Shown here: positions 1-64,000 of the stretch, one piece after another
How positions within the stretch are numbered: the stretch's first letter is position 1
How the letters are laid out: each line of letters opens with the position of its first letter
From: an uncultured Clostridia bacterium
GTDB taxonomy: Bacteria; Bacillota; Clostridia; Oscillospirales; Ruminococcaceae
Reading direction: 5' to 3'
Length of the DNA stretch: 64,000 nt
NCBI GenBank assembly: GCA_944382875.1
Contig: CALWNQ010000001.1
Span: 186,001-250,000 of the forward strand
Notes under the pieces: model-generated
Database searches by the model: none
Seen by the model: only the letters and a program-made list of their open reading frames with translations
Told to the model about the DNA's origin: nothing
Position numbers and translations under genes: made by a program

Positions 1-72
1 AAACCGGAAAATTCCGCCATTGGCGTGATTATCAACCGGCTTTTTGACCAAAATAAGAACGGCTGGAATTAG
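1..72 (+). CDS. C-terminal end of an unidentified protein (partial)
   Basis: Frame 1 is open from the window edge to a TAG at 70-72, giving 23 residues that end in ...LFDQNKNGWN. A ribosome binding site for murC follows within 20 bases, so the two genes are probably co-transcribed. The remnant is too short to assign; the pattern P-x(4)-IG followed by a hydrophobic helix recalls the C-terminus of LacI-type regulators, but this is weak. Confidence 0.4.
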   Translation, partial: KPENSAIGVIINRLFDQNKNGWN

Positions 73-97
73 ACATCAATCAGAAGGGAGAATTCTC

Positions 98-1468
98 ATG
101 CTTCTTGAAAATAAAAAACACATCCATTTCATCGGAATCGGCGGTTCCGGGATGTTTCCACTGGCACAGATTCTGCACAGCGAAGGATATTACCTCACCG
201 GTTCAGACAATAACGAAACCGACACCCTTCAGATGGTGCGGGAGATGGGCATCCCGGTGACATTGGGACAGCGCGCCGAAAACATCGAAGGCGCCGACCT
301 GATTGTCCACACCGCCGCCATTATGGACGACAACCCCGAACTGATCGCCGCCCGCGTGAGCGGTATTCCGACGGTGGAGCGGAGCATCCTCCTGGGAGAG
401 ATCACTGCCCGCTATTCCGATGCCGTCTGCATCAGCGGCACTCACGGCAAGACGACGACCTCTTCGATGACTGCCCAGATTCTGTTTGATGCGGGACTGG
501 ATCCCACCTGTGTGATCGGCGGCAAACTGCCGGCTATTCACGGCAGCGGCCGCGCCGGCAAAAGCGAAACGATGGTCTGCGAAGCCTGTGAGTTTGTGGA
601 TACCTTCTTAAAGCTCTATCCCGATATCGCCGTGATCCTCAATATCGACGCTGATCATCTGGATTATTTCAAGACGATGGAGAATCTGATTGCTTCGTTC
701 CGGAAATTTGCTCAGAAAGCCACCCGGATGGTAATTGCCAACGGCGACGACAAAAATACCCTCAAAGCGCTTAAGGGCTTGGACAAAAAGATTATTACAT
801 TCGGTTATTCTTCGATGAATAATTACTATCCGGCGAATATTGAGCATGTGGATGGGGTAACCGTTTCCTTTGATCTCTGCCGGGATTCCGAGGTCCTCAC
901 GCCGGTACAAATCCATGTGCCGGGCGACCACAACATTCTCAACGCAATTGCGGCCTGTGTCGCAGCTCATGAAGCAGGCGCTTCCTGGGAGCAGTGTGCC
1001 AAAGGGCTAGACGCATTCCATGGGGCACAGCGTCGCTTTGAAGTTCTGGCTAAAATTAACGGCATTACAGTGGCAGACGACTACGGCCATCATCCCACCG
1101 AAATCGGCGCAACCCTTACTGCTGCCCGGAACTTACCGTTTAAGCGGGTATGGGCAGTCCATCAGCCGTTCACCTACTCCCGCACCGCCATGCTGCTTGA
1201 CGATTTTGCACGGGTGCTTTCCATCGCCGACCGAGTTGTTCTCTCCGAAATTATGGGCTCCCGGGAAAAGAACACCTACAATATCTATGCGAAAGACCTG
1301 GCTGAAAAGATTCCCGGCTGTGTGTGGTTCCCGGAGTTTCCGGAGATTGCGGACTATGTTGCTGAACGAGCAGAACCTGGTGATCTGATCCTTACACTTG
1401 GCTGTGGAGATGTCAACAAATGCGCACACATGATTGTGGATCGCCTGAAAAATAAATACGAGAAGTAA
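98..1468 (+). CDS. murC: UDP-N-acetylmuramate--L-alanine ligase
   Basis: Cytoplasmic Mur ligase that adds L-alanine to UDP-N-acetylmuramic acid using ATP, the first step of the peptidoglycan stem peptide. The 456-residue product starts with the Rossmann-like UDP-binding motif HFIGIGGSGM. The ATP-binding loop SGTHGKTTTSS lies near residue 115, and the Mur central and C-terminal domains follow, including the DDYGHHP motif. The ATG at 98 was chosen because AAGGGAG lies about 8 bases upstream; an in-frame TTG at 44 would overlap the upstream gene. Length is normal for MurC. It is followed at once by a strong bidirectional terminator, so it is the last gene of its operon. Confidence 0.95.
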   Translation: MLLENKKHIHFIGIGGSGMFPLAQILHSEGYYLTGSDNNETDTLQMVREMGIPVTLGQRAENIEGADLIVHTAAIMDDNPELIAARVSGIPTVERSILLGEITARYSDAVCISGTHGKTTTSSMTAQILFDAGLDPTCVIGGKLPAIHGSGRAGKSETMVCEACEFVDTFLKLYPDIAVILNIDADHLDYFKTMENLIASFRKFAQKATRMVIANGDDKNTLKALKGLDKKIITFGYSSMNNYYPANIEHVDGVTVSFDLCRDSEVLTPVQIHVPGDHNILNAIAACVAAHEAGASWEQCAKGLDAFHGAQRRFEVLAKINGITVADDYGHHPTEIGATLTAARNLPFKRVWAVHQPFTYSRTAMLLDDFARVLSIADRVVLSEIMGSREKNTYNIYAKDLAEKIPGCVWFPEFPEIADYVAERAEPGDLILTLGCGDVNKCAHMIVDRLKNKYEK

Positions 1469-1497
1469 AAAACGGGCCGGATTATCCGGCCCGTTTT
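1467..1497. terminator. bidirectional intrinsic terminator between murC and the amino-acid ABC operon
   Basis: A GC-rich 13-base inverted repeat (ACGGGCCGGA / TCCGGCCCGT core) with A-tract and T-tract flanks. It can end transcription of murC on the plus strand and of the ABC transporter operon on the minus strand. Confidence 0.9.
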
Positions 1498-1502
1498 GAT
1501 AT

Positions 1503-2228
1503 TTATAATACTTTGGAAAGGAATTCCTTTGCACGGGGGTTCTGGGGATTGGCAAAAAATTCTGCGGGATTGGGAGAATCTTCCATAATTTTCCCATCAT
1601 CCATAAACAGGACACGGTTTGCGACCTCTTTTGCAAAGCCCATTTCGTGGGTAACGCAAACCATTGTCATGCCGTCATCCGCCAACTCCTTCATCAGTTG
1701 AAGCACCTCGCCAACCATTTCCGGGTCAAGCGCGGAAGTGGGCTCGTCAAAAAGCATGACGTCGGGGTTCATGGCAAGCGCCCGGACAATTGCAATCCGC
1801 TGCTTCTGACCGCCCGAGAGCATGGCAGGATAGGTGTTGGCCTTATCTGCCAGCCCAATTCGTTTGAGGAGCGCCATTGCTTTTTGCTCCGCTTCGACGG
1901 GAGTCTGGAGCTTTAAGGTGGTGGGAACCAGTGTGATATTGCGGAGAATGGTCAAGTGAGGGAAAAGGTTAAAGTGCTGGAACACCATTCCCATTTTGCG
2001 GCGGAGTAGGTCAATGTTGCATTTGGGGGAGTTGATCTGTTCGCCCTCAAACCAGATTTCACCCGAAGTGGGAGTTTCCAGAAGGTTCAGGCAACGGAGA
2101 AAGGTGCTCTTTCCGGAACCGGATGGCCCGACAATGACGACCTTCTCCCCTTTTTTAATTTCGGTAGTGATGTCTTTCAGAACATCCAGCGTTCCAAACG
2201 ACTTGCACAGATTTTTAACGGCGATCAC
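1503..2228 (-). CDS. polar amino-acid ABC transporter, ATP-binding protein (GlnQ type)
   Basis: ATPase of a polar amino-acid uptake system. The 241-residue protein has Walker [10 protein letters not shown], signature LSGGQKQR, Walker [16 protein letters not shown] and the switch histidine in VTHEMGFA, all in the GlnQ/HisP arrangement. The GTG at 2228 is the likely start: GGAGG lies 10 bases upstream, and the gene then overlaps the end of the permease by 14 bases, implying translational coupling. It is last in the operon binding protein - permease - ATPase. The exact amino acid cannot be read from the sequence. Confidence 0.93.
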
Positions 2229-2931
2229 TCTTGCCCAGCCTCCTTTCCATTTTACCGACAAGGTATTGCAGCCCCAATACCAGAATCAGATAGACAGCTG
2301 CAACTGCCAGAAGCGGCATAAACGCCGCAAATGTGCGGCTGCGGATGAGGTCGCCGCCTTTGGTCAGGTCACGCAGGCCGATATAACCTGCAACCGATGT
2401 TTCTTTCAAAAGGGTAATCATCTCGTTGCCAAGGGCTGGCAAAACATTTTTTAGCGCCTGCGGCATAATGATCTTCCAAGTTGTCTGGCTGTAATTGAGC
2501 CCAAGGCTGCGGCCGGCTTCCATCTGGCCGGGATCAATGCTCATAATACCAGAACGGAAAATTTCAGCCACATATGCTGCCGAATTCAAACCGAATGCGA
2601 TAATTGCAACCAACACAGCGTTAATCTGCACTGACGCGAAAATTCCAAAGTAAATAATCATCAGCTGTACTACAACCGGAGTTCCGCGAATAACGGTAAG
2701 GTACAGCTTCGCAATGGCGTTGAGGAATCCAAGCTTGCCGGTTCGGTCGTGCGTGGTACGGATCATGGCAATGGCAAATCCCAACACGACGCCGACAACC
2801 AACGCGCCTAATGTTATTAACAGGGTATTGATTAAACCGCTTGTGAGGTAGGTCCAGCGGCTGTCTTCAATAAAGTTGCGGTAAAAAGAATTTGTAAAAT
2901 TATTCCACTGGTTAATTAAGAAATCCTGCAA
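2215..2931 (-). CDS. polar amino-acid ABC transporter, permease (HisM/GlnP type)
   Basis: Membrane subunit of the amino-acid ABC transporter, 238 residues with about five transmembrane helices. The C-terminal half has the EAA loop ([28 protein letters not shown] region) that docks on the ATPase. The TTG at 2931 is preferred because AGGGGG precedes it by 6 bases; an upstream GTG at 2958 has no such site. It lies about 85 bases after the binding-protein gene and overlaps the ATPase gene. Confidence 0.92.
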
Positions 2932-3015
2932 GACAATCCCCCTTTTCTCAATGGACACGGCAAGGGACAGAGAGTAGTTTACTCCTGTCCCTTGCGCATA
3001 TATCCGGGTTTTCTT

Positions 3016-3921
3016 TTATTCTTTGACGATAACGACCTGAACGCCGGTGCAATAAGAATCGGTAAAGTCAATGCTTTCCAGACGATCCTCGGTAACAGTC
3101 ATGCCGGCTGCACCAAAGTCAGCTTTGCCGGATTGAACAGCGGCGATAATGGAGTCAAACGCCATATCGCTGACTTCCAGTTCTTTGCCGAGTTTGTCGC
3201 AGATAGCGCGGGCAAAATCAACGTCAAGACCGCAGATTTCGTCCTGACCGCTGCTGCTGTCATGGTACTCATAGGGAGGGAACTCCGCGTTGGTCGCCAT
3301 GATGAGCTTGCCATCATAGGTGATGCCTTCGGGGGATTCATAGGGAGTTGCGCCTTCCACACCGTTGATGTAGTAGTCGAGCAGCTGCTGCAGGGTGCCA
3401 TCCTCTTTCAACTCGGCAATCGCCTGGTTGAACTGGTCTTTCAATTCGGTATTATCTTTCGCAATGCAGATCGCGTAATCTTCTTCGGTATAGGCGGTAT
3501 CCAGGATTTTCAGGCCTTCATTTTCTTCCACAAAGACTTTGGCTGGCTCATTATCGATGACAACAGCGTCAACCTTTCCCTGCGTCAGTGCCAGAACGGC
3601 TTCCATACCTTTATTGTACTGGATAATCTCCGCGCTGCCAAGCAGACCGTCCGCAATATTTTCGCTGATGTACAGGTCGCCGGTTGTGCCCAGCTGAACG
3701 CCAATTTTTGCATCGGTCAGAACAGCAGTAGGATCTTCTGCGGCAGTATCTTCCGAAGAGGATTCTTCCGTAGCCGAGGATTCGGTATCCGAAGTTTCGG
3801 AAACGGAAGATTCTGCAGAAGATTCCGGAGTAGAAGAACCAGAGTCGGTTTCTCCACAGGAAACAAGCGAAATGCAGAGTGCGGCAGCCAAAAAAGCTGC
3901 CAGAAGTTTTTTCAATTTCAT
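3016..3921 (-). CDS. circularly permuted amino-acid ABC transporter substrate-binding lipoprotein
   Basis: Extracellular substrate-binding lipoprotein for the adjacent permease and ATPase, 301 residues. Residues 1-22 are a lipoprotein signal with lipobox LVSC (Cys22), and 25-66 is a Ser/Glu-rich linker. The SBP_bac_3 fold then appears in reversed order. Residues 71-186 match what is normally the second half (AKIGVQLGTTGD ... GTLQQLLDYYIN). After a short linker, residues 204-301 match what is normally the first half (GKLIMATNAEFPPYEY ... GLDVDFARAICDKLG ... AGMTVTEDR ... VVIVKE). The old termini are joined and new termini sit at the interlobe hinge. The ATG at 3921 has GGAAGGA upstream. Ligand unknown. 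Confidence 0.9.
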   Translation of the reverse strand: MKLKKLLAAFLAAALCISLVSCGETDSGSSTPESSAESSVSETSDTESSATEESSSEDTAAEDPTAVLTDAKIGVQLGTTGDLYISENIADGLLGSAEIIQYNKGMEAVLALTQGKVDAVVIDNEPAKVFVEENEGLKILDTAYTEEDYAICIAKDNTELKDQFNQAIAELKEDGTLQQLLDYYINGVEGATPYESPEGITYDGKLIMATNAEFPPYEYHDSSSGQDEICGLDVDFARAICDKLGKELEVSDMAFDSIIAAVQSGKADFGAAGMTVTEDRLESIDFTDSYCTGVQVVIVKE

Positions 3922-3959
3922 ATACAATCCTTCCTTTGTTCAATATTTGCGATATCCAT

Positions 3960-3988
3960 ACTGTACCACATCCCGAAAAGAAAAGCAA
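3960..3988 (-). promoter_or_regulatory. promoter of the amino-acid ABC operon
   Basis: On the minus strand, -35 TTGCTT (3988-3983) and -10 TACAGT (3965-3960) with a 17-base spacer, about 40 bases before the start codon. Confidence 0.6.
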
Positions 3989-4212
3989 GCGATTTTTCAG
4001 GAAATTACCGCGAATAATGAAAGTTTATACAAGTTGACGGCAAAACATTATAATTTACACAACTTTTCAGCCGAAATAACATGTATATATTCTGCATAAT
4101 ATTGAATATAATCCCAATTTTATTTGTATATGCATGTATAGAACGTATATACAAAGCAAGTGGCACATTATGTCATTTCACGATAAAAAATAGAACTTTT
4201 TTATAGAATGTC

Positions 4213-4241
4213 TTTACAAACGGAAATAAATTTGGTAATAT
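4213..4241 (+). promoter_or_regulatory. promoter of the ABC-DUF1854-ABC operon
   Basis: -35 TTTACA (4213-4218), 17-base spacer, -10 TAATAT (4236-4241). Transcription would start near 4248 and give a leader of about 125 bases. The remaining intergenic sequence 3989-4212 is AT-rich with no gene that I can support. Confidence 0.6.
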
Positions 4242-4248
4242 AATAAAA

Positions 4249-4366
4249 GCCGCACCCATACGGCTGCATGAAGGTGCGACAGACAGTCGGAAACAACCCG
4301 GCACGGAGGTAACAGTCAAAAAACAGGTTAAAATTGATGGAAGGACAGATTTTAGTTTGAAGGAGG
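4249..4366 (+). other. structured 5' leader of the ABC operon, class unknown
   Basis: The leader contains a 6-bp stem CGCACC (4251-4256) / GGTGCG (4273-4278). An alternative GCCG/CGGC hairpin uses the same bases, and a GC-rich stretch follows up to the ribosome binding site AGGAGGT at 4361-4367. I could not match it to a known riboswitch class. Confidence 0.3.
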
Positions 4367-4373
4367 TGCCTGT

Positions 4374-6644
4374 GTGTTCTTTATTAATTTGCCGGAATCG
4401 GTAGAACAGGCATTTGCGGACCGGGGGATTCCGGCCGCTGAGATCCGCTACACAGCAAAGGCGGATGTTTCAAAAGAAAATCAATACGAAGAAATTTACC
4501 TGGCGCTGACAAACCGGGAACTGTGTATCCTGCGGGGACATGAAAAGTTCATCGAACAGCGGGGAAAAGATACGGTTGTGGAATATCTCTGCACCGATTA
4601 TCGCTGCATCCCCCTCTCGGATATAACAGAGGTGTTAGTCGACAGGCTGTATACCGTATCATCTTTCCTTGTACGGACAAAAGAGGAAGAGATACTGGTG
4701 TGCAGGCTGTCGGCTTCGTTAATCGGGCTTTTTGAAAAGTTCGGAAAACGGATTACGGCATTGCGGGACGGCGAACCGGTTGACGACAGCGGATTGAAAA
4801 ATGAGCACAAATGCTGCCCGAAATGCAAACGGCCATATCCCCATCAGGACCGAAATGTTTGCCCCAACTGTGAGTCAAAGCGGGCGTCTTTTTTCCGACT
4901 TTTAAAGGAATACTTAACCTTTAAAAAAGAAGCTGTTGTGATCTTTGTCATGATTTTCCTGAGCAGCGCGCTCACCTTAATCGTGCCGCTGTTCAGCTCG
5001 CAAATGTTTTATGACCAGGTGCTGACGCCTCCCGGCGACGGCGTTGGCAAATACTATGGAATGCTGTGGCAGATGGTACTTGCTGTTTTCAGCATCAAGC
5101 TGGTATCTACCATCTTCAGTTCCTTTTATGGTATTATTGTCAGCAAAATTTCTTGCAAGGTACTGCACAACCTGCGGGTGAAGATCTTCTCTTCGATGCA
5201 GCGGCTTTCGGTCAGCTTTTTTGCCAGCAAAACCACCGGTACCCTGATGACCCGTATCGATGACGATGCGGACTGGCTTTACTGGTTTTTTGTCGACCTG
5301 GTGCCGATGTATCTGGTGAGCGGTCTGACCATTATTGGACTGGTAGTCATTATGGGAACAATCAGCCTGCCGCTGACCGTCCTGATTTTTGCCGCGATTA
5401 TCGGGGTTGCCTTTCTGGTCGTCAAAGCAGAAAAGCGCCTGAAACAGCTGCAGCGGCGGCAGCATCGGGCCATTCGTTCGATGAAATCCACCATCACCGA
5501 TTCACTGGGCGGCCAGAAAGTGGTCAAATCCTTTGCCCGTGAAAATCAGGAAATCCGCCGTTTTACCGGGAAAAACCAGAATTACTGGCAGTCCCGGATG
5601 AATGTTGGATATTATAATGCGGCCCATTTCCCGGTTATCCGGATGATCTACCGGGTATCAGAAATCATTATTTTCGGACTGGGAGCAGTTTTGGCGGTGC
5701 AGGGACACCTCACACTGGGTGCACTGACCGCGCTGATTGCCTATGCGGATATGACGCTCAACTGTATCGAATATTTCATCAATGCGGCAAACCCGGTGGC
5801 ACGTGCGATGGACTCGGCTTCCCGAATGTTTGAGATTCTGGACACCGAGCCGTCGGTGCGGGAAAGCGACCATCCGGTTCATATTGAACGGATGCGAGGC
5901 GACATTGCAGTTAAAAATATTTCGTTTGAGTATGAAATCGGCCGTCCTGTTATTAAAAATGTCAGCTTTGAAGTAAAATCCGGCCAGATGATTGGCCTTG
6001 TAGGACGGACCGGCGCCGGAAAATCCACCATCATCAATCTGATATCCCGTCTCTATGACGTAACCGAGGGGGAAATCACGATTGACGGTGTCAATATCCG
6101 GAATATTGCAACAGCAGATCTTCGAAGGAATATCGGTGTAGTCACCCAGGAAACCTATCTGTTTATGGATACCATTGCCAACAATATCCGTTATGCACGC
6201 CCGGATGCTTCGATGGAAGAGGTTGTGGCTGCAGCCAAAGCGGCTTTTGCCCACGACTTTATCATGCGCTTCCCGGAAGGATATGACACGATGGTCGGAA
6301 ACGGCGGCGTTCAGCTTTCGGGCGGCGAGAAACAGCGGCTTTCGATTGCGCGGGCAATTCTTCAAAACCCCGCTATCCTGATTCTGGATGAGGCGACCGC
6401 CGCGATGGACACTCAGACGGAGCGGAACATCCAGACCGCCATCGAAAAGCTGCGTGCCGGCAAGACCATTATTTCGATTGCGCACCGGCTATCCACATTG
6501 CGGGATGCGGATCTTCTTGCGGTCATCGACGATGGCAAACTGAGTGAAATCGGCACCCATCAGGAGCTGCTGGACAAACGCGGCGTTTATTACAGCCTGC
6601 ATAAGATCCAGCTGGATTCACTCAAATTCATCAACCAGGAGTGA
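4374..6644 (+). CDS. ABC exporter half-transporter with N-terminal domain and zinc ribbon
   Basis: A 756-residue fused membrane-ATPase exporter subunit. Residues 1-140 form a cytoplasmic, possibly PH-like domain (IYLALTNRELCILRG). Residues 148-166 form a zinc ribbon (Cys148, 151, 163, 166). A six-helix ABC exporter membrane domain (about 185-470) and an ATPase follow, with Walker A GRTGAGKST, signature LSGGEKQR, Walker B ILILDEAT and H-loop SIAHRLST. The GTG start is set by AGGAGGT 7 bases upstream. It is the first gene of a three-gene operon with a DUF1854 protein and a second exporter subunit of the same architecture; a heterodimer is likely. NCBI family names link similar transporters plus DUF1854 to cyanophycin metabolism, but no cyanophycin gene is present here, so the cargo is unknown. 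Confidence 0.88.
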   Translation: MFFINLPESVEQAFADRGIPAAEIRYTAKADVSKENQYEEIYLALTNRELCILRGHEKFIEQRGKDTVVEYLCTDYRCIPLSDITEVLVDRLYTVSSFLVRTKEEEILVCRLSASLIGLFEKFGKRITALRDGEPVDDSGLKNEHKCCPKCKRPYPHQDRNVCPNCESKRASFFRLLKEYLTFKKEAVVIFVMIFLSSALTLIVPLFSSQMFYDQVLTPPGDGVGKYYGMLWQMVLAVFSIKLVSTIFSSFYGIIVSKISCKVLHNLRVKIFSSMQRLSVSFFASKTTGTLMTRIDDDADWLYWFFVDLVPMYLVSGLTIIGLVVIMGTISLPLTVLIFAAIIGVAFLVVKAEKRLKQLQRRQHRAIRSMKSTITDSLGGQKVVKSFARENQEIRRFTGKNQNYWQSRMNVGYYNAAHFPVIRMIYRVSEIIIFGLGAVLAVQGHLTLGALTALIAYADMTLNCIEYFINAANPVARAMDSASRMFEILDTEPSVRESDHPVHIERMRGDIAVKNISFEYEIGRPVIKNVSFEVKSGQMIGLVGRTGAGKSTIINLISRLYDVTEGEITIDGVNIRNIATADLRRNIGVVTQETYLFMDTIANNIRYARPDASMEEVVAAAKAAFAHDFIMRFPEGYDTMVGNGGVQLSGGEKQRLSIARAILQNPAILILDEATAAMDTQTERNIQTAIEKLRAGKTIISIAHRLSTLRDADLLAVIDDGKLSEIGTHQELLDKRGVYYSLHKIQLDSLKFINQE

Positions 6645-6655
6645 AAGGAGCCTAT

Positions 6656-7153
6656 ATGAGCAGTTTTACCTATCTGAATCCGGAAGAGCTCGCCTTTTCC
6701 CTGAGTGAAAACGGCATCCTCTCCCTTGATTTCGGGGAAAAGCACTATGATTCGGTCCAGCTTACCCGGCTGTTCCCGTTTGAGGACCCCGACGGGATGC
6801 TTTCGGTATCGGTGCCGGGCGAAGACGGCAGCGGCGAACTGGGACTGATCGAGCGAATCGATGTGTTCCCCGTTTCCCAGCAGCAATGCCTGCGGGACTA
6901 TCTGCGGTATAAATACTATATCCCCAATATTCAAAAGGTGGGCAAGATCGAGGAAAAACTGGGATATGTCTATATGGAGATCACCACCGAACTGGGCAAA
7001 AAGACCATCTGCATTGCGGACGTCACCTCCAATCTGCGGCTGGTCCGGGAAAAAACGGTCACCATCGTGGATGTGCAGGGTAACCGTTATTGTGTCCCGG
7101 ACATTGATGCCCTCAGCCGGGAAAACCGGCAGAAAATTGAACTATATATCTAA
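6656..7153 (+). CDS. DUF1854 family protein
   Basis: A 165-residue soluble protein with no signal peptide or membrane helix. It matches the DUF1854 pattern as I recall it: an acidic N-terminal strand region, LTRLFPFEDPDGMLSV, a central helix with YYIPNI, and C-terminal strands ending in an Asp/Leu-rich segment (VPDIDALSRENR). The ATG at 6656 has AAGGAG upstream, 12 bases after the first transporter gene ends. The second transporter starts 24 bases after it. Its conserved position between two ABC subunits suggests an accessory or regulatory part of the exporter; its molecular role is not known. Confidence 0.8.
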   Translation: MSSFTYLNPEELAFSLSENGILSLDFGEKHYDSVQLTRLFPFEDPDGMLSVSVPGEDGSGELGLIERIDVFPVSQQQCLRDYLRYKYYIPNIQKVGKIEEKLGYVYMEITTELGKKTICIADVTSNLRLVREKTVTIVDVQGNRYCVPDIDALSRENRQKIELYI

Positions 7154-7176
7154 CTTCCTGTAAAGGAGGGAACCAT

Positions 7177-9375
7177 ATGAATTTTGTTTCCGAAGGGCTG
7201 GCCGAAATCCGGCCGCAGTTGGACGCCGATCCGGTGTACAGCCTGGATTTCAGCCTGGACGGAAAAGGAAGGCCGGTGCGCGGCGTCTGCGCTGTCACCC
7301 AAACGGAGCTGCTGCTCTTCCGGGACGGCAAAAAGGTGTTTCAAGCACTGCTTTCCGAAATTGAGGAATACACCACAACCCAGCTGGTAGGCAGCGGAAC
7401 CTTTGGCATTATCCGGGGCGGAAAGCCGGAACAGCTCTGCATCTGCACCCAGAGTCAGCTCAGCTCTTTTGCCGAGCTGGGAAAACTCCTGGAATATCAC
7501 CATGAAACCGGAATTTTCCCCGAAGCGGATCACGAAGAAGGTGTGCGCAACTGCCCAAAATGCGGCAGCATTCTGCCGGAAGGAACCAATATCTGCTTCC
7601 ATTGTGAGAAAAAAGGGAAATTCCTCTGGCGGGTAGTGAAGCTGTCACTGCGGTACAAATGGGCACTTTTGGCAGCCATTCTGGCGACAGCAACCATCCA
7701 GCTTTTGTGGATTGTCTATCCCTGGTTACAGCGGATCGTCATTGATGACTACATCACTCCGCGGAATGCGGATTATAAAAGTCTGGCGCTGCTGCTCGGC
7801 GGATATCTGCTCTTCCCGTTGGTTATGATGGGGCTGGAAGCACTCAACGAACGCTGCACCTCCCGCGTTTCCTTTTCGGTCGGGCGGGATTTGCGGGATC
7901 TGCTCTTTACCAAGATTCAGGAGCAGTCGATGAAGTCGATTACCAAACGCCCCACTGGCGAACAGATCAAGCGGATTTCCAGCGACACCGAAAAAATCCA
8001 GGAATTTGTGTCCAACCACGGCAAGGAAGCGGTGGTGCGGATTCTTTCCACCATTGTAATTCTCTGCGTGATGCTTTCGCTCAACTGGAAGCTCACCCTG
8101 CTGGTGCTGATCCCGGTTCCGCTTGCCGTTGTGGCCACCCGTGTGATTTTCAAGTATATCCATCGAAAATATTCGCTGGTCTGGAACCGATTTTCCCAGT
8201 CGGAATCCCGGCTGCACGACATTCTCAGCGGTATTATGGTGGTCAAAGTATACGGCAGCGAAAAGCGAGAAATTAAGCATTACACCGGTTATTCCGAGCG
8301 GTTCGCCGACAGCATGTTCAAAGCCGATAAATTCTGGTACCTGTTCTTCCCGATCATCGGCTTTGTTATTATGATGGGCGAGTATTTCTATCTGTATTTC
8401 GGCGGGCAGCAGGTGATTGCCGGTAATTTGACGCTTGGCAGCCTGATCCAGTTTTCCGCCTATATCGGAATGATCTATGGCCCGCTTCGCTGGATCATCC
8501 AACTTCCCCGCTTTATTGCGGAGAGCGGCGTCAGCGCGGCGCGCATCTATGAGGTCATCGATGAAAAGGAAGATGTCGCTGACCGTCCGGATCCGGTTGA
8601 CCTCCAAATTAAGGGGGCTGTTTCCTTTGAAAATGTCGGGTTTGGCTACAAGGTTTACAAGCCGGTCCTCAAAAACATCAGTTTTGAGGTAAAACCCGGT
8701 GAAATGATCGGTATTGTCGGTGCTTCCGGTGTGGGAAAATCCACCCTGATCAACCTGATTATGCGGCTCTATGATGTCAGCTCCGGCGCCATCAAAATTG
8801 ACGGTGTAGATCTGCGGGATATTTCGCAGCACTCCCTCCGCAGCCAGATTGGTGTGGTGCTGCAAGAAACCTATCTGTTCGAAGGAACGGTGCTCGACAA
8901 CATCCTCTACGCCAAACCGGACGCCACGATGGAAGAAGTTGTGCAAGCTGCGAAAACGGCTAATGCTCACGATTTCATCTGCAAGATGCCGAATGCTTAT
9001 CAGGAGTATATCGGCAACAAGGGTTATAAGCTTTCGGGCGGTGAAAAACAGCGGATCGCCATCGCACGAGCCATCCTGCGCAATCCGCGGATTTTAATTC
9101 TGGACGAAGCGACCGCTTCGCTCGATACCGAAACCGAAAAGCTAATTCAAGAGGCACTTGGGCGGCTTATCCAGAACCGGACCACCTTTGCGATTGCCCA
9201 CCGGCTTTCCACTCTGCAGCATGCCGACCGGCTGGTCGTTCTGGATAAGGGGCGGATTGCCGAAATCGGCACCCATCTGGAACTTCTGCGTAACAAATCG
9301 GTTTATTACAACCTGGTTATGGCACAGCGGCAGACTTCCCGGCTGAGTCGGGATCAACAGCCGGCTGCACAATAA
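7177..9375 (+). CDS. second ABC exporter half-transporter with N-terminal domain and zinc ribbon
   Basis: A 732-residue exporter subunit with the same architecture as the protein at 4374-6644. The N-terminal domain is about 110 residues (GVCAVTQTELLLFRDGKK). The zinc ribbon uses Cys126, 129, 140 and 143. Six membrane helices (about 150-430) and an ATPase domain follow, with Walker A GASGVGKST, signature LSGGEKQR, Walker B ILILDEATASLD and AIAHRLST. Both partners keep a catalytic glutamate and a canonical signature, so neither looks like a degenerate half-site. GGAGGG precedes the ATG. A strong terminator follows the stop codon, closing the operon. Confidence 0.88.
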   Translation: MNFVSEGLAEIRPQLDADPVYSLDFSLDGKGRPVRGVCAVTQTELLLFRDGKKVFQALLSEIEEYTTTQLVGSGTFGIIRGGKPEQLCICTQSQLSSFAELGKLLEYHHETGIFPEADHEEGVRNCPKCGSILPEGTNICFHCEKKGKFLWRVVKLSLRYKWALLAAILATATIQLLWIVYPWLQRIVIDDYITPRNADYKSLALLLGGYLLFPLVMMGLEALNERCTSRVSFSVGRDLRDLLFTKIQEQSMKSITKRPTGEQIKRISSDTEKIQEFVSNHGKEAVVRILSTIVILCVMLSLNWKLTLLVLIPVPLAVVATRVIFKYIHRKYSLVWNRFSQSESRLHDILSGIMVVKVYGSEKREIKHYTGYSERFADSMFKADKFWYLFFPIIGFVIMMGEYFYLYFGGQQVIAGNLTLGSLIQFSAYIGMIYGPLRWIIQLPRFIAESGVSAARIYEVIDEKEDVADRPDPVDLQIKGAVSFENVGFGYKVYKPVLKNISFEVKPGEMIGIVGASGVGKSTLINLIMRLYDVSSGAIKIDGVDLRDISQHSLRSQIGVVLQETYLFEGTVLDNILYAKPDATMEEVVQAAKTANAHDFICKMPNAYQEYIGNKGYKLSGGEKQRIAIARAILRNPRILILDEATASLDTETEKLIQEALGRLIQNRTTFAIAHRLSTLQHADRLVVLDKGRIAEIGTHLELLRNKSVYYNLVMAQRQTSRLSRDQQPAAQ

Positions 9376-9380
9376 TTCGA

Positions 9381-9419
9381 AAGGGAGAAGCGGTGATCGA
9401 AAAGCTTCTCCCCTTTTTT
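9381..9419 (+). terminator. intrinsic terminator of the ABC-DUF1854-ABC operon
   Basis: GGGAGAAGC / GCTTCTCCC stem with a 12-base loop, followed by a run of six T. Confidence 0.92.
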
Positions 9420-9422
9420 GTA

Positions 9423-9451
9423 TTGACAGTTTCCGTTTCCTGTGCTATCAT
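9423..9451 (+). promoter_or_regulatory. pnuC promoter
   Basis: Consensus -35 TTGACA (9423-9428), 17-base spacer and -10 TATCAT (9446-9451). It lies about 105 bases before the start codon and so produces a long leader. Confidence 0.8.
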
Positions 9452-9457
9452 AAAAAT

Positions 9458-9545
9458 ACTGCCACCGGGTAGAACAATGCGTTAGCATTCGATACACATC
9501 GTTAGGTCTTAGAAGATGTGTATGCGGGTGCTTATTTTTTTGTGG
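9458..9545 (+). promoter_or_regulatory. structured pnuC leader, candidate riboswitch
   Basis: The leader holds a perfect AATGC-GTTA-GCATT hairpin (9476-9489) and a 9-bp stem ATACACATC (9492-9500) / GATGTGTAT (9515-9523). A possible closing pairing joins GCCACC (9461-9466) with GGGTGC (9526-9531). A T-run follows, and GGAGG (9544-9548) lies directly after. Such a compact fold next to the ribosome binding site of a nicotinamide riboside transporter gene suggests ligand control of translation. The NAD+-II (pnuC-motif) riboswitch is the obvious class to test, but I could not check its consensus. Confidence 0.5.
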
Positions 9546-9555
9546 AGGAATGGTT

Positions 9556-10251
9556 ATGAAACGGGTGCTTTGCTATTTTACGAAAACGGAATGGATGCTT
9601 TGGCTTGGTTCCATGCTGCTAATTCTTTCTTTTTTTCTGCTGTTTGACCGGGAAAACGGAATCACACTGGCGGCTTCGCTGGTTGGTGTCACCTCTCTAA
9701 TCCTTTGCGCAAAAGGAAATCCCTTAGGGCAGCTTTTAATTGTTTTGTTCAGCATTCTTTATGGAATTATTTCCTATACCTGCGCTTATTACGGCGAGAT
9801 GGTTACCTATCTTGGCATGACGGCGCCAATGGCGGTATTTGCGCTGATTTCCTGGCTGCGCAACCCTTTTAACGGCAATCACGCCGAAGTCCGGGTAAAT
9901 ACGCTAAAAATCAGGGAATATTTTGCAATGCTGCTGCTCACAGCGATAATAACCTATGGATTTTACCATATCCTGCGGGCATTTCACACAGCGAACCTGC
10001 TCCCCAGTACATTGTCAGTTGCCACCAGTTTTATCGCCGTATATCTAACCTTTCGCCGCAGCCCCCTTTTTGCGCTGGCTTATGCGGCAAACGATCTGGT
10101 TCTGATTCTGCTCTGGGCAATGGCAACTATTTCGGATGCCGGTTATCTGGCGGTAATGGTCTGCTTTGTTGTCTTTTTTGCAAACGATCTCTATGGCTTC
10201 TTAAACTGGTCCAGAATGCAGCGCCGTCAGCAGGCTGCCGCTGTTTCCTGA
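9556..10251 (+). CDS. pnuC: PnuC-type nicotinamide riboside transporter
   Basis: Integral membrane facilitator for vitamin B3-type precursors (nicotinamide riboside family; a related vitamin is possible). The 231-residue protein has about seven membrane helices. Features typical of PnuC are GNPLGQLLIVLFSILYG, the Tyr-rich helix after it, and the C-terminal WAMATISD...FFANDLYGFLNW segment. The ATG at 9556 sits 7 bases after GGAGG; the in-frame ATG at 9550 is too close to the site. It is a single-gene unit behind a strong promoter and a structured leader, and ends in a terminator. Confidence 0.88.
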   Translation: MKRVLCYFTKTEWMLWLGSMLLILSFFLLFDRENGITLAASLVGVTSLILCAKGNPLGQLLIVLFSILYGIISYTCAYYGEMVTYLGMTAPMAVFALISWLRNPFNGNHAEVRVNTLKIREYFAMLLLTAIITYGFYHILRAFHTANLLPSTLSVATSFIAVYLTFRRSPLFALAYAANDLVLILLWAMATISDAGYLAVMVCFVVFFANDLYGFLNWSRMQRRQQAAAVS

Positions 10252-10272
10252 CGGTTTTTGCTATAAATAAAG

Positions 10273-10302
10273 CGCCATCCATTTCACATCAAATGGATGG
10301 CG
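10273..10302. terminator. terminator between pnuC and the V-ATPase operon
   Basis: Perfect 12-base inverted repeat CGCCATCCATTT / AAATGGATGGCG with a 6-base loop, between the convergent ends of pnuC and the V-ATPase subunit D gene. The flanking T-tracts are weak on both strands, but its position fits both. Confidence 0.75.
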
Positions 10303-10312
10303 TTCTGTTATT

Positions 10313-10984
10313 CTAATGGTTTGGTTGCACAGTATATTGCTGCCGGGCTTGCTGCTGCTCTTTTAAGATCATATCCTTGACCTTCATCAGACGGGTGACA
10401 TTGCTGCGCTCGTTGTCCTCCAGCTTCATGGTGATGAATTTGATCGCCTTTTGGGTTTCCGGAATCATCACATGCTCCAGCGCGTTGACGCGGCGCCGCG
10501 TTTTTTCAATCTCATCCGCCAGCATAGAGCAGGTTTTTTCCACCTGTGCCAACTCAATAAGCTTGGGCATCAGGTCGGCCAGATCAAGAACCGCGCCGTC
10601 CAACTCGGCCGAAGTAAAGGCAAAGCTGTACGGGAGGTCGGCAATCTGTCCGCCGCCCTGCGATGCAAAAGTGGGAACGGTGACGCCCATAATGTTGCGT
10701 TCCCCCACCGTAACCGACACATCTCCGCCGGCCTCGGAGAGGAGCGCTTCCCCGATAGCAGCATCGCCCATCCGGGCGGATGCGATGGCCACCCGCTTCA
10801 TATCCCGTCCGAGCGCTTCCTCCACCTCTGCCCGCAGCTCGCGATTCCGCCGGATATACAGCATGAACTGGCGAACCATTTCATCCCGCTTGTCCTTCAG
10901 AAGCTTGTGTCCTTTGACCGCAGTTTTCAGCCGCTTTTTCAGTCGGGTCAGCTCCATCCGGGTGGGATTCACACGAATTGCCAT
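10313..10984 (-). CDS. ntpD: V-type ATP synthase subunit D
   Basis: Central stalk subunit of the V1 rotor, 223 residues. It begins with the characteristic VNPTRMELTRLKKRLKTAVKG helix and ends in a second long helix (EKTRRRVNALEHVMIP). Together these form the antiparallel coiled coil that turns inside the A3B3 head. It starts 6 bases after the stop of the subunit B gene, with AAGGAG upstream. It is the last gene of the V-ATPase operon. Confidence 0.95.
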   Translation of the reverse strand: MAIRVNPTRMELTRLKKRLKTAVKGHKLLKDKRDEMVRQFMLYIRRNRELRAEVEEALGRDMKRVAIASARMGDAAIGEALLSEAGGDVSVTVGERNIMGVTVPTFASQGGGQIADLPYSFAFTSAELDGAVLDLADLMPKLIELAQVEKTCSMLADEIEKTRRRVNALEHVMIPETQKAIKFITMKLEDNERSNVTRLMKVKDMILKEQQQARQQYTVQPNH

Positions 10985-10990
10985 GGCGGA

Positions 10991-12376
10991 TTACTCCTTT
11001 TCTTCGGATTTGGGATAATAAAGGTCGAGATATTCGTCCTTAATACGTTTCAGCTCACTGCGAGGCAAAATTCCCAACAGCTTCCAGCCAATGTCCAGCG
11101 TTTCCTCAATCGTGCGGTTGGTCTGGTAACCCTGAGACACATACTGTTTTTCAAACTCGGTGGCAAATTTTGCATAGAGCTTATCCACGCTCGACAGTGC
11201 TGCTTCACCCAAAATAACAGCCAGTTCCTTGGCTTCCTTGCCGCGCGCATAAGCCGAGAAAAGCTGGTTCATCACACCAGAATGGTCGGCGCGAGTTTTG
11301 CCTTCCCCGATACCCTTGTCTTTCAAACGGGAAAGAGAGGGCAGAACGTCAATGGGCGGGGTGATACCTTTCAGATACAGGTCACGGGAAAGGATAATCT
11401 GTCCTTCGGTGATATATCCGGTCAGGTCGGGAATCGGGTGTGTCTTATCGTCCTCCGGCATGGTGAGGATCGGCAACTGGGTAATGGAGCCTTTTTTACC
11501 CCGGATACGTCCCGCTCTCTCATAAAGAGAAGCAAGGTCGGTATAGAGATAACCAGGATAGCCGCGCCGTCCGGGAACCTCTTTACGGGCAGCCGAAACT
11601 TCCCGCAGCGCTTCCGCATAGTTGGTAATGTCGGTGAGGATGACGAGAACGTGCATCCCCAGCTCATAAGCCAGGTATTCGGCGCAGGTAATCGCCATAC
11701 GGGGCGTTGCGATACGCTCAACCGCCGGGTCGTTTGCCAGATTCATAAAGAGGACTGCGCGGTCAATGGCACCGGTGCGGCGGAAGTCCTTGATAAAGAA
11801 ATCCGCTTCCTCAAAGGTAATACCAATGGCACCGAAAACAACGGCAAACTTCTCACCGGAACCGCGCACCTGCGCCTGTCTTGCAATCTGCGCCGCCAAC
11901 TGGGCATGCGGCAGACCGGAGCCGGAGAACACCGGCAGCTTCTGTCCACGAACCAGGGTGTTCAATCCATCAATCGCCGAAACACCGGTCTGGATAAATT
12001 CTGCCGGGTAGTCGCGCGCCGCCGGATTGATCGGCGAACCGTTGATGTTCATCCGCGCTTCGGGGATGATTTCGGTACCGCCGTCGATAGGGTTGCCCAT
12101 ACCGTCAAACACGCGGCCAAGCATATCGGGGCTCACCTTCAGCTCAATACCGTGTCCCAGAAAACGCGCCTTGGAATCGGCGATCCGCAGTCCCTGTGAG
12201 CTTTCAAAGAGCTGCACCATCGCCTTGTCGCCGTCAACCTCCAGCACCTTGCCGACACGGAGTTCCCCGTCGGCCTGCTCAATTTCCACCAGTTCGTCGT
12301 ATTTGACACCGTCCACGCCGTCAACCAGCATCAGCGGGCCCACAACCTCCCGGATGGTTTTGTATTCTTTACGCAT
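10991..12376 (-). CDS. ntpB: V-type ATP synthase subunit B
   Basis: Non-catalytic nucleotide-binding subunit of the V1 head, 461 residues, normal length. It has the beta-barrel N-terminus and motifs such as [36 protein letters not shown] and [17 protein letters not shown]. As expected for subunit B, it lacks a complete GKT phosphate loop. Its start overlaps the end of the subunit A gene by 8 bases. Confidence 0.97.
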
Positions 12377-14162
12377 GGCTCTGTTCCTCCTCCATCAGCC
12401 CGGCAAACTGGGCTTCCAGTTCCCCGGTTACTGCTGCATACTGCGTGTCCCACTGATCTTCGGGAACACGTTTGAGCCGTCCGATTTTCTCTACAACCGG
12501 CATGGTGAGGATTTTCTCAAACGGCACCTCGGCCGCAACAGCTTCCTCGCCTTTGTGATACCAGGTCAAAATGGTTTTTAACATCCCATACTGCTTTTTG
12601 GGGGAAGTATAGGTGTCCACATCGTCGAACGCGATCTGGTGGAGGTAGTCCTCACGGATGGAGCGCGCCGCTTCGAGTGTCATCCGGTCTTTGAGCGCCA
12701 GCGCATCCACGCCAACCAGCCGGACGATTTCCTGCAGCTCAGCCTCTTCCTGGAGAATGCTGCGAGTTTCCGCCACCTGCGCCGACCAGTCGGACGCAAC
12801 CTTCTGGTCAAAATAAGAAGAGAGGTTGTCGCTGTATAGCGAATAACTGGTCAGCCAGTCAATCGCTGGGAAGTGACGCTTGTAGGCAAGGTCAGCTGAC
12901 AGCCCCCAGAACACCTTGACAATCCGCAGCGTCGCCTGAGAAACCGGCTCCGAGGTGTCGCCGCCGGGAGGAGATACCGCACCGATGGCCGAAATTGCGC
13001 CGTAGCGTTCCTCTGAACCGATGCAGCGGACATAACCCGCACGCTCGTAAAATTCTGCCAGACGGGAGGAAAGATATGCCGGGTAACCTTCTTCACCGGG
13101 CATTTCTTCCAGACGTCCGGACATTTCGCGGAGCGCTTCCGCCCAACGGGAGGTGGAATCCGCCATGATGGCGACCTTGTAACCCATGTCGCGGAAATAT
13201 TCGGCGATGGTGATGCCGCTGTAAATGGAAGCTTCCCGCGCCGCTACCGGCATATCGGAGGTATTGGCGATCAACACCGTTCGCTTCATCAGCGAAAGGC
13301 CAGTGCGGGGGTCGTGCAGTTCGGGGAATTCAAGCAGAACGTCGGTCATCTCGTTGCCGCGTTCACCGCAGCCAATGTAAACGATGATGTCGGCGTCCGC
13401 CCATTTAGCAAGCTGATGCTGTACCACCGTCTTGCCGGAGCCGAACGGCCCGGGAATTGCCGCAATACCGCCCTTTGCAATGGGGAACAGGGTGTCAATG
13501 ACTCGCTGTCCGGTAATCATCGGCTCATCGGGCGCGATTTTTTCGGCCGTCGGGCGTCCCCGGCGGACCGGCCAGCGCTGCAGCATCGGAACTTCGACCA
13601 CTTCGCCGTTCTCTTTCCGGATTTTTGCGATGGGTTCCACGATGGTTGCTTCGCCCTCATAAATCCACTCCACTGTGCCGGAAAGTTTCGGGGGCATCAT
13701 AATTTTGTGGAGGACGGCAGGCGTTTCCTGCACCGTTCCCAGAATGTCGCCGCCAATCAGCTTATCGCCGACTTTGGCAGTGGGGACAAACGCCCATTTT
13801 TTCTCCCGGTTGAGTTTGGGCACCTCAATTCCGCGGGTAATCCGGTCGCCGGCTTCCTCATAAATGACATTGAGGGGACGCTGGATTCCGTCAAAAATTC
13901 CTTCAATTAGGCCGGGCGCCAGTTCCACCGAAAGGGCTTCGCCGGTGCCGTAAACCGGCTCGCCGGGGCCAAGCCCGGCTGTTTCTTCATATACCTGAAT
14001 GGAAGCCTCGTCGCCGCGCAGCTCGATGACCTCGCCGATGAGCCGTTTTTCGCTCACCCGTACCACGTCATACATCTGCACATCGCCCATGCCGTCCGCC
14101 ACAATCAGCGGCCCGGCTACCTTGCGGATGGTGCCGCGGACTTCCCTTTCGTTTGTATTCAT
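12369..14162 (-). CDS. ntpA: V-type ATP synthase subunit A (catalytic)
   Basis: Catalytic V1 subunit that hydrolyses or makes ATP, 597 residues. It contains the phosphate loop [13 protein letters not shown], the bulge domain typical of subunit A (residues about 110-190), [22 protein letters not shown] and the C-terminal helical domain. The ATG follows GAAGGAGT. It lies 17 bases after the subunit F gene and overlaps subunit B by 8 bases. Confidence 0.97.
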
Positions 14163-14179
14163 ACCTTACTCCTTCTATC

Positions 14180-14506
14180 TTATTGCAGATCCATTCCGAC
14201 CGCTTTATAGATATTGCTTTGAATCTGTTCCTTTCCAAAGCCGTCCGAACCCCGGCTTCCCGGAATCGGGATAATCGCCGGACAGGTCCGCGCCTGATAC
14301 CGGGCCAGTTCCTCCGGAACCAGCCGTGCCAGCGCCTCGGTCAGATAAATGATGGAACAGCCGTCCCGGGCCAGCCGGTGGATGGCACGGGCTGTTTCTT
14401 CCGCCGTTTCGGCGGCAACCGTCTGCACACCCAGCACCCGGAACAGCATCACTGATTCCCGGTCGCCGATAACGGCCATCTTGCCGCCCTGTTTTTCCTG
14501 GCTCAC
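14180..14506 (-). CDS. ntpF: V-type ATP synthase subunit F
   Basis: Small rotor-associated stalk subunit, 108 residues. It has the typical MAVIGDRESVMLFRVLGV start region and a CheY-like alternating fold (SIIYLTEALARLVPEEL ... AIIPIPGSRGS). A GTG start at 14506 is chosen because AAAGGAGG lies 8 bases upstream and the gene then falls 19 bases after the subunit C gene. Confidence 0.9.
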   Translation of the reverse strand: MSQEKQGGKMAVIGDRESVMLFRVLGVQTVAAETAEETARAIHRLARDGCSIIYLTEALARLVPEELARYQARTCPAIIPIPGSRGSDGFGKEQIQSNIYKAVGMDLQ

Positions 14507-14525
14507 AGAAAAAGCCTCCTTTCCA

Positions 14526-15443
14526 TCATGCCTTCCGTGCAAATAACACCCGCAGTTCCTGCGCTTCGGTTTCCCGCCGCATCAGGTAACAAACAATCGG
14601 ACCAATACTGAAGGTGTCGTCCTGTCCTTCTTTCAAAAGGGCAATCCGTTCTTCGGTAAACCGGCTTTCCGCCTCCGTTAAGCTTCCATCCTGTTGGGAA
14701 TCCTCCAGAACCCGGCGGATTGCCGACGAAAAATCCCCCTTGCATAGGGTGGGGACAAACTGCCCGGAAAGCAGAGCTTCCTCAAACGCCTCGGTCGGGA
14801 TGGTACCGCCCAGGAGCAGCACAGTATCCAGCTTGTCGGCGTCCCATTTGAGAGCTGCAGCCCGCAGCGTGCTGAGCACATTGGTGAAGTCGGCCTGCGC
14901 CGCAAAATACCGGGACAGCAGCGGATTTTTCTTCTTTTTGAGAACCAGACGGATCTGCTCAAAAACCGCACGGTCCACCGCCGCGCTGAATTCCAGCAGG
15001 GTGGGGTATTCCGCCGCCCGTTCCATCACCGGCCGGAACGCCTCGGGGAGCATCGAATATTCCTCCGCCTCGACCGAAATCCGCACCAGGTCAGCCGGTA
15101 CCGTCCCGCCGTCCATCAGAAGACGGGAAATGTCCTGCCCGAGCTTTTTGCCCTTAAAGGCCGCTTTGATGTTGTGGGCGTCCACCGGCAGCAAAAACAG
15201 ATCGGTCCAGACCGGATCGGGGGAGAGTTCCGCGATCACCCGGCGGGTTTCTTCTTCCTCCGCCCGGATCATCGCTTCCGGGTCATCTTTCGGCGCACCG
15301 TTTCCGTACCCAATTTCAGCGAGAAGGCGGATTGCTTCCTCCCGGCTGGCATCGCGGAGCCGCGCCCAGCGGGACGGGTCGATGAGCCGGAGCTCCAGCG
15401 CCCGGATCCGTCCTACGGCAAAAGGATAACTGACCTTTGCCAT
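14526..15443 (-). CDS. ntpC: V-type ATP synthase subunit C (AC39/V0d type)
   Basis: Funnel-shaped connector between the rotor ring and the central stalk, 305 residues and mostly helical. The N-terminus YPFAVGRIRALELRLIDPSRW and the central PVDAHNIKAAFKGKKLGQD segment are diagnostic of the archaeal/bacterial V0d-like subunit C. It lies between subunits E and F in the operon; GGGGTGG precedes the ATG. Confidence 0.93.
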   Translation of the reverse strand: MAKVSYPFAVGRIRALELRLIDPSRWARLRDASREEAIRLLAEIGYGNGAPKDDPEAMIRAEEEETRRVIAELSPDPVWTDLFLLPVDAHNIKAAFKGKKLGQDISRLLMDGGTVPADLVRISVEAEEYSMLPEAFRPVMERAAEYPTLLEFSAAVDRAVFEQIRLVLKKKKNPLLSRYFAAQADFTNVLSTLRAAALKWDADKLDTVLLLGGTIPTEAFEEALLSGQFVPTLCKGDFSSAIRRVLEDSQQDGSLTEAESRFTEERIALLKEGQDDTFSIGPIVCYLMRRETEAQELRVLFARKA

Positions 15444-15457
15444 ATTTCCACCCCTTC

Positions 15458-16099
15458 CTACTGTTTTTCCGGATACAGGATGCGGTAAATCTCCTGTTCA
15501 GACTCCTCCCGCACCAGCGAGAGCAGCATTTCAAACGAAGCGTTGACATCATAAGCCGGTCCGCAGAGCTTAAAACCGCCCTTCATATCGGCCGGCGCAT
15601 CGGCAAGCGTGAGTTTTCCCTCTTTGCCGGCTTCTTTCAGTGCCGCGTTGAGCCGTTTGAGAAGGCTCTTTTCTCCGATCAGCGGCAGACTGCCTTCCGG
15701 CGCCGCTTCGTATTTTTCCCGGTCAGCCGCCGGAACTTCCAGCACTTCCTCACCGGTTTCGGCCGCTTCCAGCACCAGCTTGGTAATCAGCGCCTCCCAG
15801 CGATCTTCCGGCAGCGCCGCAAGCTGCTCTTCCGCCGCCGCAAACGCCTCATCAATCACGCCGCGCCGGGATGCCAGCGTGTTCTTTCTGGTTTCCAGCC
15901 CGGCCATCAGCATTTCGCGCCGTTCCATCTCCTCAATGGTCTTCATGGCCGACTGCAGCAGAAATTCCGCCTCCGCTTCGGCATCCGCCCGGATTTTGGC
16001 AACGGCAGCCTCGGCGCGTTCCTCTCCCTGCTTCCGCAGGGCGGAGGCTTCTTCCTCCGCATTATTGCGGATCTTATCTAAAATTGCTTCTGCACCCAA
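15458..16099 (-). CDS. ntpE: V-type ATP synthase subunit E
   Basis: Peripheral stalk subunit, 213 residues. The N-terminal half is a long Ala/Glu-rich helix (AEAILDKIRNNAEEEASALRK) that pairs with subunit H, and the C-terminal globular part binds subunits A/B (MKGGFKLCGPAYDVNASFEMLL). The TTG at 16099 is chosen: AGGAGGAA lies 4-5 bases upstream, and the open frame before it would overlap the K gene. Confidence 0.9.
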   Translation of the reverse strand: MGAEAILDKIRNNAEEEASALRKQGEERAEAAVAKIRADAEAEAEFLLQSAMKTIEEMERREMLMAGLETRKNTLASRRGVIDEAFAAAEEQLAALPEDRWEALITKLVLEAAETGEEVLEVPAADREKYEAAPEGSLPLIGEKSLLKRLNAALKEAGKEGKLTLADAPADMKGGFKLCGPAYDVNASFEMLLSLVREESEQEIYRILYPEKQ

Positions 16100-16131
16100 A
16101 TAAATTCCTCCTTGTTTCGCCGGATAAACCG

Positions 16132-16608
16132 TTATACCGGGATTCCGACGAAAATCAGCAGAACGGATACCAGCAGAGCCAAAATCGCGTAGGTTTCCAC
16201 AAGTGCTGTCATGGTAATACCTTTTGCAGAAGAATCCGGCTGTTTGGCAGTCATGTGGATAGCCGCAACGGCAGCTTTGCCCTGTGAAATTGCGGAGAGC
16301 AGGCCGACAATCGCCATTGGCATGCAGGCTGCAAAGAAAGCCCATCCCTGCTGGGTGGTGAGTTCTGCCGCGCCGCCGCCGAGCAGGCCAACACGAACCA
16401 TAGTCAGAACCGCGATCAGAAAGCCGTAAATACCCTGCGTACCAGGAAGCGCCTGTAATACAAGTAGTTTACCAAACAGATCGGGTTTTTCGGAAACCAC
16501 GCCGGCAGCCGCCTGACCGCCGATCTGTACACCATAAGCGGAACCGATGCCGGGGAGTGCCGCGGCCAAAACCGCGCCTGCAATAGCCAAAACAAGTCCG
16601 AGTGTCAT
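16132..16608 (-). CDS. ntpK: V-type ATP synthase subunit K (sodium-binding proteolipid)
   Basis: Rotor-ring proteolipid, 158 residues, made of two fused hairpins (four membrane helices). The residues that hold sodium in the Enterococcus hirae ring (Leu61, Thr64, Gln65, Gln110, Glu139) have counterparts here: Leu54, Thr57 and Gln58 in LPGTQGIYGF, Gln109 in AISQGKAA, and Glu138 in LVETYAIL. Sodium rather than proton translocation is inferred. The gene lies between I and E in the operon. Confidence 0.95.
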   Translation of the reverse strand: MTLGLVLAIAGAVLAAALPGIGSAYGVQIGGQAAAGVVSEKPDLFGKLLVLQALPGTQGIYGFLIAVLTMVRVGLLGGGAAELTTQQGWAFFAACMPMAIVGLLSAISQGKAAVAAIHMTAKQPDSSAKGITMTALVETYAILALLVSVLLIFVGIPV

Positions 16609-16621
16609 CTTAATTTCCTCC

Positions 16622-18478
16622 TTAATTTTCCCCGTTGTCGGTTACTTCCACAAATCGGGGGTTGATTTGAAGCGGACGGAACGCATATCCGCCGCCCTCA
16701 TAAAATTTGTTAAAAAATTCGATATACTGCAGCCGGCTGTCGTGCACATAAGCCGACAATAGGCCCATTGCCAGGTTAAAGAGATGTCCTGCCGCATAAA
16801 TAGCGAGCGACAAAATAAATCCAATTACCGAACCCTGTACCATCCCGGCAAGCAGATTCATGACCATGCCGACAACGCCGGTCGCCAGTGACAGTGCCAA
16901 AATACGGGAGTACGAGAGAATATCACCCATATAGCTAGTAATGCCGTAAAGCCCGCCAAATCCGCCGATAATCTTGCCAAAAATTCCTTTTTTGGCCCGT
17001 CCGGCAGTCAGGAAAACGATCGCTGCGCCCGCAATTGCGAGCACCATACCGACCGTTTGCGTCTGCGGCAGAAAGAGCAGCCCCAGACCCGTGATCAGCA
17101 TCATCCAGCTGAACTGGTCAAAAATCGCATCCCAGAAGTGCCCTGCCTTGATGTCAGCCGCCATCTTCATCGCCATACCGGAGAAGATGTGCAGCACTCC
17201 AATGATCATGCAGAAAATGAGCATCCCCATCGGATTGTCGAGCGGCCCAAACAGCAGCGGATTCCAGGTTTCCCCGAAATAGCTGCCGAAGACAATTCCC
17301 CAAAAGATGGTGGTAAAGCTGGAAAAGAACATAATGTTCACAAGCTTTGCCATATCACCGCGCGGCTTTTTGAGCTTTTTAAAGGCCCAAAGGCCGATCA
17401 GCATCAGCAATCCGTAACCGGCGTCGCCCATCATCAGGCCGAAAATAATCCAGTACCAGGGGCCCATCACCGGATTGGGATCCATCTCCCCGTTTTTGGG
17501 ACGGGAGAACATGTCCGTAATCGTTTCAAACTGGGTAATAAACTTGTTGTTTTTGGTCACAGTAGGGGGATTTTCTTCCGGCGCCGGATCTGCAAAACTA
17601 AGTTCATAACAGTCAGTCACCTTTTCAATCGCCTTTTTCAGCCTTTCAGTGCGATCGCTGCGCACCCAGCCTTCCAGATACACTGTTTGGGCTGTTTCGC
17701 CGTAAGGAGTTTCGTCCCGCTGCTGTTCCGCGTCGGTCTGATCGGAAAGAAGTTCCAGCGCATCACTTTTCTTTCCCAGTTCTTCCAAACGCCGTTTCGC
17801 ATCCGTCTCTTCCTTCTGTGCCTGCTCCAGCTGTCGCTGCCATTCCTGCAAGGTATCTTTGGGATATCCGCCGCCGGGCGGTGCTGCCTGCGAAAATCCG
17901 ATAGCCGCCAGATCTTCCAAAAGAGCTTTCTCTTCCGGACGATACGTGTAAACCAACACGGCAGTTCCCTGTGAGCCGGTATCCAGCTGCATTACAGCGC
18001 CGTCCCGCACCTCGGCGGCATTCCACAAAAGCTCCGCCTTTGCAGGATCGATATAACCGCTGTACACACCGGCCGCTTTGGTGCCGCCCAATGCCTCCAC
18101 CGGAATATCCATCCGCACCCAGGGACGCAGTTCCTCTATTTTTGCCTGGAACTCCGCGGTTTTCGCCGCTGCTGCTTCCGCACGCGCAGCGGTCTGCTCA
18201 ATTTGGTCCAGAATTTGCTGCGCTTCGGCACTTGGTGTTTGCAATACGCCGGCCGAAACTTCCTGCCGCGGCGCAAACATTCCTTTTTTCTCCTGATACG
18301 GCTTGATGGTCTTGAGCGCCTGCTGCACCCGCAGCGTCTCCCCGGCCTGTTCTGTACCAGGCGGAGCATTCTCCGGCGGTATGGGCATCAATTCCCCGCA
18401 CCGCTGCAAGGCCATTGTGACAGCGTCCCGGTCATCCCGGAGCACAATCAGCATCGCCTTTTTCATCGGAACAATCAT
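16622..18478 (-). CDS. ntpI: V-type ATP synthase subunit I (a subunit)
   Basis: Stator subunit that forms the ion half-channels, 618 residues. An N-terminal cytoplasmic part with coiled coils (about 1-330) is followed by seven to eight membrane helices, with GLMMGDAGYGLLMLIG and PRGDMAKLVNIMFFSSFTTIFWG as family landmarks. The ATG overlaps the TGA of subunit H (ATGA), showing translational coupling. Confidence 0.95.
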   Translation of the reverse strand: MIVPMKKAMLIVLRDDRDAVTMALQRCGELMPIPPENAPPGTEQAGETLRVQQALKTIKPYQEKKGMFAPRQEVSAGVLQTPSAEAQQILDQIEQTAARAEAAAAKTAEFQAKIEELRPWVRMDIPVEALGGTKAAGVYSGYIDPAKAELLWNAAEVRDGAVMQLDTGSQGTAVLVYTYRPEEKALLEDLAAIGFSQAAPPGGGYPKDTLQEWQRQLEQAQKEETDAKRRLEELGKKSDALELLSDQTDAEQQRDETPYGETAQTVYLEGWVRSDRTERLKKAIEKVTDCYELSFADPAPEENPPTVTKNNKFITQFETITDMFSRPKNGEMDPNPVMGPWYWIIFGLMMGDAGYGLLMLIGLWAFKKLKKPRGDMAKLVNIMFFSSFTTIFWGIVFGSYFGETWNPLLFGPLDNPMGMLIFCMIIGVLHIFSGMAMKMAADIKAGHFWDAIFDQFSWMMLITGLGLLFLPQTQTVGMVLAIAGAAIVFLTAGRAKKGIFGKIIGGFGGLYGITSYMGDILSYSRILALSLATGVVGMVMNLLAGMVQGSVIGFILSLAIYAAGHLFNLAMGLLSAYVHDSRLQYIEFFNKFYEGGGYAFRPLQINPRFVEVTDNGEN

Positions 18479-18783
18479 TGCTGCTCAATCCTTTCTACGA
18501 TACACGCCGCGGCCTGTGCCAGATGCGTCCGCGCCTGCGCAGCTTCCTCCGCGTCACGGCCCGCCGCCGCTTCCAGAATTTCCTTTGTTTGGGAAGCAAG
18601 TTTTTCGCGCGTCTGCGCAATCAGCTCCTCCGCCTCCCGACGTGCATTTGCGACAATTTCTGCCGCTTCCGCACGCGCTTTATCCTGTGCCGCCGAAAGT
18701 TTTTCTCTGTTTTCTTCCAGCACGGCGGCTTTTTTCTGCCGGGCTTTTTCCTCTTCTGCCTGGATCGTTTCCAAAACAGACAT
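18475..18783 (-). CDS. ntpH: V-type ATP synthase subunit H/G
   Basis: First gene of the V-ATPase operon. The product is 102 residues and almost entirely one charged Ala/Glu/Lys/Arg helix (EEEKARQKKAAVLEENREKL), as expected for the peripheral stalk partner of subunit E. The ATG at 18783 lies after AAAGGTGG; an upstream in-frame ATG at 18819 lacks a good site. Similarity is by composition and position, so the exact name (H or G) depends on nomenclature. Confidence 0.85.
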   Translation of the reverse strand: MSVLETIQAEEEKARQKKAAVLEENREKLSAAQDKARAEAAEIVANARREAEELIAQTREKLASQTKEILEAAAGRDAEEAAQARTHLAQAAACIVERIEQQ

Positions 18784-18838
18784 TTTTTCACCACCTTTTC
18801 TCACCATAACATCAGTCATAATTGGCTGATTTATTATT

Positions 18839-18867
18839 ATTGTATCAAATTCTATTGTAAATTACAA
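18839..18867 (-). promoter_or_regulatory. V-ATPase operon promoter
   Basis: On the minus strand, -35 TTGTAA (18867-18862) and -10 TACAAT (18844-18839) with a 17-base spacer, about 55 bases before the first gene. Confidence 0.65.
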
Positions 18868-18929
18868 GAATATTTTGTAAATACCAATAGCTTTCAACAA
18901 TTCGTTCGTATTTTATTCTCTTTTTCAAA

Positions 18930-18963
18930 AAAAATAACGCCTTCTCTTTTTATGGAAAAGGCG
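18930..18963 (-). terminator. terminator of the small membrane peptide gene
   Basis: On the minus strand, a CGCCTTTTC / GAGAAGGCG stem-loop followed by a long T-rich run, just after the stop codon at 18974. Confidence 0.8.
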
Positions 18964-18973
18964 CCATTTTCAC

Positions 18974-19138
18974 TTATTCTGTTTTAAAGCAAATCATCTC
19001 ATGCATACTATCCGGTGGAACCAAACAAAATTCCTGCATTTCTCCGCCGGCATAAACCGTCACAGAGGAGATTATCCCCACCAACAACAGCATCAGCACA
19101 ATAGATATGAGCATACTGATTGTTCTCCGCAATACCAT
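18974..19138 (-). CDS. small single-helix membrane peptide, unknown
   Basis: A 54-residue peptide: a short basic N-terminus (MVLRRTIS), one strongly hydrophobic segment (MLISIVLMLLLVGIISSVTV) and a 25-residue polar tail with two Cys. It is supported as real by GGAGGAA 5 bases before the ATG, a -10-like TACAAT at 19207-19202 and its own terminator. A signal-peptide interpretation (secreted tail) is equally possible. No family recognised. Confidence 0.6.
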   Translation of the reverse strand: MVLRRTISMLISIVLMLLLVGIISSVTVYAGGEMQEFCLVPPDSMHEMICFKTE

Positions 19139-19263
19139 AATAATTCCTCCAATAATCACAATTATTTTATGTCCCAAACAAAATCTATCTGTTATGTGAT
19201 TATTGTAGCACATTGCGGTCACACGTCAGTCACATATATTTAGTTTTAACGAAATTTTCGTGT

Positions 19264-21108
19264 TTATTCGTGACAAGCGGAGTTGCATTCATCCAATGGT
19301 TGTTCCGGCCCTTCCAGATACCCGGCATCAATCAGTGCAATCAGCGCAAGCAGACCGCCCCAATGGTAGAACTTGTCGCTGTTTCCACGATCACACCCTT
19401 CTCCGGTTGTGCCATTGTAGTTTTCATGAACATGTCCATGTTCCCGCCACTCCTTAAGCAGAAGCTCTTTGGACTTTTGTGCCAAATCAGCGCACTCTTT
19501 TTGCAGCCCCTGTTTCCGCATCGCCAGATAGGCAAGGAAATTGGTCGGAGCCCAGATTCTGCCGCGCCAATAATCCTGATCCGGATAAGCTGGATCGTTG
19601 CGGGCAATAGTTGGGATAATGTATTCGCCCCAAAATTCTTCCGGATTGTAAAAATGCTCTTTCATCATTCGACTTGCCTGTTCCGTTGTTACCATATCGC
19701 TGAACAATGCATAAAAATTGGTGGGAGAAATGCGATAGCTGAATTCTCCGGTATCAGTACGTTTGTTGCAGAACATACCGAATTTTTCGTCCCACAGTTC
19801 CGACAATCCCTTTTTGCAGAGAGCTGCCCGGTCAAGCAATTCCGGAACCACCTCGTTGCGTCCGGCAATTCGTGCCAGATCCGCCAGATTTTCACAGTCA
19901 GCCAGATAAAGACCGGTCAGCCCCACATCAGCCAGACACATCAGATGCCGCTTTTTATCAAATGGAACATCATCGTACATTGGCGAATTGTCAAGCCCTG
20001 ATTCCAGCGCCGCGCCCCGGGTGCAGTCGATGTCGTGTGTTTCCCAATAACGTCCCGCTCGAGGCTGAAACGGATCAGATCCCCAGCAAAGCTGACCATT
20101 TTCCAGCATTCTGTGTTCCGCAAACCACCGGTTCCAGCAGAGCAATTTATCGAACAAACTGCACACAAAATCCCGGTTGCGGTACCGGCGATAGATTTCC
20201 CGCACTGCCAAAGAACCAACCGGCGGCTGGGAACGGTCCCGGCTTTTGTTGTCACCGGCGGCGCCAAAATTTGGCACAAAACCGCTTTCAGTCAGCTCAG
20301 CGGTGATCGCCGCAGCATTGGCACAGGCAAGCTCTTCGCTTTCGGGAATCGCCATCATTGCAGAAAAATAGGTATCCCAGCAGAACAGCACATATCCACC
20401 CCATGATATGCTCCAAAGCCGACTGACCGGCGAACAAAGCTGTTTATTTTCCGGCTCATAAACAGTATCCCAGGCAAGACAGGTCTTCATTGCCGTGTAA
20501 GCTTCGGCAACATCACCAAACCGAGCTGCATCGGCGGCAACTTTCTCCCTCGCGGCATCAAGAAGCGGACGAAGTTCGGCAGCAGTCCGGCGTTTTCCAC
20601 TGCTCACCGCAACCGGACGATTCAGTTTAACCGAAAGATACGGCCCGGTACAGCCGGCATGATATTCCTCCACAGATTCCCCATCGGTCCAAATCGAAAT
20701 ATCTCCGTTTGGGACTCGAAAACAAAGTGCTTCCCCATCCCGGCAGACAGTACCGCTCCCGTTCCAAAGAACAACGCCCTCAATCAGCAGCGTCATCGGC
20801 TTCATTTCCTGCTTCAGAGGCGTAATCAACAGCATTAATTCTCCGTCTATTTCCGCTGATTCCACCATTGTTTCGGTTCCGTACCAATGAACGGTCAAGC
20901 AGGCATAGCCGCCATCATAGCTGCGCAGACCAGGAATAATCTGTTCCGCATTTTCTTCGAAACGCCCAATTAGAGCCTCATGCAGTGCCGCCCCGCTGCT
21001 GTAATTTTTAAAACTCAAACTGACCGCGGCCTGTTCCGGCATTTTGAGCCAGGAAAGAACACTTCGTGTATAAAATGTATTCCATCCGTTCAAAAGACTA
21101 CTGTTCAT
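19264..21108 (-). CDS. GH63/MGH1-like glycoside hydrolase
   Basis: Probable cytoplasmic inverting glycosidase with an N-terminal beta domain (about 1-190) and an (alpha/alpha)6 barrel, 614 residues, no signal peptide. Barrel landmarks of the GH63/GH37-like group are visible: SWGGYVLFCWDTYFSAMMA, DRSQPPVGS, ESGLDNSPMYDD (likely acid in GLDNSP), DYWRGRIWAPTNFLAY and HVHENYNGTTGEG (likely base near HEN). Its ATG overlaps the stop of the preceding isomerase-like gene by 4 bases. It is the last gene of the 19-27 kb sugar cluster; the substrate cannot be read from the sequence. Confidence 0.82.
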   Translation of the reverse strand: MNSSLLNGWNTFYTRSVLSWLKMPEQAAVSLSFKNYSSGAALHEALIGRFEENAEQIIPGLRSYDGGYACLTVHWYGTETMVESAEIDGELMLLITPLKQEMKPMTLLIEGVVLWNGSGTVCRDGEALCFRVPNGDISIWTDGESVEEYHAGCTGPYLSVKLNRPVAVSSGKRRTAAELRPLLDAAREKVAADAARFGDVAEAYTAMKTCLAWDTVYEPENKQLCSPVSRLWSISWGGYVLFCWDTYFSAMMAIPESEELACANAAAITAELTESGFVPNFGAAGDNKSRDRSQPPVGSLAVREIYRRYRNRDFVCSLFDKLLCWNRWFAEHRMLENGQLCWGSDPFQPRAGRYWETHDIDCTRGAALESGLDNSPMYDDVPFDKKRHLMCLADVGLTGLYLADCENLADLARIAGRNEVVPELLDRAALCKKGLSELWDEKFGMFCNKRTDTGEFSYRISPTNFYALFSDMVTTEQASRMMKEHFYNPEEFWGEYIIPTIARNDPAYPDQDYWRGRIWAPTNFLAYLAMRKQGLQKECADLAQKSKELLLKEWREHGHVHENYNGTTGEGCDRGNSDKFYHWGGLLALIALIDAGYLEGPEQPLDECNSACHE

Positions 21109-21944
21109 TGTATTTCCTCCCTATCGAGCTGTTTGGCAGCGGCGATTGTCCTTGCAGCCGCACGATCGTATTCCTCTTCGTCCGCCAGATGCTCTAATAT
21201 GACGGGGACCTCTCCATCAAGCTCTCGAATCTTGCGCAGATAATGATCCATATCCAATATCCCGCTGCCGCAGGGGACCTCCCGCACCGCAAAAGATACG
21301 CCGTCATCCAGCCGAAAATCTTTTAAATGACAGCTCCGGATGCGATTCCCCAAAAGCGCAAAAGACCGGTCGATTACTTCATTATGATGGGTGTACCGAT
21401 AAGCTGAATTGACGAAATTCGCGGCATCCATATGTACGGCAAAAGAATCCCGGTCTACATCGTTGAGAAGCTTGTGGTACTGCTCGGGAGAATCCGGCAA
21501 CATCCACTGCATCACTTCCAGCGTATAACAGGTCCGGCGAGGTTTGATGGCATCGCAGAGGAATTGGATAAATTCCACATTCTTCCAATAAAGCTGCTCG
21601 GAATAATTCTCCGGATAACACCCCGACCAAACCGGCCCGGCAGCACCGGACACATTGACGCAGCAGCATGCTCCGATATATTCAGCAAGCCGAAACTGTT
21701 CCAGGCATTTTTCCTGTGCCACAGTCGCTTTGGCAGCATCCGTCTGGAAAGGAGAATCCCACACGCCAACTTCGGCCAAAAGAAGATCCGCTTCGGCTGC
21801 AGCCTGCACATAAGCGTCAATTTGCGGGACAGGAGCACGATAATCCAACGGAAAAACTGCCGCACTCATTCCTTTTTTCCGAAGTTTTTCCGCCCATTCT
21901 TCGGGCGAACGATGCTCCGGTACAAAGCCGATTCCAATCCGCAT
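21105..21944 (-). CDS. sugar phosphate isomerase/epimerase-like TIM barrel
   Basis: A 279-residue protein of the xylose-isomerase-like TIM-barrel family (AP-endonuclease-2 fold). Metal-ligand type segments are visible: YTLEVMQW (Glu), FAVHMDAANFVN (Asp), IRSCHLKDFRLDD (His/Asp) and VPVILEHLADE (Glu). Relatives isomerise or epimerise sugars, ketosugars or inosose. The start ATG shares one base with the stop of the upstream gene (TGATG) and its end overlaps the glycosidase gene, so the three genes are translationally coupled. Confidence 0.82.
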   Translation of the reverse strand: MRIGIGFVPEHRSPEEWAEKLRKKGMSAAVFPLDYRAPVPQIDAYVQAAAEADLLLAEVGVWDSPFQTDAAKATVAQEKCLEQFRLAEYIGACCCVNVSGAAGPVWSGCYPENYSEQLYWKNVEFIQFLCDAIKPRRTCYTLEVMQWMLPDSPEQYHKLLNDVDRDSFAVHMDAANFVNSAYRYTHHNEVIDRSFALLGNRIRSCHLKDFRLDDGVSFAVREVPCGSGILDMDHYLRKIRELDGEVPVILEHLADEEEYDRAAARTIAAAKQLDREEIQ

Positions 21945-22813
21945 CAATTTTCACTGCCCTTTCGTCCAAAAGCATCCTGATTCTGATTAGGACTGCTTCG
22001 ACCTTCCAGCCGCGGCGCGCGTCGTTCCAGCGCAGCCATCGATATTTCGATATCCTCCGCCGCTTCCCGCTCGTTAAAACATCCAACTGTCACCATATCG
22101 CAGTCCCGGATAGTCGCCCATGAAAAGTTCAAGCCAACAAATGGTGTGCAGCGTCCGGCTGCCATTGGCTTGATAGTCATCACCGGTTTTTTGGCTGACT
22201 GGATGATCCCGTTTACCGATTCAATCTCCACCTGCATTAAAAAGCCCATACAGTTGTAAATCTGGATGTAGGTTTCCACATCGTAGCCGTTTTCGTCGCT
22301 GTACACGACCAGCTCCGGCATATGGGCGGAAAGCCCCGGAACCAAGCCGGCATCCCGGATCATTTTCGTATAATCGTCCAGGCGGCAGATCTCGTGCCGG
22401 TTTTTGTTGACCAGCTGCTCGACACTGGAATGATGGAGCAGACAGAAAGCCGCGCCCATCTCCCGACTGTGCCGGATCACCGTCTCCGCCTCTTTCCGGG
22501 CAGCCGCGTTGTCGTCTACATTGATAATCGGCGTATCCACAAGAATCATCCCCCTGCCGCTGCGCTGTTCGGCCCGGCGAATTGCTTCCAGAATGGCAGG
22601 TGTCTGCCCAAATGGTGCCATTATGGTATCAACGCCATAGGAGAGAAAGGCGCTCAGCATCGGTTCGATACTTTCCGGCGCGGCGTGCCGTTCCCGAATC
22701 ATCGCATCGGCTGCGGGAGAACGGTGGCTGTATCCGGCCATCCAGTTGCTGCCGATAATCATCCTGGAAACGGAAATCCCCCCAACGGTTGTTCTTGGAA
22801 ACTGTGCCTGCAT
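21944..22813 (-). CDS. aldo/keto-reductase-like TIM barrel with degraded catalytic residues
   Basis: A 289-residue protein that resembles an aldo/keto reductase at both ends. The N-terminal strand is VGGISVSRMIIGSNWMAG. The C-terminal KPMAAGRCTPFVGLNFSW...VTVGCFNEREAAEDIE resembles the AKR cofactor-binding end. The usual Asp-Tyr-Lys residues are not seen at their expected places (GVDTIMAPFG replaces FDTAxxYG); a His-rich LLHHS remains. A different activity or a non-redox role is possible. The ATG at 22813 follows AAAGGAGGA. It is coupled to the isomerase-like gene; a small hairpin separates it from the upstream oxidoreductase. Confidence 0.6.
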   Translation of the reverse strand: MQAQFPRTTVGGISVSRMIIGSNWMAGYSHRSPAADAMIRERHAAPESIEPMLSAFLSYGVDTIMAPFGQTPAILEAIRRAEQRSGRGMILVDTPIINVDDNAAARKEAETVIRHSREMGAAFCLLHHSSVEQLVNKNRHEICRLDDYTKMIRDAGLVPGLSAHMPELVVYSDENGYDVETYIQIYNCMGFLMQVEIESVNGIIQSAKKPVMTIKPMAAGRCTPFVGLNFSWATIRDCDMVTVGCFNEREAAEDIEISMAALERRAPRLEGRSSPNQNQDAFGRKGSEN

Positions 22814-22839
22814 GTAGCTTCCTCCTTTCAAAGTGAATA

Positions 22840-22862
22840 AGGGCAGAGAAAACCTCTGCCCT
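22840..22862 (-). terminator. hairpin inside the sugar cluster
   Basis: AGGGCAGAG / CTCTGCCCT 9-bp stem with a 5-base loop between two co-directional genes. The T-tract is short, so it may attenuate rather than stop transcription, or stabilise the mRNA end. Confidence 0.6.
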
Positions 22863-22870
22863 TTATTGTT

Positions 22871-23995
22871 TTACAGTCCGGATGTTTCGTCCAACACACC
22901 ATGCATTGGATTCCGCTTCATAGGCGGACGCTGATCGTAATGGGTTTCCATCTGATAAGCCGCATGCGCTGCGCTGCTCTTCTCAAAGGAGGTCAGAACT
23001 TCCAGTACATGGAAGGTCTGCTCCCAGGAAGAACGGAACGGACTGCCGGTCCGCAACGAACAAACCATGTCAGCCAAACCCAGACCACGGCTGTTTTCTT
23101 TATAATCAAAAGTAAGCGGCATTTCTTTCCACTCGCCGTCTTCCGGACGGTAAAGCTGGATTGGGCCGCCAAAGCCATTGGGATCGGGAACCAACAAAGT
23201 CCCTTCGGTGCCGTAAACTTCAAAGCGAGCCTGGCTGTTATAATGGACATCAAAAGTGGTGATGATGGTGCCGATTGCACCGTTGTCAAATTCCAGCATA
23301 CCAGTCAGATGGGTAGGCGCTTCAACATCGATTACCTCCCCACGATGCGGTTCACTGGTGATCAGACGTTTCGGGAAAAAGCTGCGGGTAATACCGGTCA
23401 CCGATTTGATGCCGCCCAGCAGATTGACGAGCGCAGTCACATAATAAGGTCCCATATCCATCATCGGACCGCCGCCGCGTTTGTAGTAAAACTCGGGATC
23501 CGGATGCCAGGTTTCATGGCCGTGACAAATCATGAAGCAGGCTGCTCCAATGGGTTTGCCGATCGCGCCTTTGTCAATCAGTTCCCGGCAGGTCTGGATA
23601 CCGGCGCCCATATAGGTATCCGGCGCACCGCCCAGCATCAAGCCCTTTTCCTTTGCCAGGGCCACCAGCTTTTTCCCCTCTTCAAAATCCGCGCCCAGCG
23701 GCTTTTCGGAATAGACATGCTTGCCGGCTTCCAACGCCGCTTTGGAAACATCAAAATGCTGATACGGCCGGGTGAGGTTCAACACAATCTCTACCTCAGG
23801 ATCGGCAAAGGCATCGTACATGGTGGGATAAATCTTTGGAACATTATACTCCTTCTGCGCATATTCGGCGCGCTCCGGAATCAGGTCGCAGACGCCCGCC
23901 AGCTCCACTTCCTTAAACACCTTGGTAATATTGGTCAGATAAATGCCGCTGATCGAGCCACAGCCGATCATCGCCACTTTTACAGGTTTCAACAT
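22871..23995 (-). CDS. Gfo/Idh/MocA family NAD(P)-dependent oxidoreductase
   Basis: A 374-residue two-domain oxidoreductase. The Rossmann start is VKVAMIGCGSISGIYLTNI, the conserved lysine is in VYSEKPLG, and the substrate domain has GGGPMMDMGPYYVTALVNLLGG. The family often has a histidine about two residues after DMG; here the segment reads PYY, a variant found in some subfamilies. Members oxidise or reduce sugar and inositol hydroxyls. GGAGG precedes the ATG. It sits between the unknown C39-like gene and the AKR-like gene. Confidence 0.88.
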   Translation of the reverse strand: MLKPVKVAMIGCGSISGIYLTNITKVFKEVELAGVCDLIPERAEYAQKEYNVPKIYPTMYDAFADPEVEIVLNLTRPYQHFDVSKAALEAGKHVYSEKPLGADFEEGKKLVALAKEKGLMLGGAPDTYMGAGIQTCRELIDKGAIGKPIGAACFMICHGHETWHPDPEFYYKRGGGPMMDMGPYYVTALVNLLGGIKSVTGITRSFFPKRLITSEPHRGEVIDVEAPTHLTGMLEFDNGAIGTIITTFDVHYNSQARFEVYGTEGTLLVPDPNGFGGPIQLYRPEDGEWKEMPLTFDYKENSRGLGLADMVCSLRTGSPFRSSWEQTFHVLEVLTSFEKSSAAHAAYQMETHYDQRPPMKRNPMHGVLDETSGL

Positions 23996-24029
23996 GGAAT
24001 TTTCCTCCTAAATAATTATTTTGATGGCC

Positions 24030-25139
24030 CTATTTGCCTGCGGGATCTGCCAGTATCCTTTCCAACAGTTCGACAGCACGGATCGTGTAAATTTTTGCCC
24101 GAAGCATATGCGCCGCAAAGGTATAACGGATACCCGGCTCTTTCAATTTGGCTGCCCCTGCCGCATTCGGCGTGACATACTGCCACAGAGCGCCTGAAAA
24201 GGCAGCAGCCTGCCCATAATATTGAGCTGCTTTTTGCAGCGATTCTTCCCATTGGGGGAGGATGCCTGCATATTTTTGCAGAAATCTGGAAAAATTCTCA
24301 AACCCGTTGAGCATACAGAGAAAATCACAATAACCGGACCAGAAACGTTTTTCCAGAGAACCGGCTCCGTCCGTACGGTAATACCCCTCCGGCCTTTCAT
24401 AAGGAAAATCCCAAGGTCCGCCATATTCTTTTCCCGGCTCCAACGGAGCAAAGCTTTCGTCCCACACCAGCATTTCGGCCAAGGCGTCAAAGGCAGAAAC
24501 CCCCAAAGCCACATCCCCCAAACAATCCAAACGAGAAGTCCTTGCTTGATAAACGGCTGTTTCCAACACCTCACGCAGGAGCTTTGGCTCCATAGGACGC
24601 GGTTGGTATCCCTCAATCAGGAGATAGCGCGCCCCGTTATTCCAGTTTTCCAGCGGATTATAGGGCGGATCGGCAAGGCGTTTGCTCGGATCCGCAAAAA
24701 CGGATACTCCAAAAAGTTCATTTTCCCGATATCCCAAAACCGCTGCCCAGACGCAGGAGGGCTCTTCCAGCAGGACCGGAACATCTTTGTCTAACGAATG
24801 GCAGATCTCTTCCCAAGCAGCTTTCTTGTCGCCTTCGGAAAGCCTTCGCTCTACAAAACGGACACCTGCCCGTTCCAAAGCGAGCTCCACAACATGTCTG
24901 CCGCCCTGATTATAAAATATTCCCTGATTGGGCAGGCCCTGGTATTCCGCCCAGCCGGGCTGCCAAGCCAGCCGTACAGCCATCCCGGAAATACTGAGAA
25001 GATAATCGTAATCCACCTCATCTGGCGCATGGATTGCCTGCAAGGCTCGGAATACGGCGGGGATTTCCGGCATCAGGAACGAGCCATCCTCCATAAACTG
25101 CTCTAACGGACGAACATCGCTGAGAAACTTTTCGGCCAT
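24030..25139 (-). CDS. unknown protein, possibly peptidase C39/BtrH-like fold
   Basis: A 369-residue soluble protein with no signal peptide. The N-terminal half (about 20-200) resembles BtrH_N/C39-like proteins: YDYLLSISGMAVRLAWQPG, then alternating strands with VLGYRENELFGVSVF and GARYLLIEGYQPRP. I see no catalytic Cys at the expected N-terminal position. The C-terminal half is helical and Ala-rich with repeated Trp/Tyr/Phe. The second ATG (25139) is preferred because AAGGGGG lies 6 bases upstream of it. Proteins of this general shape occur beside sugar and secondary-metabolite genes; its function here is unknown. Confidence 0.55.
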   Translation of the reverse strand: MAEKFLSDVRPLEQFMEDGSFLMPEIPAVFRALQAIHAPDEVDYDYLLSISGMAVRLAWQPGWAEYQGLPNQGIFYNQGGRHVVELALERAGVRFVERRLSEGDKKAAWEEICHSLDKDVPVLLEEPSCVWAAVLGYRENELFGVSVFADPSKRLADPPYNPLENWNNGARYLLIEGYQPRPMEPKLLREVLETAVYQARTSRLDCLGDVALGVSAFDALAEMLVWDESFAPLEPGKEYGGPWDFPYERPEGYYRTDGAGSLEKRFWSGYCDFLCMLNGFENFSRFLQKYAGILPQWEESLQKAAQYYGQAAAFSGALWQYVTPNAAGAAKLKEPGIRYTFAAHMLRAKIYTIRAVELLERILADPAGK

Positions 25140-25161
25140 ACCCATCCCCCTTATCCGCTTG

Positions 25162-25890
25162 TCAATACATTTTGGCGTTATTTTCGAAGCGTGTTGTGGT
25201 CAGGCCGTGCTCTTCCGCATAGGCTTTGCCTTCCGCCGCCCAGAGCATTCCGCGCTCCATTAGGATTTCGGCGTTGGGGGATTTGTCAAACACATCGTCG
25301 TGATGTCCGAGCGAAGTGTAGAACACCCGTCCATTGCCCCAGAATTTGGTCCAGGCAACCGGCATATCGACCGGTTTGTTGGAAATATGGTAATAGGTTA
25401 CCAACGGGAACCGGGTGGTTGCCAATACTTCAATCGAAGGATCGACATGAAGGTAATAATGCTCGCTGCAAACCGGGAAATCTTCCAGTCCCTCTACAAT
25501 TGGGCTGGAACCATGGCAAATGTTGACAGTATATTCAATGCCATCGCCGCCCGGATGGGAAACCCACTGGCCGCCAGTCATAAACTGCCACTCGGTATCC
25601 TGGCGGAACGCATCGCACATGCCGCCGTGACAACCTGCCAGACCTGTGCCGGCTCCAACTGCCTTACAGATATTCTGCACATATTCGTGCGGGATCTCGC
25701 CCATTGTCCAACAGGCTACAATCAGATCCAGGCCCATCAGCTTTTCCAGATCACCCAAAGGCTCCTGGGTGTCGGCAATTTCCACCGTGTATCCGTGTTT
25801 TTCCATCAGCCGTGCAAAGCGTTTGCTGGTCAGCTGGGGTTCATGGCCATCCCATCCACCCTGGAAAATCAAAACCTTCTTTTCAGACAT
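25162..25890 (-). CDS. ThuA-like domain protein
   Basis: A 242-residue protein of the ThuA/glutamine-amidotransferase-like fold. It begins VLIFQGGWDGHEPQLTSKRFA, has LDLIVACWTMGEIP, the nucleophile-elbow-like GLAGCHGGMCDAFR, and ends with NGRVFYTSLGHHDDVF. ThuA proteins occur in trehalose and disaccharide utilisation loci and near Gfo/Idh/MocA oxidoreductases, and are linked to 3-keto-sugar metabolism. Here it lies directly between an oxidoreductase and the C39-like gene in one operon. Confidence 0.88.
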   Translation of the reverse strand: MSEKKVLIFQGGWDGHEPQLTSKRFARLMEKHGYTVEIADTQEPLGDLEKLMGLDLIVACWTMGEIPHEYVQNICKAVGAGTGLAGCHGGMCDAFRQDTEWQFMTGGQWVSHPGGDGIEYTVNICHGSSPIVEGLEDFPVCSEHYYLHVDPSIEVLATTRFPLVTYYHISNKPVDMPVAWTKFWGNGRVFYTSLGHHDDVFDKSPNAEILMERGMLWAAEGKAYAEEHGLTTTRFENNAKMY

Positions 25891-25910
25891 ATCAAAATCC
25901 CCTTTCTCTG

Positions 25911-26966
25911 TTAAATGCAGCAGGCGAAACCAGTTCCCTCTTCTTCCGATTTGAAGAGCAGGTCAATCACCTTCATCACCCGAAGTGCCTGCTCCGGTTT
26001 GACAATCAGTTCAGCGCCTTCGTCCAGCACCGCCAGAATATTCTTATAGTAATCGGTCCAGTCGGTCTGCACATCGGGCAGCGGCAGCTCCTTGAGCGAA
26101 GTTTTGGGCCGTGGTGCCATCGTACGAGTAGGGCCCGCTTCGGTATAAACAATCTCATCATCCCATGCCATTTCTGCATCGGTATTGAGCTGTACCATTT
26201 TTCCCTTACAGCTCCAATCCTCCACAACCGCCGTTCCGTTTATGCAGGACATCCGCCAGCGGGGCAGTTCATAGAAACAGTTCGTCACCATTTCGCAGGT
26301 TGCCGAAATGCCATTTTCAAAGCGCAGGAAGACTTTGATATTGTCATCCACATCGCTGCCGAACACCTTTTGCAAATGGGCACAGACCGAAACAACCGGC
26401 GAATCGATCATATTCATCATCTGGTCAATCAGATGGACGCCCCAGTCGAGCAGCATTCCGCCGCCGTTGACCTTGTGATTGCGCCAGCCAAACATGGAAC
26501 CGCGGGAACCCTGCACCCGGCTTTCGATAAAGTACGGTGCGCCGATAATATTGCTATCTACAATTTCCTTGATGATGCGGTAATCTTTATCCCAGCGCCG
26601 GTTCTGATGGACAGAAAAGAGCTTTCCGGTTTCTTTGGAAACGGCAATAATTTCTTCCAGCTCAGCCGCGTTCAGTGTGACCGGTTTTTCGCAGATCACG
26701 TTTTTGCCGGCTTTTAGGCAGCGGATCGCCAGCTCTTTGTGAAAATTATTGGGAACCGCAATGGTAACCAGATCTACCTCCTGGTCGTTCAAAAGCTCTT
26801 CCAGAGTCTGATATGGATACAGGCCTTTTTCCTCTGCGCTTTTGAGCGCTTCCGGTCGAATATCATAAGCACCTTTTGTCCGAATCTGCGGCAGACGCTC
26901 CTTGATATTGCTGTAATGCCAGCCTCCCATACCGCCAAATCCGATAATCGCCCATGTATGTTTCAT
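25911..26966 (-). CDS. Gfo/Idh/MocA family NAD(P)-dependent oxidoreductase
   Basis: First gene of the sugar cluster, 351 residues. The nucleotide-binding start is WAIIGFGGMGGWHYSNI, the catalytic lysine is in VICEKPVT, and the Asp/His pair is in NGGGMLLDWGVHLIDQMMN. This canonical triad contrasts with the second oxidoreductase at 22871-23995, so the two may act on different steps or substrates. The C-terminus ends FACCI. GGAGGG precedes the ATG, and a -10 TATAAT lies upstream. Confidence 0.9.
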   Translation of the reverse strand: MKHTWAIIGFGGMGGWHYSNIKERLPQIRTKGAYDIRPEALKSAEEKGLYPYQTLEELLNDQEVDLVTIAVPNNFHKELAIRCLKAGKNVICEKPVTLNAAELEEIIAVSKETGKLFSVHQNRRWDKDYRIIKEIVDSNIIGAPYFIESRVQGSRGSMFGWRNHKVNGGGMLLDWGVHLIDQMMNMIDSPVVSVCAHLQKVFGSDVDDNIKVFLRFENGISATCEMVTNCFYELPRWRMSCINGTAVVEDWSCKGKMVQLNTDAEMAWDDEIVYTEAGPTRTMAPRPKTSLKELPLPDVQTDWTDYYKNILAVLDEGAELIVKPEQALRVMKVIDLLFKSEEEGTGFACCI

Positions 26967-26999
26967 AGAAATCCCTCCATATGGACAGTTCTTACTGTC

Positions 27000-27005
27000 A
27001 TTATA
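27000..27005 (-). promoter_or_regulatory. probable -10 element of the sugar cluster
   Basis: TGCTATAAT on the minus strand (extended -10 form), 34 bases before the start of the first oxidoreductase gene. The -35 match is poor, so an activator or the extended -10 may compensate. Confidence 0.5.
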
Positions 27006-27081
27006 GCACGCCTGTTTCCGAATTTCACGACATTTTCGCGTTTTTTTCAGACAATTCTTGCGCTTTGATCAAAATAAAAAA

Positions 27082-27104
27082 GCCGGCCACATCAAGCGGC
27101 CGGC
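27082..27104 (-). terminator. serA terminator
   Basis: GCCGGCC / GGCCGGC stem with a 9-base loop and a T-rich tail on the minus strand, 10 bases after the serA stop. Confidence 0.9.
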
Positions 27105-27114
27105 AAAAATTCGG

Positions 27115-28278
27115 TTACAGTACGCGGACGCGGATAACATCCGGAACAGCACTTAGCTTATCCGCAATGGATGGATCCACCCGGTTGGTGAGGTTCATAA
27201 TCGTATAAGCATAATCTTTTTTGGAATCGTTGATCATCGTTTCAATGTTGCAGCCTTCATCGGAAAGGACAGTTGCCATCTTGGAAAGCATTCCGCTGAT
27301 ATTCTTGTGGATAATGCAAAGGCGGCTTGCCTTGCCCATCGGCAAGCTGAGCGACGGCAGGTTGACCGAATTGACGATATTGCCGTTTTCGAGGTACTCG
27401 CGCAGCTCCTGCACCGCCATTTTAGCACAGTTGTCCTCCGATTCAGGAGTGGATGCGCCCAGATGCGGCAGAGCCACAACACCTTTATGCCCCAGCATTT
27501 CATCGTCGGCAAAGTCGGTCACATATACCTTGACCTGTTTTTCATCCAGAGCCGCCAGCATGTCGGCGGTTTCCACCAGCTCACCGCGCGCAAAGTTCAG
27601 GATGCGCACGCCGGTTTTCATCATCTGAATCGAAGAAGCGTTGATCATGCCCTTGGTTTCGGTGGTGCAAGGAAGGTGCAACGTGATGTAGTCGCACTGC
27701 TCGTAAATCTCACCGAGCGATTTGGCGTGGATGATGGCACGGTCCATGCCCCAGGCAGCGTCAACACTGATATAGGGATCGTAGCCATAAACCTTCATTC
27801 CAAGCGCCACGGCGGCATTGGCAACCTGCGCACCAATCGCGCCCAGGCCGATTACACCCAGCGATTTGCCCATGATTTCCGGCCCGACAAACTGACCTTT
27901 GCCTTTTTCCACCAGTTTAGGAACTTCAGCACCCTGGCCTTTCAAGGTCATAATCCATTCCATTGCGGGCTGAATTTTACGGGCGGACATTAAAAGCCCA
28001 AGTATTACCAACTCTTTAACAGCGTTAGCGTTGGCACCAGGGGTATTGAAAACCACAATCCCTGCCTGGGAGCATTTGTCCAGCGGGATGTTATTGACAC
28101 CGGCGCCGGCGCGCGCAATCGCAGTGACAGTCGTGGGCAGTTCCAGATCGTGCATCGAAGCGGAACGGACCAGAATGGCGTCCGGATTTTCGATCCCATC
28201 ACCCCACTCATAATTGGCGCGGTCAAATTTTTCCAGGCCCAGCGGGGAAATCTTATTTAAAGTCTGTACACGGAACAT
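27115..28278 (-). CDS. serA: D-3-phosphoglycerate dehydrogenase
   Basis: Oxidises 3-phosphoglycerate to 3-phosphohydroxypyruvate with NAD+, opening serine synthesis. The 387-residue protein has the NAD-binding motif GLGAIGAQVA, the substrate arginine in LNFARGELV, the catalytic His in LPHLGAST and a C-terminal ACT domain (about 310-387). It is shorter than the E. coli enzyme, as is common in Clostridia. It lies 27 bases after serC in the same operon. Confidence 0.95.
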   Translation of the reverse strand: MFRVQTLNKISPLGLEKFDRANYEWGDGIENPDAILVRSASMHDLELPTTVTAIARAGAGVNNIPLDKCSQAGIVVFNTPGANANAVKELVILGLLMSARKIQPAMEWIMTLKGQGAEVPKLVEKGKGQFVGPEIMGKSLGVIGLGAIGAQVANAAVALGMKVYGYDPYISVDAAWGMDRAIIHAKSLGEIYEQCDYITLHLPCTTETKGMINASSIQMMKTGVRILNFARGELVETADMLAALDEKQVKVYVTDFADDEMLGHKGVVALPHLGASTPESEDNCAKMAVQELREYLENGNIVNSVNLPSLSLPMGKASRLCIIHKNISGMLSKMATVLSDEGCNIETMINDSKKDYAYTIMNLTNRVDPSIADKLSAVPDVIRVRVL

Positions 28279-28305
28279 ACGGTATTCATCCTTTCCAACC
28301 GGCTC

Positions 28306-29391
28306 TTATACGTGAGCCTCCTCAAATTCTTTCATAAAGGCAACCAGTTTTTCCACGCCTTCCACTGGCATTGCGTTATAAATCGAAGCGCGCATGCCGC
28401 CAACGGTGCGGTGGCCTTTCAGATTGACAAATCCGGCAGCTGTTGCTGCTTTGACAAATTCGGCATCCAGTTCCTCGTTGCCGGTGACAAACGGAATGTT
28501 CATCATCGAACGGTATTTCTTTTCCACTGTTCCTTTGAATAACTTGGACTGATCCAGGAAATCATAGAGGATAGCAGCCTTTTTCTGGTTGATCTCTTTC
28601 ATCTTTTCCAGGCCGCCGATTTCATTTTTGATCCACTCCAGCACCAGTTTGCAGATATAAATGGCATAGGTAGGCGGGGTGTTGTACATGGAGCCGTTTT
28701 CAGCGTGGGTTTTGTAGGTAAACATGGTGGGAGTGCCCTCTCTGGGTTCGCCGATCAGATCCTTGCGGATGATGACAACAGTCAGGCCGGCAGGCCCCAT
28801 GTTCTTCTGCGCGCCCGCATAGATGACACCGAATTTGGAAACATCAATCGGCTCGGAAAGGATGCAGGAGCTCATATCCGCAACCAGTGGGACATTGCCG
28901 GTGTCCGGCAGTTCCACAAACTTGGTTCCGTAAATGGTATTGTTGTAGCAGATGTGGAAATAATCCGCATTGGGATCAAAATCCGCGGGATTCAGCTCGG
29001 GGATATACGTAAAGGTTTTGTCAGCCGAGGAAGCAACCTCATGCGCTTTGGCAAGCTTTTTGCATTCCGAAAAGGCTTTTTTTGCCCACTGACCGGTGAT
29101 GACAAAATCGGCGCTGCCGGATTTTGTAGCCAGGTTGAGAGGAAGCATTGCAAACTGTGAAGACGCTCCACCCTGCAGGAAAAGGATTTCATAATCCTCC
29201 GGGATGTTCATCACTTCACGCAGCAGTGCAGAACATGAGTCAATGATGGCCTGATAGGTTTTCGATCGATGAGACATCTCCATGACCGACTGACCGCTGC
29301 CCTGGTAATCCAGCATTTCATCAGCGGCTTTTTTTAAAACCGATTCCGGCAGCATCGAAGGACCTGCACTGAAATTGTACACTCTGCTCAT
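28306..29391 (-). CDS. serC: phosphoserine aminotransferase
   Basis: PLP enzyme converting phosphohydroxypyruvate and glutamate to phosphoserine, 361 residues. The N-terminus YNFSAGPSMLPESVLKKA, the lysine that binds PLP in IYAGAQKNMGPAG, and the C-terminal GHRTVGGMRASIYNAMP (phosphate site) are diagnostic. First gene of serC-serA; GGAGG precedes the ATG. No serB is present in the window. Confidence 0.97.
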   Translation of the reverse strand: MSRVYNFSAGPSMLPESVLKKAADEMLDYQGSGQSVMEMSHRSKTYQAIIDSCSALLREVMNIPEDYEILFLQGGASSQFAMLPLNLATKSGSADFVITGQWAKKAFSECKKLAKAHEVASSADKTFTYIPELNPADFDPNADYFHICYNNTIYGTKFVELPDTGNVPLVADMSSCILSEPIDVSKFGVIYAGAQKNMGPAGLTVVIIRKDLIGEPREGTPTMFTYKTHAENGSMYNTPPTYAIYICKLVLEWIKNEIGGLEKMKEINQKKAAILYDFLDQSKLFKGTVEKKYRSMMNIPFVTGNEELDAEFVKAATAAGFVNLKGHRTVGGMRASIYNAMPVEGVEKLVAFMKEFEEAHV

Positions 29392-29470
29392 TTTGCGTTA
29401 CCTCCATATCATTTCAAACGGATAAAATTCTTTTTTCCGTATGATTCAGAAAATATTGTGTGTAAACTCT

Positions 29471-29499
29471 ATTATAAAATGTTTTTCCGTCGCCGTCAA
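29471..29499 (-). promoter_or_regulatory. serC-serA promoter
   Basis: On the minus strand, -35 TTGACG (29499-29494) and -10 TATAAT (29476-29471) with a 17-base spacer, about 80 bases before serC. Confidence 0.75.
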
Positions 29500-29529
29500 T
29501 CGTTTTTGAGTGAAAACACTTTACATCGG

Positions 29530-29647
29530 TAAAATATCTCTCAATCCAGCAGATGTGAGTTAATATTTTATCAAGTATTCGTCACAATAACCAAATTTTC
29601 AATCGATTTGTATCAAAATAACGGACAAATACATTTTGTGTATTTGT
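29530..29647. repeat. two AT-rich palindromes upstream of serC
   Basis: The AT-rich gap between serC and the M23 gene holds an inverted repeat TAAAATAT (29530-29537) / ATATTTTA (29563-29570). A tighter palindrome ACAAATACA (29625-29633) / TGTATTTGT (29639-29647) follows. Either could be an operator for the divergent genes; nothing else in 29500-29830 is supported. Confidence 0.4.
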
Positions 29648-29830
29648 AATAAAAACAGTTTTTTCTCTAATAAATACATTTGTCGATAAAATCTCCGAAA
29701 ACTTCCAATCCGATCCGAGCATAAAACATCCGTACCTGTCAACACTATATTTGAAAAAACGGCGGATTATTCCGGCCGGTATTTTCTTCTGAATCCAATC
29801 CTGGCATTTTTAATAAAGAAAGGTGATTTG

Positions 29831-30577
29831 ATGAAAAAACTCAGTTTCGGCGCAAAAAAAAGTTCTTCCCGCGGCTTTTACATCGCTCTGGCAGTCAGCG
29901 TTGTAGCCGTCGGATCTGCTGCCTATTTCTCACTCAGCCGTTTAAACGCGGCGCCGCAGTCTTCCACCCCATCGGAAACACTGGACAACACCACCGAATG
30001 GTCCATACCGGAGGTAGACGATGTGGAAAAATCCGAAACAGGCGTTCCAAAAGATACCCCGCAGGTTATTGTGAAGGAAAGTGAACCAACTTCCGAAGAA
30101 ACAGCTGCTTCGACAAATGAACAGGAGACTGCGCAAACCGGAAACACAACCGAGCTGACCGAGCCTGCCCCACTCTCCATGCCGGTAAACGGAGAAATCT
30201 CCAACCCATACAGTAATGGGGAGCTGGTCAAATCCAAAACACTCAACGAATGGCGCACCCATGACGGTATCGATATTCTGGCTGAAGAAGGTACTCCTGT
30301 GAAATCTCCCGGTGCCGGAACCGTTGCAGATATTCGGGAAGACAGCAAATGGGGCAACACCGTCGAGCTGGAATTTCCCGGAGAAGTCACGGTGCTTCTC
30401 TGCGGAATGGCGGATGATATCAAAGTAAAGAAAGGACAAGAACTCAAAGCCGGTGATGTGATCGGCAGCGTGGGTAACAGCTCAATTGTGGAATCGGCAG
30501 AGGAGATGCACCTCCATGTCGGTGTCCGGGTAAACGGCGAATGGGCCGATCCCACCGAAATTTTCACAGCAGAATAA
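29831..30577 (+). CDS. membrane-anchored M23 (LytM) domain protein, SpoIIQ-like
   Basis: A 248-residue protein with one N-terminal membrane helix (about 16-36), a Ser/Thr/Glu-rich linker to about 125, and an M23/LytM domain. The zinc residues of an active M23 peptidase are visible: THDGID (HxxxD) and MHLHVGV (HxH). Bacillus subtilis SpoIIQ lacks one of these, whereas clostridial SpoIIQ proteins often keep them. A role in forespore engulfment is likely but not proven; another cell-wall peptidase is possible. The ATG at 29831 follows AAAGGTG. It ends in a terminator. Confidence 0.75.
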   Translation: MKKLSFGAKKSSSRGFYIALAVSVVAVGSAAYFSLSRLNAAPQSSTPSETLDNTTEWSIPEVDDVEKSETGVPKDTPQVIVKESEPTSEETAASTNEQETAQTGNTTELTEPAPLSMPVNGEISNPYSNGELVKSKTLNEWRTHDGIDILAEEGTPVKSPGAGTVADIREDSKWGNTVELEFPGEVTVLLCGMADDIKVKKGQELKAGDVIGSVGNSSIVESAEEMHLHVGVRVNGEWADPTEIFTAE

Positions 30578-30582
30578 TAACC

Positions 30583-30612
30583 AAAAGCCTCCCATCGGAT
30601 GGGAGGCTTTTT
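30583..30612 (+). terminator. terminator of the M23 gene
   Basis: AAAAGCCTCCCAT / ATGGGAGGCTTTT perfect inverted repeat. It may also end the convergent DUF4250 gene on the minus strand. Confidence 0.9.
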
Positions 30613-30616
30613 CCAT

Positions 30617-30793
30617 TCAGCGAAACTGGTTGCGTGCGGCATCATACCGGTAGCCGATCGCGGCAAGCTTTTGTTCAATCACTTCCCGATCAACGTCAAG
30701 GCTTTTACACAGCTCCTCCAGTGAAGGATAGAAATCCCGAAGCTGTGTGTTTAAATAACTCAAAAGGATCACCGGATCCTGCGGCATTTTCAT
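30617..30793 (-). CDS. DUF4250 domain protein
   Basis: A 58-residue protein with the full DUF4250 pattern: MPQDPVILLSYLNTQLRDFY, SLEELCKSLDV and the C-terminal IGYRYDAARNQFR. The helix-rich layout looks like a small helix-turn-helix, but function is unknown. AAAGGGGA precedes the ATG at 30793. Such genes are common in Clostridia as single units. Confidence 0.85.
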   Translation of the reverse strand: MKMPQDPVILLSYLNTQLRDFYPSLEELCKSLDVDREVIEQKLAAIGYRYDAARNQFR

Positions 30794-30907
30794 AAATATT
30801 CCCCTTTCCTTGCTGCTGAAAACAGGATACCACACTTTCTGCTTTTTCGCAATCATATAAAAACAAAAGAAAATCGAAAAAATCCAAAACTTTTCGGTTG
30901 TTTTTTC

Positions 30908-30936
30908 TTGACAAGGACAGAAAAAACCGGTACGAT
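30908..30936 (+). promoter_or_regulatory. promoter of the AraC-family gene
   Basis: -35 TTGACA (30908-30913), 17-base spacer, -10 TACGAT (30931-30936). The start codon is about 30 bases further, after AGGAGGAA. Confidence 0.75.
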
Positions 30937-30968
30937 TAAAGTATGTTTGCTTACAGGAGGAATTTGGG

Positions 30969-32120
30969 ATGCTGCTCAAAGAGATTAACCCCGTTATATT
31001 CAAACCGTTTGGCGTACCGCTGAAATCTGTTGAAGAATATCAGTCTTTCAGCCAGTCGGTTTACGAGGATGACACGCGGGTACGTTCGAGCCTTTGGCAT
31101 TATGAAAAAGATGTAGTGCTCGAACCACTGAGCGGCGTCGGATTGCTGTTTGTCCGCACACCGGACAGCATGATTCAAAAATTCATGTTTGATCAACCGC
31201 TTCTCATCAAGCCGGGCGTCCAGTTTGCCGTTCTTCCTTATGAATGCAAAATCAGCTACCGGATTTACTACCAATCCCCCAAGATTATTACTTCCACAAC
31301 CAACATTCTCACAGGCTGCGGCTTTGTCCCCAACATCCATGTGGAAACGCTGTACACCGTTTTATATCAGGAAAAGGACAAGCAGTTCCAATTCAACGGA
31401 GAAGAACATCCCTTCTGGGAAATGACCTATGTCAACAAAGGGAGTATGATCTGTGAAGTGGACGGGCAAAGCTATCAACTGCATCAGGGACAGATTATCT
31501 TTTTTGCACCGCACCAGTTCCATCTCCAGCGCAGCGACGGTAAAGCGCCCCTTTCGTTTCTCACACTGACCTTTGACGGGAAACTTGACCAGTCCGAAAA
31601 TTTATCCAACCGCATTATTTTCTGCGATGAAAACTGCCTGAACATTGTCCGCTCCATGATCCGGGAGCAAAAGGAGAACCAGGTCTACGGCGATGATATG
31701 ATTGCCTGTGAACTGACCCGGTTGATTATTACCATCATGCGGAATTTTCTTTCCAACACAGTCGTTGTAAAAGTCCCCACCCGGCTGAAAGTTTCGGTGG
31801 ACAACAGCTATATCAGTGAATGCATCGACTTCATCCACTCCAACATCACCTCTTCTATCACACTGCCCATGCTGGCCAAGCAGCTGAATCTGAGTCCCTC
31901 CTATCTGTCCAGCCTGTTCAAGCAGAAGGTCGGCCGAAGCATTTCGGAATATGTGCGGCTGGTGCGGCTGGAAAAGGTAAAGGAGATGATTGGGGAGGGG
32001 AAATACACCATCGCCCAGATTTCCTACATCATGGGTTACTGCTCTCCCACCTATCTTTCCACCGAATTCCGCCGTGAATTTGATATGTCCCCTAAAGAAT
32101 ATGCGAAAATGTTGGAGTAA
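30969..32120 (+). CDS. AraC family transcriptional regulator
   Basis: A 383-residue DNA-binding protein. An N-terminal extension of about 110 residues (LLKEINPVIFKPFGVPL) precedes a cupin sensor domain (about 135-215, with FWEMTYVNKG and IIFFAPHQFHLQR). The C-terminus (about 280-383) is an AraC double helix-turn-helix with LPMLAKQLNLSPSYLSSLFKQKVG and ISYIMGYCSPTYLSTEFRREFDMSPKEY. It has its own strong promoter. No sugar operon adjoins it on this strand, so its target is unknown; the cluster at 19-27 kb is a possible candidate only by content. Confidence 0.92.
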   Translation: MLLKEINPVIFKPFGVPLKSVEEYQSFSQSVYEDDTRVRSSLWHYEKDVVLEPLSGVGLLFVRTPDSMIQKFMFDQPLLIKPGVQFAVLPYECKISYRIYYQSPKIITSTTNILTGCGFVPNIHVETLYTVLYQEKDKQFQFNGEEHPFWEMTYVNKGSMICEVDGQSYQLHQGQIIFFAPHQFHLQRSDGKAPLSFLTLTFDGKLDQSENLSNRIIFCDENCLNIVRSMIREQKENQVYGDDMIACELTRLIITIMRNFLSNTVVVKVPTRLKVSVDNSYISECIDFIHSNITSSITLPMLAKQLNLSPSYLSSLFKQKVGRSISEYVRLVRLEKVKEMIGEGKYTIAQISYIMGYCSPTYLSTEFRREFDMSPKEYAKMLE

Positions 32121-32201
32121 GCCCGCTGCCCGCTTATAAAACACGCATATTTTACAGCTCCTATTATGGGCAGCAGCCAAATTTTTTAAAGGAGAATGTT
32201 T

Positions 32202-32903
32202 ATGGAAGAAGTCAGAAAAAAAGGTATCAGCACCGACGAAATGTTGAAAGTTTTAGATACCTGCTACCAAAAGGTAACCAATGGAGTCAAATATGTCAGT
32301 CCCCCTGTCGAACAAATGGCGCAAGACTATCTGGACAAATATTCCGACCCAAAACAAGCTGCAAAGAAAATGATTACCAATCAAGTTTTAAAATGTACAA
32401 CATCAGGTTTTATCACAGGTTTTGGTGGGCTCGTCACTTTACCGGTTACAGTCCCAGCTAATGTTGGGAGTGTCCTGTATGTACAGATGAGGATGATTGC
32501 CTGTACAGCATATATTGCAGGATATGATCTGAATTGCGATCAAGTACAAACATTGGTTTATTCTTGTTTGGCTGGTGTTGCAGTAAATGGGCTTCTCAAA
32601 AAAGCTGGAGTAAAATTTGGCGAAAAAATAGCAACAAATTTAATCAAAAAAGTGCCTGGATCTGTGCTTATCAAAATAAATCAGAAAGTCGGTTTCCGAT
32701 TCGTCACAAAATTTGGTCAAAAAGGATTAGTAAATCTCGGCAAACTGGTGCCCGGCGTAGGCGCTGTTGTTGGAGGAAGTTTGGATTTTGTGGAAACGAA
32801 ACTAATCGGAGAACGTGCATACAAATGGTTTATTGAAAATAAATTTGACGAAACAAAGTCAAATGATCCTATTATTGATATGGAAGATTTTGAATCTGAA
32901 TGA
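32202..32903 (+). CDS. EcsC family protein
   Basis: A 233-residue EcsC-family protein with hydrophobic glycine-rich helices (FITGFGGLVTLPVTVPANVGSVLYVQMRMIACTAYIAGYD) followed by a helical C-terminal part. The family is named for EcsC of the Bacillus Ecs locus and its function is poorly defined. The ATG at 32202 is chosen because AAAGGAG lies 8 bases upstream; the ATG at 32196 is too close. The gene is clearly more AT-rich than its neighbours, which suggests acquisition by transfer. It ends before a perfect bidirectional terminator. Confidence 0.8.
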   Translation: MEEVRKKGISTDEMLKVLDTCYQKVTNGVKYVSPPVEQMAQDYLDKYSDPKQAAKKMITNQVLKCTTSGFITGFGGLVTLPVTVPANVGSVLYVQMRMIACTAYIAGYDLNCDQVQTLVYSCLAGVAVNGLLKKAGVKFGEKIATNLIKKVPGSVLIKINQKVGFRFVTKFGQKGLVNLGKLVPGVGAVVGGSLDFVETKLIGERAYKWFIENKFDETKSNDPIIDMEDFESE

Positions 32904-32960
32904 AGTCGTTTTTACATAATAGAGATATGGATGCGTATTCTCTCGTTGAAGCCATATCAC

Positions 32961-32996
32961 AAAACACCCCGGAATCTTACGATTCCGGGGTGTTTT
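32961..32996. terminator. bidirectional terminator between the EcsC gene and PFOR
   Basis: Perfect 16-base inverted repeat (AAAACACCCCGGAATC and its complement) around a 4-base loop, with A/T flanks usable in both directions between convergent genes. Confidence 0.95.
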
Positions 32997-33040
32997 CATG
33001 CAACCGGCTCTGCAGCTCCGGTCACATTGTTTTGAGAATC

Positions 33041-36000
33041 TTATTTGTTGGACAGGTTAACCAGACGGTCATACTTGTCAGCAGCGGTCTTTTCAGCGCT
33101 TGCGAAGAGCTGTTCCGCACGAGCGGGGTTGGAACGAGCCAGCGCGTTGTAACGAACTTCGTTCATGATGAAGTCTTTGTAAGACATGGTCGGAGCCTTG
33201 CTGTCCAGATGGAAGGGGTTCTTGCCTTCCTCAGCCAGACGAGGATCAAACCGGAACAGATGCCAGTAGCCAGCGTCAACAGCCTTCTTCTCTTCATCCT
33301 GCGCATGAACCATACCACCCTTGATGCCGTGGTTGATACAGGGAGCGTAAGCGATGATGAGGGACGGGCCATGGTAGCTTTCAGCCTCCAGGAACGCTTT
33401 CAAGCACTGGTTGCGGTCAGCACCCATGGAAACCTGAGCGGTGTAAACATAGCCGTAGCTCATTGCAATGGCAGCCAGGTCTTTCTTCTTAACCTCTTTA
33501 CCCGCAGCAGCAAACTGAGCGATTGCGCCGGTAGGAGTGGACTTGGAGGACTGTCCGCCGGTGTTGGAGTAAACCTCGGTATCGAATACCAGGATGTTGA
33601 CATCCTGATGAGAAGCGATCACGTGGTCCAGACCACCGAAGCCGATGTCGTAAGCCCAGCCGTCACCGCCGAAGATCCAGATGGACTTCTTCGCCAGGTA
33701 ATCCTTGCTGTCGAGGATTTCTTTGGACTCTTCACAGCCGTTGGCAGCATAACCCTCCAGCACCTTAATCAGTGCAGCGGTAGCAGCACGGTTGGTAGCG
33801 CCACATTCGATGGAGTTCAGATAAGCGTCGAAGACAGCTTTATCGTCGCCCTCAACCTTGGCAGCCAAAGCTTCGATCTTGCGAACCGCAGCTTTGCGGA
33901 TGGTGTCCTGTGCCAGGAACATGCCGTAGCCATATTCTGCATTGTCTTCGAACAGGGAGTTCGCCCAAGCAGGACCAAAGCCAGCCTTATTGGTGGTGTA
34001 AGGAGTAGCAGGCGCGGAGCCGCCCCAGATGGAGGAGCATCCGGTCGCGTTGGCAATATACATCCGATCGCCGTAGAGCTGAGTTACCAGTTTCGCGTAA
34101 GGAGTCTCGCCGCAGCCAGCGCAAGCGCCGGAGAACTCGAGCAGAGGCTGGTGGAACTGAGAGCCTTTGACGGTGGTTTCTTTGAATTTCTCGAGAACGT
34201 CGGGTTTCTCGGGCAGATCAAACAGGAAGTTGAAGCTATCCTGCTGAGAAGCCTGGCTTTCGAGAGAGTTCATGGACAGAGCTTTCTCGCCCTTCTTGCC
34301 GGGGCAGGAAGCAACACAGACGCCGCAGCCGGTGCAGTCCATAACAGAAATGCCGATAGCGAACTTCTTGTCAGCCATACCGGTCATCGGCATGGATTTG
34401 GTGCCGGCAGGAGCTTTCGCAGCGTCAGCTTCATCCATCGCGAACAGACGGATAACAGCATGCGGGCAAACCAGCGAGCAGAAGCCGCACTGGATACAGT
34501 TGTCGGGGTTCCAGGTAGGAACATCAACAGCAATACCGCGTTTTTCAAACGCAGCAGTGCCCTGCGGGAAAGTACCGTCGGTACGGTCGCCCATGAAGGT
34601 AGAAACAGGCAGTCTGTCGCCCTTCTGGTCGTTGACGGGGATCACGATGTCATTGACGAAGTCAACCAGGTGTTTGTTGGAACCGGTAGCAACTTCAGGA
34701 GCATGAGAATCATCGGCGTTCTTCCAGGAGTCGGGGACCTTCACTTCGTGGATGCCCTGTGCGCCAGCGTCAATGGCGTCATGGTTCATCTTCACGATCG
34801 CTTCACCCTTCTTGGAGTAAGAAGCGGTAGCAGCATCCTTCATATACTTAATAGCATCTTCCTCAGGGAGGATCTTAGCCAGTTTGAAGAATGCGGACTG
34901 GAGAACGGTGTTGATACGGCCGCCCAGACCGATTTCTTTACCGATCTTGATACCATCGATGGTGTAGAATTTGATGTTGTTGTTGGCAATCAGGCGTTTT
35001 ACGTTGCCGGGCAGGTGCTGTTCCAGCTCCTCGTCGGTCCACTGGCAGTTCAGCAGGAAGGTGCCGCCCTTCTTAACATCTTCCACGATGGGGTACTTGG
35101 AGATGTAAGCGGGGTTGTGGCAGGCAACAAAGTCAGCCTGGTTGATATAATAAGTGGATTTGATCTTGGATTTACCAAAACGCAGATGAGAAATGGTAAC
35201 ACCGCCGGACTTCTTGGAGTCGTAAGCAAAGTAAGCCTGTGCGTTCATGTCGGTATGGTCACCAATGATCTTGATGGAGTTCTTGTTTGCACCAACAGTA
35301 CCGTCGGAGCCAAGTCCCCAGAATTTGCAGGAAATGATGTCCTTCGGAGTGGTGTCGAGAACTTCGCCAACAGGCAGAGACAGATGGGTTACATCGTCTT
35401 CAATACCAATGGTGAAGCGTTTCTTTTCGGTGTTCTCATAAACAGCCTTGATCTGTGCAGGAGTGGTGTCCTTGGAGCCGAGGCCGTAACGTCCGGTGTA
35501 AACGGGGACGTTGTGGAACTTGGTGTCTTTCAGAGCAGCTACAACATCGAGGTACAGCGGTTCGCCGAGGGAGCCGGGCTCTTTGGTGCGGTCCAGAACG
35601 GAGATCTGTTTTACAGTCTCGGGGATCGCAGCAACCAGGTGAGAAGCGGAGAACGGACGGTACAGACGAACTTTAACCAGACCGTATTTGCCGCCGTTAG
35701 CGTTCAGGTAGTCAATGGTCTCTTCGATAGTGTCACAGACAGAGCCCATCGCAATGATGACATGCTCTGCATCGGGAGCACCATAGTAGTTGAAGAGCTG
35801 GTAGTTGGTGCCCAGTTTGGCATTGACTTTGCCCATGTATTCCTCAACCAGAGTGGGAACTGCATCGTAGTAGGTGTTGCAAGCCTCACGAGCCTGGAAG
35901 AAGATGTCAGGGTTCTGCGCGGAACCGCGGAGAACAGGGTGATTGGGGTTCAGAGCACGGTTGCGGAACGCCTTAATGGCATCCATATCCACCATGTCTT

Positions 36001-36574
36001 TCAGATCTTCATAGTCCCAAACTTCGATCTTCTGCAGCTCATGGGAGGTGCGGAAGCCGTCGAAGAAGTTCAAGAACGGAACGCGGCCCTTGATCGCAGC
36101 GCAGTGTGCAACAGGAGTCAGGTCCATAACTTCCTGGGGGTTGCCTTCGCAGAGCATTGCAAAGCCGGTCTGACGGCAGGCATATACGTCGGAATGGTCG
36201 CCGAAAATGGACAGCGCGTGGCTTGCCAGCGCACGAGCGGAAACGTTAATGACGGCGGGCAGCAGCTCACCGGCCATTTTGTACATATTCGGGATCATCA
36301 AAAGAAGACCCTGGGAAGCGGTAAAGGTAGTGGTCAGAGCACCAGCAGCCAGAGAGCCGTGAACGGTGCCGGCAGCACCTGCTTCGGACTGCATTTCGAC
36401 AACGCGAACTTTTTCGCCGAAAATGTTTTCTTTTCCATCGGCAGCCCATTTGTCAGTCACTTCTGCCATGACGGAAGAAGGGGTAATGGGGTAGATAGCA
36501 GCAACGTCGGTATACGCATAGGAAACGTGAGCCGCAGCGTTGTTGCCGTCCATGGTTTTCATTTTTCTTGCCAT
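33041..36574 (-). CDS. nifJ: pyruvate:ferredoxin (flavodoxin) oxidoreductase
   Basis: Single-chain PFOR, 1177 residues, converting pyruvate and CoA to acetyl-CoA, CO2 and reduced ferredoxin, the core of clostridial fermentation. Domains in order: the pyruvate/TPP domain (AYTDVAAIYPITPSSVMAEV), domains II-III, a two-[4Fe-4S] ferredoxin-like domain (CIQCGFCSLVC and CTGCGVCVASC), and the C-terminal TPP-binding domain (FGGDGWAYDIGFGGLDHV). A further cluster cysteine is in FSGACAGCGETPY. Length and order match Desulfovibrio and Clostridium enzymes. GGAGG precedes the ATG. Codon bias leaves a long open frame on the opposite strand. Confidence 0.98.
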   Translation of the reverse strand: MARKMKTMDGNNAAAHVSYAYTDVAAIYPITPSSVMAEVTDKWAADGKENIFGEKVRVVEMQSEAGAAGTVHGSLAAGALTTTFTASQGLLLMIPNMYKMAGELLPAVINVSARALASHALSIFGDHSDVYACRQTGFAMLCEGNPQEVMDLTPVAHCAAIKGRVPFLNFFDGFRTSHELQKIEVWDYEDLKDMVDMDAIKAFRNRALNPNHPVLRGSAQNPDIFFQAREACNTYYDAVPTLVEEYMGKVNAKLGTNYQLFNYYGAPDAEHVIIAMGSVCDTIEETIDYLNANGGKYGLVKVRLYRPFSASHLVAAIPETVKQISVLDRTKEPGSLGEPLYLDVVAALKDTKFHNVPVYTGRYGLGSKDTTPAQIKAVYENTEKKRFTIGIEDDVTHLSLPVGEVLDTTPKDIISCKFWGLGSDGTVGANKNSIKIIGDHTDMNAQAYFAYDSKKSGGVTISHLRFGKSKIKSTYYINQADFVACHNPAYISKYPIVEDVKKGGTFLLNCQWTDEELEQHLPGNVKRLIANNNIKFYTIDGIKIGKEIGLGGRINTVLQSAFFKLAKILPEEDAIKYMKDAATASYSKKGEAIVKMNHDAIDAGAQGIHEVKVPDSWKNADDSHAPEVATGSNKHLVDFVNDIVIPVNDQKGDRLPVSTFMGDRTDGTFPQGTAAFEKRGIAVDVPTWNPDNCIQCGFCSLVCPHAVIRLFAMDEADAAKAPAGTKSMPMTGMADKKFAIGISVMDCTGCGVCVASCPGKKGEKALSMNSLESQASQQDSFNFLFDLPEKPDVLEKFKETTVKGSQFHQPLLEFSGACAGCGETPYAKLVTQLYGDRMYIANATGCSSIWGGSAPATPYTTNKAGFGPAWANSLFEDNAEYGYGMFLAQDTIRKAAVRKIEALAAKVEGDDKAVFDAYLNSIECGATNRAATAALIKVLEGYAANGCEESKEILDSKDYLAKKSIWIFGGDGWAYDIGFGGLDHVIASHQDVNILVFDTEVYSNTGGQSSKSTPTGAIAQFAAAGKEVKKKDLAAIAMSYGYVYTAQVSMGADRNQCLKAFLEAESYHGPSLIIAYAPCINHGIKGGMVHAQDEEKKAVDAGYWHLFRFDPRLAEEGKNPFHLDSKAPTMSYKDFIMNEVRYNALARSNPARAEQLFASAEKTAADKYDRLVNLSNK

Positions 36575-36689
36575 GTTTTTATATCCTCCTTGAAAATTGA
36601 TATACAGGTGTCAGCAGGATAACGCAAACAGACAAAATAAGGTCTGCTTCCCACAGGCCTTGCGCGATTTGGTTATTCTGACAATCTGC

Positions 36690-36704
36690 CGGCGGTATCC
36701 GCCG
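36690..36704 (-). other. GC hairpin in the PFOR leader
   Basis: CGGCGG / CCGCCG hairpin with a 3-base loop in the stretch 36575-36775, between the PFOR promoter and start codon. No T-run follows, so it is not a clear terminator; the rest of this leader shows nothing recognisable. Confidence 0.3.
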
Positions 36705-36775
36705 TATGCCGCACCGGACTGAATCCCGGACAAAAGCCTGTCCCAAAGCCAAAACCGATCCGGCTATCTTTGTTT

Positions 36776-36804
36776 ATTTTATCACGATTTTCCAAAAAAG
36801 TAAA
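36776..36804 (-). promoter_or_regulatory. PFOR promoter
   Basis: On the minus strand, -35 TTTACT (36804-36799) and -10 TAAAAT (36781-36776) with a 17-base spacer. It implies a leader of about 195 bases. Confidence 0.55.
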
Positions 36805-36905
36805 GGGCAAAACCGGATTTTTGTCCCCGATTCCGCCCGTCAAATCACTAATATTTTGTAAACATTTCCGAACTGTGCAAAGGCCTTGTAAAATCCCGCC
36901 GCAGT

Positions 36906-37313
36906 CTATTTCCGCTGCCGCAAAAACCGCACCAGGCCCGCCGCAGCCACAACCGCAAACGGCAGTGTATAAATCAGAGAAATTACCAGGTTGATTATTC
37001 TCATATCCGATGCAATTTGGGCGGGAAACAACAGGTTCCCCGCAATTCGAACCAGGCCGGAAAGCATCATCAGCCCGCCCCACAGCGCATCAAAGCCATA
37101 AGATCTGCTGATCGGCATGCCACTTGTTACACATCGCAAAATAAAATAGAAAAGACCGAGCAGCACCAGCAGAACGGCGCGGGCAGGACCCGGCACCGCT
37201 GCAAACGGTTCGGAAAATGTTTCCAGGAGCGCTTCGAACAGCAATAAAAAGCATACAATCCAAAATGCCTGATACCCGTATCGATATTTCTTCTCTTTGA
37301 TTTCCTCACTCAT
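36906..37313 (-). CDS. small membrane protein, unknown
   Basis: A 135-residue protein with about four hydrophobic helices: QAFWIVCFLLLFEALLETF, ARAVLLVLLGLFYFILR, a central glycine-rich segment and the last helix LPFAVVAAAGLVRFL. The ends are basic (EEIKEKKYRYGY; LRQRK). No family recognised. AAAGGGGAGG precedes the ATG, and a -10 TATAAT lies upstream. It is a single-gene unit between PFOR and the HyuA-like gene. Confidence 0.65.
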   Translation of the reverse strand: MSEEIKEKKYRYGYQAFWIVCFLLLFEALLETFSEPFAAVPGPARAVLLVLLGLFYFILRCVTSGMPISRSYGFDALWGGLMMLSGLVRIAGNLLFPAQIASDMRIINLVISLIYTLPFAVVAAAGLVRFLRQRK

Positions 37314-37336
37314 TCCGCTGCCTCCCCTTTTCTTTC

Positions 37337-37342
37337 ATTATA
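37337..37342 (-). promoter_or_regulatory. -10 element of the small membrane protein gene
   Basis: TATAAT on the minus strand with a TTTCAC-like -35 sixteen bases upstream, ending 23 bases before the start codon. Confidence 0.5.
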
Positions 37343-37400
37343 ACATAACAGAGTTTTTGTGAAAAGCAACAGAATTTTTTTGCAAATTATTTTTCAAAAT

Positions 37401-37427
37401 AAAAAGGTTCATCCCGAAGGATGCACC
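37401..37427 (-). terminator. terminator of the HyuA-like gene
   Basis: GGTGCATCC / GGATGAACC stem with one mismatch and a short loop, followed on the minus strand by a T-rich run. Confidence 0.75.
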
Positions 37428-37441
37428 TATATTGTACTCTG

Positions 37442-39463
37442 TTAAAATCCAGCGCTGCCGCTCGCAGTGGCTGTCACACGGCAGGAAAGGAACAGATCCT
37501 GCGCATGGATTGCTTCCTGTCCCACCTTGGCGACAACCGGCGTTTCTCCCGCTATTACCAGAATTTCCCCACGGGCGCCGCGGCGTTCCGCTTCCTCCCG
37601 TGCTTCCCGTTTGGCAGTTTCATAGGCAGTTTCCAGCGCCTCCTCATAGGTAGGAGCAAAGCTGCGGTTGCGGGGTGTGCAGACGTAGTAACCGTCATCC
37701 TCTGTCGCGCCGGCAGGAATGAGTTCCGCCGTCACCACCGCTGAAATCCGCCCGGTCACAGCACCCAGCGCGTTGGCGACCGCCGCATTTTCGGGAATGA
37801 TGCACTCCGCACCCAGCGCCTCTGCCACGTCTCCGAGGAACAGATGGGTAGATGCCCCGATCCCAACCAGCGTCATTTCGGTTTTGCCAAAGAAATGCAG
37901 CAGCGGATTGGGGGAATTGCGGTTGTCCCAACCGGTTTCAATCACCTTTGCAAGGCCGTTGTCCACCTCTTTCCGGAAAACCGGATCAATGTTTTCGAGC
38001 AGTGCCCGGACAACATGAATATACAGTTCCTTTTTCACCCGGTTGAAAACCCGTTCGCAGAACTCTTCGGGGGAAATGCTCAGCCGGTTTGCCAGAAATA
38101 CCGCCGCCAGCCGGGAAGCTTCGGCGTCAAACTGCCGGTAATCGCCGCGCAGGTGCATGGCATCGGTAGGCGTAAAGCTGATTCGCTGGACGATGGTTTC
38201 GGCTTCGAGCCGTTTGAGGTTTAACGTATACAGGTCGGCTCCGGCCGCTTCGGCCAGCTTGTCAATCCGGAGGGCTCCGTTTTGCAGCGCCCGGCAGACC
38301 GCACGCTCCTGCTCACTGTAGAGCGGATTGTCTGAAATATCTTTAATCAGGCAGAAAAACTCGTGCAGAGGATGGGTGGTTTCCGGCATCCATTCCACCA
38401 GCGCTGCCAGCTCTTCCCGAACAGAGGGCCATTTGGCCGCCGCCGCACAGAGCGGAAGCACCCGTTGCGGGCCCACGGTAATGCCGTCCGTCGTTTCGCC
38501 CGGTTTTGCCAGCCGAATCCAGCTGTCTCCGCCCAATCCGATGGTGTGAATATAAACAGAATCGACAAAGGTGTCCCATCTTCCGATGGAAACGCCGCCT
38601 TCTCCCTTGACCGGCACGCCGTTTTTCACCAAAGCGATATCGGTGGTGGTGCCGCCCATATCAACAACCAGACAGTTGTCCCGTCCGGACAGCGTCATAC
38701 CGCCCATCACGCTGGCTGCCGGTCCGCAGAGGATCGTTTCCACCGGCCGTTCGAGCGAAAATTCCTCCGACATCAAAGTTCCGTCGCTGCGAACAATGAC
38801 AATGGGAGCATCCATTCCATGTTTTTCCATATTTTTACGGACTGCTGCCAGAAAATCGGTAATCACCGGAATCAGCCGCGCGTTCAGCAGGGTGCTGGCA
38901 CCCCGTTTGATGTAGTTTAAGCTCCAGAACAACTCATGCCCGCAGACCGTGAACAGTCCGAAATGTTCTCGAAGCAGTTCTTTTGCTTTTTGCTCCAGTG
39001 TGGGGTTGCGAATTCCTTGAAAAGCCACCACCGCCACCGAATCCGCACCAGTCAGAAATGGGGCAACCTCCTCCAGAAAACGATCCCAGTCAGGCGCTTC
39101 GGTGACCGTGCCGTCAAACTGAATCTGCGCGTCAACAAAGAAAATCTCATCTGCGGGCGGCAGGCCATATCGCGCGCCGGTTTCCGCCACAACATCCCGC
39201 TCCGCGCCGATAAAGATCAGTTTGGCACGGCCGCCTTTATCTTCCACACAGGCATTGGTGGCAAGAGTGGTGGAAAGCGCAAGCGATTCCACCCGGGGCA
39301 GCAGCTCAGCCGGCAGATGGCCAAGCACTGAATCAATGCCGATCGAAAGATCTTCTTTTGTTGTCTGTGATTTGCCCGAAGCAATCACCTTTCCGCTATC
39401 CGTATCCAGCAGCACCGCATCGGTATAGGTACCGCCGGTATCAATTCCCAATACAAGCTTCAT
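37442..39463 (-). CDS. hydantoinase/oxoprolinase family protein (HyuA-like)
   Basis: A 673-residue protein of the hydantoinase A/oxoprolinase family, an ASKHA-type ATPase fold. The phosphate-1 motif is LGIDTGGTYTDAVL, the second ATP motif is LVVDMGGTTTDIALV, and a mid-protein LCGPAASVMGG is also typical. Characterised members split hydantoins, 5-oxoproline or related cyclic amides using ATP, or act as acetophenone or acetone carboxylase subunits. A HyuB partner usually lies next door, but none is seen here, so the substrate is open. GAGGAGG precedes the ATG. Confidence 0.88.
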   Translation of the reverse strand: MKLVLGIDTGGTYTDAVLLDTDSGKVIASGKSQTTKEDLSIGIDSVLGHLPAELLPRVESLALSTTLATNACVEDKGGRAKLIFIGAERDVVAETGARYGLPPADEIFFVDAQIQFDGTVTEAPDWDRFLEEVAPFLTGADSVAVVAFQGIRNPTLEQKAKELLREHFGLFTVCGHELFWSLNYIKRGASTLLNARLIPVITDFLAAVRKNMEKHGMDAPIVIVRSDGTLMSEEFSLERPVETILCGPAASVMGGMTLSGRDNCLVVDMGGTTTDIALVKNGVPVKGEGGVSIGRWDTFVDSVYIHTIGLGGDSWIRLAKPGETTDGITVGPQRVLPLCAAAAKWPSVREELAALVEWMPETTHPLHEFFCLIKDISDNPLYSEQERAVCRALQNGALRIDKLAEAAGADLYTLNLKRLEAETIVQRISFTPTDAMHLRGDYRQFDAEASRLAAVFLANRLSISPEEFCERVFNRVKKELYIHVVRALLENIDPVFRKEVDNGLAKVIETGWDNRNSPNPLLHFFGKTEMTLVGIGASTHLFLGDVAEALGAECIIPENAAVANALGAVTGRISAVVTAELIPAGATEDDGYYVCTPRNRSFAPTYEEALETAYETAKREAREEAERRGARGEILVIAGETPVVAKVGQEAIHAQDLFLSCRVTATASGSAGF

Positions 39464-39587
39464 CCGGCTTTCCTCCTCAAATCAAACCGTTTTCTTTCTA
39501 TTATATCTCGCTACAATTAACGGAGCTATAAAAGATTTTTGGATTTTTTAGAGGATATTTAGATTTTTAGCTGGAACAGCGTAAAAC

Positions 39588-40973
39588 TCAAGCCTTTTTC
39601 TCCGGAGAAAAACCATGTCGCGCAATCTGCCGGCGGAGCCATCCTCCCTGTAGATAATACCCCAAAAAGAGCAGAGAAGTAATACTCCATGTAATGGGAT
39701 AGCTGAGCAATACGGTTTGTACAGTAGGAAACAGCGGCTTCATCACCATAATCCAGACCACACGCAGGACGCAAACCCCCACGCAGGTGATAATCATCGG
39801 CAAAAGGGCGTCGCCGGTGCCGCGCACCGCGCTGCATAGCACCGCAATTCCGATGTAGGTAAAGTAAAACGGCACAAGGGTATAAAGAATTTCCATCCCA
39901 TGCTGGATAACAACCGCATCACTGGTAAAAAGCCGGTAGATGTAGCGCCCAAACAGCAGCAGTACACCAGTGATGCCCAATGTTGTGCCAAAGGTCATCC
40001 CCATGCACACCCGAACACTCTTCCGCATCCGATCGTATTTTTGTGCACCGAAATTCTGTCCCACAAAGGTGGAAACCGACACCCCAAACGCATCCATAAT
40101 CATCCAGAACATGCCGTCGATTTTGCCATATGCCGTCCAAGCCGCAATCGTATCGGTCCCAAAGCTGTTGACACTCGCCTGGATAATGATGTTGGAAATA
40201 CCATACATAACAGACTGCAAACCAGCCGGAATCCCAATCCGGATGATGTCCCACAGCATTTCCCGGGTAAAGCCAATCCGGCGGATAAATAACCGGTACG
40301 GCGCGGATGTCCGAACCAATACAACCAGAATCATCACCGCGCTGATCGTCTGCGCCAGAATGGTTGCCAATGCAACACCCATCACTCCCAGATGAAACTC
40401 CAATACAAACAACAAGTCCAGCACCAGGTTAATCATCGTGCTCGCAATCAGAAAGTATAGCGGCCGGCGGGAATCCCCCACTGCGCGAAGAATACCGGTA
40501 CCAACATTATAAAAAAGGTTGGGAATCATACCTACAAAATAAATTCGCAGATAGGTCAGCGCATAGGGCATAATATCTTCCGGGGTATTCATCGCCCGCA
40601 GCGCAAACGGCGAAACCAAAATCCCGGCAACCGTAAGAAAAGCGCCGCTTGTAATGGCAAGCGCCGCCGCTGTATGAACCGCCTTTTGTGTTCCTTGGGC
40701 ATCCTGCGCTCCAAAAAGCTGAGATACAATGACCGTGGCACCGGAAGAAAGCCCCACAAAAAATCCGACCAGCAGATTGATAAAGGTACCTGTGCTGCCG
40801 CCAACTGCCGCCAGCGCTTCCTTTCCCACAAAATTCCCCACCACAATGGCATCCACTGTGTTATAAAGCTGCTGGAAAAAGGTTCCAAATAAAATTGGAA
40901 AGAAAAACGCCAGCATTTCTTTCCAGATTACCCCTTCGGTAAGCCCGCTGCTCCCCATCGACAGCTTCCGCAT
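39588..40973 (-). CDS. MATE family efflux transporter
   Basis: A 461-residue membrane protein with about 12 helices and the MATE/NorM pattern. It begins with FPILFGTFFQQLYNTVDAIVVGNFVGKEALAAVGGS, and a related motif recurs in the second half (NIIIQASVNSFGTDTIAAWTAYGKI). It probably exports drugs or cationic metabolites using a sodium or proton gradient. AAAGGAAG precedes the ATG. It is a single-gene unit; no regulator is adjacent. Confidence 0.93.
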   Translation of the reverse strand: MRKLSMGSSGLTEGVIWKEMLAFFFPILFGTFFQQLYNTVDAIVVGNFVGKEALAAVGGSTGTFINLLVGFFVGLSSGATVIVSQLFGAQDAQGTQKAVHTAAALAITSGAFLTVAGILVSPFALRAMNTPEDIMPYALTYLRIYFVGMIPNLFYNVGTGILRAVGDSRRPLYFLIASTMINLVLDLLFVLEFHLGVMGVALATILAQTISAVMILVVLVRTSAPYRLFIRRIGFTREMLWDIIRIGIPAGLQSVMYGISNIIIQASVNSFGTDTIAAWTAYGKIDGMFWMIMDAFGVSVSTFVGQNFGAQKYDRMRKSVRVCMGMTFGTTLGITGVLLLFGRYIYRLFTSDAVVIQHGMEILYTLVPFYFTYIGIAVLCSAVRGTGDALLPMIITCVGVCVLRVVWIMVMKPLFPTVQTVLLSYPITWSITSLLFLGYYLQGGWLRRQIARHGFSPEKKA

Positions 40974-41054
40974 AGAATCCGCTTCCTTTCTTTACATCTG
41001 CCGCTCATTATAACACAAACTCCCGACGCTGTCCATCCTGTAAATCGCGCAAAA

Positions 41055-41096
41055 CAAAAGGCCCCCTGTCCAGGCAGCCCTGAACCGAGGTCCTTT
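41055..41096 (-). terminator. probable terminator of the HPr-like gene
   Basis: AAAGGACC / GGGGCCTTT imperfect outer stem enclosing a longer loop, followed by TTTTGTTTT on the minus strand, about 40 bases after the stop codon. Confidence 0.55.
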
Positions 41097-41136
41097 CTAC
41101 TGGCTTCAGCATCATCACAGTGCTTCAATCCGCAAA

Positions 41137-41367
41137 TTATTCCACAACAAAAGGTTTGATTTCCTCAAAGAAAGCAGCGCAATCATCAGTATGCGCTTCG
41201 AGCTTAATGGGTTTGGACAAATCCAGGCTAAAAATGCCCATAATGGATTTCGCATCGATAGCGTAACGGCCGGAAATCAGGTCCACGTCGAAATCATATT
41301 TGCAGACAATGTTGACGAATTTTTTCACATCATTGATGGTGTTGAGTGCAATACTGCAGGTTTTCAT
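41137..41367 (-). CDS. HPr-like protein lacking the phospho-histidine loop
   Basis: A 76-residue HPr-fold protein. The central segment AIDAKSIMGIFSLDLSKP matches HPr around the regulatory serine, with Ser41 in the place of Ser46. The N-terminal active-site loop that carries His15 in real HPr (GLHxRP) is missing: the sequence runs IALNTINDVKKFVNIV. It therefore cannot accept phosphate from enzyme I in the usual way and is more like Crh, a serine-regulated signalling protein. A role in carbon control is inferred. No PTS genes adjoin. GGAGG precedes the ATG. Confidence 0.85.
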   Translation of the reverse strand: MKTCSIALNTINDVKKFVNIVCKYDFDVDLISGRYAIDAKSIMGIFSLDLSKPIKLEAHTDDCAAFFEEIKPFVVE

Positions 41368-41450
41368 TGGTATCGACCTCCATTAAGATTAGTATCACGG
41401 TAATCACAGCGGTGCGCACTCCGCACACTATCCATAATTACCATATTTAC

Positions 41451-41479
41451 AATATATCAGTTGTTTACTTTTTAGTCAA
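41451..41479 (-). promoter_or_regulatory. promoter of the HPr-like gene
   Basis: On the minus strand, -35 TTGACT (41479-41474) and -10 TATATT (41456-41451) with a 17-base spacer. Confidence 0.7.
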
Positions 41480-41486
41480 CTGCTAA

Positions 41487-41515
41487 TTGTAAAATTCTCT
41501 CAAATCTATTATAAT
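41487..41515 (+). promoter_or_regulatory. mtaB-purL promoter
   Basis: -35 TTGTAA (41487-41492), 17-base spacer, -10 TATAAT (41510-41515). It is divergent from and only 8 bases away from the promoter of the HPr-like gene. The remaining leader to 41659 shows no clear riboswitch. Confidence 0.65.
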
Positions 41516-41659
41516 ACTAATTATAAAGACCGATATTTGTCCAAATTCCACAAGCTGGAAATCAATATTTCCTCAAAAAAAAGGCTATTTTTTCGTGATA
41601 ACGACGAAATATGTGGAATTTTTTAAGCAATTACGAATAAAAATAGGAGGAGGCGGCAG

Positions 41660-42970
41660 ATGCGCGTCGCATTTACCACACTCGGATGCAAGGTGAATCA
41701 ATACGAAACCGAGATGCTGGCGGAGCTTTTTTCCAAACACGGCTTTACCGTCGTGGAACCCCAAGATATTGCGGATTTATACGTTGTGAATTCGTGTACG
41801 GTCACCGCTTCGGGTGACAAAAAAACCCGCCAGCTACTCCGGCGGCTCAAAAAACAGAATTCCGCAGCGCTGGCCGCTCTGACTGGCTGCTATCCGCAGG
41901 CTTTTCCGGCTGAAGCAGAAGCAATTCGGGAAGCCGACATTATTACCGGTTCCAAAGATCGGGCCGGACTTCTTCAGGCAGTCCAAAAGGCGCTGGATAC
42001 CGGAGAACGTGTGGTTGCGATCAAACCGCACGAAAAAGGCGAAGCCTTTGAAACCATGTCGGTAAACGGCCTGCACGGCAGGACACGCGCCTTTGTCAAA
42101 ATTGAAGACGGCTGCGAACGCTATTGTGCTTATTGTGTCATTCCAAGGGCAAGGGGTCCCATCCGCTCCAAGCCGCCGGGAGAGCTGGCAGCCGAACTTG
42201 CGGGACTTGCCGCAAACGGTTATCACGAAGTTGTGCTGGTCGGCATCAACCTTTCCTCCTACGGAAAAGATTTGGGCCTGCGGCTGATCGACGCAGTAGA
42301 GCTTGCCTGCAAGGTTCCGGGAATCGAGCGGGTGCGGCTGGGAAGTCTGGAACCCGAGCTGCTCACGACAGAAGACATTGCCCGGATGGCCGCGCAGCCG
42401 AAATTCTGTCCCCAGTTCCATCTGGCGCTGCAAAGCGGCTGCGACAAAACGCTTCGCGCCATGAATCGCCACTACGACACTGCGGAATACGCCCGGATTG
42501 CCGCCGATATCCGCCGTTCGTTTGATAACGCTTCTCTCACCACCGACATCATGGTTGGTTTCCCGGGGGAAACCGAACAGGATTTTCTGGAAAGCGTTTC
42601 TTTTTTAAAGGAAATGAAGTTTGCAAAGGCTCATGTCTTCGCCTACTCCAGGCGGGAAGGAACCGCAGCTGCCAAACGGCCTGACCAGGTGCCGCCCGCT
42701 GTTAAGGAAGACCGCAGCCGCCGGATGATTGAAGCTGCTTCGGAAATCCGGAAAGAATTCTTGAAAAGCCAGCTCGGAAGAGTGGAGGAAGTGCTGGTGG
42801 AAACCACCAAAACCCCGCTGGGATACGAAGGCTTTACCAAAAATTACACCCCCGTTTATCTGGACTGTGGAGCCGAGCTCTGCGGGACTGTCTGTAAGGT
42901 GCGGCTGGACGCTGTGCTGGACGAGCACTGCATCGGCACGCTTGTACATACACCAAAGACTGACTGTTGA
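41660..42970 (+). CDS. mtaB: tRNA t6A37 methylthiotransferase MtaB
   Basis: Radical SAM methylthiotransferase that adds a methylthio group to t6A at position 37 of ANN-decoding tRNAs. The 436-residue protein has an N-terminal UPF0004 domain with cluster cysteines Cys10, Cys46 and Cys77, the radical SAM motif CERYCAYC (Cys152, 156, 159) and a C-terminal TRAM-like domain. The start TTLGCKVNQYETEML is the MtaB form rather than MiaB. AGGAGGAGG precedes the ATG. It is 14 bases ahead of purL in one operon. Confidence 0.93.
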   Translation: MRVAFTTLGCKVNQYETEMLAELFSKHGFTVVEPQDIADLYVVNSCTVTASGDKKTRQLLRRLKKQNSAALAALTGCYPQAFPAEAEAIREADIITGSKDRAGLLQAVQKALDTGERVVAIKPHEKGEAFETMSVNGLHGRTRAFVKIEDGCERYCAYCVIPRARGPIRSKPPGELAAELAGLAANGYHEVVLVGINLSSYGKDLGLRLIDAVELACKVPGIERVRLGSLEPELLTTEDIARMAAQPKFCPQFHLALQSGCDKTLRAMNRHYDTAEYARIAADIRRSFDNASLTTDIMVGFPGETEQDFLESVSFLKEMKFAKAHVFAYSRREGTAAAKRPDQVPPAVKEDRSRRMIEAASEIRKEFLKSQLGRVEEVLVETTKTPLGYEGFTKNYTPVYLDCGAELCGTVCKVRLDAVLDEHCIGTLVHTPKTDC

Positions 42971-42984
42971 AAGGAATGGCGAAA

Positions 42985-45900
42985 ATGTCCGTTTACAGAA
43001 TCTATGTGGAGAAAAAACCAGCGTTTGCTGTTGAGGCAGACGCCACCCGCCACGACATCAAAAACTCCCTTGGAATTAAACTGTCCGCGCTGCGGCTGTT
43101 CAACCGGTATGATGTGGAGGGCATCGACGAAGAGACTTTTCAAACGGCTTCGCAGACCATTTTTTCGGAGCCGCCCGTTGATGTAACCTTTGCCGAACTG
43201 CCTGAACTCCAGGAAAACCAGCATCTGCTGGCAGTCGAATACCTGCCCGGCCAATTTGATCAGCGCGCAGACTCCTGCGAGCAGTGCATTCAGATTATGA
43301 CACAGGGCGAACGTCCTGCAGTCCGCAATGCCCGCATTTACCTGCTGGAGGGCGAACTTTCCGAAGAGGATCTTGCCGCCATCAAAAACCACCTCATCAA
43401 CCCGGTGGAAGCGCGGGAAGCAAGCCTTGAAAAGGTGGATACCCTGAAAACCGAATACGCTATCCCCACCACTGTGGAAACACTGACCGGCTTTATCGCG
43501 CTGGACAAAGACGGCCTTGCCGATTTTGTAAAGAACTATGGGCTGGCGATGGATCTCGATGACATCGCTTTCTGCCAAGCGTATTTCCGGGACACCGAAC
43601 ACCGCGACCCCACTATTACCGAAATCCGGATGATCGACACCTACTGGTCGGATCACTGCCGCCACACCACTTTCGGCACCATTATTGACGATGTGGAGAT
43701 TGAGGACGAAACCATTCAGAAGAGCTTTGACAAATACGCCGAAATCCGCGGCGAACTCTATGTCGGCCGCAATAAGCCCGTTACCCTGATGGACCTTGCA
43801 ACTATCGGCGCCAAAAAGCTCAAAAAAGACGGCAAGCTCAAAGAGCTGGACGAAAGCGAAGAAATCAACGCCTGCTCGGTCAAAATCAATGTGGATGTCG
43901 ATGGTGTCCAGGAAAAATGGCTCCTGCAGTTTAAGAATGAAACCCACAACCATCCCACCGAAATCGAGCCGTTCGGCGGCGCAGCCACCTGTCTGGGCGG
44001 CGCGATCCGTGACCCGCTTTCCGGCCGCGCCTATGTTTACCAGGCTATGCGCGTCACCGGCGCTGCCGACCCCACCGTTCCGCGAAGCGAAACACTCCCC
44101 GGCAAACTTCCTCAGAAAAAGCTGGTCACCACAGCTGCGCACGGATACAGCTCCTACGGCAACCAGATCGGCCTTGCTACCGGTGAAGTTACCGAAATTT
44201 ATCACCCGAATTATGTGGCAAAACGCATGGAAATCGGCGCCGTTGTCGGTGCAGTGCCCGAAAGCCACGTTGTCCGCGATGTTCCGGATCCCGGCGATAT
44301 CGTCATCCTGCTGGGCGGACGCACCGGCCGCGACGGCTGCGGCGGTGCAACCGGTTCTTCCAAATCCCATACACTCGAATCCATCCATACCTGCGGCGCC
44401 GAAGTGCAGAAAGGCAATCCGCCCATCGAACGGAAGATCTCCCGTCTGTTCCGCAGCGCAGAGGTGACACGGATGATCCGCCGCTGTAACGACTTTGGCG
44501 CAGGCGGCGTGTCGGTTGCCATTGGCGAACTGGCAGACGGCCTTTCCATCAACCTCGACGCGGTTCCGAAGAAATATGACGGTCTGGACGGCACCGAACT
44601 TGCCATCTCCGAATCTCAGGAGCGTATGGCAGTCGTGGTATCGCCAGAAAACGCCGATAAATTTATTGCGCTAGCTAACGCGGAAAACCTGGAAGCTACC
44701 AAAGTTGCCGTTGTTACCGCAGAACCCCGTCTCACCATGGACTGGTGCGGCAACCGTATTGTTGACCTCTCCCGTGAATTCCTCAATTCAAACGGCGCCG
44801 AAAAACACACCAGTGTCCAGATCGAAAGCGGTCCTGTAAAACCGGTCAACATGCACCCGGATACCAAAGAAGGCTGGATGGAGCATCTTTCCGACCTCAA
44901 TATCTGCTCGCAGAAAGGTCTGGTCGAACGATTTGACAGCTCGATCGGAGCCGGCACCGTTACCATGCCGTTTGGCGGCAAATACCAGATGACCAAAACC
45001 CAGGCAATGGCTGCTAAAATCCCGGTTCTGGAAGGCAATACCAATACCTGTTCCATCATGGGTTGGGGCTACAACCCCTATATTGCGGAGCAAAACCCCT
45101 ATCTCGGCGCCATGTACGCCGTGGTTGAATCCATCGCCAAGGTTGTCGCAGCCGGTGGTACCCATTCTCCCTGCTGGCTCACTTTCCAGGAGTATTTTGA
45201 GAGAATGAAAACCGATCCCAAACGTTGGGGCAAGCCGATGGCGGCTCTGCTCGGCGGTATGGAAGCACAGCTCCAGATGGGCTGCGCGGCCATCGGCGGC
45301 AAAGACTCGATGTCCGGCACCTTTGAACAGATCGACGTTCCGCCCACCCTGGTTTCCTTTGCGATCTCCACGGGTGACGCGCGCACCGTCATCTCTCCGG
45401 AATTTAAACAGATCGGCAGCACTGTCATCCTCCTCCTGCCCAAATACAATGAAAACGGCACCCCCGATTTTGAAAGCGTCAAAGAAGTCTTCACCCGCGT
45501 GGAAACCATGATCCGGGAAGGCAAAGTCCTCTCCGCCTGGACACTCGGCTTTGGCGGCGTTGCGGAAGCAATCTGTAAGATGGCATTCGGCAACCGCGTC
45601 GGCTTCAAGTTCATCAAGAAGATGGATCCCACTCTGCTCTTCAACCCGGTTTACGGCGGCTTTGTACTGGAGCTGGCCGGCGGCGTTCCTGCCAACGAAG
45701 AGGAAATTATTGGCGTTACCCGGATGGAAACAATTTTGGAAAACGCAGATGGCACCCAGGTGGCAACCATCGAAGAAATGCAGAAACCTTATGAGGATCG
45801 CCTGGAAAAAGTCTTCCCCTGCAACATTGAAACTAGCACCGATCCGATTCCCGCTTTCTCCTGCCCGGCAGAAAAACGTCCTGCTCCGGCCATTAAAGTG

Positions 45901-46701
45901 GCTTCTCCCCGCGTGTTGATCCCGGTATTCCCCGGCACCAACTGCGAGTATGATACCCAGCGCGCCTTTGAAAAAGCAGGCGCCAACACCGATATTTTCG
46001 TCATCAACAATCTGTCAAGCGCTGCGATTGAAGAATCGGTCAAGGAATTTGCCCGTCGCCTCAAAAAAGCCCAGATCGTCATGATCCCCGGCGGTTTCTC
46101 CGGCGGCGACGAACCGGACGGTTCCGGCAAATTCATCACCGCATTCTTCCGCAACCCGATGATTAAAGACGGCGTTCATGAGCTGCTCAAAAACCGCGAC
46201 GGCCTGATGCTGGGTATCTGCAACGGCTTCCAGGCGCTGGTCAAGCTTGGCCTCGTCCCCTACGGCGAAATCGTTGAGATGGACGACAACTCTCCTACCC
46301 TGACCTTCAACTCGATCGGTCGCCATCAGTCCCGTATGGTTCTTACCCGAGTTGCCTCCAACAAGTCCCCGTGGCTTGCCAACACCAATGTCGGCGACTA
46401 CCACGCAGTGCCCATCTCCCACGGAGAAGGCCGCTTTGTCGCAAACGACGAGTGGATTCAGAAACTGGCCGCCAACGGACAGATTGCAACCCAGTATGTC
46501 GACCTGACCGGACAGCCCACCTACGACATCCGCTTCAATCCCAATATGTCTGTCTGTGCAATCGAAGGCATTACCTCGCCTGACGGCCGCGTTCTGGGCA
46601 AGATGGCCCACAGCGAACGCACCGGCGAAAATATTGCCAAAAACATTGCCGGTGACAAAGATCAGATGATCTTCCAGAGCGGCGTGGAATATTTCCGCTA
46701 A
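42985..46701 (+). CDS. purL: phosphoribosylformylglycinamidine synthase (single chain)
   Basis: Fourth step of purine synthesis: FGAR plus glutamine and ATP to FGAM. The 1238-residue chain fuses a PurS-like N-terminus, two AIR-synthase-type halves (TYWSDHCRHTTFG; ETHNHPTEIEPFGGAATCLGG) and a C-terminal class I glutaminase. In the glutaminase the nucleophile is in MLGICNGFQALVKLG, preceded by MIPGGFSGGDEPDGS. The ATG at 42985 is chosen because AAAGGA lies 9 bases upstream. A strong terminator follows. Confidence 0.97.
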   Translation: MSVYRIYVEKKPAFAVEADATRHDIKNSLGIKLSALRLFNRYDVEGIDEETFQTASQTIFSEPPVDVTFAELPELQENQHLLAVEYLPGQFDQRADSCEQCIQIMTQGERPAVRNARIYLLEGELSEEDLAAIKNHLINPVEAREASLEKVDTLKTEYAIPTTVETLTGFIALDKDGLADFVKNYGLAMDLDDIAFCQAYFRDTEHRDPTITEIRMIDTYWSDHCRHTTFGTIIDDVEIEDETIQKSFDKYAEIRGELYVGRNKPVTLMDLATIGAKKLKKDGKLKELDESEEINACSVKINVDVDGVQEKWLLQFKNETHNHPTEIEPFGGAATCLGGAIRDPLSGRAYVYQAMRVTGAADPTVPRSETLPGKLPQKKLVTTAAHGYSSYGNQIGLATGEVTEIYHPNYVAKRMEIGAVVGAVPESHVVRDVPDPGDIVILLGGRTGRDGCGGATGSSKSHTLESIHTCGAEVQKGNPPIERKISRLFRSAEVTRMIRRCNDFGAGGVSVAIGELADGLSINLDAVPKKYDGLDGTELAISESQERMAVVVSPENADKFIALANAENLEATKVAVVTAEPRLTMDWCGNRIVDLSREFLNSNGAEKHTSVQIESGPVKPVNMHPDTKEGWMEHLSDLNICSQKGLVERFDSSIGAGTVTMPFGGKYQMTKTQAMAAKIPVLEGNTNTCSIMGWGYNPYIAEQNPYLGAMYAVVESIAKVVAAGGTHSPCWLTFQEYFERMKTDPKRWGKPMAALLGGMEAQLQMGCAAIGGKDSMSGTFEQIDVPPTLVSFAISTGDARTVISPEFKQIGSTVILLLPKYNENGTPDFESVKEVFTRVETMIREGKVLSAWTLGFGGVAEAICKMAFGNRVGFKFIKKMDPTLLFNPVYGGFVLELAGGVPANEEEIIGVTRMETILENADGTQVATIEEMQKPYEDRLEKVFPCNIETSTDPIPAFSCPAEKRPAPAIKVASPRVLIPVFPGTNCEYDTQRAFEKAGANTDIFVINNLSSAAIEESVKEFARRLKKAQIVMIPGGFSGGDEPDGSGKFITAFFRNPMIKDGVHELLKNRDGLMLGICNGFQALVKLGLVPYGEIVEMDDNSPTLTFNSIGRHQSRMVLTRVASNKSPWLANTNVGDYHAVPISHGEGRFVANDEWIQKLAANGQIATQYVDLTGQPTYDIRFNPNMSVCAIEGITSPDGRVLGKMAHSERTGENIAKNIAGDKDQMIFQSGVEYFR

Positions 46702-46711
46702 ACACTCCGTT

Positions 46712-46749
46712 CCGCCTCTCCTTTCCGCAAAGGGGAGGCGGCTTTTTTT
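46712..46749 (+). terminator. purL terminator
   Basis: CCGCCTCTCCTT / AAGGGGAGGCGG stem, tight loop and a run of seven T. Confidence 0.95.
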
Positions 46750-46771
46750 GTGGGAGATTTTGTCGTTTCAC

Positions 46772-46800
46772 TTGAAGCGCCACAAAAATTGTGGTAAACT
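46772..46800 (+). promoter_or_regulatory. pth-mfd promoter
   Basis: -35 TTGAAG (46772-46777), 17-base spacer, -10 TAAACT (46795-46800), shortly after the purL terminator. Confidence 0.65.
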
Positions 46801-46867
46801 AAACTTAGATTTTCATAAAGGAGGATTTCCAGGACAGCCGACGCAGCGGTTTTGGAAAACATTTGTC

Positions 46868-47464
46868 ATGCCGTTTTTTTCAAAAACACCCGGCGGAATC
46901 ACCTGGCTGGTGGTGGGGCTGGGCAACCCGGATAAAAAATACCTAAACACCCGGCACAACGCCGGATTTATTGCCGTAGACGCCATAGCAAAAGAGCTTG
47001 GGGTATCCATCGACCGGAAAAAATTTGACGCATTGGTTGCCGACGCCGAACTCGGCGGGGAACGGATTTTGCTCATGAAGCCGCAAACCTATATGAACCT
47101 TTCCGGCGTCGCGGTGGAAAAAGCCGCTTCCTTTTATAAAATTCCGCCGGAGCATGTCATTGTTCTATTTGACGACATCTCGCTTGAGCCAGGCAAGGTG
47201 CGGATCCGCCGCAAAGGGAGCCACGGCGGCCACAACGGCATCCGCAGCATTGTGGATTACCTGCAGTCTGAAGCCTTTCCGCGAGTAAAAATCGGGGTAG
47301 GGGAACGCCCCAACCCCAACTACGACCTGGCCGACTGGGTTCTCTCCACCTTTAAAGAGGAGGAGCGCAAAGGCATCGACGAAATCGCCTCTCACTGCGC
47401 TGAAATCGCCGCGCTCATCATCGGCGGCAAAACCGATCAGGCCATGAACAAGTACAATTCCTGA
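46868..47464 (+). CDS. pth: peptidyl-tRNA hydrolase
   Basis: Releases peptides from peptidyl-tRNA dropped by ribosomes. The 198-residue protein has the full signature: VVGLGNPDKKYLNTRHNAGF with catalytic His in TRHNAG, LMKPQTYMNLSG, LFDDISLEPGKVRIR and GGHNGIRSI. The ATG at 46868 gives a normal length and MPFFSKTPGG lead, but only a weak ribosome binding site precedes it. A perfect AAAGGAGG lies at 46817-46824 with no start codon in reach. It is followed by mfd 25 bases later, a common Firmicute pair. Confidence 0.95.
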   Translation: MPFFSKTPGGITWLVVGLGNPDKKYLNTRHNAGFIAVDAIAKELGVSIDRKKFDALVADAELGGERILLMKPQTYMNLSGVAVEKAASFYKIPPEHVIVLFDDISLEPGKVRIRRKGSHGGHNGIRSIVDYLQSEAFPRVKIGVGERPNPNYDLADWVLSTFKEEERKGIDEIASHCAEIAALIIGGKTDQAMNKYNS

Positions 47465-47489
47465 CCGCTTTCCGGAAAGGAGGGTATTC

Positions 47490-50400
47490 ATGAAACTCTA
47501 TTCCACCATCGCGTCCCGTCTGGAACAATATGTCCAGATGATCGCAGATTTGCGGGACGGACGAACTCCTGCCCTTTGTGTCGGACTTTCCGCCATCCAC
47601 AAGGCACACTTTATCGCAGCTGCATCCCAAGAACTGAACGAACCGGTGTTGGTTGTCGCACAGGATGAAGTGTCGGCTGCCCGGCTTGCCGCCGACATCA
47701 ACGCCATGTTGGAGGAAGAGGCGGCTCTTTTCTTCCCCTATCGGGATTTTTCTTACCGGCAGATGGAGGGAATCTCCACCGAATATGAACAGGCCCGGCT
47801 GGGCGTTTTGTCCCGGCTTGCCGCCGGCGAAGCCAAAATCGTCACCACCTCCATCCAGGCGTTAATGACCCGCACCATCCCAAAAGAAGTGCTGCTTCAA
47901 AACACCTTTACCATCAGCCCCGAAAATTCCCTCCCGATGGAGGAACTGATTTCGAGACTTTCCCGCTCCGGTTATATCCGCCGGCCGCAGGTGGACGGGG
48001 TCAGCCAGTATTCGGTGCGGGGCGGCATCCTGGACGTTTTCCCACCCAAAGAGTCGAATCCGGTTCGTATTGAATACTGGGGCGACGACATCGACACCAT
48101 GTCCTATTTCGAGCTGGACTCCCAGCGCCGGACCGACCCGCTCGACCGCCTGGAAATCGCGCCGGCCAACGAGGTTATCTTTGCCGAAGGAGAACTGGAA
48201 CAAAAGCTTTCTGGCTTCATCAAGGGGCTTGGCAATCGCAAAACCACCGAAGCCGCCAAAAACCTTCTCCAAAAAGATCTGGACCAGATTGCGGGCGGCA
48301 TCGAACTGGCTTCCGAAGACAAATATTTTCCGCTGGCATACGACAAATTTGCCACCATCCTCGATTATTTTGAGAATGCACCGGTTTTCCTGAGCGAACG
48401 CGCTGAGATGCGGGAAAACGGCCGGGCTCTTTTCTGGCAGTACAGCGAAGACATGAAGGTTTTGCTCGACGAAGGACAGCTCTGCAAAGGGCTGGACAGC
48501 TACCTCCTTTCCCCGGAACAGGCAGAGGCAAACCTGGAACGGCACCGCGTCATGTTGCTCGACACCTTTGCCCGGACAGGAACCGGCCAAGGGCTCAAAG
48601 ATCTGATCAACATCAGTCCTCTGCAATCTTCCGGCTGGAACGGGGAGCTAAAACTCCTCGAAAGCGACCTGCGTCCGCTGCTGGAAGAAGGCTACTGCTG
48701 CGTGGTGCTGGCCGGAACGCCAAAAGCCGCCTCCAACCTTGCAAACGACCTGATGAAGATGGGGCTGCCCGCCTCCTATGTGCGGGATGTCAAAACCATC
48801 CAATATAAAAAGGTCCTGGTGTTGGCCGGGACACTCTCTACCGGATTTGAATATCCTCAAATCAAGGTTTCGGTCACCACAACCGGCAAAGCGGTCACCT
48901 TAACCGCAAATCCGCCCAAAAAACGGAAAGGGGAAGAAATCAAATCCCTTTCCGACCTGACTGTGGGAGATTATGTTGTTCACGTTTCCCACGGAATCGG
49001 TATTTTTGACGGCATCCACAAACTGGACCTCCACGGCATTGTCAAAGATTACATTAAAATCAAGTATGCCGGCGCCGACACACTGTATGTCCCGGTTACC
49101 CAGCTCGACCTGGTTTCCAAATACATTGGCCCGCGGGAAGATTCCAAAATCAAGCTGAACCGTCTGAACTCCGGTGAATGGCAGAAAACCCGTGCCCGCG
49201 TTAAAAAAGCGGTGGATGAGATGGCGGATGAACTGATCGCCCTCTATGCCCAGCGGATGAAAGTAAAAGGATTTGCCTTTTCACCAGACACCGAGTATCA
49301 GCGGGATTTTGAAGCCCATTTTGACTATCAGGAAACCGATGATCAGCTCCGCTGCATTGCCGAAATCAAGGCCGATATGGAAAAACCGGTGCCGATGGAG
49401 CGGCTGCTCTGCGGGGATGTGGGATTCGGCAAAACAGAAGTGGCGCTCCGAGCTGCTTTCAAGTGCGTGATGGACGGTAAACAGTGCGCCATTCTCTGCC
49501 CCACCACCATCCTGGCCTGGCAGCACTATCAAACACTGCTTCACCGCATGGGCAATTTCCCAGTCGAAATAGAATTGCTTTCCCGCTTCCGCTCCCCCAA
49601 AGAACAGAAGGCGGTCGTCAAAAAGCTGGAATCCGGCCGGGTAGATATTGTCGTCGGCACCCACCGGCTTGTTTCCAAAGATGTGAAATTCAAAGACCTC
49701 GGCCTTGCTATCATCGATGAAGAGCAGCGATTTGGCGTAGCGCATAAGGAACGGTTCAAACAGATGCTGGCTGGGGTGGATATGCTCACCCTTTCGGCAA
49801 CCCCAATACCGCGCACCCTCAACATGGCCATGTCCGGCATTCGGGATATGAGCGTTATTGAGGAAGCACCGCAGAACCGCCATCCTGTCCAGACTTATGT
49901 TTTGGAATATGATGAGGGCGTGATTTATGAGGCACTGCGCCGGGAATTGCACCGCAGCGGGCAGGTCTATTACATTCACAACAACATCGAATCCATCCAC
50001 AGCCGGGCAGCCCAGATCAAGGCAGCCATCCCGGAAGCGCGAATCGGCGTGGCGCATGGACGGATGGCGGAGGATGAGCTTTCCCGCATCTGGAAGCAGA
50101 TGATGGACCAGGAACTGGACATTCTGGTCTGCACCACCCTGATTGAAACTGGTGTAGATGTTCCCAACTGCAATACCCTGGTCATTGAAAACGCCGATCG
50201 GATGGGGCTTTCGCAGCTCTATCAGCTCCGTGGACGAGTGGGACGATCTAACCGCCGGGCTTTCGCCTACTTTACCTTCCAGCGCGGAAAGGTCCTTACT
50301 GAAGTTGCCACCAAACGGCTGAACGCCATCCGGGAATTTACCAAATTCGGTTCCGGGTTCCGGATTGCGCTTCGTGACCTGGAAATCCGCGGCGCCGGCA

Positions 50401-50978
50401 ACATCCTTGGCACCCGGCAGCACGGGCACATGGAGGCGGTCGGTTACGATATGTACCTGCGACTGTTGTCCCAGGCTGTGGCCGAAAAACAGGGCAAAGC
50501 GCCCGAAACACAGGCTACCGCCGAATGTCTGGTTGACATCCAGCTCGAAGCGCACATTCCCGAAACCTATATTGACAACCTGGCGCAGCGGATCGACGTT
50601 TACCGCAAAATCGCCTCGATCAAGGACCAGGCGGACAGCCTGGATCTTGTCGATGAGCTGATCGACCGGTTTGGAGAACCGCCGCAGTCGGTCAAGGGAT
50701 TGATTGATGTGGCGCTTCTGCGAAATACGGCGGCCCGGTTCGGCTTTAAGGAAATCAACCAAAAAGCGGACGCCCTTCAGATGATTCCCGAAAAACTGGA
50801 CATCAACCTTTCGGCAGCGTTGTCTACCCGCATGAAAGGCCGTGTAACGGTCAACGCAGGCGCTGTACCGGCAATCGCAGTCAAACTGAAGGGGCAGTCC
50901 TCCCTCGATACCCTCCGGGAAGTGATGGGACATTTGCAGGCCATTGAAAAAGAATGGAATCAGCCGGCCAAGGAATAA
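47490..50978 (+). CDS. mfd: transcription-repair coupling factor
   Basis: Removes stalled RNA polymerase and recruits UvrAB. The 1162-residue protein has the UvrB-like N-terminus (QYSVRGGILDVFPP), the RNA polymerase-interacting CarD-like domain (GDYVVHVSHGIGIFDGI), a RecG-like helicase (GDVGFGKTEVALRAAFK; DEEQRFGV; TLSATPIPRTL; QLRGRVGRS) and the C-terminal TRCF domain. AAGGAGGG precedes the ATG. Co-transcribed with pth. Confidence 0.97.
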   Translation: MKLYSTIASRLEQYVQMIADLRDGRTPALCVGLSAIHKAHFIAAASQELNEPVLVVAQDEVSAARLAADINAMLEEEAALFFPYRDFSYRQMEGISTEYEQARLGVLSRLAAGEAKIVTTSIQALMTRTIPKEVLLQNTFTISPENSLPMEELISRLSRSGYIRRPQVDGVSQYSVRGGILDVFPPKESNPVRIEYWGDDIDTMSYFELDSQRRTDPLDRLEIAPANEVIFAEGELEQKLSGFIKGLGNRKTTEAAKNLLQKDLDQIAGGIELASEDKYFPLAYDKFATILDYFENAPVFLSERAEMRENGRALFWQYSEDMKVLLDEGQLCKGLDSYLLSPEQAEANLERHRVMLLDTFARTGTGQGLKDLINISPLQSSGWNGELKLLESDLRPLLEEGYCCVVLAGTPKAASNLANDLMKMGLPASYVRDVKTIQYKKVLVLAGTLSTGFEYPQIKVSVTTTGKAVTLTANPPKKRKGEEIKSLSDLTVGDYVVHVSHGIGIFDGIHKLDLHGIVKDYIKIKYAGADTLYVPVTQLDLVSKYIGPREDSKIKLNRLNSGEWQKTRARVKKAVDEMADELIALYAQRMKVKGFAFSPDTEYQRDFEAHFDYQETDDQLRCIAEIKADMEKPVPMERLLCGDVGFGKTEVALRAAFKCVMDGKQCAILCPTTILAWQHYQTLLHRMGNFPVEIELLSRFRSPKEQKAVVKKLESGRVDIVVGTHRLVSKDVKFKDLGLAIIDEEQRFGVAHKERFKQMLAGVDMLTLSATPIPRTLNMAMSGIRDMSVIEEAPQNRHPVQTYVLEYDEGVIYEALRRELHRSGQVYYIHNNIESIHSRAAQIKAAIPEARIGVAHGRMAEDELSRIWKQMMDQELDILVCTTLIETGVDVPNCNTLVIENADRMGLSQLYQLRGRVGRSNRRAFAYFTFQRGKVLTEVATKRLNAIREFTKFGSGFRIALRDLEIRGAGNILGTRQHGHMEAVGYDMYLRLLSQAVAEKQGKAPETQATAECLVDIQLEAHIPETYIDNLAQRIDVYRKIASIKDQADSLDLVDELIDRFGEPPQSVKGLIDVALLRNTAARFGFKEINQKADALQMIPEKLDINLSAALSTRMKGRVTVNAGAVPAIAVKLKGQSSLDTLREVMGHLQAIEKEWNQPAKE

Positions 50979-51030
50979 CACCGGCTGAAAGTATATCCAT
51001 AGACTGTTTATCAAAAAGGAGTTGTGTTGT

Positions 51031-52206
51031 ATGCAGAATTTCACCTTCTACACCCCCACCAAAATGTTTTTCGGCAAGGATACGGAAAAACAGGTCGGCC
51101 AGATCATCAAATCCTACGGCTTTTCCAAGGTGCTGTTCCATTACGGCTCCGGCAGCATTAAAAAAACCGGACTGTATGATACGGTTGTGAGCTCTCTGAA
51201 AGAAAATGACATCGAATTTGTCGAACTTGGAGGCGTGGAGCCCAACCCCAAGCTTTCGCTGGCGCGCAAAGCAGCGGAACTCGCCAAAGCAGAAAAGGTC
51301 GACATGATCCTCGCCGTTGGCGGCGGAAGCGTCCTCGACTCAGCAAAAGCAGCGGCGGTCGGCGCTTACAACGACTGCGATCCGTGGGAATTTTCTATCA
51401 AAAAACGGATTCCCGAAAAAACACTTCCAGTCGGAACCATCCTCACCCTTTCCGCTTCCGGCAGCGAAATGAGCGACTCCTGCGTCATTACCAACGAGGA
51501 CGGCTGGCTCAAACGCGGATTCAGCGCCGAAACCAACCGCCCGCTCTTTTCCATTCTGAATCCGGAACTGACCTTTACTGTGAGCAAATACCAGACCGCC
51601 TGCGGCATCGTGGATATTATGATGCACACCATCGAACGGTATTTCTCCCTCAACGAGGATAATCCTCTCACCGACTCGCTGGCCGAAGGACTGCTCAAAA
51701 CCGTGGTGGAAGCCGGACGCCGCGCCATCGAAAACCCCGAGGATTACGAAGCACGCGCTACTCTGATGTGGGCTGGCAGCCTTTCTCACAACGGACTGAC
51801 CGGCTGCGGCAAAAACTACATGATGCGCTGCCACCAGCTCGAACATGAACTTTCGGGCGCTTACGACCGGGTTGCGCACGGCGCCGGTCTGGCAGTCATT
51901 TTCCCGGCCTGGGCAAAATATATCTGCACTCACAACATTTCCCGCTTTGCACAGTTTGCGGTGAATGTCTGGGGAATCCAGATGAACTTTGAACATCCGG
52001 AACGCACCGCGCTGGCCGGAATCGAAGCCACTGAAAATTATTTCCGCTCCATCGGAATGCCGGTGCGGCTCTCCGAGCTGGATGTCGACGACTCTAAATT
52101 TGAGGAAATGGCCGAAAAATGCACCTTCTTTGGCAAACGCACCCTGCCCGACTACATTGAGCTTGGCAAAAAAGAGATGCTGGATATCTATCGCCTCTGC
52201 CTGTAA
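51031..52206 (+). CDS. iron-containing alcohol dehydrogenase (butanol dehydrogenase/YugJ type)
   Basis: Reduces aldehydes to alcohols (or the reverse) with NAD(P)H, 391 residues. The cofactor motif is ILAVGGGSVLDSAKA, and the metal ligands are expected in GIVDIMMHTIERYF (Asp/His) and MRCHQLEHELSGAYDRVAHG (His, His). The start FTFYTPTKMFFGKDTE is the BdhA/YugJ form. The ATG at 51031 has AAGGAG upstream. The next gene starts 4 bases after the stop. Confidence 0.92.
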   Translation: MQNFTFYTPTKMFFGKDTEKQVGQIIKSYGFSKVLFHYGSGSIKKTGLYDTVVSSLKENDIEFVELGGVEPNPKLSLARKAAELAKAEKVDMILAVGGGSVLDSAKAAAVGAYNDCDPWEFSIKKRIPEKTLPVGTILTLSASGSEMSDSCVITNEDGWLKRGFSAETNRPLFSILNPELTFTVSKYQTACGIVDIMMHTIERYFSLNEDNPLTDSLAEGLLKTVVEAGRRAIENPEDYEARATLMWAGSLSHNGLTGCGKNYMMRCHQLEHELSGAYDRVAHGAGLAVIFPAWAKYICTHNISRFAQFAVNVWGIQMNFEHPERTALAGIEATENYFRSIGMPVRLSELDVDDSKFEEMAEKCTFFGKRTLPDYIELGKKEMLDIYRLCL

Positions 52207-52210
52207 CCAC

Positions 52211-52960
52211 ATGGCAGACTATCGCGAATTTCTGCGCGTCCTGGCACATCGGCAACCGGGGCGCGCAGTGGGATTTGAATATACCTGGGACAAATCGCTG
52301 GCCGAACAGCTTATCTGGCGGCGGGGAGATACCCTCTGGCAGAATACCGAAGCGTTGGCCCGCACCCGGATTGACACAGCTTCCCGCTGCGGCCTGGATA
52401 CTGTTGTACTGGATTTTTTACAGCTGCCCGCATCGCTGCCCCGGCTGATGCCGGAAGGACTGCGGGCGGTTGCCTTACTTTCCGTCGATTCAAACGACTG
52501 TCAGACAGCCGCAGAAACAGAAGGCATCTGCGCCGTCATGCTCCGGGGATACGGAAAAATAATCTCCGACCGGGCAGAGTTTCTCCGGTCTTTCCGCCCG
52601 GCAGTCGATGCCATCCGAAAAGCCGGAAAACCTGTGATCTGGGCTGACTGCGGAAAAGAACCGCTGCCGGTCAGCTGGGCTGCGGACTGTGGATTCGACG
52701 CCATCCATCTGACACACCATTATGCCTCCAACACCGCTGAAATCTGGCAGGAGTTTCACCGCGATCTGGCCATTTTAGGCGATACCCGGATGGACTGGCT
52801 CATCCGGCAGAAGCCGCGGGATATTCTGGACTACTGCGAATCGCTGCAAAAGCTGACGCAAAACTGCGGATTTGCTTTTGGCATGGGGAATCCCGAGGGG
52901 CTGCCGGTGCCCTATCTTTGCTATGTTTCGGTTTTGACCGCATTGGCACGGGGAAAATAG
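52211..52960 (+). CDS. UROD/methyltransferase-like protein, short form
   Basis: A 249-residue protein. The N-terminus DYREFLRVLAHRQPGRAVGFEY recalls the start of uroporphyrinogen decarboxylase-like methyltransferases, and the C-terminal CGFAFGMGNPEGLPVPYLCYVSVLTAL recalls their end. It is about 90 residues shorter than usual family members, with the middle compressed. No ribosome binding site precedes the ATG, which lies 4 bases after the alcohol dehydrogenase stop, so it is probably translated by coupling. Function unknown; family assignment is tentative. Confidence 0.5.
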   Translation: MADYREFLRVLAHRQPGRAVGFEYTWDKSLAEQLIWRRGDTLWQNTEALARTRIDTASRCGLDTVVLDFLQLPASLPRLMPEGLRAVALLSVDSNDCQTAAETEGICAVMLRGYGKIISDRAEFLRSFRPAVDAIRKAGKPVIWADCGKEPLPVSWAADCGFDAIHLTHHYASNTAEIWQEFHRDLAILGDTRMDWLIRQKPRDILDYCESLQKLTQNCGFAFGMGNPEGLPVPYLCYVSVLTALARGK

Positions 52961-53038
52961 AAAAACCCTCTTTCCTTTTGCCAAAAAGCGAAGCCAGCTG
53001 CTTCATATCATGGGATATGAAGAAAGGAGTTGGCTGAA

Positions 53039-53983
53039 ATGGGAATTCTGAATTCCAACAAAGTCGCCGACCGCGACAAAATCGGCTGTGAGGAAGAGCT
53101 CAAAATTACTCTCTCCCTCACCGGCGCACCCAACATCGTAGAAAATCCCACCGACATTGTACTGGTATTAGACCGTTCGGGAAGCATGGCGGGAGAACCG
53201 CTGGCTGCTGTCAAACTCGGCGCCAATCAGTTTATCGACATTATTCAGCAGTCCACCGGCGGCGCGCCGGGTGAAATCGGATCGGGAAGCCAGATTGGTG
53301 TTGTCACCTTTGCGGCAACCGCCATTCCGGTTTCACCGCTTACCACCTCGGTGCAGGATCTGAAAACCGCTGTGAACGGAATGCAGGCCGCCGGTTCCAC
53401 CAACCACGCCGATGCATTCCTGAAAGCAATGGAGCTTTTTGATCCGGCGTCCTCCAACGCAAAGGTGATCGTCCTTTTCACCGACGGCAAAACCACAACC
53501 GGCTTTCCGCCCGCACCTGTTGCAGCAGAAGCACGTTCCCGCGGCATTATCATTTACTGCATCGGCCTGATCGGCAGCGACGGTCTGGATGTGCAGGCTC
53601 TGAATGACTGGGCAACCGATCCCGACATTTCCCATGTCGCGGTTACCCCGGATGTTGCCGATCTGGAAGATCTGTTTGCCGAACTGGCTGCCAATATTGC
53701 CAAGCCGGGGGCAACCGATATTGTGATTGAAGAGGAAGTAGAACCGGATTTTGAAATCACTAAAATCTGGCAATACAGCAAAGGCACTGTCGAAATTACC
53801 GGTCCCACTACCCTTCGATGGAAAATGGACGCACTGGGAACCACCGGAAACGAAGGTGTCTTTCTGGAGTTTATCATCCGGCATGTCGGCCAAACAGACG
53901 GCAAAAAGAAAGTAAACCGCTCCATCTCCTACCAGGACGCTGAAAATAACGTCGTGCTGTTCCCCAATCCGGAGTCACAGTAG
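53039..53983 (+). CDS. von Willebrand factor A domain protein
   Basis: A 314-residue protein with a VWA domain at about 35-205. The metal-ion-dependent adhesion site is intact: DRSGS (Asp45, Ser47, Ser49), a threonine in GSTNHADAF and the aspartate in VLFTDGKT. A beta-rich domain (about 215-314) follows. No signal peptide or membrane anchor is seen, so it is cytoplasmic or exported by an unusual route. The ATG at 53039 is 9 bases after AAAGGAG. It is followed 35 bases later by a cysteine-rich protein that may be a partner. Confidence 0.85.
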   Translation: MGILNSNKVADRDKIGCEEELKITLSLTGAPNIVENPTDIVLVLDRSGSMAGEPLAAVKLGANQFIDIIQQSTGGAPGEIGSGSQIGVVTFAATAIPVSPLTTSVQDLKTAVNGMQAAGSTNHADAFLKAMELFDPASSNAKVIVLFTDGKTTTGFPPAPVAAEARSRGIIIYCIGLIGSDGLDVQALNDWATDPDISHVAVTPDVADLEDLFAELAANIAKPGATDIVIEEEVEPDFEITKIWQYSKGTVEITGPTTLRWKMDALGTTGNEGVFLEFIIRHVGQTDGKKKVNRSISYQDAENNVVLFPNPESQ

Positions 53984-54018
53984 AATGTTCCATCCCGGTC
54001 CATCCGGATCCCTGTCCT

Positions 54019-54384
54019 GTGCCCATCCCGGTAGAGTTGGATGGATGTAAAGATTTGGTCCGGTACGATTTAGGCCGGTTTCCGCTCTGTTCGGGACGGC
54101 TTTTGCAGCTGGAACTTACTCTCTGCCGTGTCTGCCCCAAAAAACGGGTGGCGCTCGGTCTCTATCTTTCCGAAGGCGGCAAACCACGCGGATTCAAAGC
54201 ATTTACCATTCCTGCTCACAATGCATCGGGCTGCCGGGATGTGGAAATCAGGGGGATTTCTTTTGTGCTCCCCGAAGATATCAATCCGTGCGATAAAAAC
54301 GGCTGCTTCTGTGAACCCCGCAGTGTGGATGTCCGTGTCTATGCAAATTACCTGGACTACGACGATCCGTGCCAGCAGGCATAA
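54019..54384 (+). CDS. cysteine-rich protein, unknown
   Basis: A 121-residue protein with nine cysteines (10, 24, 36, 39, 72, 91, 96, 98, 118), including CxxC at 36-39 and CxC at 96-98. The rest is mainly beta-strand (RLLQLELTLCRVC, SVDVRVYANYLDY). No signal peptide. A GTG start is the only good choice in frame, and the upstream site is weak, which suggests coupling to the VWA gene. It ends in a strong terminator, so the pair forms one unit. No family recognised. Confidence 0.65.
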   Translation: MPIPVELDGCKDLVRYDLGRFPLCSGRLLQLELTLCRVCPKKRVALGLYLSEGGKPRGFKAFTIPAHNASGCRDVEIRGISFVLPEDINPCDKNGCFCEPRSVDVRVYANYLDYDDPCQQA

Positions 54385-54390
54385 GGACAG

Positions 54391-54422
54391 AAAAAGGCAG
54401 GGTATTTTACCCTGCCTTTTTG
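54391..54422. terminator. bidirectional terminator between the VWA unit and the AGCS gene
   Basis: AAAAAGGCAGGGT / ACCCTGCCTTTTT perfect inverted repeat with a 4-base loop between convergent genes. Confidence 0.95.
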
Positions 54423-55781
54423 TTATTTCTGTTCTGGAGGAGTATCCTTCCCCTTTACAATTTTGGAAACCAGCCCTGACAAGGCCAGCAGACCAATCAG
54501 GTTTGGGATAACCATCAACCCATTGAAGAGGTCGGAAAGGTTCCAGACCAAATCCACCTTTAGGAAAGAACCTGCCACTACAAACAAAACCACAATCACG
54601 CTGTAAATCTTGACTGCTTTCTTGCCGAACAGCGCTTTGACATTGACTTCACCGAAGAAATACCAGCCGATGATGGTAGAGAATGCAAAGAAGAACATAC
54701 AGATTGCAACAAAAATGTTGCCAAAATTGCCAAAGGCATTGTTAAACGCCATCTGTGCAAGTTTTGTGCCGGATTCCCCGCTGGAAAGCATTCCGGAGGT
54801 GAGAATGACCAGCGCAGTCAGCGTCAGCACAATAAAGGTATCGATAAACACACCCATCATGGCGATCACACCCTGATCTTCGGGCTTTTTCACCTTGGCC
54901 AGCGCGTGGGCATGCGGCGTGCTTCCCATACCGGCTTCATTGGAGAACAAACCGCGTGCAACACCGTAACGCATCGCTTCTTTTACTGTCACACCAGCAA
55001 CACCGCCCGCAATCGCCTGCGGCTGAAAGGCGAGTACGAAAATCTGTTTAAAGGCTTCTAACACCATATCGTGATTGATAACCAAAATCACCAGACATCC
55101 GACAATATAGAAGACCGCCATCACCGGCACCAGTTTTTCGGTAACAGAGGCGATGCGCTTAACACCACCGATAAAAATAAACCCGGAAATCAGCGCCACA
55201 ATTACACCGACAATCAGCGGATTAACGCCGAACGCATTGTGGAATGCGTCACCAATCGAATTGGACTGCACCATATTGCCCATAAAGCCAAGGGCCAGAA
55301 TAATCGCAACCGAGAAAAATCCAGCAAGAAACTTTCCAAATTTTCCGGTAAAAGCAGCGCGGATATAATAAATTGGGCCACCGGTGATATGCCCATATTT
55401 TACGGTGCGGAACTTCTGCGCAAGCACAGCTTCCGCAAAAATGGTAGCCATCCCAAAAAAAGCGCTCATCCACATCCAAAAAATCGCGCCGGGACCGCCC
55501 GAAGCAAGCGCTGTAGCACAGCCGGTAATATTGCCGGTTCCAACCTGCGCCGCAATCGCAGTAGTCAGCGCTTGGAAAGAACTCATTCCTTCATGATCTG
55601 CCTTTTTCCCATTCAAGTTGATGTTGCCGAACAGCCGGCGCATTCCTTCTCCAAACCGGCGCACCTGAATAAACTTCAGCCGGAAAGTAAAATAAATTCC
55701 GGTCCCGCACAACAGGAACAACAGGATGTTGTTCCAGAAAAAATCGCTGATAACCTTTACTATTCGAGCCGCTTCTGCCAT
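54423..55781 (-). CDS. sodium:alanine/glycine symporter (AGCS family)
   Basis: A 452-residue membrane carrier with about 11 helices. Family landmarks: VRRFGEGMRRLF, FQALTTAIAAQVGTGNITGCATALASGGPGAIFWMWMSAFFGMAT, and VARGLFSNEAGMGSTPHAHALA. It imports alanine or glycine with sodium, which fits the sodium-type V-ATPase in this window. The ATG at 55781 follows AAAGGAACG. A tandem glycine riboswitch and terminator precede it, so glycine is the likely substrate. Confidence 0.95.
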   Translation of the reverse strand: MAEAARIVKVISDFFWNNILLFLLCGTGIYFTFRLKFIQVRRFGEGMRRLFGNINLNGKKADHEGMSSFQALTTAIAAQVGTGNITGCATALASGGPGAIFWMWMSAFFGMATIFAEAVLAQKFRTVKYGHITGGPIYYIRAAFTGKFGKFLAGFFSVAIILALGFMGNMVQSNSIGDAFHNAFGVNPLIVGVIVALISGFIFIGGVKRIASVTEKLVPVMAVFYIVGCLVILVINHDMVLEAFKQIFVLAFQPQAIAGGVAGVTVKEAMRYGVARGLFSNEAGMGSTPHAHALAKVKKPEDQGVIAMMGVFIDTFIVLTLTALVILTSGMLSSGESGTKLAQMAFNNAFGNFGNIFVAICMFFFAFSTIIGWYFFGEVNVKALFGKKAVKIYSVIVVLFVVAGSFLKVDLVWNLSDLFNGLMVIPNLIGLLALSGLVSKIVKGKDTPPEQK

Positions 55782-55823
55782 GGAAATTCGTTCCTTTCTG
55801 ATTTTCATTACCGTATCAGCGCA

Positions 55824-55857
55824 AATAAAAAACCGGACTGGAATTCATCCAATCCGG
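55824..55857 (-). terminator. riboswitch expression-platform terminator
   Basis: On the minus strand, CCGGATTGG / CCAGTCCGG stem followed by TTTTTTATTT, between the glycine aptamers and the symporter gene. An upstream CGGACTG (55903-55897) can pair with its 3' arm CAGTCCG (55840-55834), giving an antiterminator. Confidence 0.88.
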
Positions 55858-55904
55858 CTCTGAAAAACGCAAAAGAAACACTCCGGCAACTCACCGCAGT
55901 CCGA

Positions 55905-56090
55905 TTCCTTTACCCTGTCCTTTTGCCTGAGAGATTAACGGTTTCCCGCCTTGCACCTTCGGCACCCGATTACCGGGGTTCTCCAGAGCCACATCCGTTT
56001 ATAGTCGCTGTCCGGGCTCCGGACGCCTGAGAGTGTTACTCCTTCGGCAAGCTGCTGCTTTTTCCTACAAACATCTTTTGTTCTGATTCG
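55905..56090 (-). promoter_or_regulatory. tandem glycine riboswitch
   Basis: Two consecutive glycine aptamers on the minus strand. The first carries GCCGAAGGAG...CTCTCAGGC (56048-56025) with a short P3 hairpin after it. The second carries GGAGAACCCC, GGGTGCCGAAGGTGC and CTCTCAGGCAAAAGGAC (55967-55917). A linker of about 10 bases joins them. Together with the terminator/antiterminator choice downstream they control the AGCS symporter by transcription; whether glycine turns it on or off depends on folding I cannot compute. Confidence 0.95.
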
Positions 56091-56104
56091 GTTTTCCATG
56101 GATT

Positions 56105-56133
56105 ACTTTAACATATTTTTGAATTAAAGTCAA
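56105..56133 (-). promoter_or_regulatory. promoter of the glycine riboswitch/AGCS unit
   Basis: On the minus strand, -35 TTGACT (56133-56128) and -10 TAAAGT (56110-56105) with a 17-base spacer, starting transcription just before the first aptamer. Confidence 0.75.
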
Positions 56134-56189
56134 GTGTGTTTTGCTCAGAAACAGTTATTTCAGCTTTTTGAACAAACTATGTCCGAAAA

Positions 56190-56765
56190 TCATTCTCTGA
56201 ATTGAATGATACCATTGTCCATAGAATCCACAATCGCCAGCGACTTCAGATTGACACCCTGCTCCCGGAGAAGCTGTCCACCGTCCTGGAACCCTTTTTC
56301 AATAACAATGCCACAACCGACCACCTGCGCACCCGACTGCCGGACAATCTCCATCAGACCTTTGAGCGCCTGACCGTGAGCCAGAAAATCATCAAGAATC
56401 AGAACATGATCTTCCGCGGTGAGGTATTTCTTGGAAACCTGTACCTCAAACGGAATGCCGCGGGTATAGGAAAAGACCGGCACCGAATACAGCTCTCCGT
56501 CCAGATTCTTGGATTTGGTCTTCTTGGCAAAAATCACATCGGCATTGTCAAAATACTGAGCCGTAATCGCAGCAATACCAATCCCGGAAGCTTCGATAGT
56601 CAGAATTTTATTGATTTCCGGCTGCGGAAAAAGCCGGCGGAATTCCTTGCCGATTTCCTGCAGCAGAGAAATATCCATCCGATGGTTCAAAAAGCTGTCA
56701 ACTTTTAGGACGCCGCCCTCCTTTACGCTGCCGTCTTTGAGAATCCGCTCCTTTAAAAGCTCCAT
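56190..56765 (-). CDS. xpt: xanthine phosphoribosyltransferase
   Basis: Purine salvage enzyme forming XMP from xanthine and PRPP, 191 residues. Diagnostic parts: MELLKERILKDG, VDSFLNHRMDISLLQEIG, LTIEASGIGIAAITAQYF and the PRPP motif VLILDDFLAHGQALKGL. The ATG at 56765 follows AAAGGGTG; the frame is open further upstream but lacks a site. Unlike Bacillus xpt, its leader carries no purine aptamer; a GC-rich hairpin near 56825 lies between promoter and gene. Confidence 0.95.
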   Translation of the reverse strand: MELLKERILKDGSVKEGGVLKVDSFLNHRMDISLLQEIGKEFRRLFPQPEINKILTIEASGIGIAAITAQYFDNADVIFAKKTKSKNLDGELYSVPVFSYTRGIPFEVQVSKKYLTAEDHVLILDDFLAHGQALKGLMEIVRQSGAQVVGCGIVIEKGFQDGGQLLREQGVNLKSLAIVDSMDNGIIQFRE

Positions 56766-56853
56766 ACCGCCGCACCCTTTCCGTAAAATATAATGGAGAA
56801 AAGACACCCTCCGCCATTCTGGGCAGAGGGAAACCGTTTGAATATAATAGATG

Positions 56854-56882
56854 ATTATATCACGTTTTTCCGCGTTTTTCAA
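56854..56882 (-). promoter_or_regulatory. xpt promoter
   Basis: On the minus strand, -35 TTGAAA (56882-56877) and -10 TATAAT (56859-56854) with a 17-base spacer. Confidence 0.75.
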
Positions 56883-57016
56883 TCTTTTGCGCCGATTTTC
56901 TTCTGTTCTGTCCGGAGATTTTGCCGGATTTCAAAAGATTTTGTCGAATATATGGATTTTACTGAAAAAGGGTAGCCATACCGCAGCAGATTATGGTATA
57001 GTATTTGTGTAAATAA

Positions 57017-57083
57017 TGCGTATAATTTCAGCAATACGGGCTGTAAGTTTCTACCCGCCGGCCGTTATCCAGCGGACTACGCA
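57017..57083 (+). promoter_or_regulatory. purine (guanine-class) riboswitch
   Basis: The aptamer matches the purine consensus. P1 is TGCGTA / TACGCA, then ATAAT, P2 CAGC/GCTG with loop AATACGG, the core AGTTTCTACC, P3, and GACTACG. The C in GACTACG (position 74) points to guanine/hypoxanthine rather than adenine. Downstream, CGCAAAA (57080-57086) can pair with TTTTGCG (57127-57133). GCAGGCGT (57115-57122) can pair with ACGCCTGC (57159-57166), directly before the ribosome binding site, so the switch could act on transcription, translation or both. Confidence 0.93.
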
Positions 57084-57179
57084 AAAGTTCAAGCGCCATC
57101 CACGATTTTCCGCGGCAGGCGTTTTGTTTTGCGCTTCTTGCAGTTTGGGTGCTGAAACACGCCTGCAAGGAGTATTTTT

Positions 57180-58487
57180 ATGTCGATTGAAAACATCTAC
57201 CGCCTGGACGGAAAAGTTCCGCTTTCCCGCGCCATCCCGCTCGGCATCCAGCATGTGTTAGCCATGTTTCTGGGAAATGTTTCGCCGCTGCTGATTATCT
57301 GCGGCATGCTGAACATGGACGTTTCGGTAAAAACCAGCCTGATCCAGAACGCCATGTTCATCGCCGGCGTTGTCACCCTGATCCAGCTCTATCCCATCTG
57401 GAAAGTCGGCTGCCGGCTGCCGGTTGTCATGGGCACCAGCTCCGGATTTATCGGAACCTGTAAGTCCATCGGCGGCACCTTTGGCTACGGCGCAATTCTG
57501 GGCGCCTCGCTGACCGGCGCGATTCTGGAAATCATCCTCGGTTTCTTTATCAAACCGCTGAAAAAGCTGTTCCCGCCCGTTGTCACCAGCCTGGTCATCA
57601 TGTCCATCGGTCTGTCGCTGCTGCCGGTTGGCATCAACTATTTTGCAGGCGGTTCCGGTGCTGCGGACTTCGGCCACTGGAAACATCTGCTGGTCGGCTT
57701 TATTGTGGTTGTAGTGATTGTAGTGCTCAAGCAGTTCACCCGCGGATTTCTGAGCATCTCCTCCGTTTTGATTGGCATTGCGGTGGGATACATTGTCGCC
57801 ATCTGCCTGGGCATGGTTGACTTTACTCAGGTAAAGGAAGCCGCATGGATCAGCCTGCCCAAACCGGTTTTCCTGATGGAAAATATGAAGCTCGAATTCC
57901 ACTGGCAGGCAATGATCGCGATGGCCATTATGTTCGTTGCAACCGCGGTAGAAACCGTCGGCGACATCTCCGGCATTACCAACGGCGGTCTCGACCGTGA
58001 GCCTTCCAATCAGGAGCTGTCCGGCGGTGTTATCGCCGACGGTGTCGGAAGCCTGATTGCTGCGCTGTTCGGTGTCCTGCCGAACACCTCGTTCAGCCAG
58101 AATGTCGGCCTGATTACCGTTACCAAGGTTGTCAACCGGTTCTGCATTATGACCGGCGCTGTTTTCCTGATCCTCTGCGGATTTATTCCCAAACTTTCCG
58201 CCATTTTCTCGGTCATGCCCCAGTCGGTGCTGGGCGGCGCGGCTGTGATTATGTTTGCCATGATTCTGGTCAGCGGCATGCAGTCACTCCAGCGGGAAAA
58301 GCTGGACGGCCGGAACAGCATGATTGTAGCACTGGCGCTCGGACTCGGTGTTGGAATCGGTATGGTTCCCAGCGCGCTGGATCAGATGCCAGCCTGGGTG
58401 GGACAGATCTTTGCCCAGAACGGCATTATCATGACCTTTGTCATCGCAACGGTTTTAAACCTCATTCTTCCCAAAGACAAAAACTGA
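57180..58487 (+). CDS. xanthine/uracil permease family (NCS2) transporter
   Basis: Purine:cation symporter, 435 residues with about 12-14 helices. NCS2 landmarks: IPLGIQHVLAMFLGNVSPLL, GTSSGFIGTCKSIGG, FVATAVETVGDISGITNGG and the second-half motif GVGSLIAALFGVLPNTSFSQNVGLI (in family members NTxxSQNxG binds substrate). The purine riboswitch in its leader and the xanthine dehydrogenase operon downstream point to xanthine, hypoxanthine or urate rather than uracil. AAGGAG (57167-57172) precedes the ATG. Confidence 0.93.
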   Translation: MSIENIYRLDGKVPLSRAIPLGIQHVLAMFLGNVSPLLIICGMLNMDVSVKTSLIQNAMFIAGVVTLIQLYPIWKVGCRLPVVMGTSSGFIGTCKSIGGTFGYGAILGASLTGAILEIILGFFIKPLKKLFPPVVTSLVIMSIGLSLLPVGINYFAGGSGAADFGHWKHLLVGFIVVVVIVVLKQFTRGFLSISSVLIGIAVGYIVAICLGMVDFTQVKEAAWISLPKPVFLMENMKLEFHWQAMIAMAIMFVATAVETVGDISGITNGGLDREPSNQELSGGVIADGVGSLIAALFGVLPNTSFSQNVGLITVTKVVNRFCIMTGAVFLILCGFIPKLSAIFSVMPQSVLGGAAVIMFAMILVSGMQSLQREKLDGRNSMIVALALGLGVGIGMVPSALDQMPAWVGQIFAQNGIIMTFVIATVLNLILPKDKN

Positions 58488-58505
58488 ATTTGACAGGATT
58501 CCCGG

Positions 58506-58544
58506 GGCTGTCTGTAATGCTGGGCGCATTGCAGGCAGCCTTTT
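58506..58544 (+). terminator. permease terminator
   Basis: GGCTGTCTGTAATGC / GCATTGCAGGCAGCC stem with one mismatch, short loop and TTTT tail. Confidence 0.85.
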
Positions 58545-58577
58545 CGCATAAAATACTCCCAAAAAGCGCGTAGGTTA

Positions 58578-58606
58578 TCGACAAGGCTCCGCCTTTTTGA
58601 TACAAT
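58578..58606 (+). promoter_or_regulatory. promoter of the ABC-molybdenum hydroxylase operon
   Basis: -35 TCGACA (58578-58583), 17-base spacer, -10 TACAAT (58601-58606), about 20 bases before the first gene. Confidence 0.6.
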
Positions 58607-58629
58607 AAAATTGAAAGGAATGGTCGTTT

Positions 58630-59721
58630 ATGAAATGTAAATCCCTGCTCTCCCTGCTGCTGGCATCGGTGCTGGCCCTGTCCGCTCTAACCGGATGCGG
58701 CGGAACGGAATCTTCCTCCGAAGCAGAAAACTCCGTTGTTTCGGAAGAAAGTGCGGATGTCTCCTCCGAAGAAAGCAAAGCGGAATCCTCCGCTGAAACT
58801 GTCGGTGAAATCACCTTTACCGATCACGCCGGACGAACTGTCACCCTTAACGCTCCCGCTGAAAAGGTTGTTTCGGTTTATTACCTCTCCACCTCGCTGC
58901 TGGCTGCCATCGGCGCTGAGGACAAGCTGGTCGGCATTGAAATGAAGGCGGAAACCCGCCCTCTTTACACCGAAGCGTTTCCGGAACTGCTCGAACTGCC
59001 CGCAGTTGGCTCCGGCAAAGGCGTGAATGTAGAAGAAACCGCGGCACTCGAACCGGATCTAGTTGTCCTCCCTTTAAAGCTGAAAGATTCCGTGGAACAG
59101 TTTGAAGCGCTGGATATCCCGGTTGCCGTCATTGACCCGGAAACCATGCCCACTTTCCTGGAAACTGTAGAAATGCTGGGTCTCGCCACCGGTTGTGAGG
59201 AAAAGGCGGAACAGCTGGTTTCCTATTATAACGAAGTCATGGAAGATGTTTCCTCCCGCACTGCGGATCTCACCGACAAGCCCTCCGTTTATATCGCAGG
59301 CAGTGACATGCTCCGAACCGCCGGTTCCGGCATGTATCAGAACGACCTGATTGAAATGGCGGGCGGCGTCAATGCTGCGGCTTCGATCGACAGCGACCAG
59401 TGGGCGGACATCACCGCAGAAGAGCTGGTTGGATGGAACCCCGATAAAATTTTCCTCGTTTCGTACAGCGACTACACCCGGGACGAATTCCTGGCCGATG
59501 AACGGTTTGCAAGCCTTTCCGCTGTGCAGGACGCAGATAACAGCGTTGCGATTTTCCCCGGCGAAACCGAAGCCTGGGATTACCCGACCGCGTCCAGCGT
59601 ACTGGGCATCCTGTGGCTGGCAAATCAGCTTCACCCGGATGTCGTCACTGCGGAAGAAGTGGAAACCGCCGCTTCGGAATTCTATCAGACTTACTTTGGT
59701 ATCGACTACACCGCGGAATAA
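58630..59721 (+). CDS. ABC transporter substrate-binding lipoprotein (PF01497 type), probable molybdate/tungstate
   Basis: A 363-residue extracellular lipoprotein: signal peptide with lipobox LTGC (Cys23), a Ser/Glu-rich linker to about 58, then a helical-backbone binding protein of the iron-siderophore/B12 class (FTDHAGRTVTLNAPAEKVVSVYY; ALEPDLVVLP). Similarity alone would suggest iron or cobalamin. Co-transcription with a molybdenum hydroxylase instead suggests molybdate or tungstate, as for MolA of Haemophilus influenzae. First gene of the operon; AAAGGAA precedes the ATG. Confidence 0.85.
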   Translation: MKCKSLLSLLLASVLALSALTGCGGTESSSEAENSVVSEESADVSSEESKAESSAETVGEITFTDHAGRTVTLNAPAEKVVSVYYLSTSLLAAIGAEDKLVGIEMKAETRPLYTEAFPELLELPAVGSGKGVNVEETAALEPDLVVLPLKLKDSVEQFEALDIPVAVIDPETMPTFLETVEMLGLATGCEEKAEQLVSYYNEVMEDVSSRTADLTDKPSVYIAGSDMLRTAGSGMYQNDLIEMAGGVNAAASIDSDQWADITAEELVGWNPDKIFLVSYSDYTRDEFLADERFASLSAVQDADNSVAIFPGETEAWDYPTASSVLGILWLANQLHPDVVTAEEVETAASEFYQTYFGIDYTAE

Positions 59722-59742
59722 ATCATAAAGGAGGGACGAGCA

Positions 59743-60732
59743 TTGCGCAAGCGCTTCTGGGCCATTCTGGCCATTTGGGCGGGGATGCTCGTCCTTTCGG
59801 CCTGTATCGGACGATACTTTCTCTCTCCTGCTGAAATTTTGGAGATTCTTCTGGGAAATCCCCCTACCAAAACGGCGGCATCCGTTTTCTGGAGTATCCG
59901 ATTTCCACGAGTGGTGCTGACGGCCGTCAGCGGCGGCGCGCTAGCACTAGCCGGGATGGTGTTCCAAACTGTCTTTGCCAACCCGCTCGTTTCGCCGGAT
60001 GTGCTCGGTGTTACAAGCGGCTGTTCGGTAGGTGCAGTGTTCGCGCTGCTCTTTCTACCCGGCTGGATGATGCCGTTCTGTGCCTTTGCCGCTGGGATTT
60101 TCGTGGTGATGTTTGCACTGTGGCTCGCATCCTTTGTCCGACACAACCGCGTTTTGGGGTTGGTGCTGGCTGGAATTGTGGTGGGAAGCGCCTCCTCGGC
60201 AGTGCTGATGCTGCTCAAATTCCTGGCTGATCCCGAAAGGCAGCTTGCTTCCATCGAATACTGGCTGATGGGAAGCTTCCAGAATGTCAGCGGCTGGGAA
60301 CAAACTGCCGCCGTCACAGTGCTTACCTTGCCTGCTGCACTGCTTCTCTACGGCAGCCGGTTTCGAATCAAGCTCCTTTCCCTTGGTGACGAGCAGGCAC
60401 AGAGCCTTGGCATCCGGCCCGGCCTGGTGCGGCTGCTTGCAGTGGGGTGTTCCACCGTTCTGGTAGCGGCGGTGGTATCGGCGGCAGGCGTTGTGAGCTG
60501 GATTGGGCTGCTTGCCCCGCACATTCTCCGGCTTTGCGGTGAAAAAGATATTACAAAAAGTATTGGAGGGTGTTTCTTTACTGGTGGTATTCTCCTGATG
60601 GCAGCGGATCTCTGCGCTCGGGCCCTTTCCACCGTAGAAATCCCGGTAAGCATCTTTACTTCGCTGTTCGGAGCAGTATTCCTCTGCGGTCTGTTGCTGC
60701 GGACAGAAAAACAGAAAGGCGGACAGGGATGA
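59743..60732 (+). CDS. ABC transporter permease (FecCD/BtuC/MolB type)
   Basis: A 329-residue membrane subunit with eight to ten helices and FecCD-family motifs: RFPRVVLTAVSGGALALAGMVFQTVFANPLVSPDVLG, GRYFLSPAEIL, and WIGLLAPHILRLC near the C-terminus. The TTG start lies 8 bases after AAAGGAGG. Its stop overlaps the ATG of the ATPase gene (ATGA). Expected to form the homodimeric pore for the binding protein encoded just upstream. Confidence 0.92.
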   Translation: MRKRFWAILAIWAGMLVLSACIGRYFLSPAEILEILLGNPPTKTAASVFWSIRFPRVVLTAVSGGALALAGMVFQTVFANPLVSPDVLGVTSGCSVGAVFALLFLPGWMMPFCAFAAGIFVVMFALWLASFVRHNRVLGLVLAGIVVGSASSAVLMLLKFLADPERQLASIEYWLMGSFQNVSGWEQTAAVTVLTLPAALLLYGSRFRIKLLSLGDEQAQSLGIRPGLVRLLAVGCSTVLVAAVVSAAGVVSWIGLLAPHILRLCGEKDITKSIGGCFFTGGILLMAADLCARALSTVEIPVSIFTSLFGAVFLCGLLLRTEKQKGGQG

Positions 60733-61505
60733 TGGGATTATCCGTGGAAAACCTCTCGGTATCTCTCGCCGGGAAAAAGATTCTCGATCAAGTCAGCTTT
60801 GCTCTCCCGGAAGAAGGTATCTTTTTTCTGCTGGGACCAAATGGCGCAGGAAAATCCACCCTGCTCCGCGCTATCTGCGGCCTGATTCCAGCTGATTCCG
60901 GCAACATTTGCTGGAACGCACAGCCGATTTCAAAGCTTTCTCCACAGGAAATTGCAAAACAAATTGGATATCTTCCGCAAAATATACAATCTGTTGAAAT
61001 GACTGCGGAGGAATTTGCCATGCTGGGTGCAGCACCCTATCTGAAATGGGGAGAAGTCCCCTGTGAATTACACCGCAGACAGGCAGAAGCAGCACTGGAG
61101 CTGCTGGGGATTTCCCATCTGGCCAAACGGCAACTCAACCGGATGAGCGGCGGCGAACGGCAGCTAACAGCACTGGCCCGTGCCCTTGTCCAGAATGCCC
61201 CGCTCCTTCTCCTGGATGAACCAACCGCCAGCCTGGATGTTAAACGGCAGCAGGATTTTCTCCAAACGCTGCAAAAGGTAGTCAAAAGGGGACAAAAAGC
61301 GGCACTGTTAAGCGTCCACGATCCCAATCTGGCGTTAACCTACGGCGATAGAGTGCTGGTTCTCCGAAATGGAAAAATAAAACTGCTGTCCGCATCGCCC
61401 AATTTTGGGGAACAGCTTTGTCAAATACTCAAGCCGCTCTACGGAGACAATTTCACCCTGTCAGCGGACGGATATTTTTACTGGAAAACCGAAAGGAGGC
61501 TGTAA
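60729..61505 (+). CDS. ABC transporter ATPase (FepC/BtuD/MolC type)
   Basis: A 258-residue ATPase with Walker A GPNGAGKST, signature MSGGERQL, Walker B LLLLDEPTASLD and switch histidine in LLSVHDPNLAL. The start ATGATG overlaps the permease stop. The flavin subunit of the hydroxylase starts 1 base after its stop, preceded by AAAGGAGG inside this gene, so transporter and enzyme are translationally linked. Confidence 0.93.
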   Translation: MMGLSVENLSVSLAGKKILDQVSFALPEEGIFFLLGPNGAGKSTLLRAICGLIPADSGNICWNAQPISKLSPQEIAKQIGYLPQNIQSVEMTAEEFAMLGAAPYLKWGEVPCELHRRQAEAALELLGISHLAKRQLNRMSGGERQLTALARALVQNAPLLLLDEPTASLDVKRQQDFLQTLQKVVKRGQKAALLSVHDPNLALTYGDRVLVLRNGKIKLLSASPNFGEQLCQILKPLYGDNFTLSADGYFYWKTERRL

Positions 61506-61506
61506 C

Positions 61507-62274
61507 TTGTTTACGGTACAACAGTATGTAAAAGTTTCTTCGCTGGAAGAAGCCTATACGCTCAATCAAAAGAAAAGCAGCGCCGTTTTAGGCGGCGGAT
61601 GCTGGATGAAAATGGGAAAACGCCGCATCGGCACCCTCATCGACCTATCCGGTTTAGGACTGGACACCATTGAGGAAACGGAAGATTCCTTTATCCTGGG
61701 CGCTATGGTCACGCTGCGGCAGATGGAAACCGATGCCCGGCTGAAAACGACCTTTGGCTCTGGCTTTGCCGATATGGTACGGCATATTGTAGGAGTGCAG
61801 TTCCGCAACTGCGCCACATTAGGCGGAAGCCTGTATTCCCGGTTCGGCTTTTCCGATATCCTCACCTGGCTGCTGGCTTTGGACTGTGACGTGGAACTGG
61901 CGGGCGCGGGAATCATTCCCCTTGCCCAGTATGCCGCAACGCCCTATGACCGGGATGTACTGGCCCGAGTCATTGTCCATAAAACCAGCCGGAAAGCGGT
62001 TTACGAAAGCTTCCGCAACACCGAAACAGATATCCCTGTCCTAACCTGCGCCGCTTCCTCCTTAAATGGAGATTTGCGGCTGGTCATAGGCGGACGGCCC
62101 ATGCGGGCGCTGACGGTGGATGGATTGGCTCTGACCAAATCCATGGAAACCATTGTGGAAAAAGCCCAGAGCCTGCCTTTTGGCAGCAATATGCGTGCCA
62201 GTGCTCAATACCGCCGGCATCTGGCTGGAGTTCTGGTAAAACGGGCGGTATTGCGTCTGCGGGAGGTGGAATGA
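61507..62274 (+). CDS. xanthine dehydrogenase family FAD-binding subunit
   Basis: Flavin subunit of a three-part molybdenum hydroxylase, 255 residues, somewhat shorter than usual. The FAD-binding start region is AVLGGGCWMKMGKRRIGTLIDLSGL, the second FAD motif is VQFRNCATLGGSLYSRFGFSD, and a CO-dehydrogenase-flavoprotein C-terminal domain follows. The TTG at 61507 has AAAGGAGG 8 bases upstream. Its stop overlaps the next gene by 4 bases. Confidence 0.9.
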   Translation: MFTVQQYVKVSSLEEAYTLNQKKSSAVLGGGCWMKMGKRRIGTLIDLSGLGLDTIEETEDSFILGAMVTLRQMETDARLKTTFGSGFADMVRHIVGVQFRNCATLGGSLYSRFGFSDILTWLLALDCDVELAGAGIIPLAQYAATPYDRDVLARVIVHKTSRKAVYESFRNTETDIPVLTCAASSLNGDLRLVIGGRPMRALTVDGLALTKSMETIVEKAQSLPFGSNMRASAQYRRHLAGVLVKRAVLRLREVE

Positions 62275-62738
62275 TGCAGATTACAGTGACAATCAACGGA
62301 AAGAAATACACCGAAGACGTAGCTCCGGATTTGGTTCTGCTGGACTTTTTGCGGGCACACGGCTGTTATTCGGTAAAACGTGGGTGTGAAACCTCCAACT
62401 GCGGCCTCTGCACCGTCCATCTGAACGGAAAACCAGTACTGTCCTGCAGTGTCCTGGCTGTCCGGGCGGACGGAAAATCCGTCACCACCCTGGAAGGCTT
62501 GCAGAAAGAAGCGGAGGAATTTGGCGGGTTTCTGGCGGATGAAGGCGGCGAACAGTGCGGTTTTTGCAGCCCCGGCTTTATCATGAACGTTCTCGCCATG
62601 GTCCGGGAACTGGAAAACCCCTCCGAACAGGAAATTCAGGAATACCTGGCGGGGAATCTTTGCCGGTGCACCGGCTACCAGAGCCAACTGCGAGCCATTC
62701 AAAAATATCTGGCGTGGAAACAGGAGGGGACAAAATGA
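62271..62738 (+). CDS. xanthine dehydrogenase family [2Fe-2S] subunit
   Basis: A 155-residue iron-sulfur subunit. Plant-type [2Fe-2S] ligands are Cys39, 44, 47 and 59 (CETSNCGLC...SC), and the second cluster uses Cys96, 99, 131 and 133 (CGFC...CRC). It carries electrons from the molybdenum site to FAD. Start is ATGATG; the second ATG (62274) is slightly better spaced from GGAGG. The end overlaps the molybdenum subunit gene (ATGA). Confidence 0.95.
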   Translation: MMQITVTINGKKYTEDVAPDLVLLDFLRAHGCYSVKRGCETSNCGLCTVHLNGKPVLSCSVLAVRADGKSVTTLEGLQKEAEEFGGFLADEGGEQCGFCSPGFIMNVLAMVRELENPSEQEIQEYLAGNLCRCTGYQSQLRAIQKYLAWKQEGTK

Positions 62739-64000
62739 GCTATGTAAACAGCCGCGTCCGAAAAAAAGACGCCATGAGCCTTGTCACCGGCAAACCGGTC
62801 TACACCGGCGACCTGATTCCCCAGAACACTTTGGTGGTAAAACTGCTCCGCAGCCCTCACGCCAACGCTTTTATTGAGGAAATCAACACCGCTGCGGCCT
62901 TAAAGGTGCCGGGGGTTGCCGCCATTTTCACCTATCAGGATGTGCCCACATCTCGGTTTACCACGGCAGGACAGACCTATCCGGAAGCCAGTCCCTATGA
63001 CCGGCTGATTCTGGACAAACATCTGCGCTGCGCCGGAGACCCGGTGGCTATTATCGCCGCGGAAACCGAAGCGGCAGCCTTGAAAGCCATGAACCTAATC
63101 AAGGTGAAATACGATGTCCGGGAGCCTCTGCTGGACTTTACCAAGGCCAAGGATAATCCCATTCTGGTGCACCCGGAGGAAGATTTCAAGGCGCTGTGTC
63201 CCGTTGGCGCGGATAATCGCCGGAATCTTTGCAGCACCGATGTTTTTGAGGTGGGAAAGGTAGAGGAAGCTCTTTCCACCTGCGATGTGGTACTCACCCG
63301 CACCTACCACACCAAGGCCAACAACCAGGCCATGATGGAAACCTTCCGCACCTACTCTTATTTGGATGAGTATGGCCGTTTAAGCCTCGTTAGTTCCACC
63401 CAGGTTCCCTTCCATGTGCGGCGGATTCTCTCCAACGCCCTGGAAATCCCCAAATCTCAGATTCGCGTTGTCAAGCCTCGCATTGGGGGCGGCTTTGGCG
63501 CCAAACAGAGCGCTGTGAGTGAAGTCTACCCCGCTTTTGTCACATTAAAAACCGGCCGTCCAGCGGCCATTGTCTACACCCGGGAAGAATCCATGACCAA
63601 CGGCTCTCCCCGGCATGAAATGCAGATGACCGTCCGCATCGGCGCAAATAAAGACGGCGTCATCAAGGCCATCGACCTTTACGCTCTGTCCAACGCCGGC
63701 GCTTATGGGGATCATGGTCCCACTACCATTGGCTTGGTAGGACACAAGTCCCTCTCCCTTTACGGCGGCGTGGAAGCGGCACGGTTTGCCTGCGACGTGG
63801 TTTATACCAACACCATGAACGGCGGGGCGTATCGTGGCTACGGCGCGACCCAGGGCATCTACGCGGTGGAGACCGCTGTCAACGAAATGGCGGCGGCCCT
63901 GCATATGGACCCCTGCGCCATCCGGGAGAAAAACATGGTGCTGGAAGGCCAGGTGATGCGCACCTATTATAACGAAACCTGCAACAGCTGTACCCTGGAC
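62735..64000 (+). CDS. xanthine dehydrogenase family molybdenum-binding subunit (partial)
   Basis: First 422 codons of the molybdopterin subunit; the gene runs off the window. The start MSYVNSRVRKKDAMSLVTGKPVYTGDL, the cofactor loop IGGGFGAKQSAV and the second loop GGAYRGYGATQGIYAVE are family hallmarks. The catalytic glutamate lies beyond the end. GGAGGGG precedes the ATG. The substrate could be xanthine, hypoxanthine, nicotinate or another N-heterocycle; the nearby purine permease favours purines. Confidence 0.93.
   Translation, partial: MSYVNSRVRKKDAMSLVTGKPVYTGDLIPQNTLVVKLLRSPHANAFIEEINTAAALKVPGVAAIFTYQDVPTSRFTTAGQTYPEASPYDRLILDKHLRCAGDPVAIIAAETEAAALKAMNLIKVKYDVREPLLDFTKAKDNPILVHPEEDFKALCPVGADNRRNLCSTDVFEVGKVEEALSTCDVVLTRTYHTKANNQAMMETFRTYSYLDEYGRLSLVSSTQVPFHVRRILSNALEIPKSQIRVVKPRIGGGFGAKQSAVSEVYPAFVTLKTGRPAAIVYTREESMTNGSPRHEMQMTVRIGANKDGVIKAIDLYALSNAGAYGDHGPTTIGLVGHKSLSLYGGVEAARFACDVVYTNTMNGGAYRGYGATQGIYAVETAVNEMAAALHMDPCAIREKNMVLEGQVMRTYYNETCNSCTLD

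What the first reader, a model, noticed from the sequence alone, without database searches (positions are those of the whole stretch)
9458..9545. Compact structured leader before pnuC
A consensus promoter yields a leader of about 100 bases with two perfect hairpins (AATGC-GTTA-GCATT and a 9-bp stem) and a possible closing pairing between GCCACC and GGGTGC that ends just before GGAGG. pnuC genes are known targets of NAD+ riboswitches, mainly in lactobacilli and streptococci. A clostridial case could be NAD+-II or a new class.
Basis: partly seen in the sequence, partly recalled or inferred. Interest (0 to 1): 0.6.

Follow-up and report, generated by a model that had tools for sequence, protein, structure and literature searches.

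The report
Guanidine-IV riboswitch before a PnuC-type transporter
The short RNA in front of this pnuC-like gene is a member of an already described RNA switch class that senses guanidine (guanidine-IV), not a vitamin B3/NAD+ switch, and it probably turns on a specialised PnuC relative that exports guanidine; its one less expected feature is an extra hairpin that competes with the off-signal.

Summary
In detail: a consensus promoter and a ~75-nt structured leader sit before a pnuC-like gene, and the leader is conserved across many genera of gut Clostridia. The GCCACC/GGGTGC closing pair is wrong; GGGTGC pairs with GCATTC as the base of an intrinsic terminator. The NAD+ reading is not supported. 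Rfam gives no hit, but that is uninformative: sugE-associated members of the same family also score nothing. The leader matches published guanidine-IV (GGAM-1/mepA) riboswitches: two hairpins, a covarying ACC:GGU kissing interaction with the same 43-nt spacing as C. botulinum A29-U72, the essential loop G, a terminator as second hairpin, and homologues before sugE/SMR, MATE, DUF1989 and PnuC genes. PnuC was already a reported guanidine-IV neighbour. Two additions are mine. First, most pnuC-type leaders carry a covarying linker hairpin sharing its 3' arm with the terminator, a classical antiterminator; the papers read describe the class as lacking such overlap. Second, the PnuC belongs to a distinct clade that has lost the two tryptophans of canonical PnuC and has an invariant Asp; canonical PnuC genes lacked the leader (0/19). 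Likely mechanism: guanidine-induced antitermination of a guanidine exporter. No ligand was tested.

The parts
9423..9451 (+). Promoter TTGACA-17-TATCAT; transcription would start about 9457-9459, just before P1
9459..9472 (+). P1 hairpin CTGCC-ACCG-GGTAG (first kissing hairpin)
   Evidence: 99.5% of cells paired in 82 pnuC-type leaders, changes on both sides at 2 of 5 pairs
9464..9466 (+). Kissing loop 1, ACC
   Evidence: pairs with GGU 9505-9507; ACC:GGU 107, GCC:GGC 16, GCC:GGU 7, AUC:GAU 1 of 139 leaders scored
9476..9489 (+). P2 linker hairpin AATGC-GTTA-GCATT, proposed antiterminator; its 3' arm is also the 5' arm of the terminator base
9485..9491 (+). P4 5' arm GCATTCG (terminator base), shared with P2
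   Evidence: 99.3% of cells paired, changes on both sides at all 7 pairs
9492..9523 (+). P3 hairpin: upper terminator stem ATACACATC/GATGTGTAT with 14-nt conserved loop GTTAGGTCTTAGAA
9505..9507 (+). Kissing loop 2, GGU; G9506 and U9507 correspond to C. botulinum G71 and U72, G9512 to G77
   Evidence: for coordinates; residue numbers from PMC11611296
9525..9531 (+). P4 3' arm CGGGTGC
9532..9541 (+). T run TTATTTTTTT of the intrinsic terminator
   Evidence: sequence
9544..9548 (+). Shine-Dalgarno GGAGG
   Evidence: sequence
9556..10251 (+). PnuC-family transporter of the guanidine-IV-associated clade (231 aa from ATG 9556; the ORF list also allows ATG 9550)

Best explanation
The leader is a guanidine-IV riboswitch acting as a transcriptional ON switch. 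Without ligand, GCATTCG (9485-9491) pairs with CGGGTGC (9525-9531) under P3, completing an intrinsic terminator, and RNA polymerase stops at the T run before pnuC. When guanidinium is present, the loops of P1 (ACC) and P3 (GGU) kiss, the base of the terminator is held open, and transcription reads into the gene. In this clostridial pnuC subgroup the freed GCATT arm can also be captured by the linker hairpin P2, giving a true antiterminator. The gene product, a PnuC-fold transporter of a separate clade, most likely exports guanidinium. Shown here: structure, covariation, two mutually exclusive partners for one arm, gene contexts, transporter clade. Inferred: the ligand, the direction of switching (from characterised class members), and the transported substrate.
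For: Covarying P1, kissing pairs, P3 and P4. Published residues fit: kissing pairs A29-U72 and C30-G71 and essential G77 in C. botulinum correspond to A9464, U9507, C9465, G9506 and G9512, with the same 43-nt A-to-U distance. One covariance model finds homologues before PnuC, MATE, SMR/sugE, DUF1989, PNPOx-like and other genes, the mixture reported for guanidine-IV. The own genome has a second copy before a MATE gene. P2 is complementary to the shared arm beyond controls: 4.47 Watson-Crick pairs of 5 versus at most 3.71 in 1000 arm swaps; non-consensus arms 4.31 versus at most 3.77. The PnuC clade has SH-aLRT 99; leader found before 43 of 66 lower-scoring and 0 of 19 high-scoring (canonical-type) PF04973 genes of the class sample.
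Against: No ligand was tested and no biochemically validated sequence could be aligned letter for letter; the match to published RNAs rests on residue numbers and text. The pnuC association alone could suggest another ligand. The leaders before PnuC and before SMR genes are compared through a model built on the PnuC-type ones. In predicted energies the terminator form (-26.6) beats the P2 form (-20.7 kcal/mol), so P2 needs help from the kissing interaction or co-transcriptional timing. P2 is missing or weak in about one in six pnuC-type leaders.
Confidence: 0.88

Rival explanations
1. A variant of the guanidine-IV fold (Gd4v-like) that senses another molecule.
For: A published variant, Gd4v, shares fold and terminator, is enriched in gut bacteria and does not bind guanidine well (PMC9788692). 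PnuC genes dominate here, whereas sugE dominates guanidine-IV at large.
Against: [quoted passage not shown] lactis RNA (G62, G66, U67, G72 by my mapping) keeps the guanidine-IV base. Gd4v RNAs precede mainly a transaminase and never sugE; no transaminase appeared among the downstream genes here, and sugE did.
Confidence: 0.07
2. An NAD+-II or NAD+-I riboswitch, or a new NAD+-related class, controlling nicotinamide riboside import.
For: The gene is pnuC-like, and pnuC genes are NAD+-II targets in Streptococcus (PMC7749635).
Against: No Rfam riboswitch match in the leader. The same RNA precedes SMR, MATE and DUF1989 genes. The expression platform is a terminator, not a pseudoknot with the Shine-Dalgarno. 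The leader is not found before high-scoring, canonical-type PnuC genes (0 of 19), and the associated PnuC lacks the conserved W, W, N and Q/N of canonical PnuC.
Confidence: 0.02
3. An ordinary intrinsic terminator or protein-binding attenuator without a small-molecule aptamer.
For: P3+P4+T run is a good terminator by itself (-20.8 kcal/mol).
Against: Near-invariant loop nucleotides and a covarying kissing pair across many families are not needed for a terminator.
Confidence: 0.03

Closest known systems
Guanidine-IV riboswitch (GGAM-1, mepA motif; PMC7736828, PMC11611296)
   Same: Two hairpins joined by a kissing pseudoknot, conserved loop bases at matching positions, second hairpin is an intrinsic terminator, precedes SMR, MATE and PnuC genes, Firmicutes.
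   Different: Most pnuC-type leaders carry an additional linker hairpin that shares an arm with the terminator; the papers read describe the class as working without such overlapping sequences.
Gd4v motif (guanidine-IV variant, ligand unknown; PMC9788692)
   Same: Same overall fold, pseudoknot and terminator.
   Different: [quoted passage not shown] gene contexts differ.
NAD+-II riboswitch (pnuC motif; PMC7749635)
   Same: Lies before genes annotated pnuC.
   Different: Other secondary structure, streptococcal, pseudoknot with the ribosome-binding site (translation control), different PnuC type.
PnuC of Neisseria mucosa (PDB 4qtn)
   Same: Same fold as the predicted structure of the window protein (TM 0.83).
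   Different: 22% identity; canonical N, Q, W, W and S positions are Y, A, A, Y and invariant D here.

Membership tests
Guanidine-IV riboswitch | Two hairpins joined by a kissing pseudoknot supported by covariation | tested here: met
Guanidine-IV riboswitch | Kissing pairs equivalent to C. botulinum A29-U72 and C30-G71, and loop G77, at the same spacing | tested here: met
   A9464-U9507, C9465-G9506, G9512; 43 nt between A and U in both
Guanidine-IV riboswitch | Loop bases whose mutation abolishes or weakens binding in L. lactis (G62, G66, U67, G72) | tested here: inconclusive
   All four bases present by a mapping from published numbering that assumes a one-base shorter loop in L. lactis; the L. 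lactis sequence itself was not available
Guanidine-IV riboswitch | Second hairpin is an intrinsic terminator with a U run | tested here: met
   P3+P4 then TTATTTTTTT
Guanidine-IV riboswitch | Homologues precede guanidine-related genes (SMR/sugE, MATE, PnuC) | tested here: met
Guanidine-IV riboswitch | Binds guanidine at about 60-250 uM and increases readthrough | not testable with these tools
   needs in-line probing and a termination assay
[quoted passage not shown]
   14-nt open loop 9501-9514
Gd4v motif | Non-G at position D1 | tested here: not met
   all candidate G positions are G in the window; the exact D1 column is shown only in a figure I could not see
NAD+-II riboswitch | Pseudoknot with the Shine-Dalgarno sequence | tested here: not met
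   the covarying pseudoknot joins the loops of P1 and P3
NAD+-I / NAD+-II riboswitch | Match to the Rfam model | tested here: inconclusive
   no match at E up to 10, but I did not check that Rfam 15 holds both models

The most novel reading that the evidence does not exclude
The clostridial pnuC-type guanidine-IV riboswitches form a sub-type with a real antiterminator: a conserved linker hairpin competes with the terminator for one arm, so switching is by strand exchange and not only by steric strain; and the PnuC clade they control is a new family of guanidinium exporters.
Probability: 0.5. Interest if true: 0.55.

Novelty: new member of a known kind. Interest (0 to 1): 0.36.

Why it matters
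It removes a false lead (a new NAD+ riboswitch) and shows that these guanidine-IV leaders are missed by the Rfam release used here, so many of them will be read as unknown. It gives a concrete, testable answer to an open question stated by the discoverers of the class, namely how ligand binding prevents termination, at least for one large subgroup. It also marks a clade of genes named as nicotinamide riboside transporters that are probably guanidine transporters, which would matter for NAD+ metabolism annotation in gut bacteria.

Tried and rejected
Rfam search of the leader at E up to 10 gave only chance hits to microRNA and lncRNA models, and SMR-, MATE- and other-associated homologues were also unmatched, so absence from Rfam says nothing about novelty. 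A plasmid search for annotated relatives gave one unannotated record. Checking 14 leaderless, lower-scoring PnuC genes (L297-L310) for other guanidine riboswitches gave no Rfam riboswitch; one of them, L299, does carry an interrupted leader (28.9 bits). An attempt to test P2 with G-U pairs allowed was only weakly discriminating (14 of 2000 swaps reached the native value); Watson-Crick pairs and energies discriminate clearly. In one search the P4 counts are off by one column and should be ignored; one search has the right ones.

Full report
Observation. The region holds a TTGACA-17-TATCAT promoter at 9423-9451, a leader from about 9459, GGAGG at 9544-9548 and a PnuC-family gene. ATG 9556 is the better start: it lies 7 bases from the Shine-Dalgarno, ATG 9550 only one. 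The leader folds better than all 200 shuffles. The proposed closing pair GCCACC/GGGTGC is not complementary. GGGTGC instead pairs with GCATTC as the base of a terminator.

Homologues. A DNA search of 298 genomes of the same family found the leader in 54 genomes and 37 genera. A covariance model built from 31 of them found it in 70 of 391 genomes of the class and 20 of 398 of the phylum sample. Named carriers include Ruminococcus flavefaciens, Ruminococcus bromii, Gemmiger formicilis and many ruminant-gut Clostridia.

Anatomy. P1 CTGCC-ACCG-GGTAG (9459-9472); linker hairpin P2 AATGC-GTTA-GCATT (9476-9489); P3 (9492-9500/9515-9523) with the conserved loop GTTAGGTCTTAGAA; P4 (9485-9491/9525-9531), which continues P3 into an intrinsic terminator followed by TTATTTTTTT; kissing interaction ACC 9464-9466 with GGU 9505-9507. 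On 82 pnuC-type leaders 96.9% of cells are paired, 18 of 24 pairs show changes on both sides, and no shuffle of 500 reaches any measure; sliding the partners destroys the signal. Over all classes the kissing triplets go ACC:GGU 107, GCC:GGC 16, GCC:GGU 7 and AUC:GAU 1; 8 of 139 leaders scored cannot pair at all three positions.

Identity. The literature search led to guanidine-IV riboswitches (GGAM-1, mepA motif; PMC7736828, PMC11611296). These have two hairpins joined by a kissing pseudoknot, a terminator as second hairpin, several highly conserved loop bases, and genes for SugE, MATE and PnuC downstream. In the C. botulinum RNA, A29-U72 and C30-G71 are the kissing pairs, an A29G/U72C double mutant restores the interaction, and G77 is essential. 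The window has A9464-U9507, C9465-G9506 and G9512, with the same 43-nt spacing; the A-U to G-C change made in that paper occurs naturally in L002 and others. Downstream genes here are PnuC (88, two of them recognised only through frameshifted reading frames), MATE (25), PNPOx-like (8), SMR (5), SfLAP-like (2), radical SAM (2), DUF1989 (1) and a few others. DUF1989 proteins include carboxyguanidine deiminases (my knowledge). The genome of the window carries a second copy before a MATE gene. I therefore file the leader as a guanidine-IV riboswitch. Rfam's silence does not argue against this, because SMR-associated homologues are equally unmatched.

Not the variant. [quoted passage not shown] The window leader has an open loop and keeps every candidate guanine. 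The mapping to L. lactis numbering (G62, G66, U67, G72) is my inference from the text.

How it may switch. The discoverers noted that the proposed binding structure contains the terminator and suggested steric exclusion, leaving the mechanism open; later papers describe the class as not relying on overlapping sequences. In the pnuC-type leaders the 5' arm of the terminator base has a second partner. In 72 of 88 a linker hairpin uses at least 3 bases that later pair in the terminator; the SMR leaders have none (0 of 5), MATE leaders 12 of 24. For 77 leaders the native linker makes 4.47 of 5 Watson-Crick pairs with its own arm; with arms taken from other leaders the mean is 3.51 and the maximum of 1000 trials 3.71. 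For the 26 with a non-GCATT arm the figures are 4.31, 3.43 and 3.77. The same arm makes 6.96 of 7 pairs with the terminator 3' arm. One arm with two conserved partners is the signature of a terminator/antiterminator pair. The swap test does not model relatedness, and whether this hairpin appears in the published consensus figures I could not see.

The transporter. The predicted structure (pLDDT 94.8) matches only the PnuC crystal structure 4qtn (TM 0.83). Leader-associated PnuC proteins and some leaderless relatives form a clade (SH-aLRT 99). In 61 aligned proteins N179, D180 and D211 are invariant (231-aa numbering). Canonical proteins have W, W, N and Q/N where this clade has A173, Y176, Y85 and A93, and S or A in place of D211 (where numbers are 2 higher). 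In the class sample the leader lies before 43 of 66 lower-scoring PF04973 genes but 0 of 19 high-scoring ones, which are canonical where inspected. The 66 are not one clade: several of the 23 leaderless ones are other Pnu types. An invariant acid together with loss of the canonical aromatic residues would suit a small cation, but that is inference. That guanidine-IV-associated PnuC proteins may export guanidine was already proposed.

Verdict. A new, unannotated member of a known riboswitch class before a gene type already linked to it. The linker antiterminator and the sharp PnuC sub-clade are the parts worth an experiment.

Noticed in passing
window 56998-57099 (+) and 55905-55996 (-): A purine riboswitch and a glycine riboswitch aptamer above Rfam gathering scores.
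   Followed up: no
G000:C16:35561-35652 (-); L123:4562-4653 (-): Second guanidine-IV-like leader in the same genome, before a MATE gene; its kissing triplets are AUC:GAU, so the normally invariant G of the kissing pair is an A. It may be a specificity variant.
   Followed up: partly
L134, L138, L140, L299: PnuC-type leaders with insertions in the terminator loop; in L138 the insert can form a hairpin, as in the Gd4v motif.
   Followed up: no
L019, L025: The same leader precedes a SfLAP/LysE-like transporter instead of PnuC, possibly another guanidine exporter type.
   Followed up: partly
L074, L077; L068, L071, L072, L082, L090, L094, L120, L141: Guanidine-IV-type leaders before radical SAM and PNPOx-like genes.
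   Followed up: partly
L091 (G352:C28): Two copies of the leader about 2.9 kb apart in one locus; a PnuC gene directly follows the second.
   Followed up: no
window 4374-6644 and 7177-9375: Two adjacent ABC-exporter-like genes, each with a four-cysteine zinc-ribbon-like stretch (CPKC...CPNC, CPKC...CFHC) before the membrane domain.
   Followed up: no
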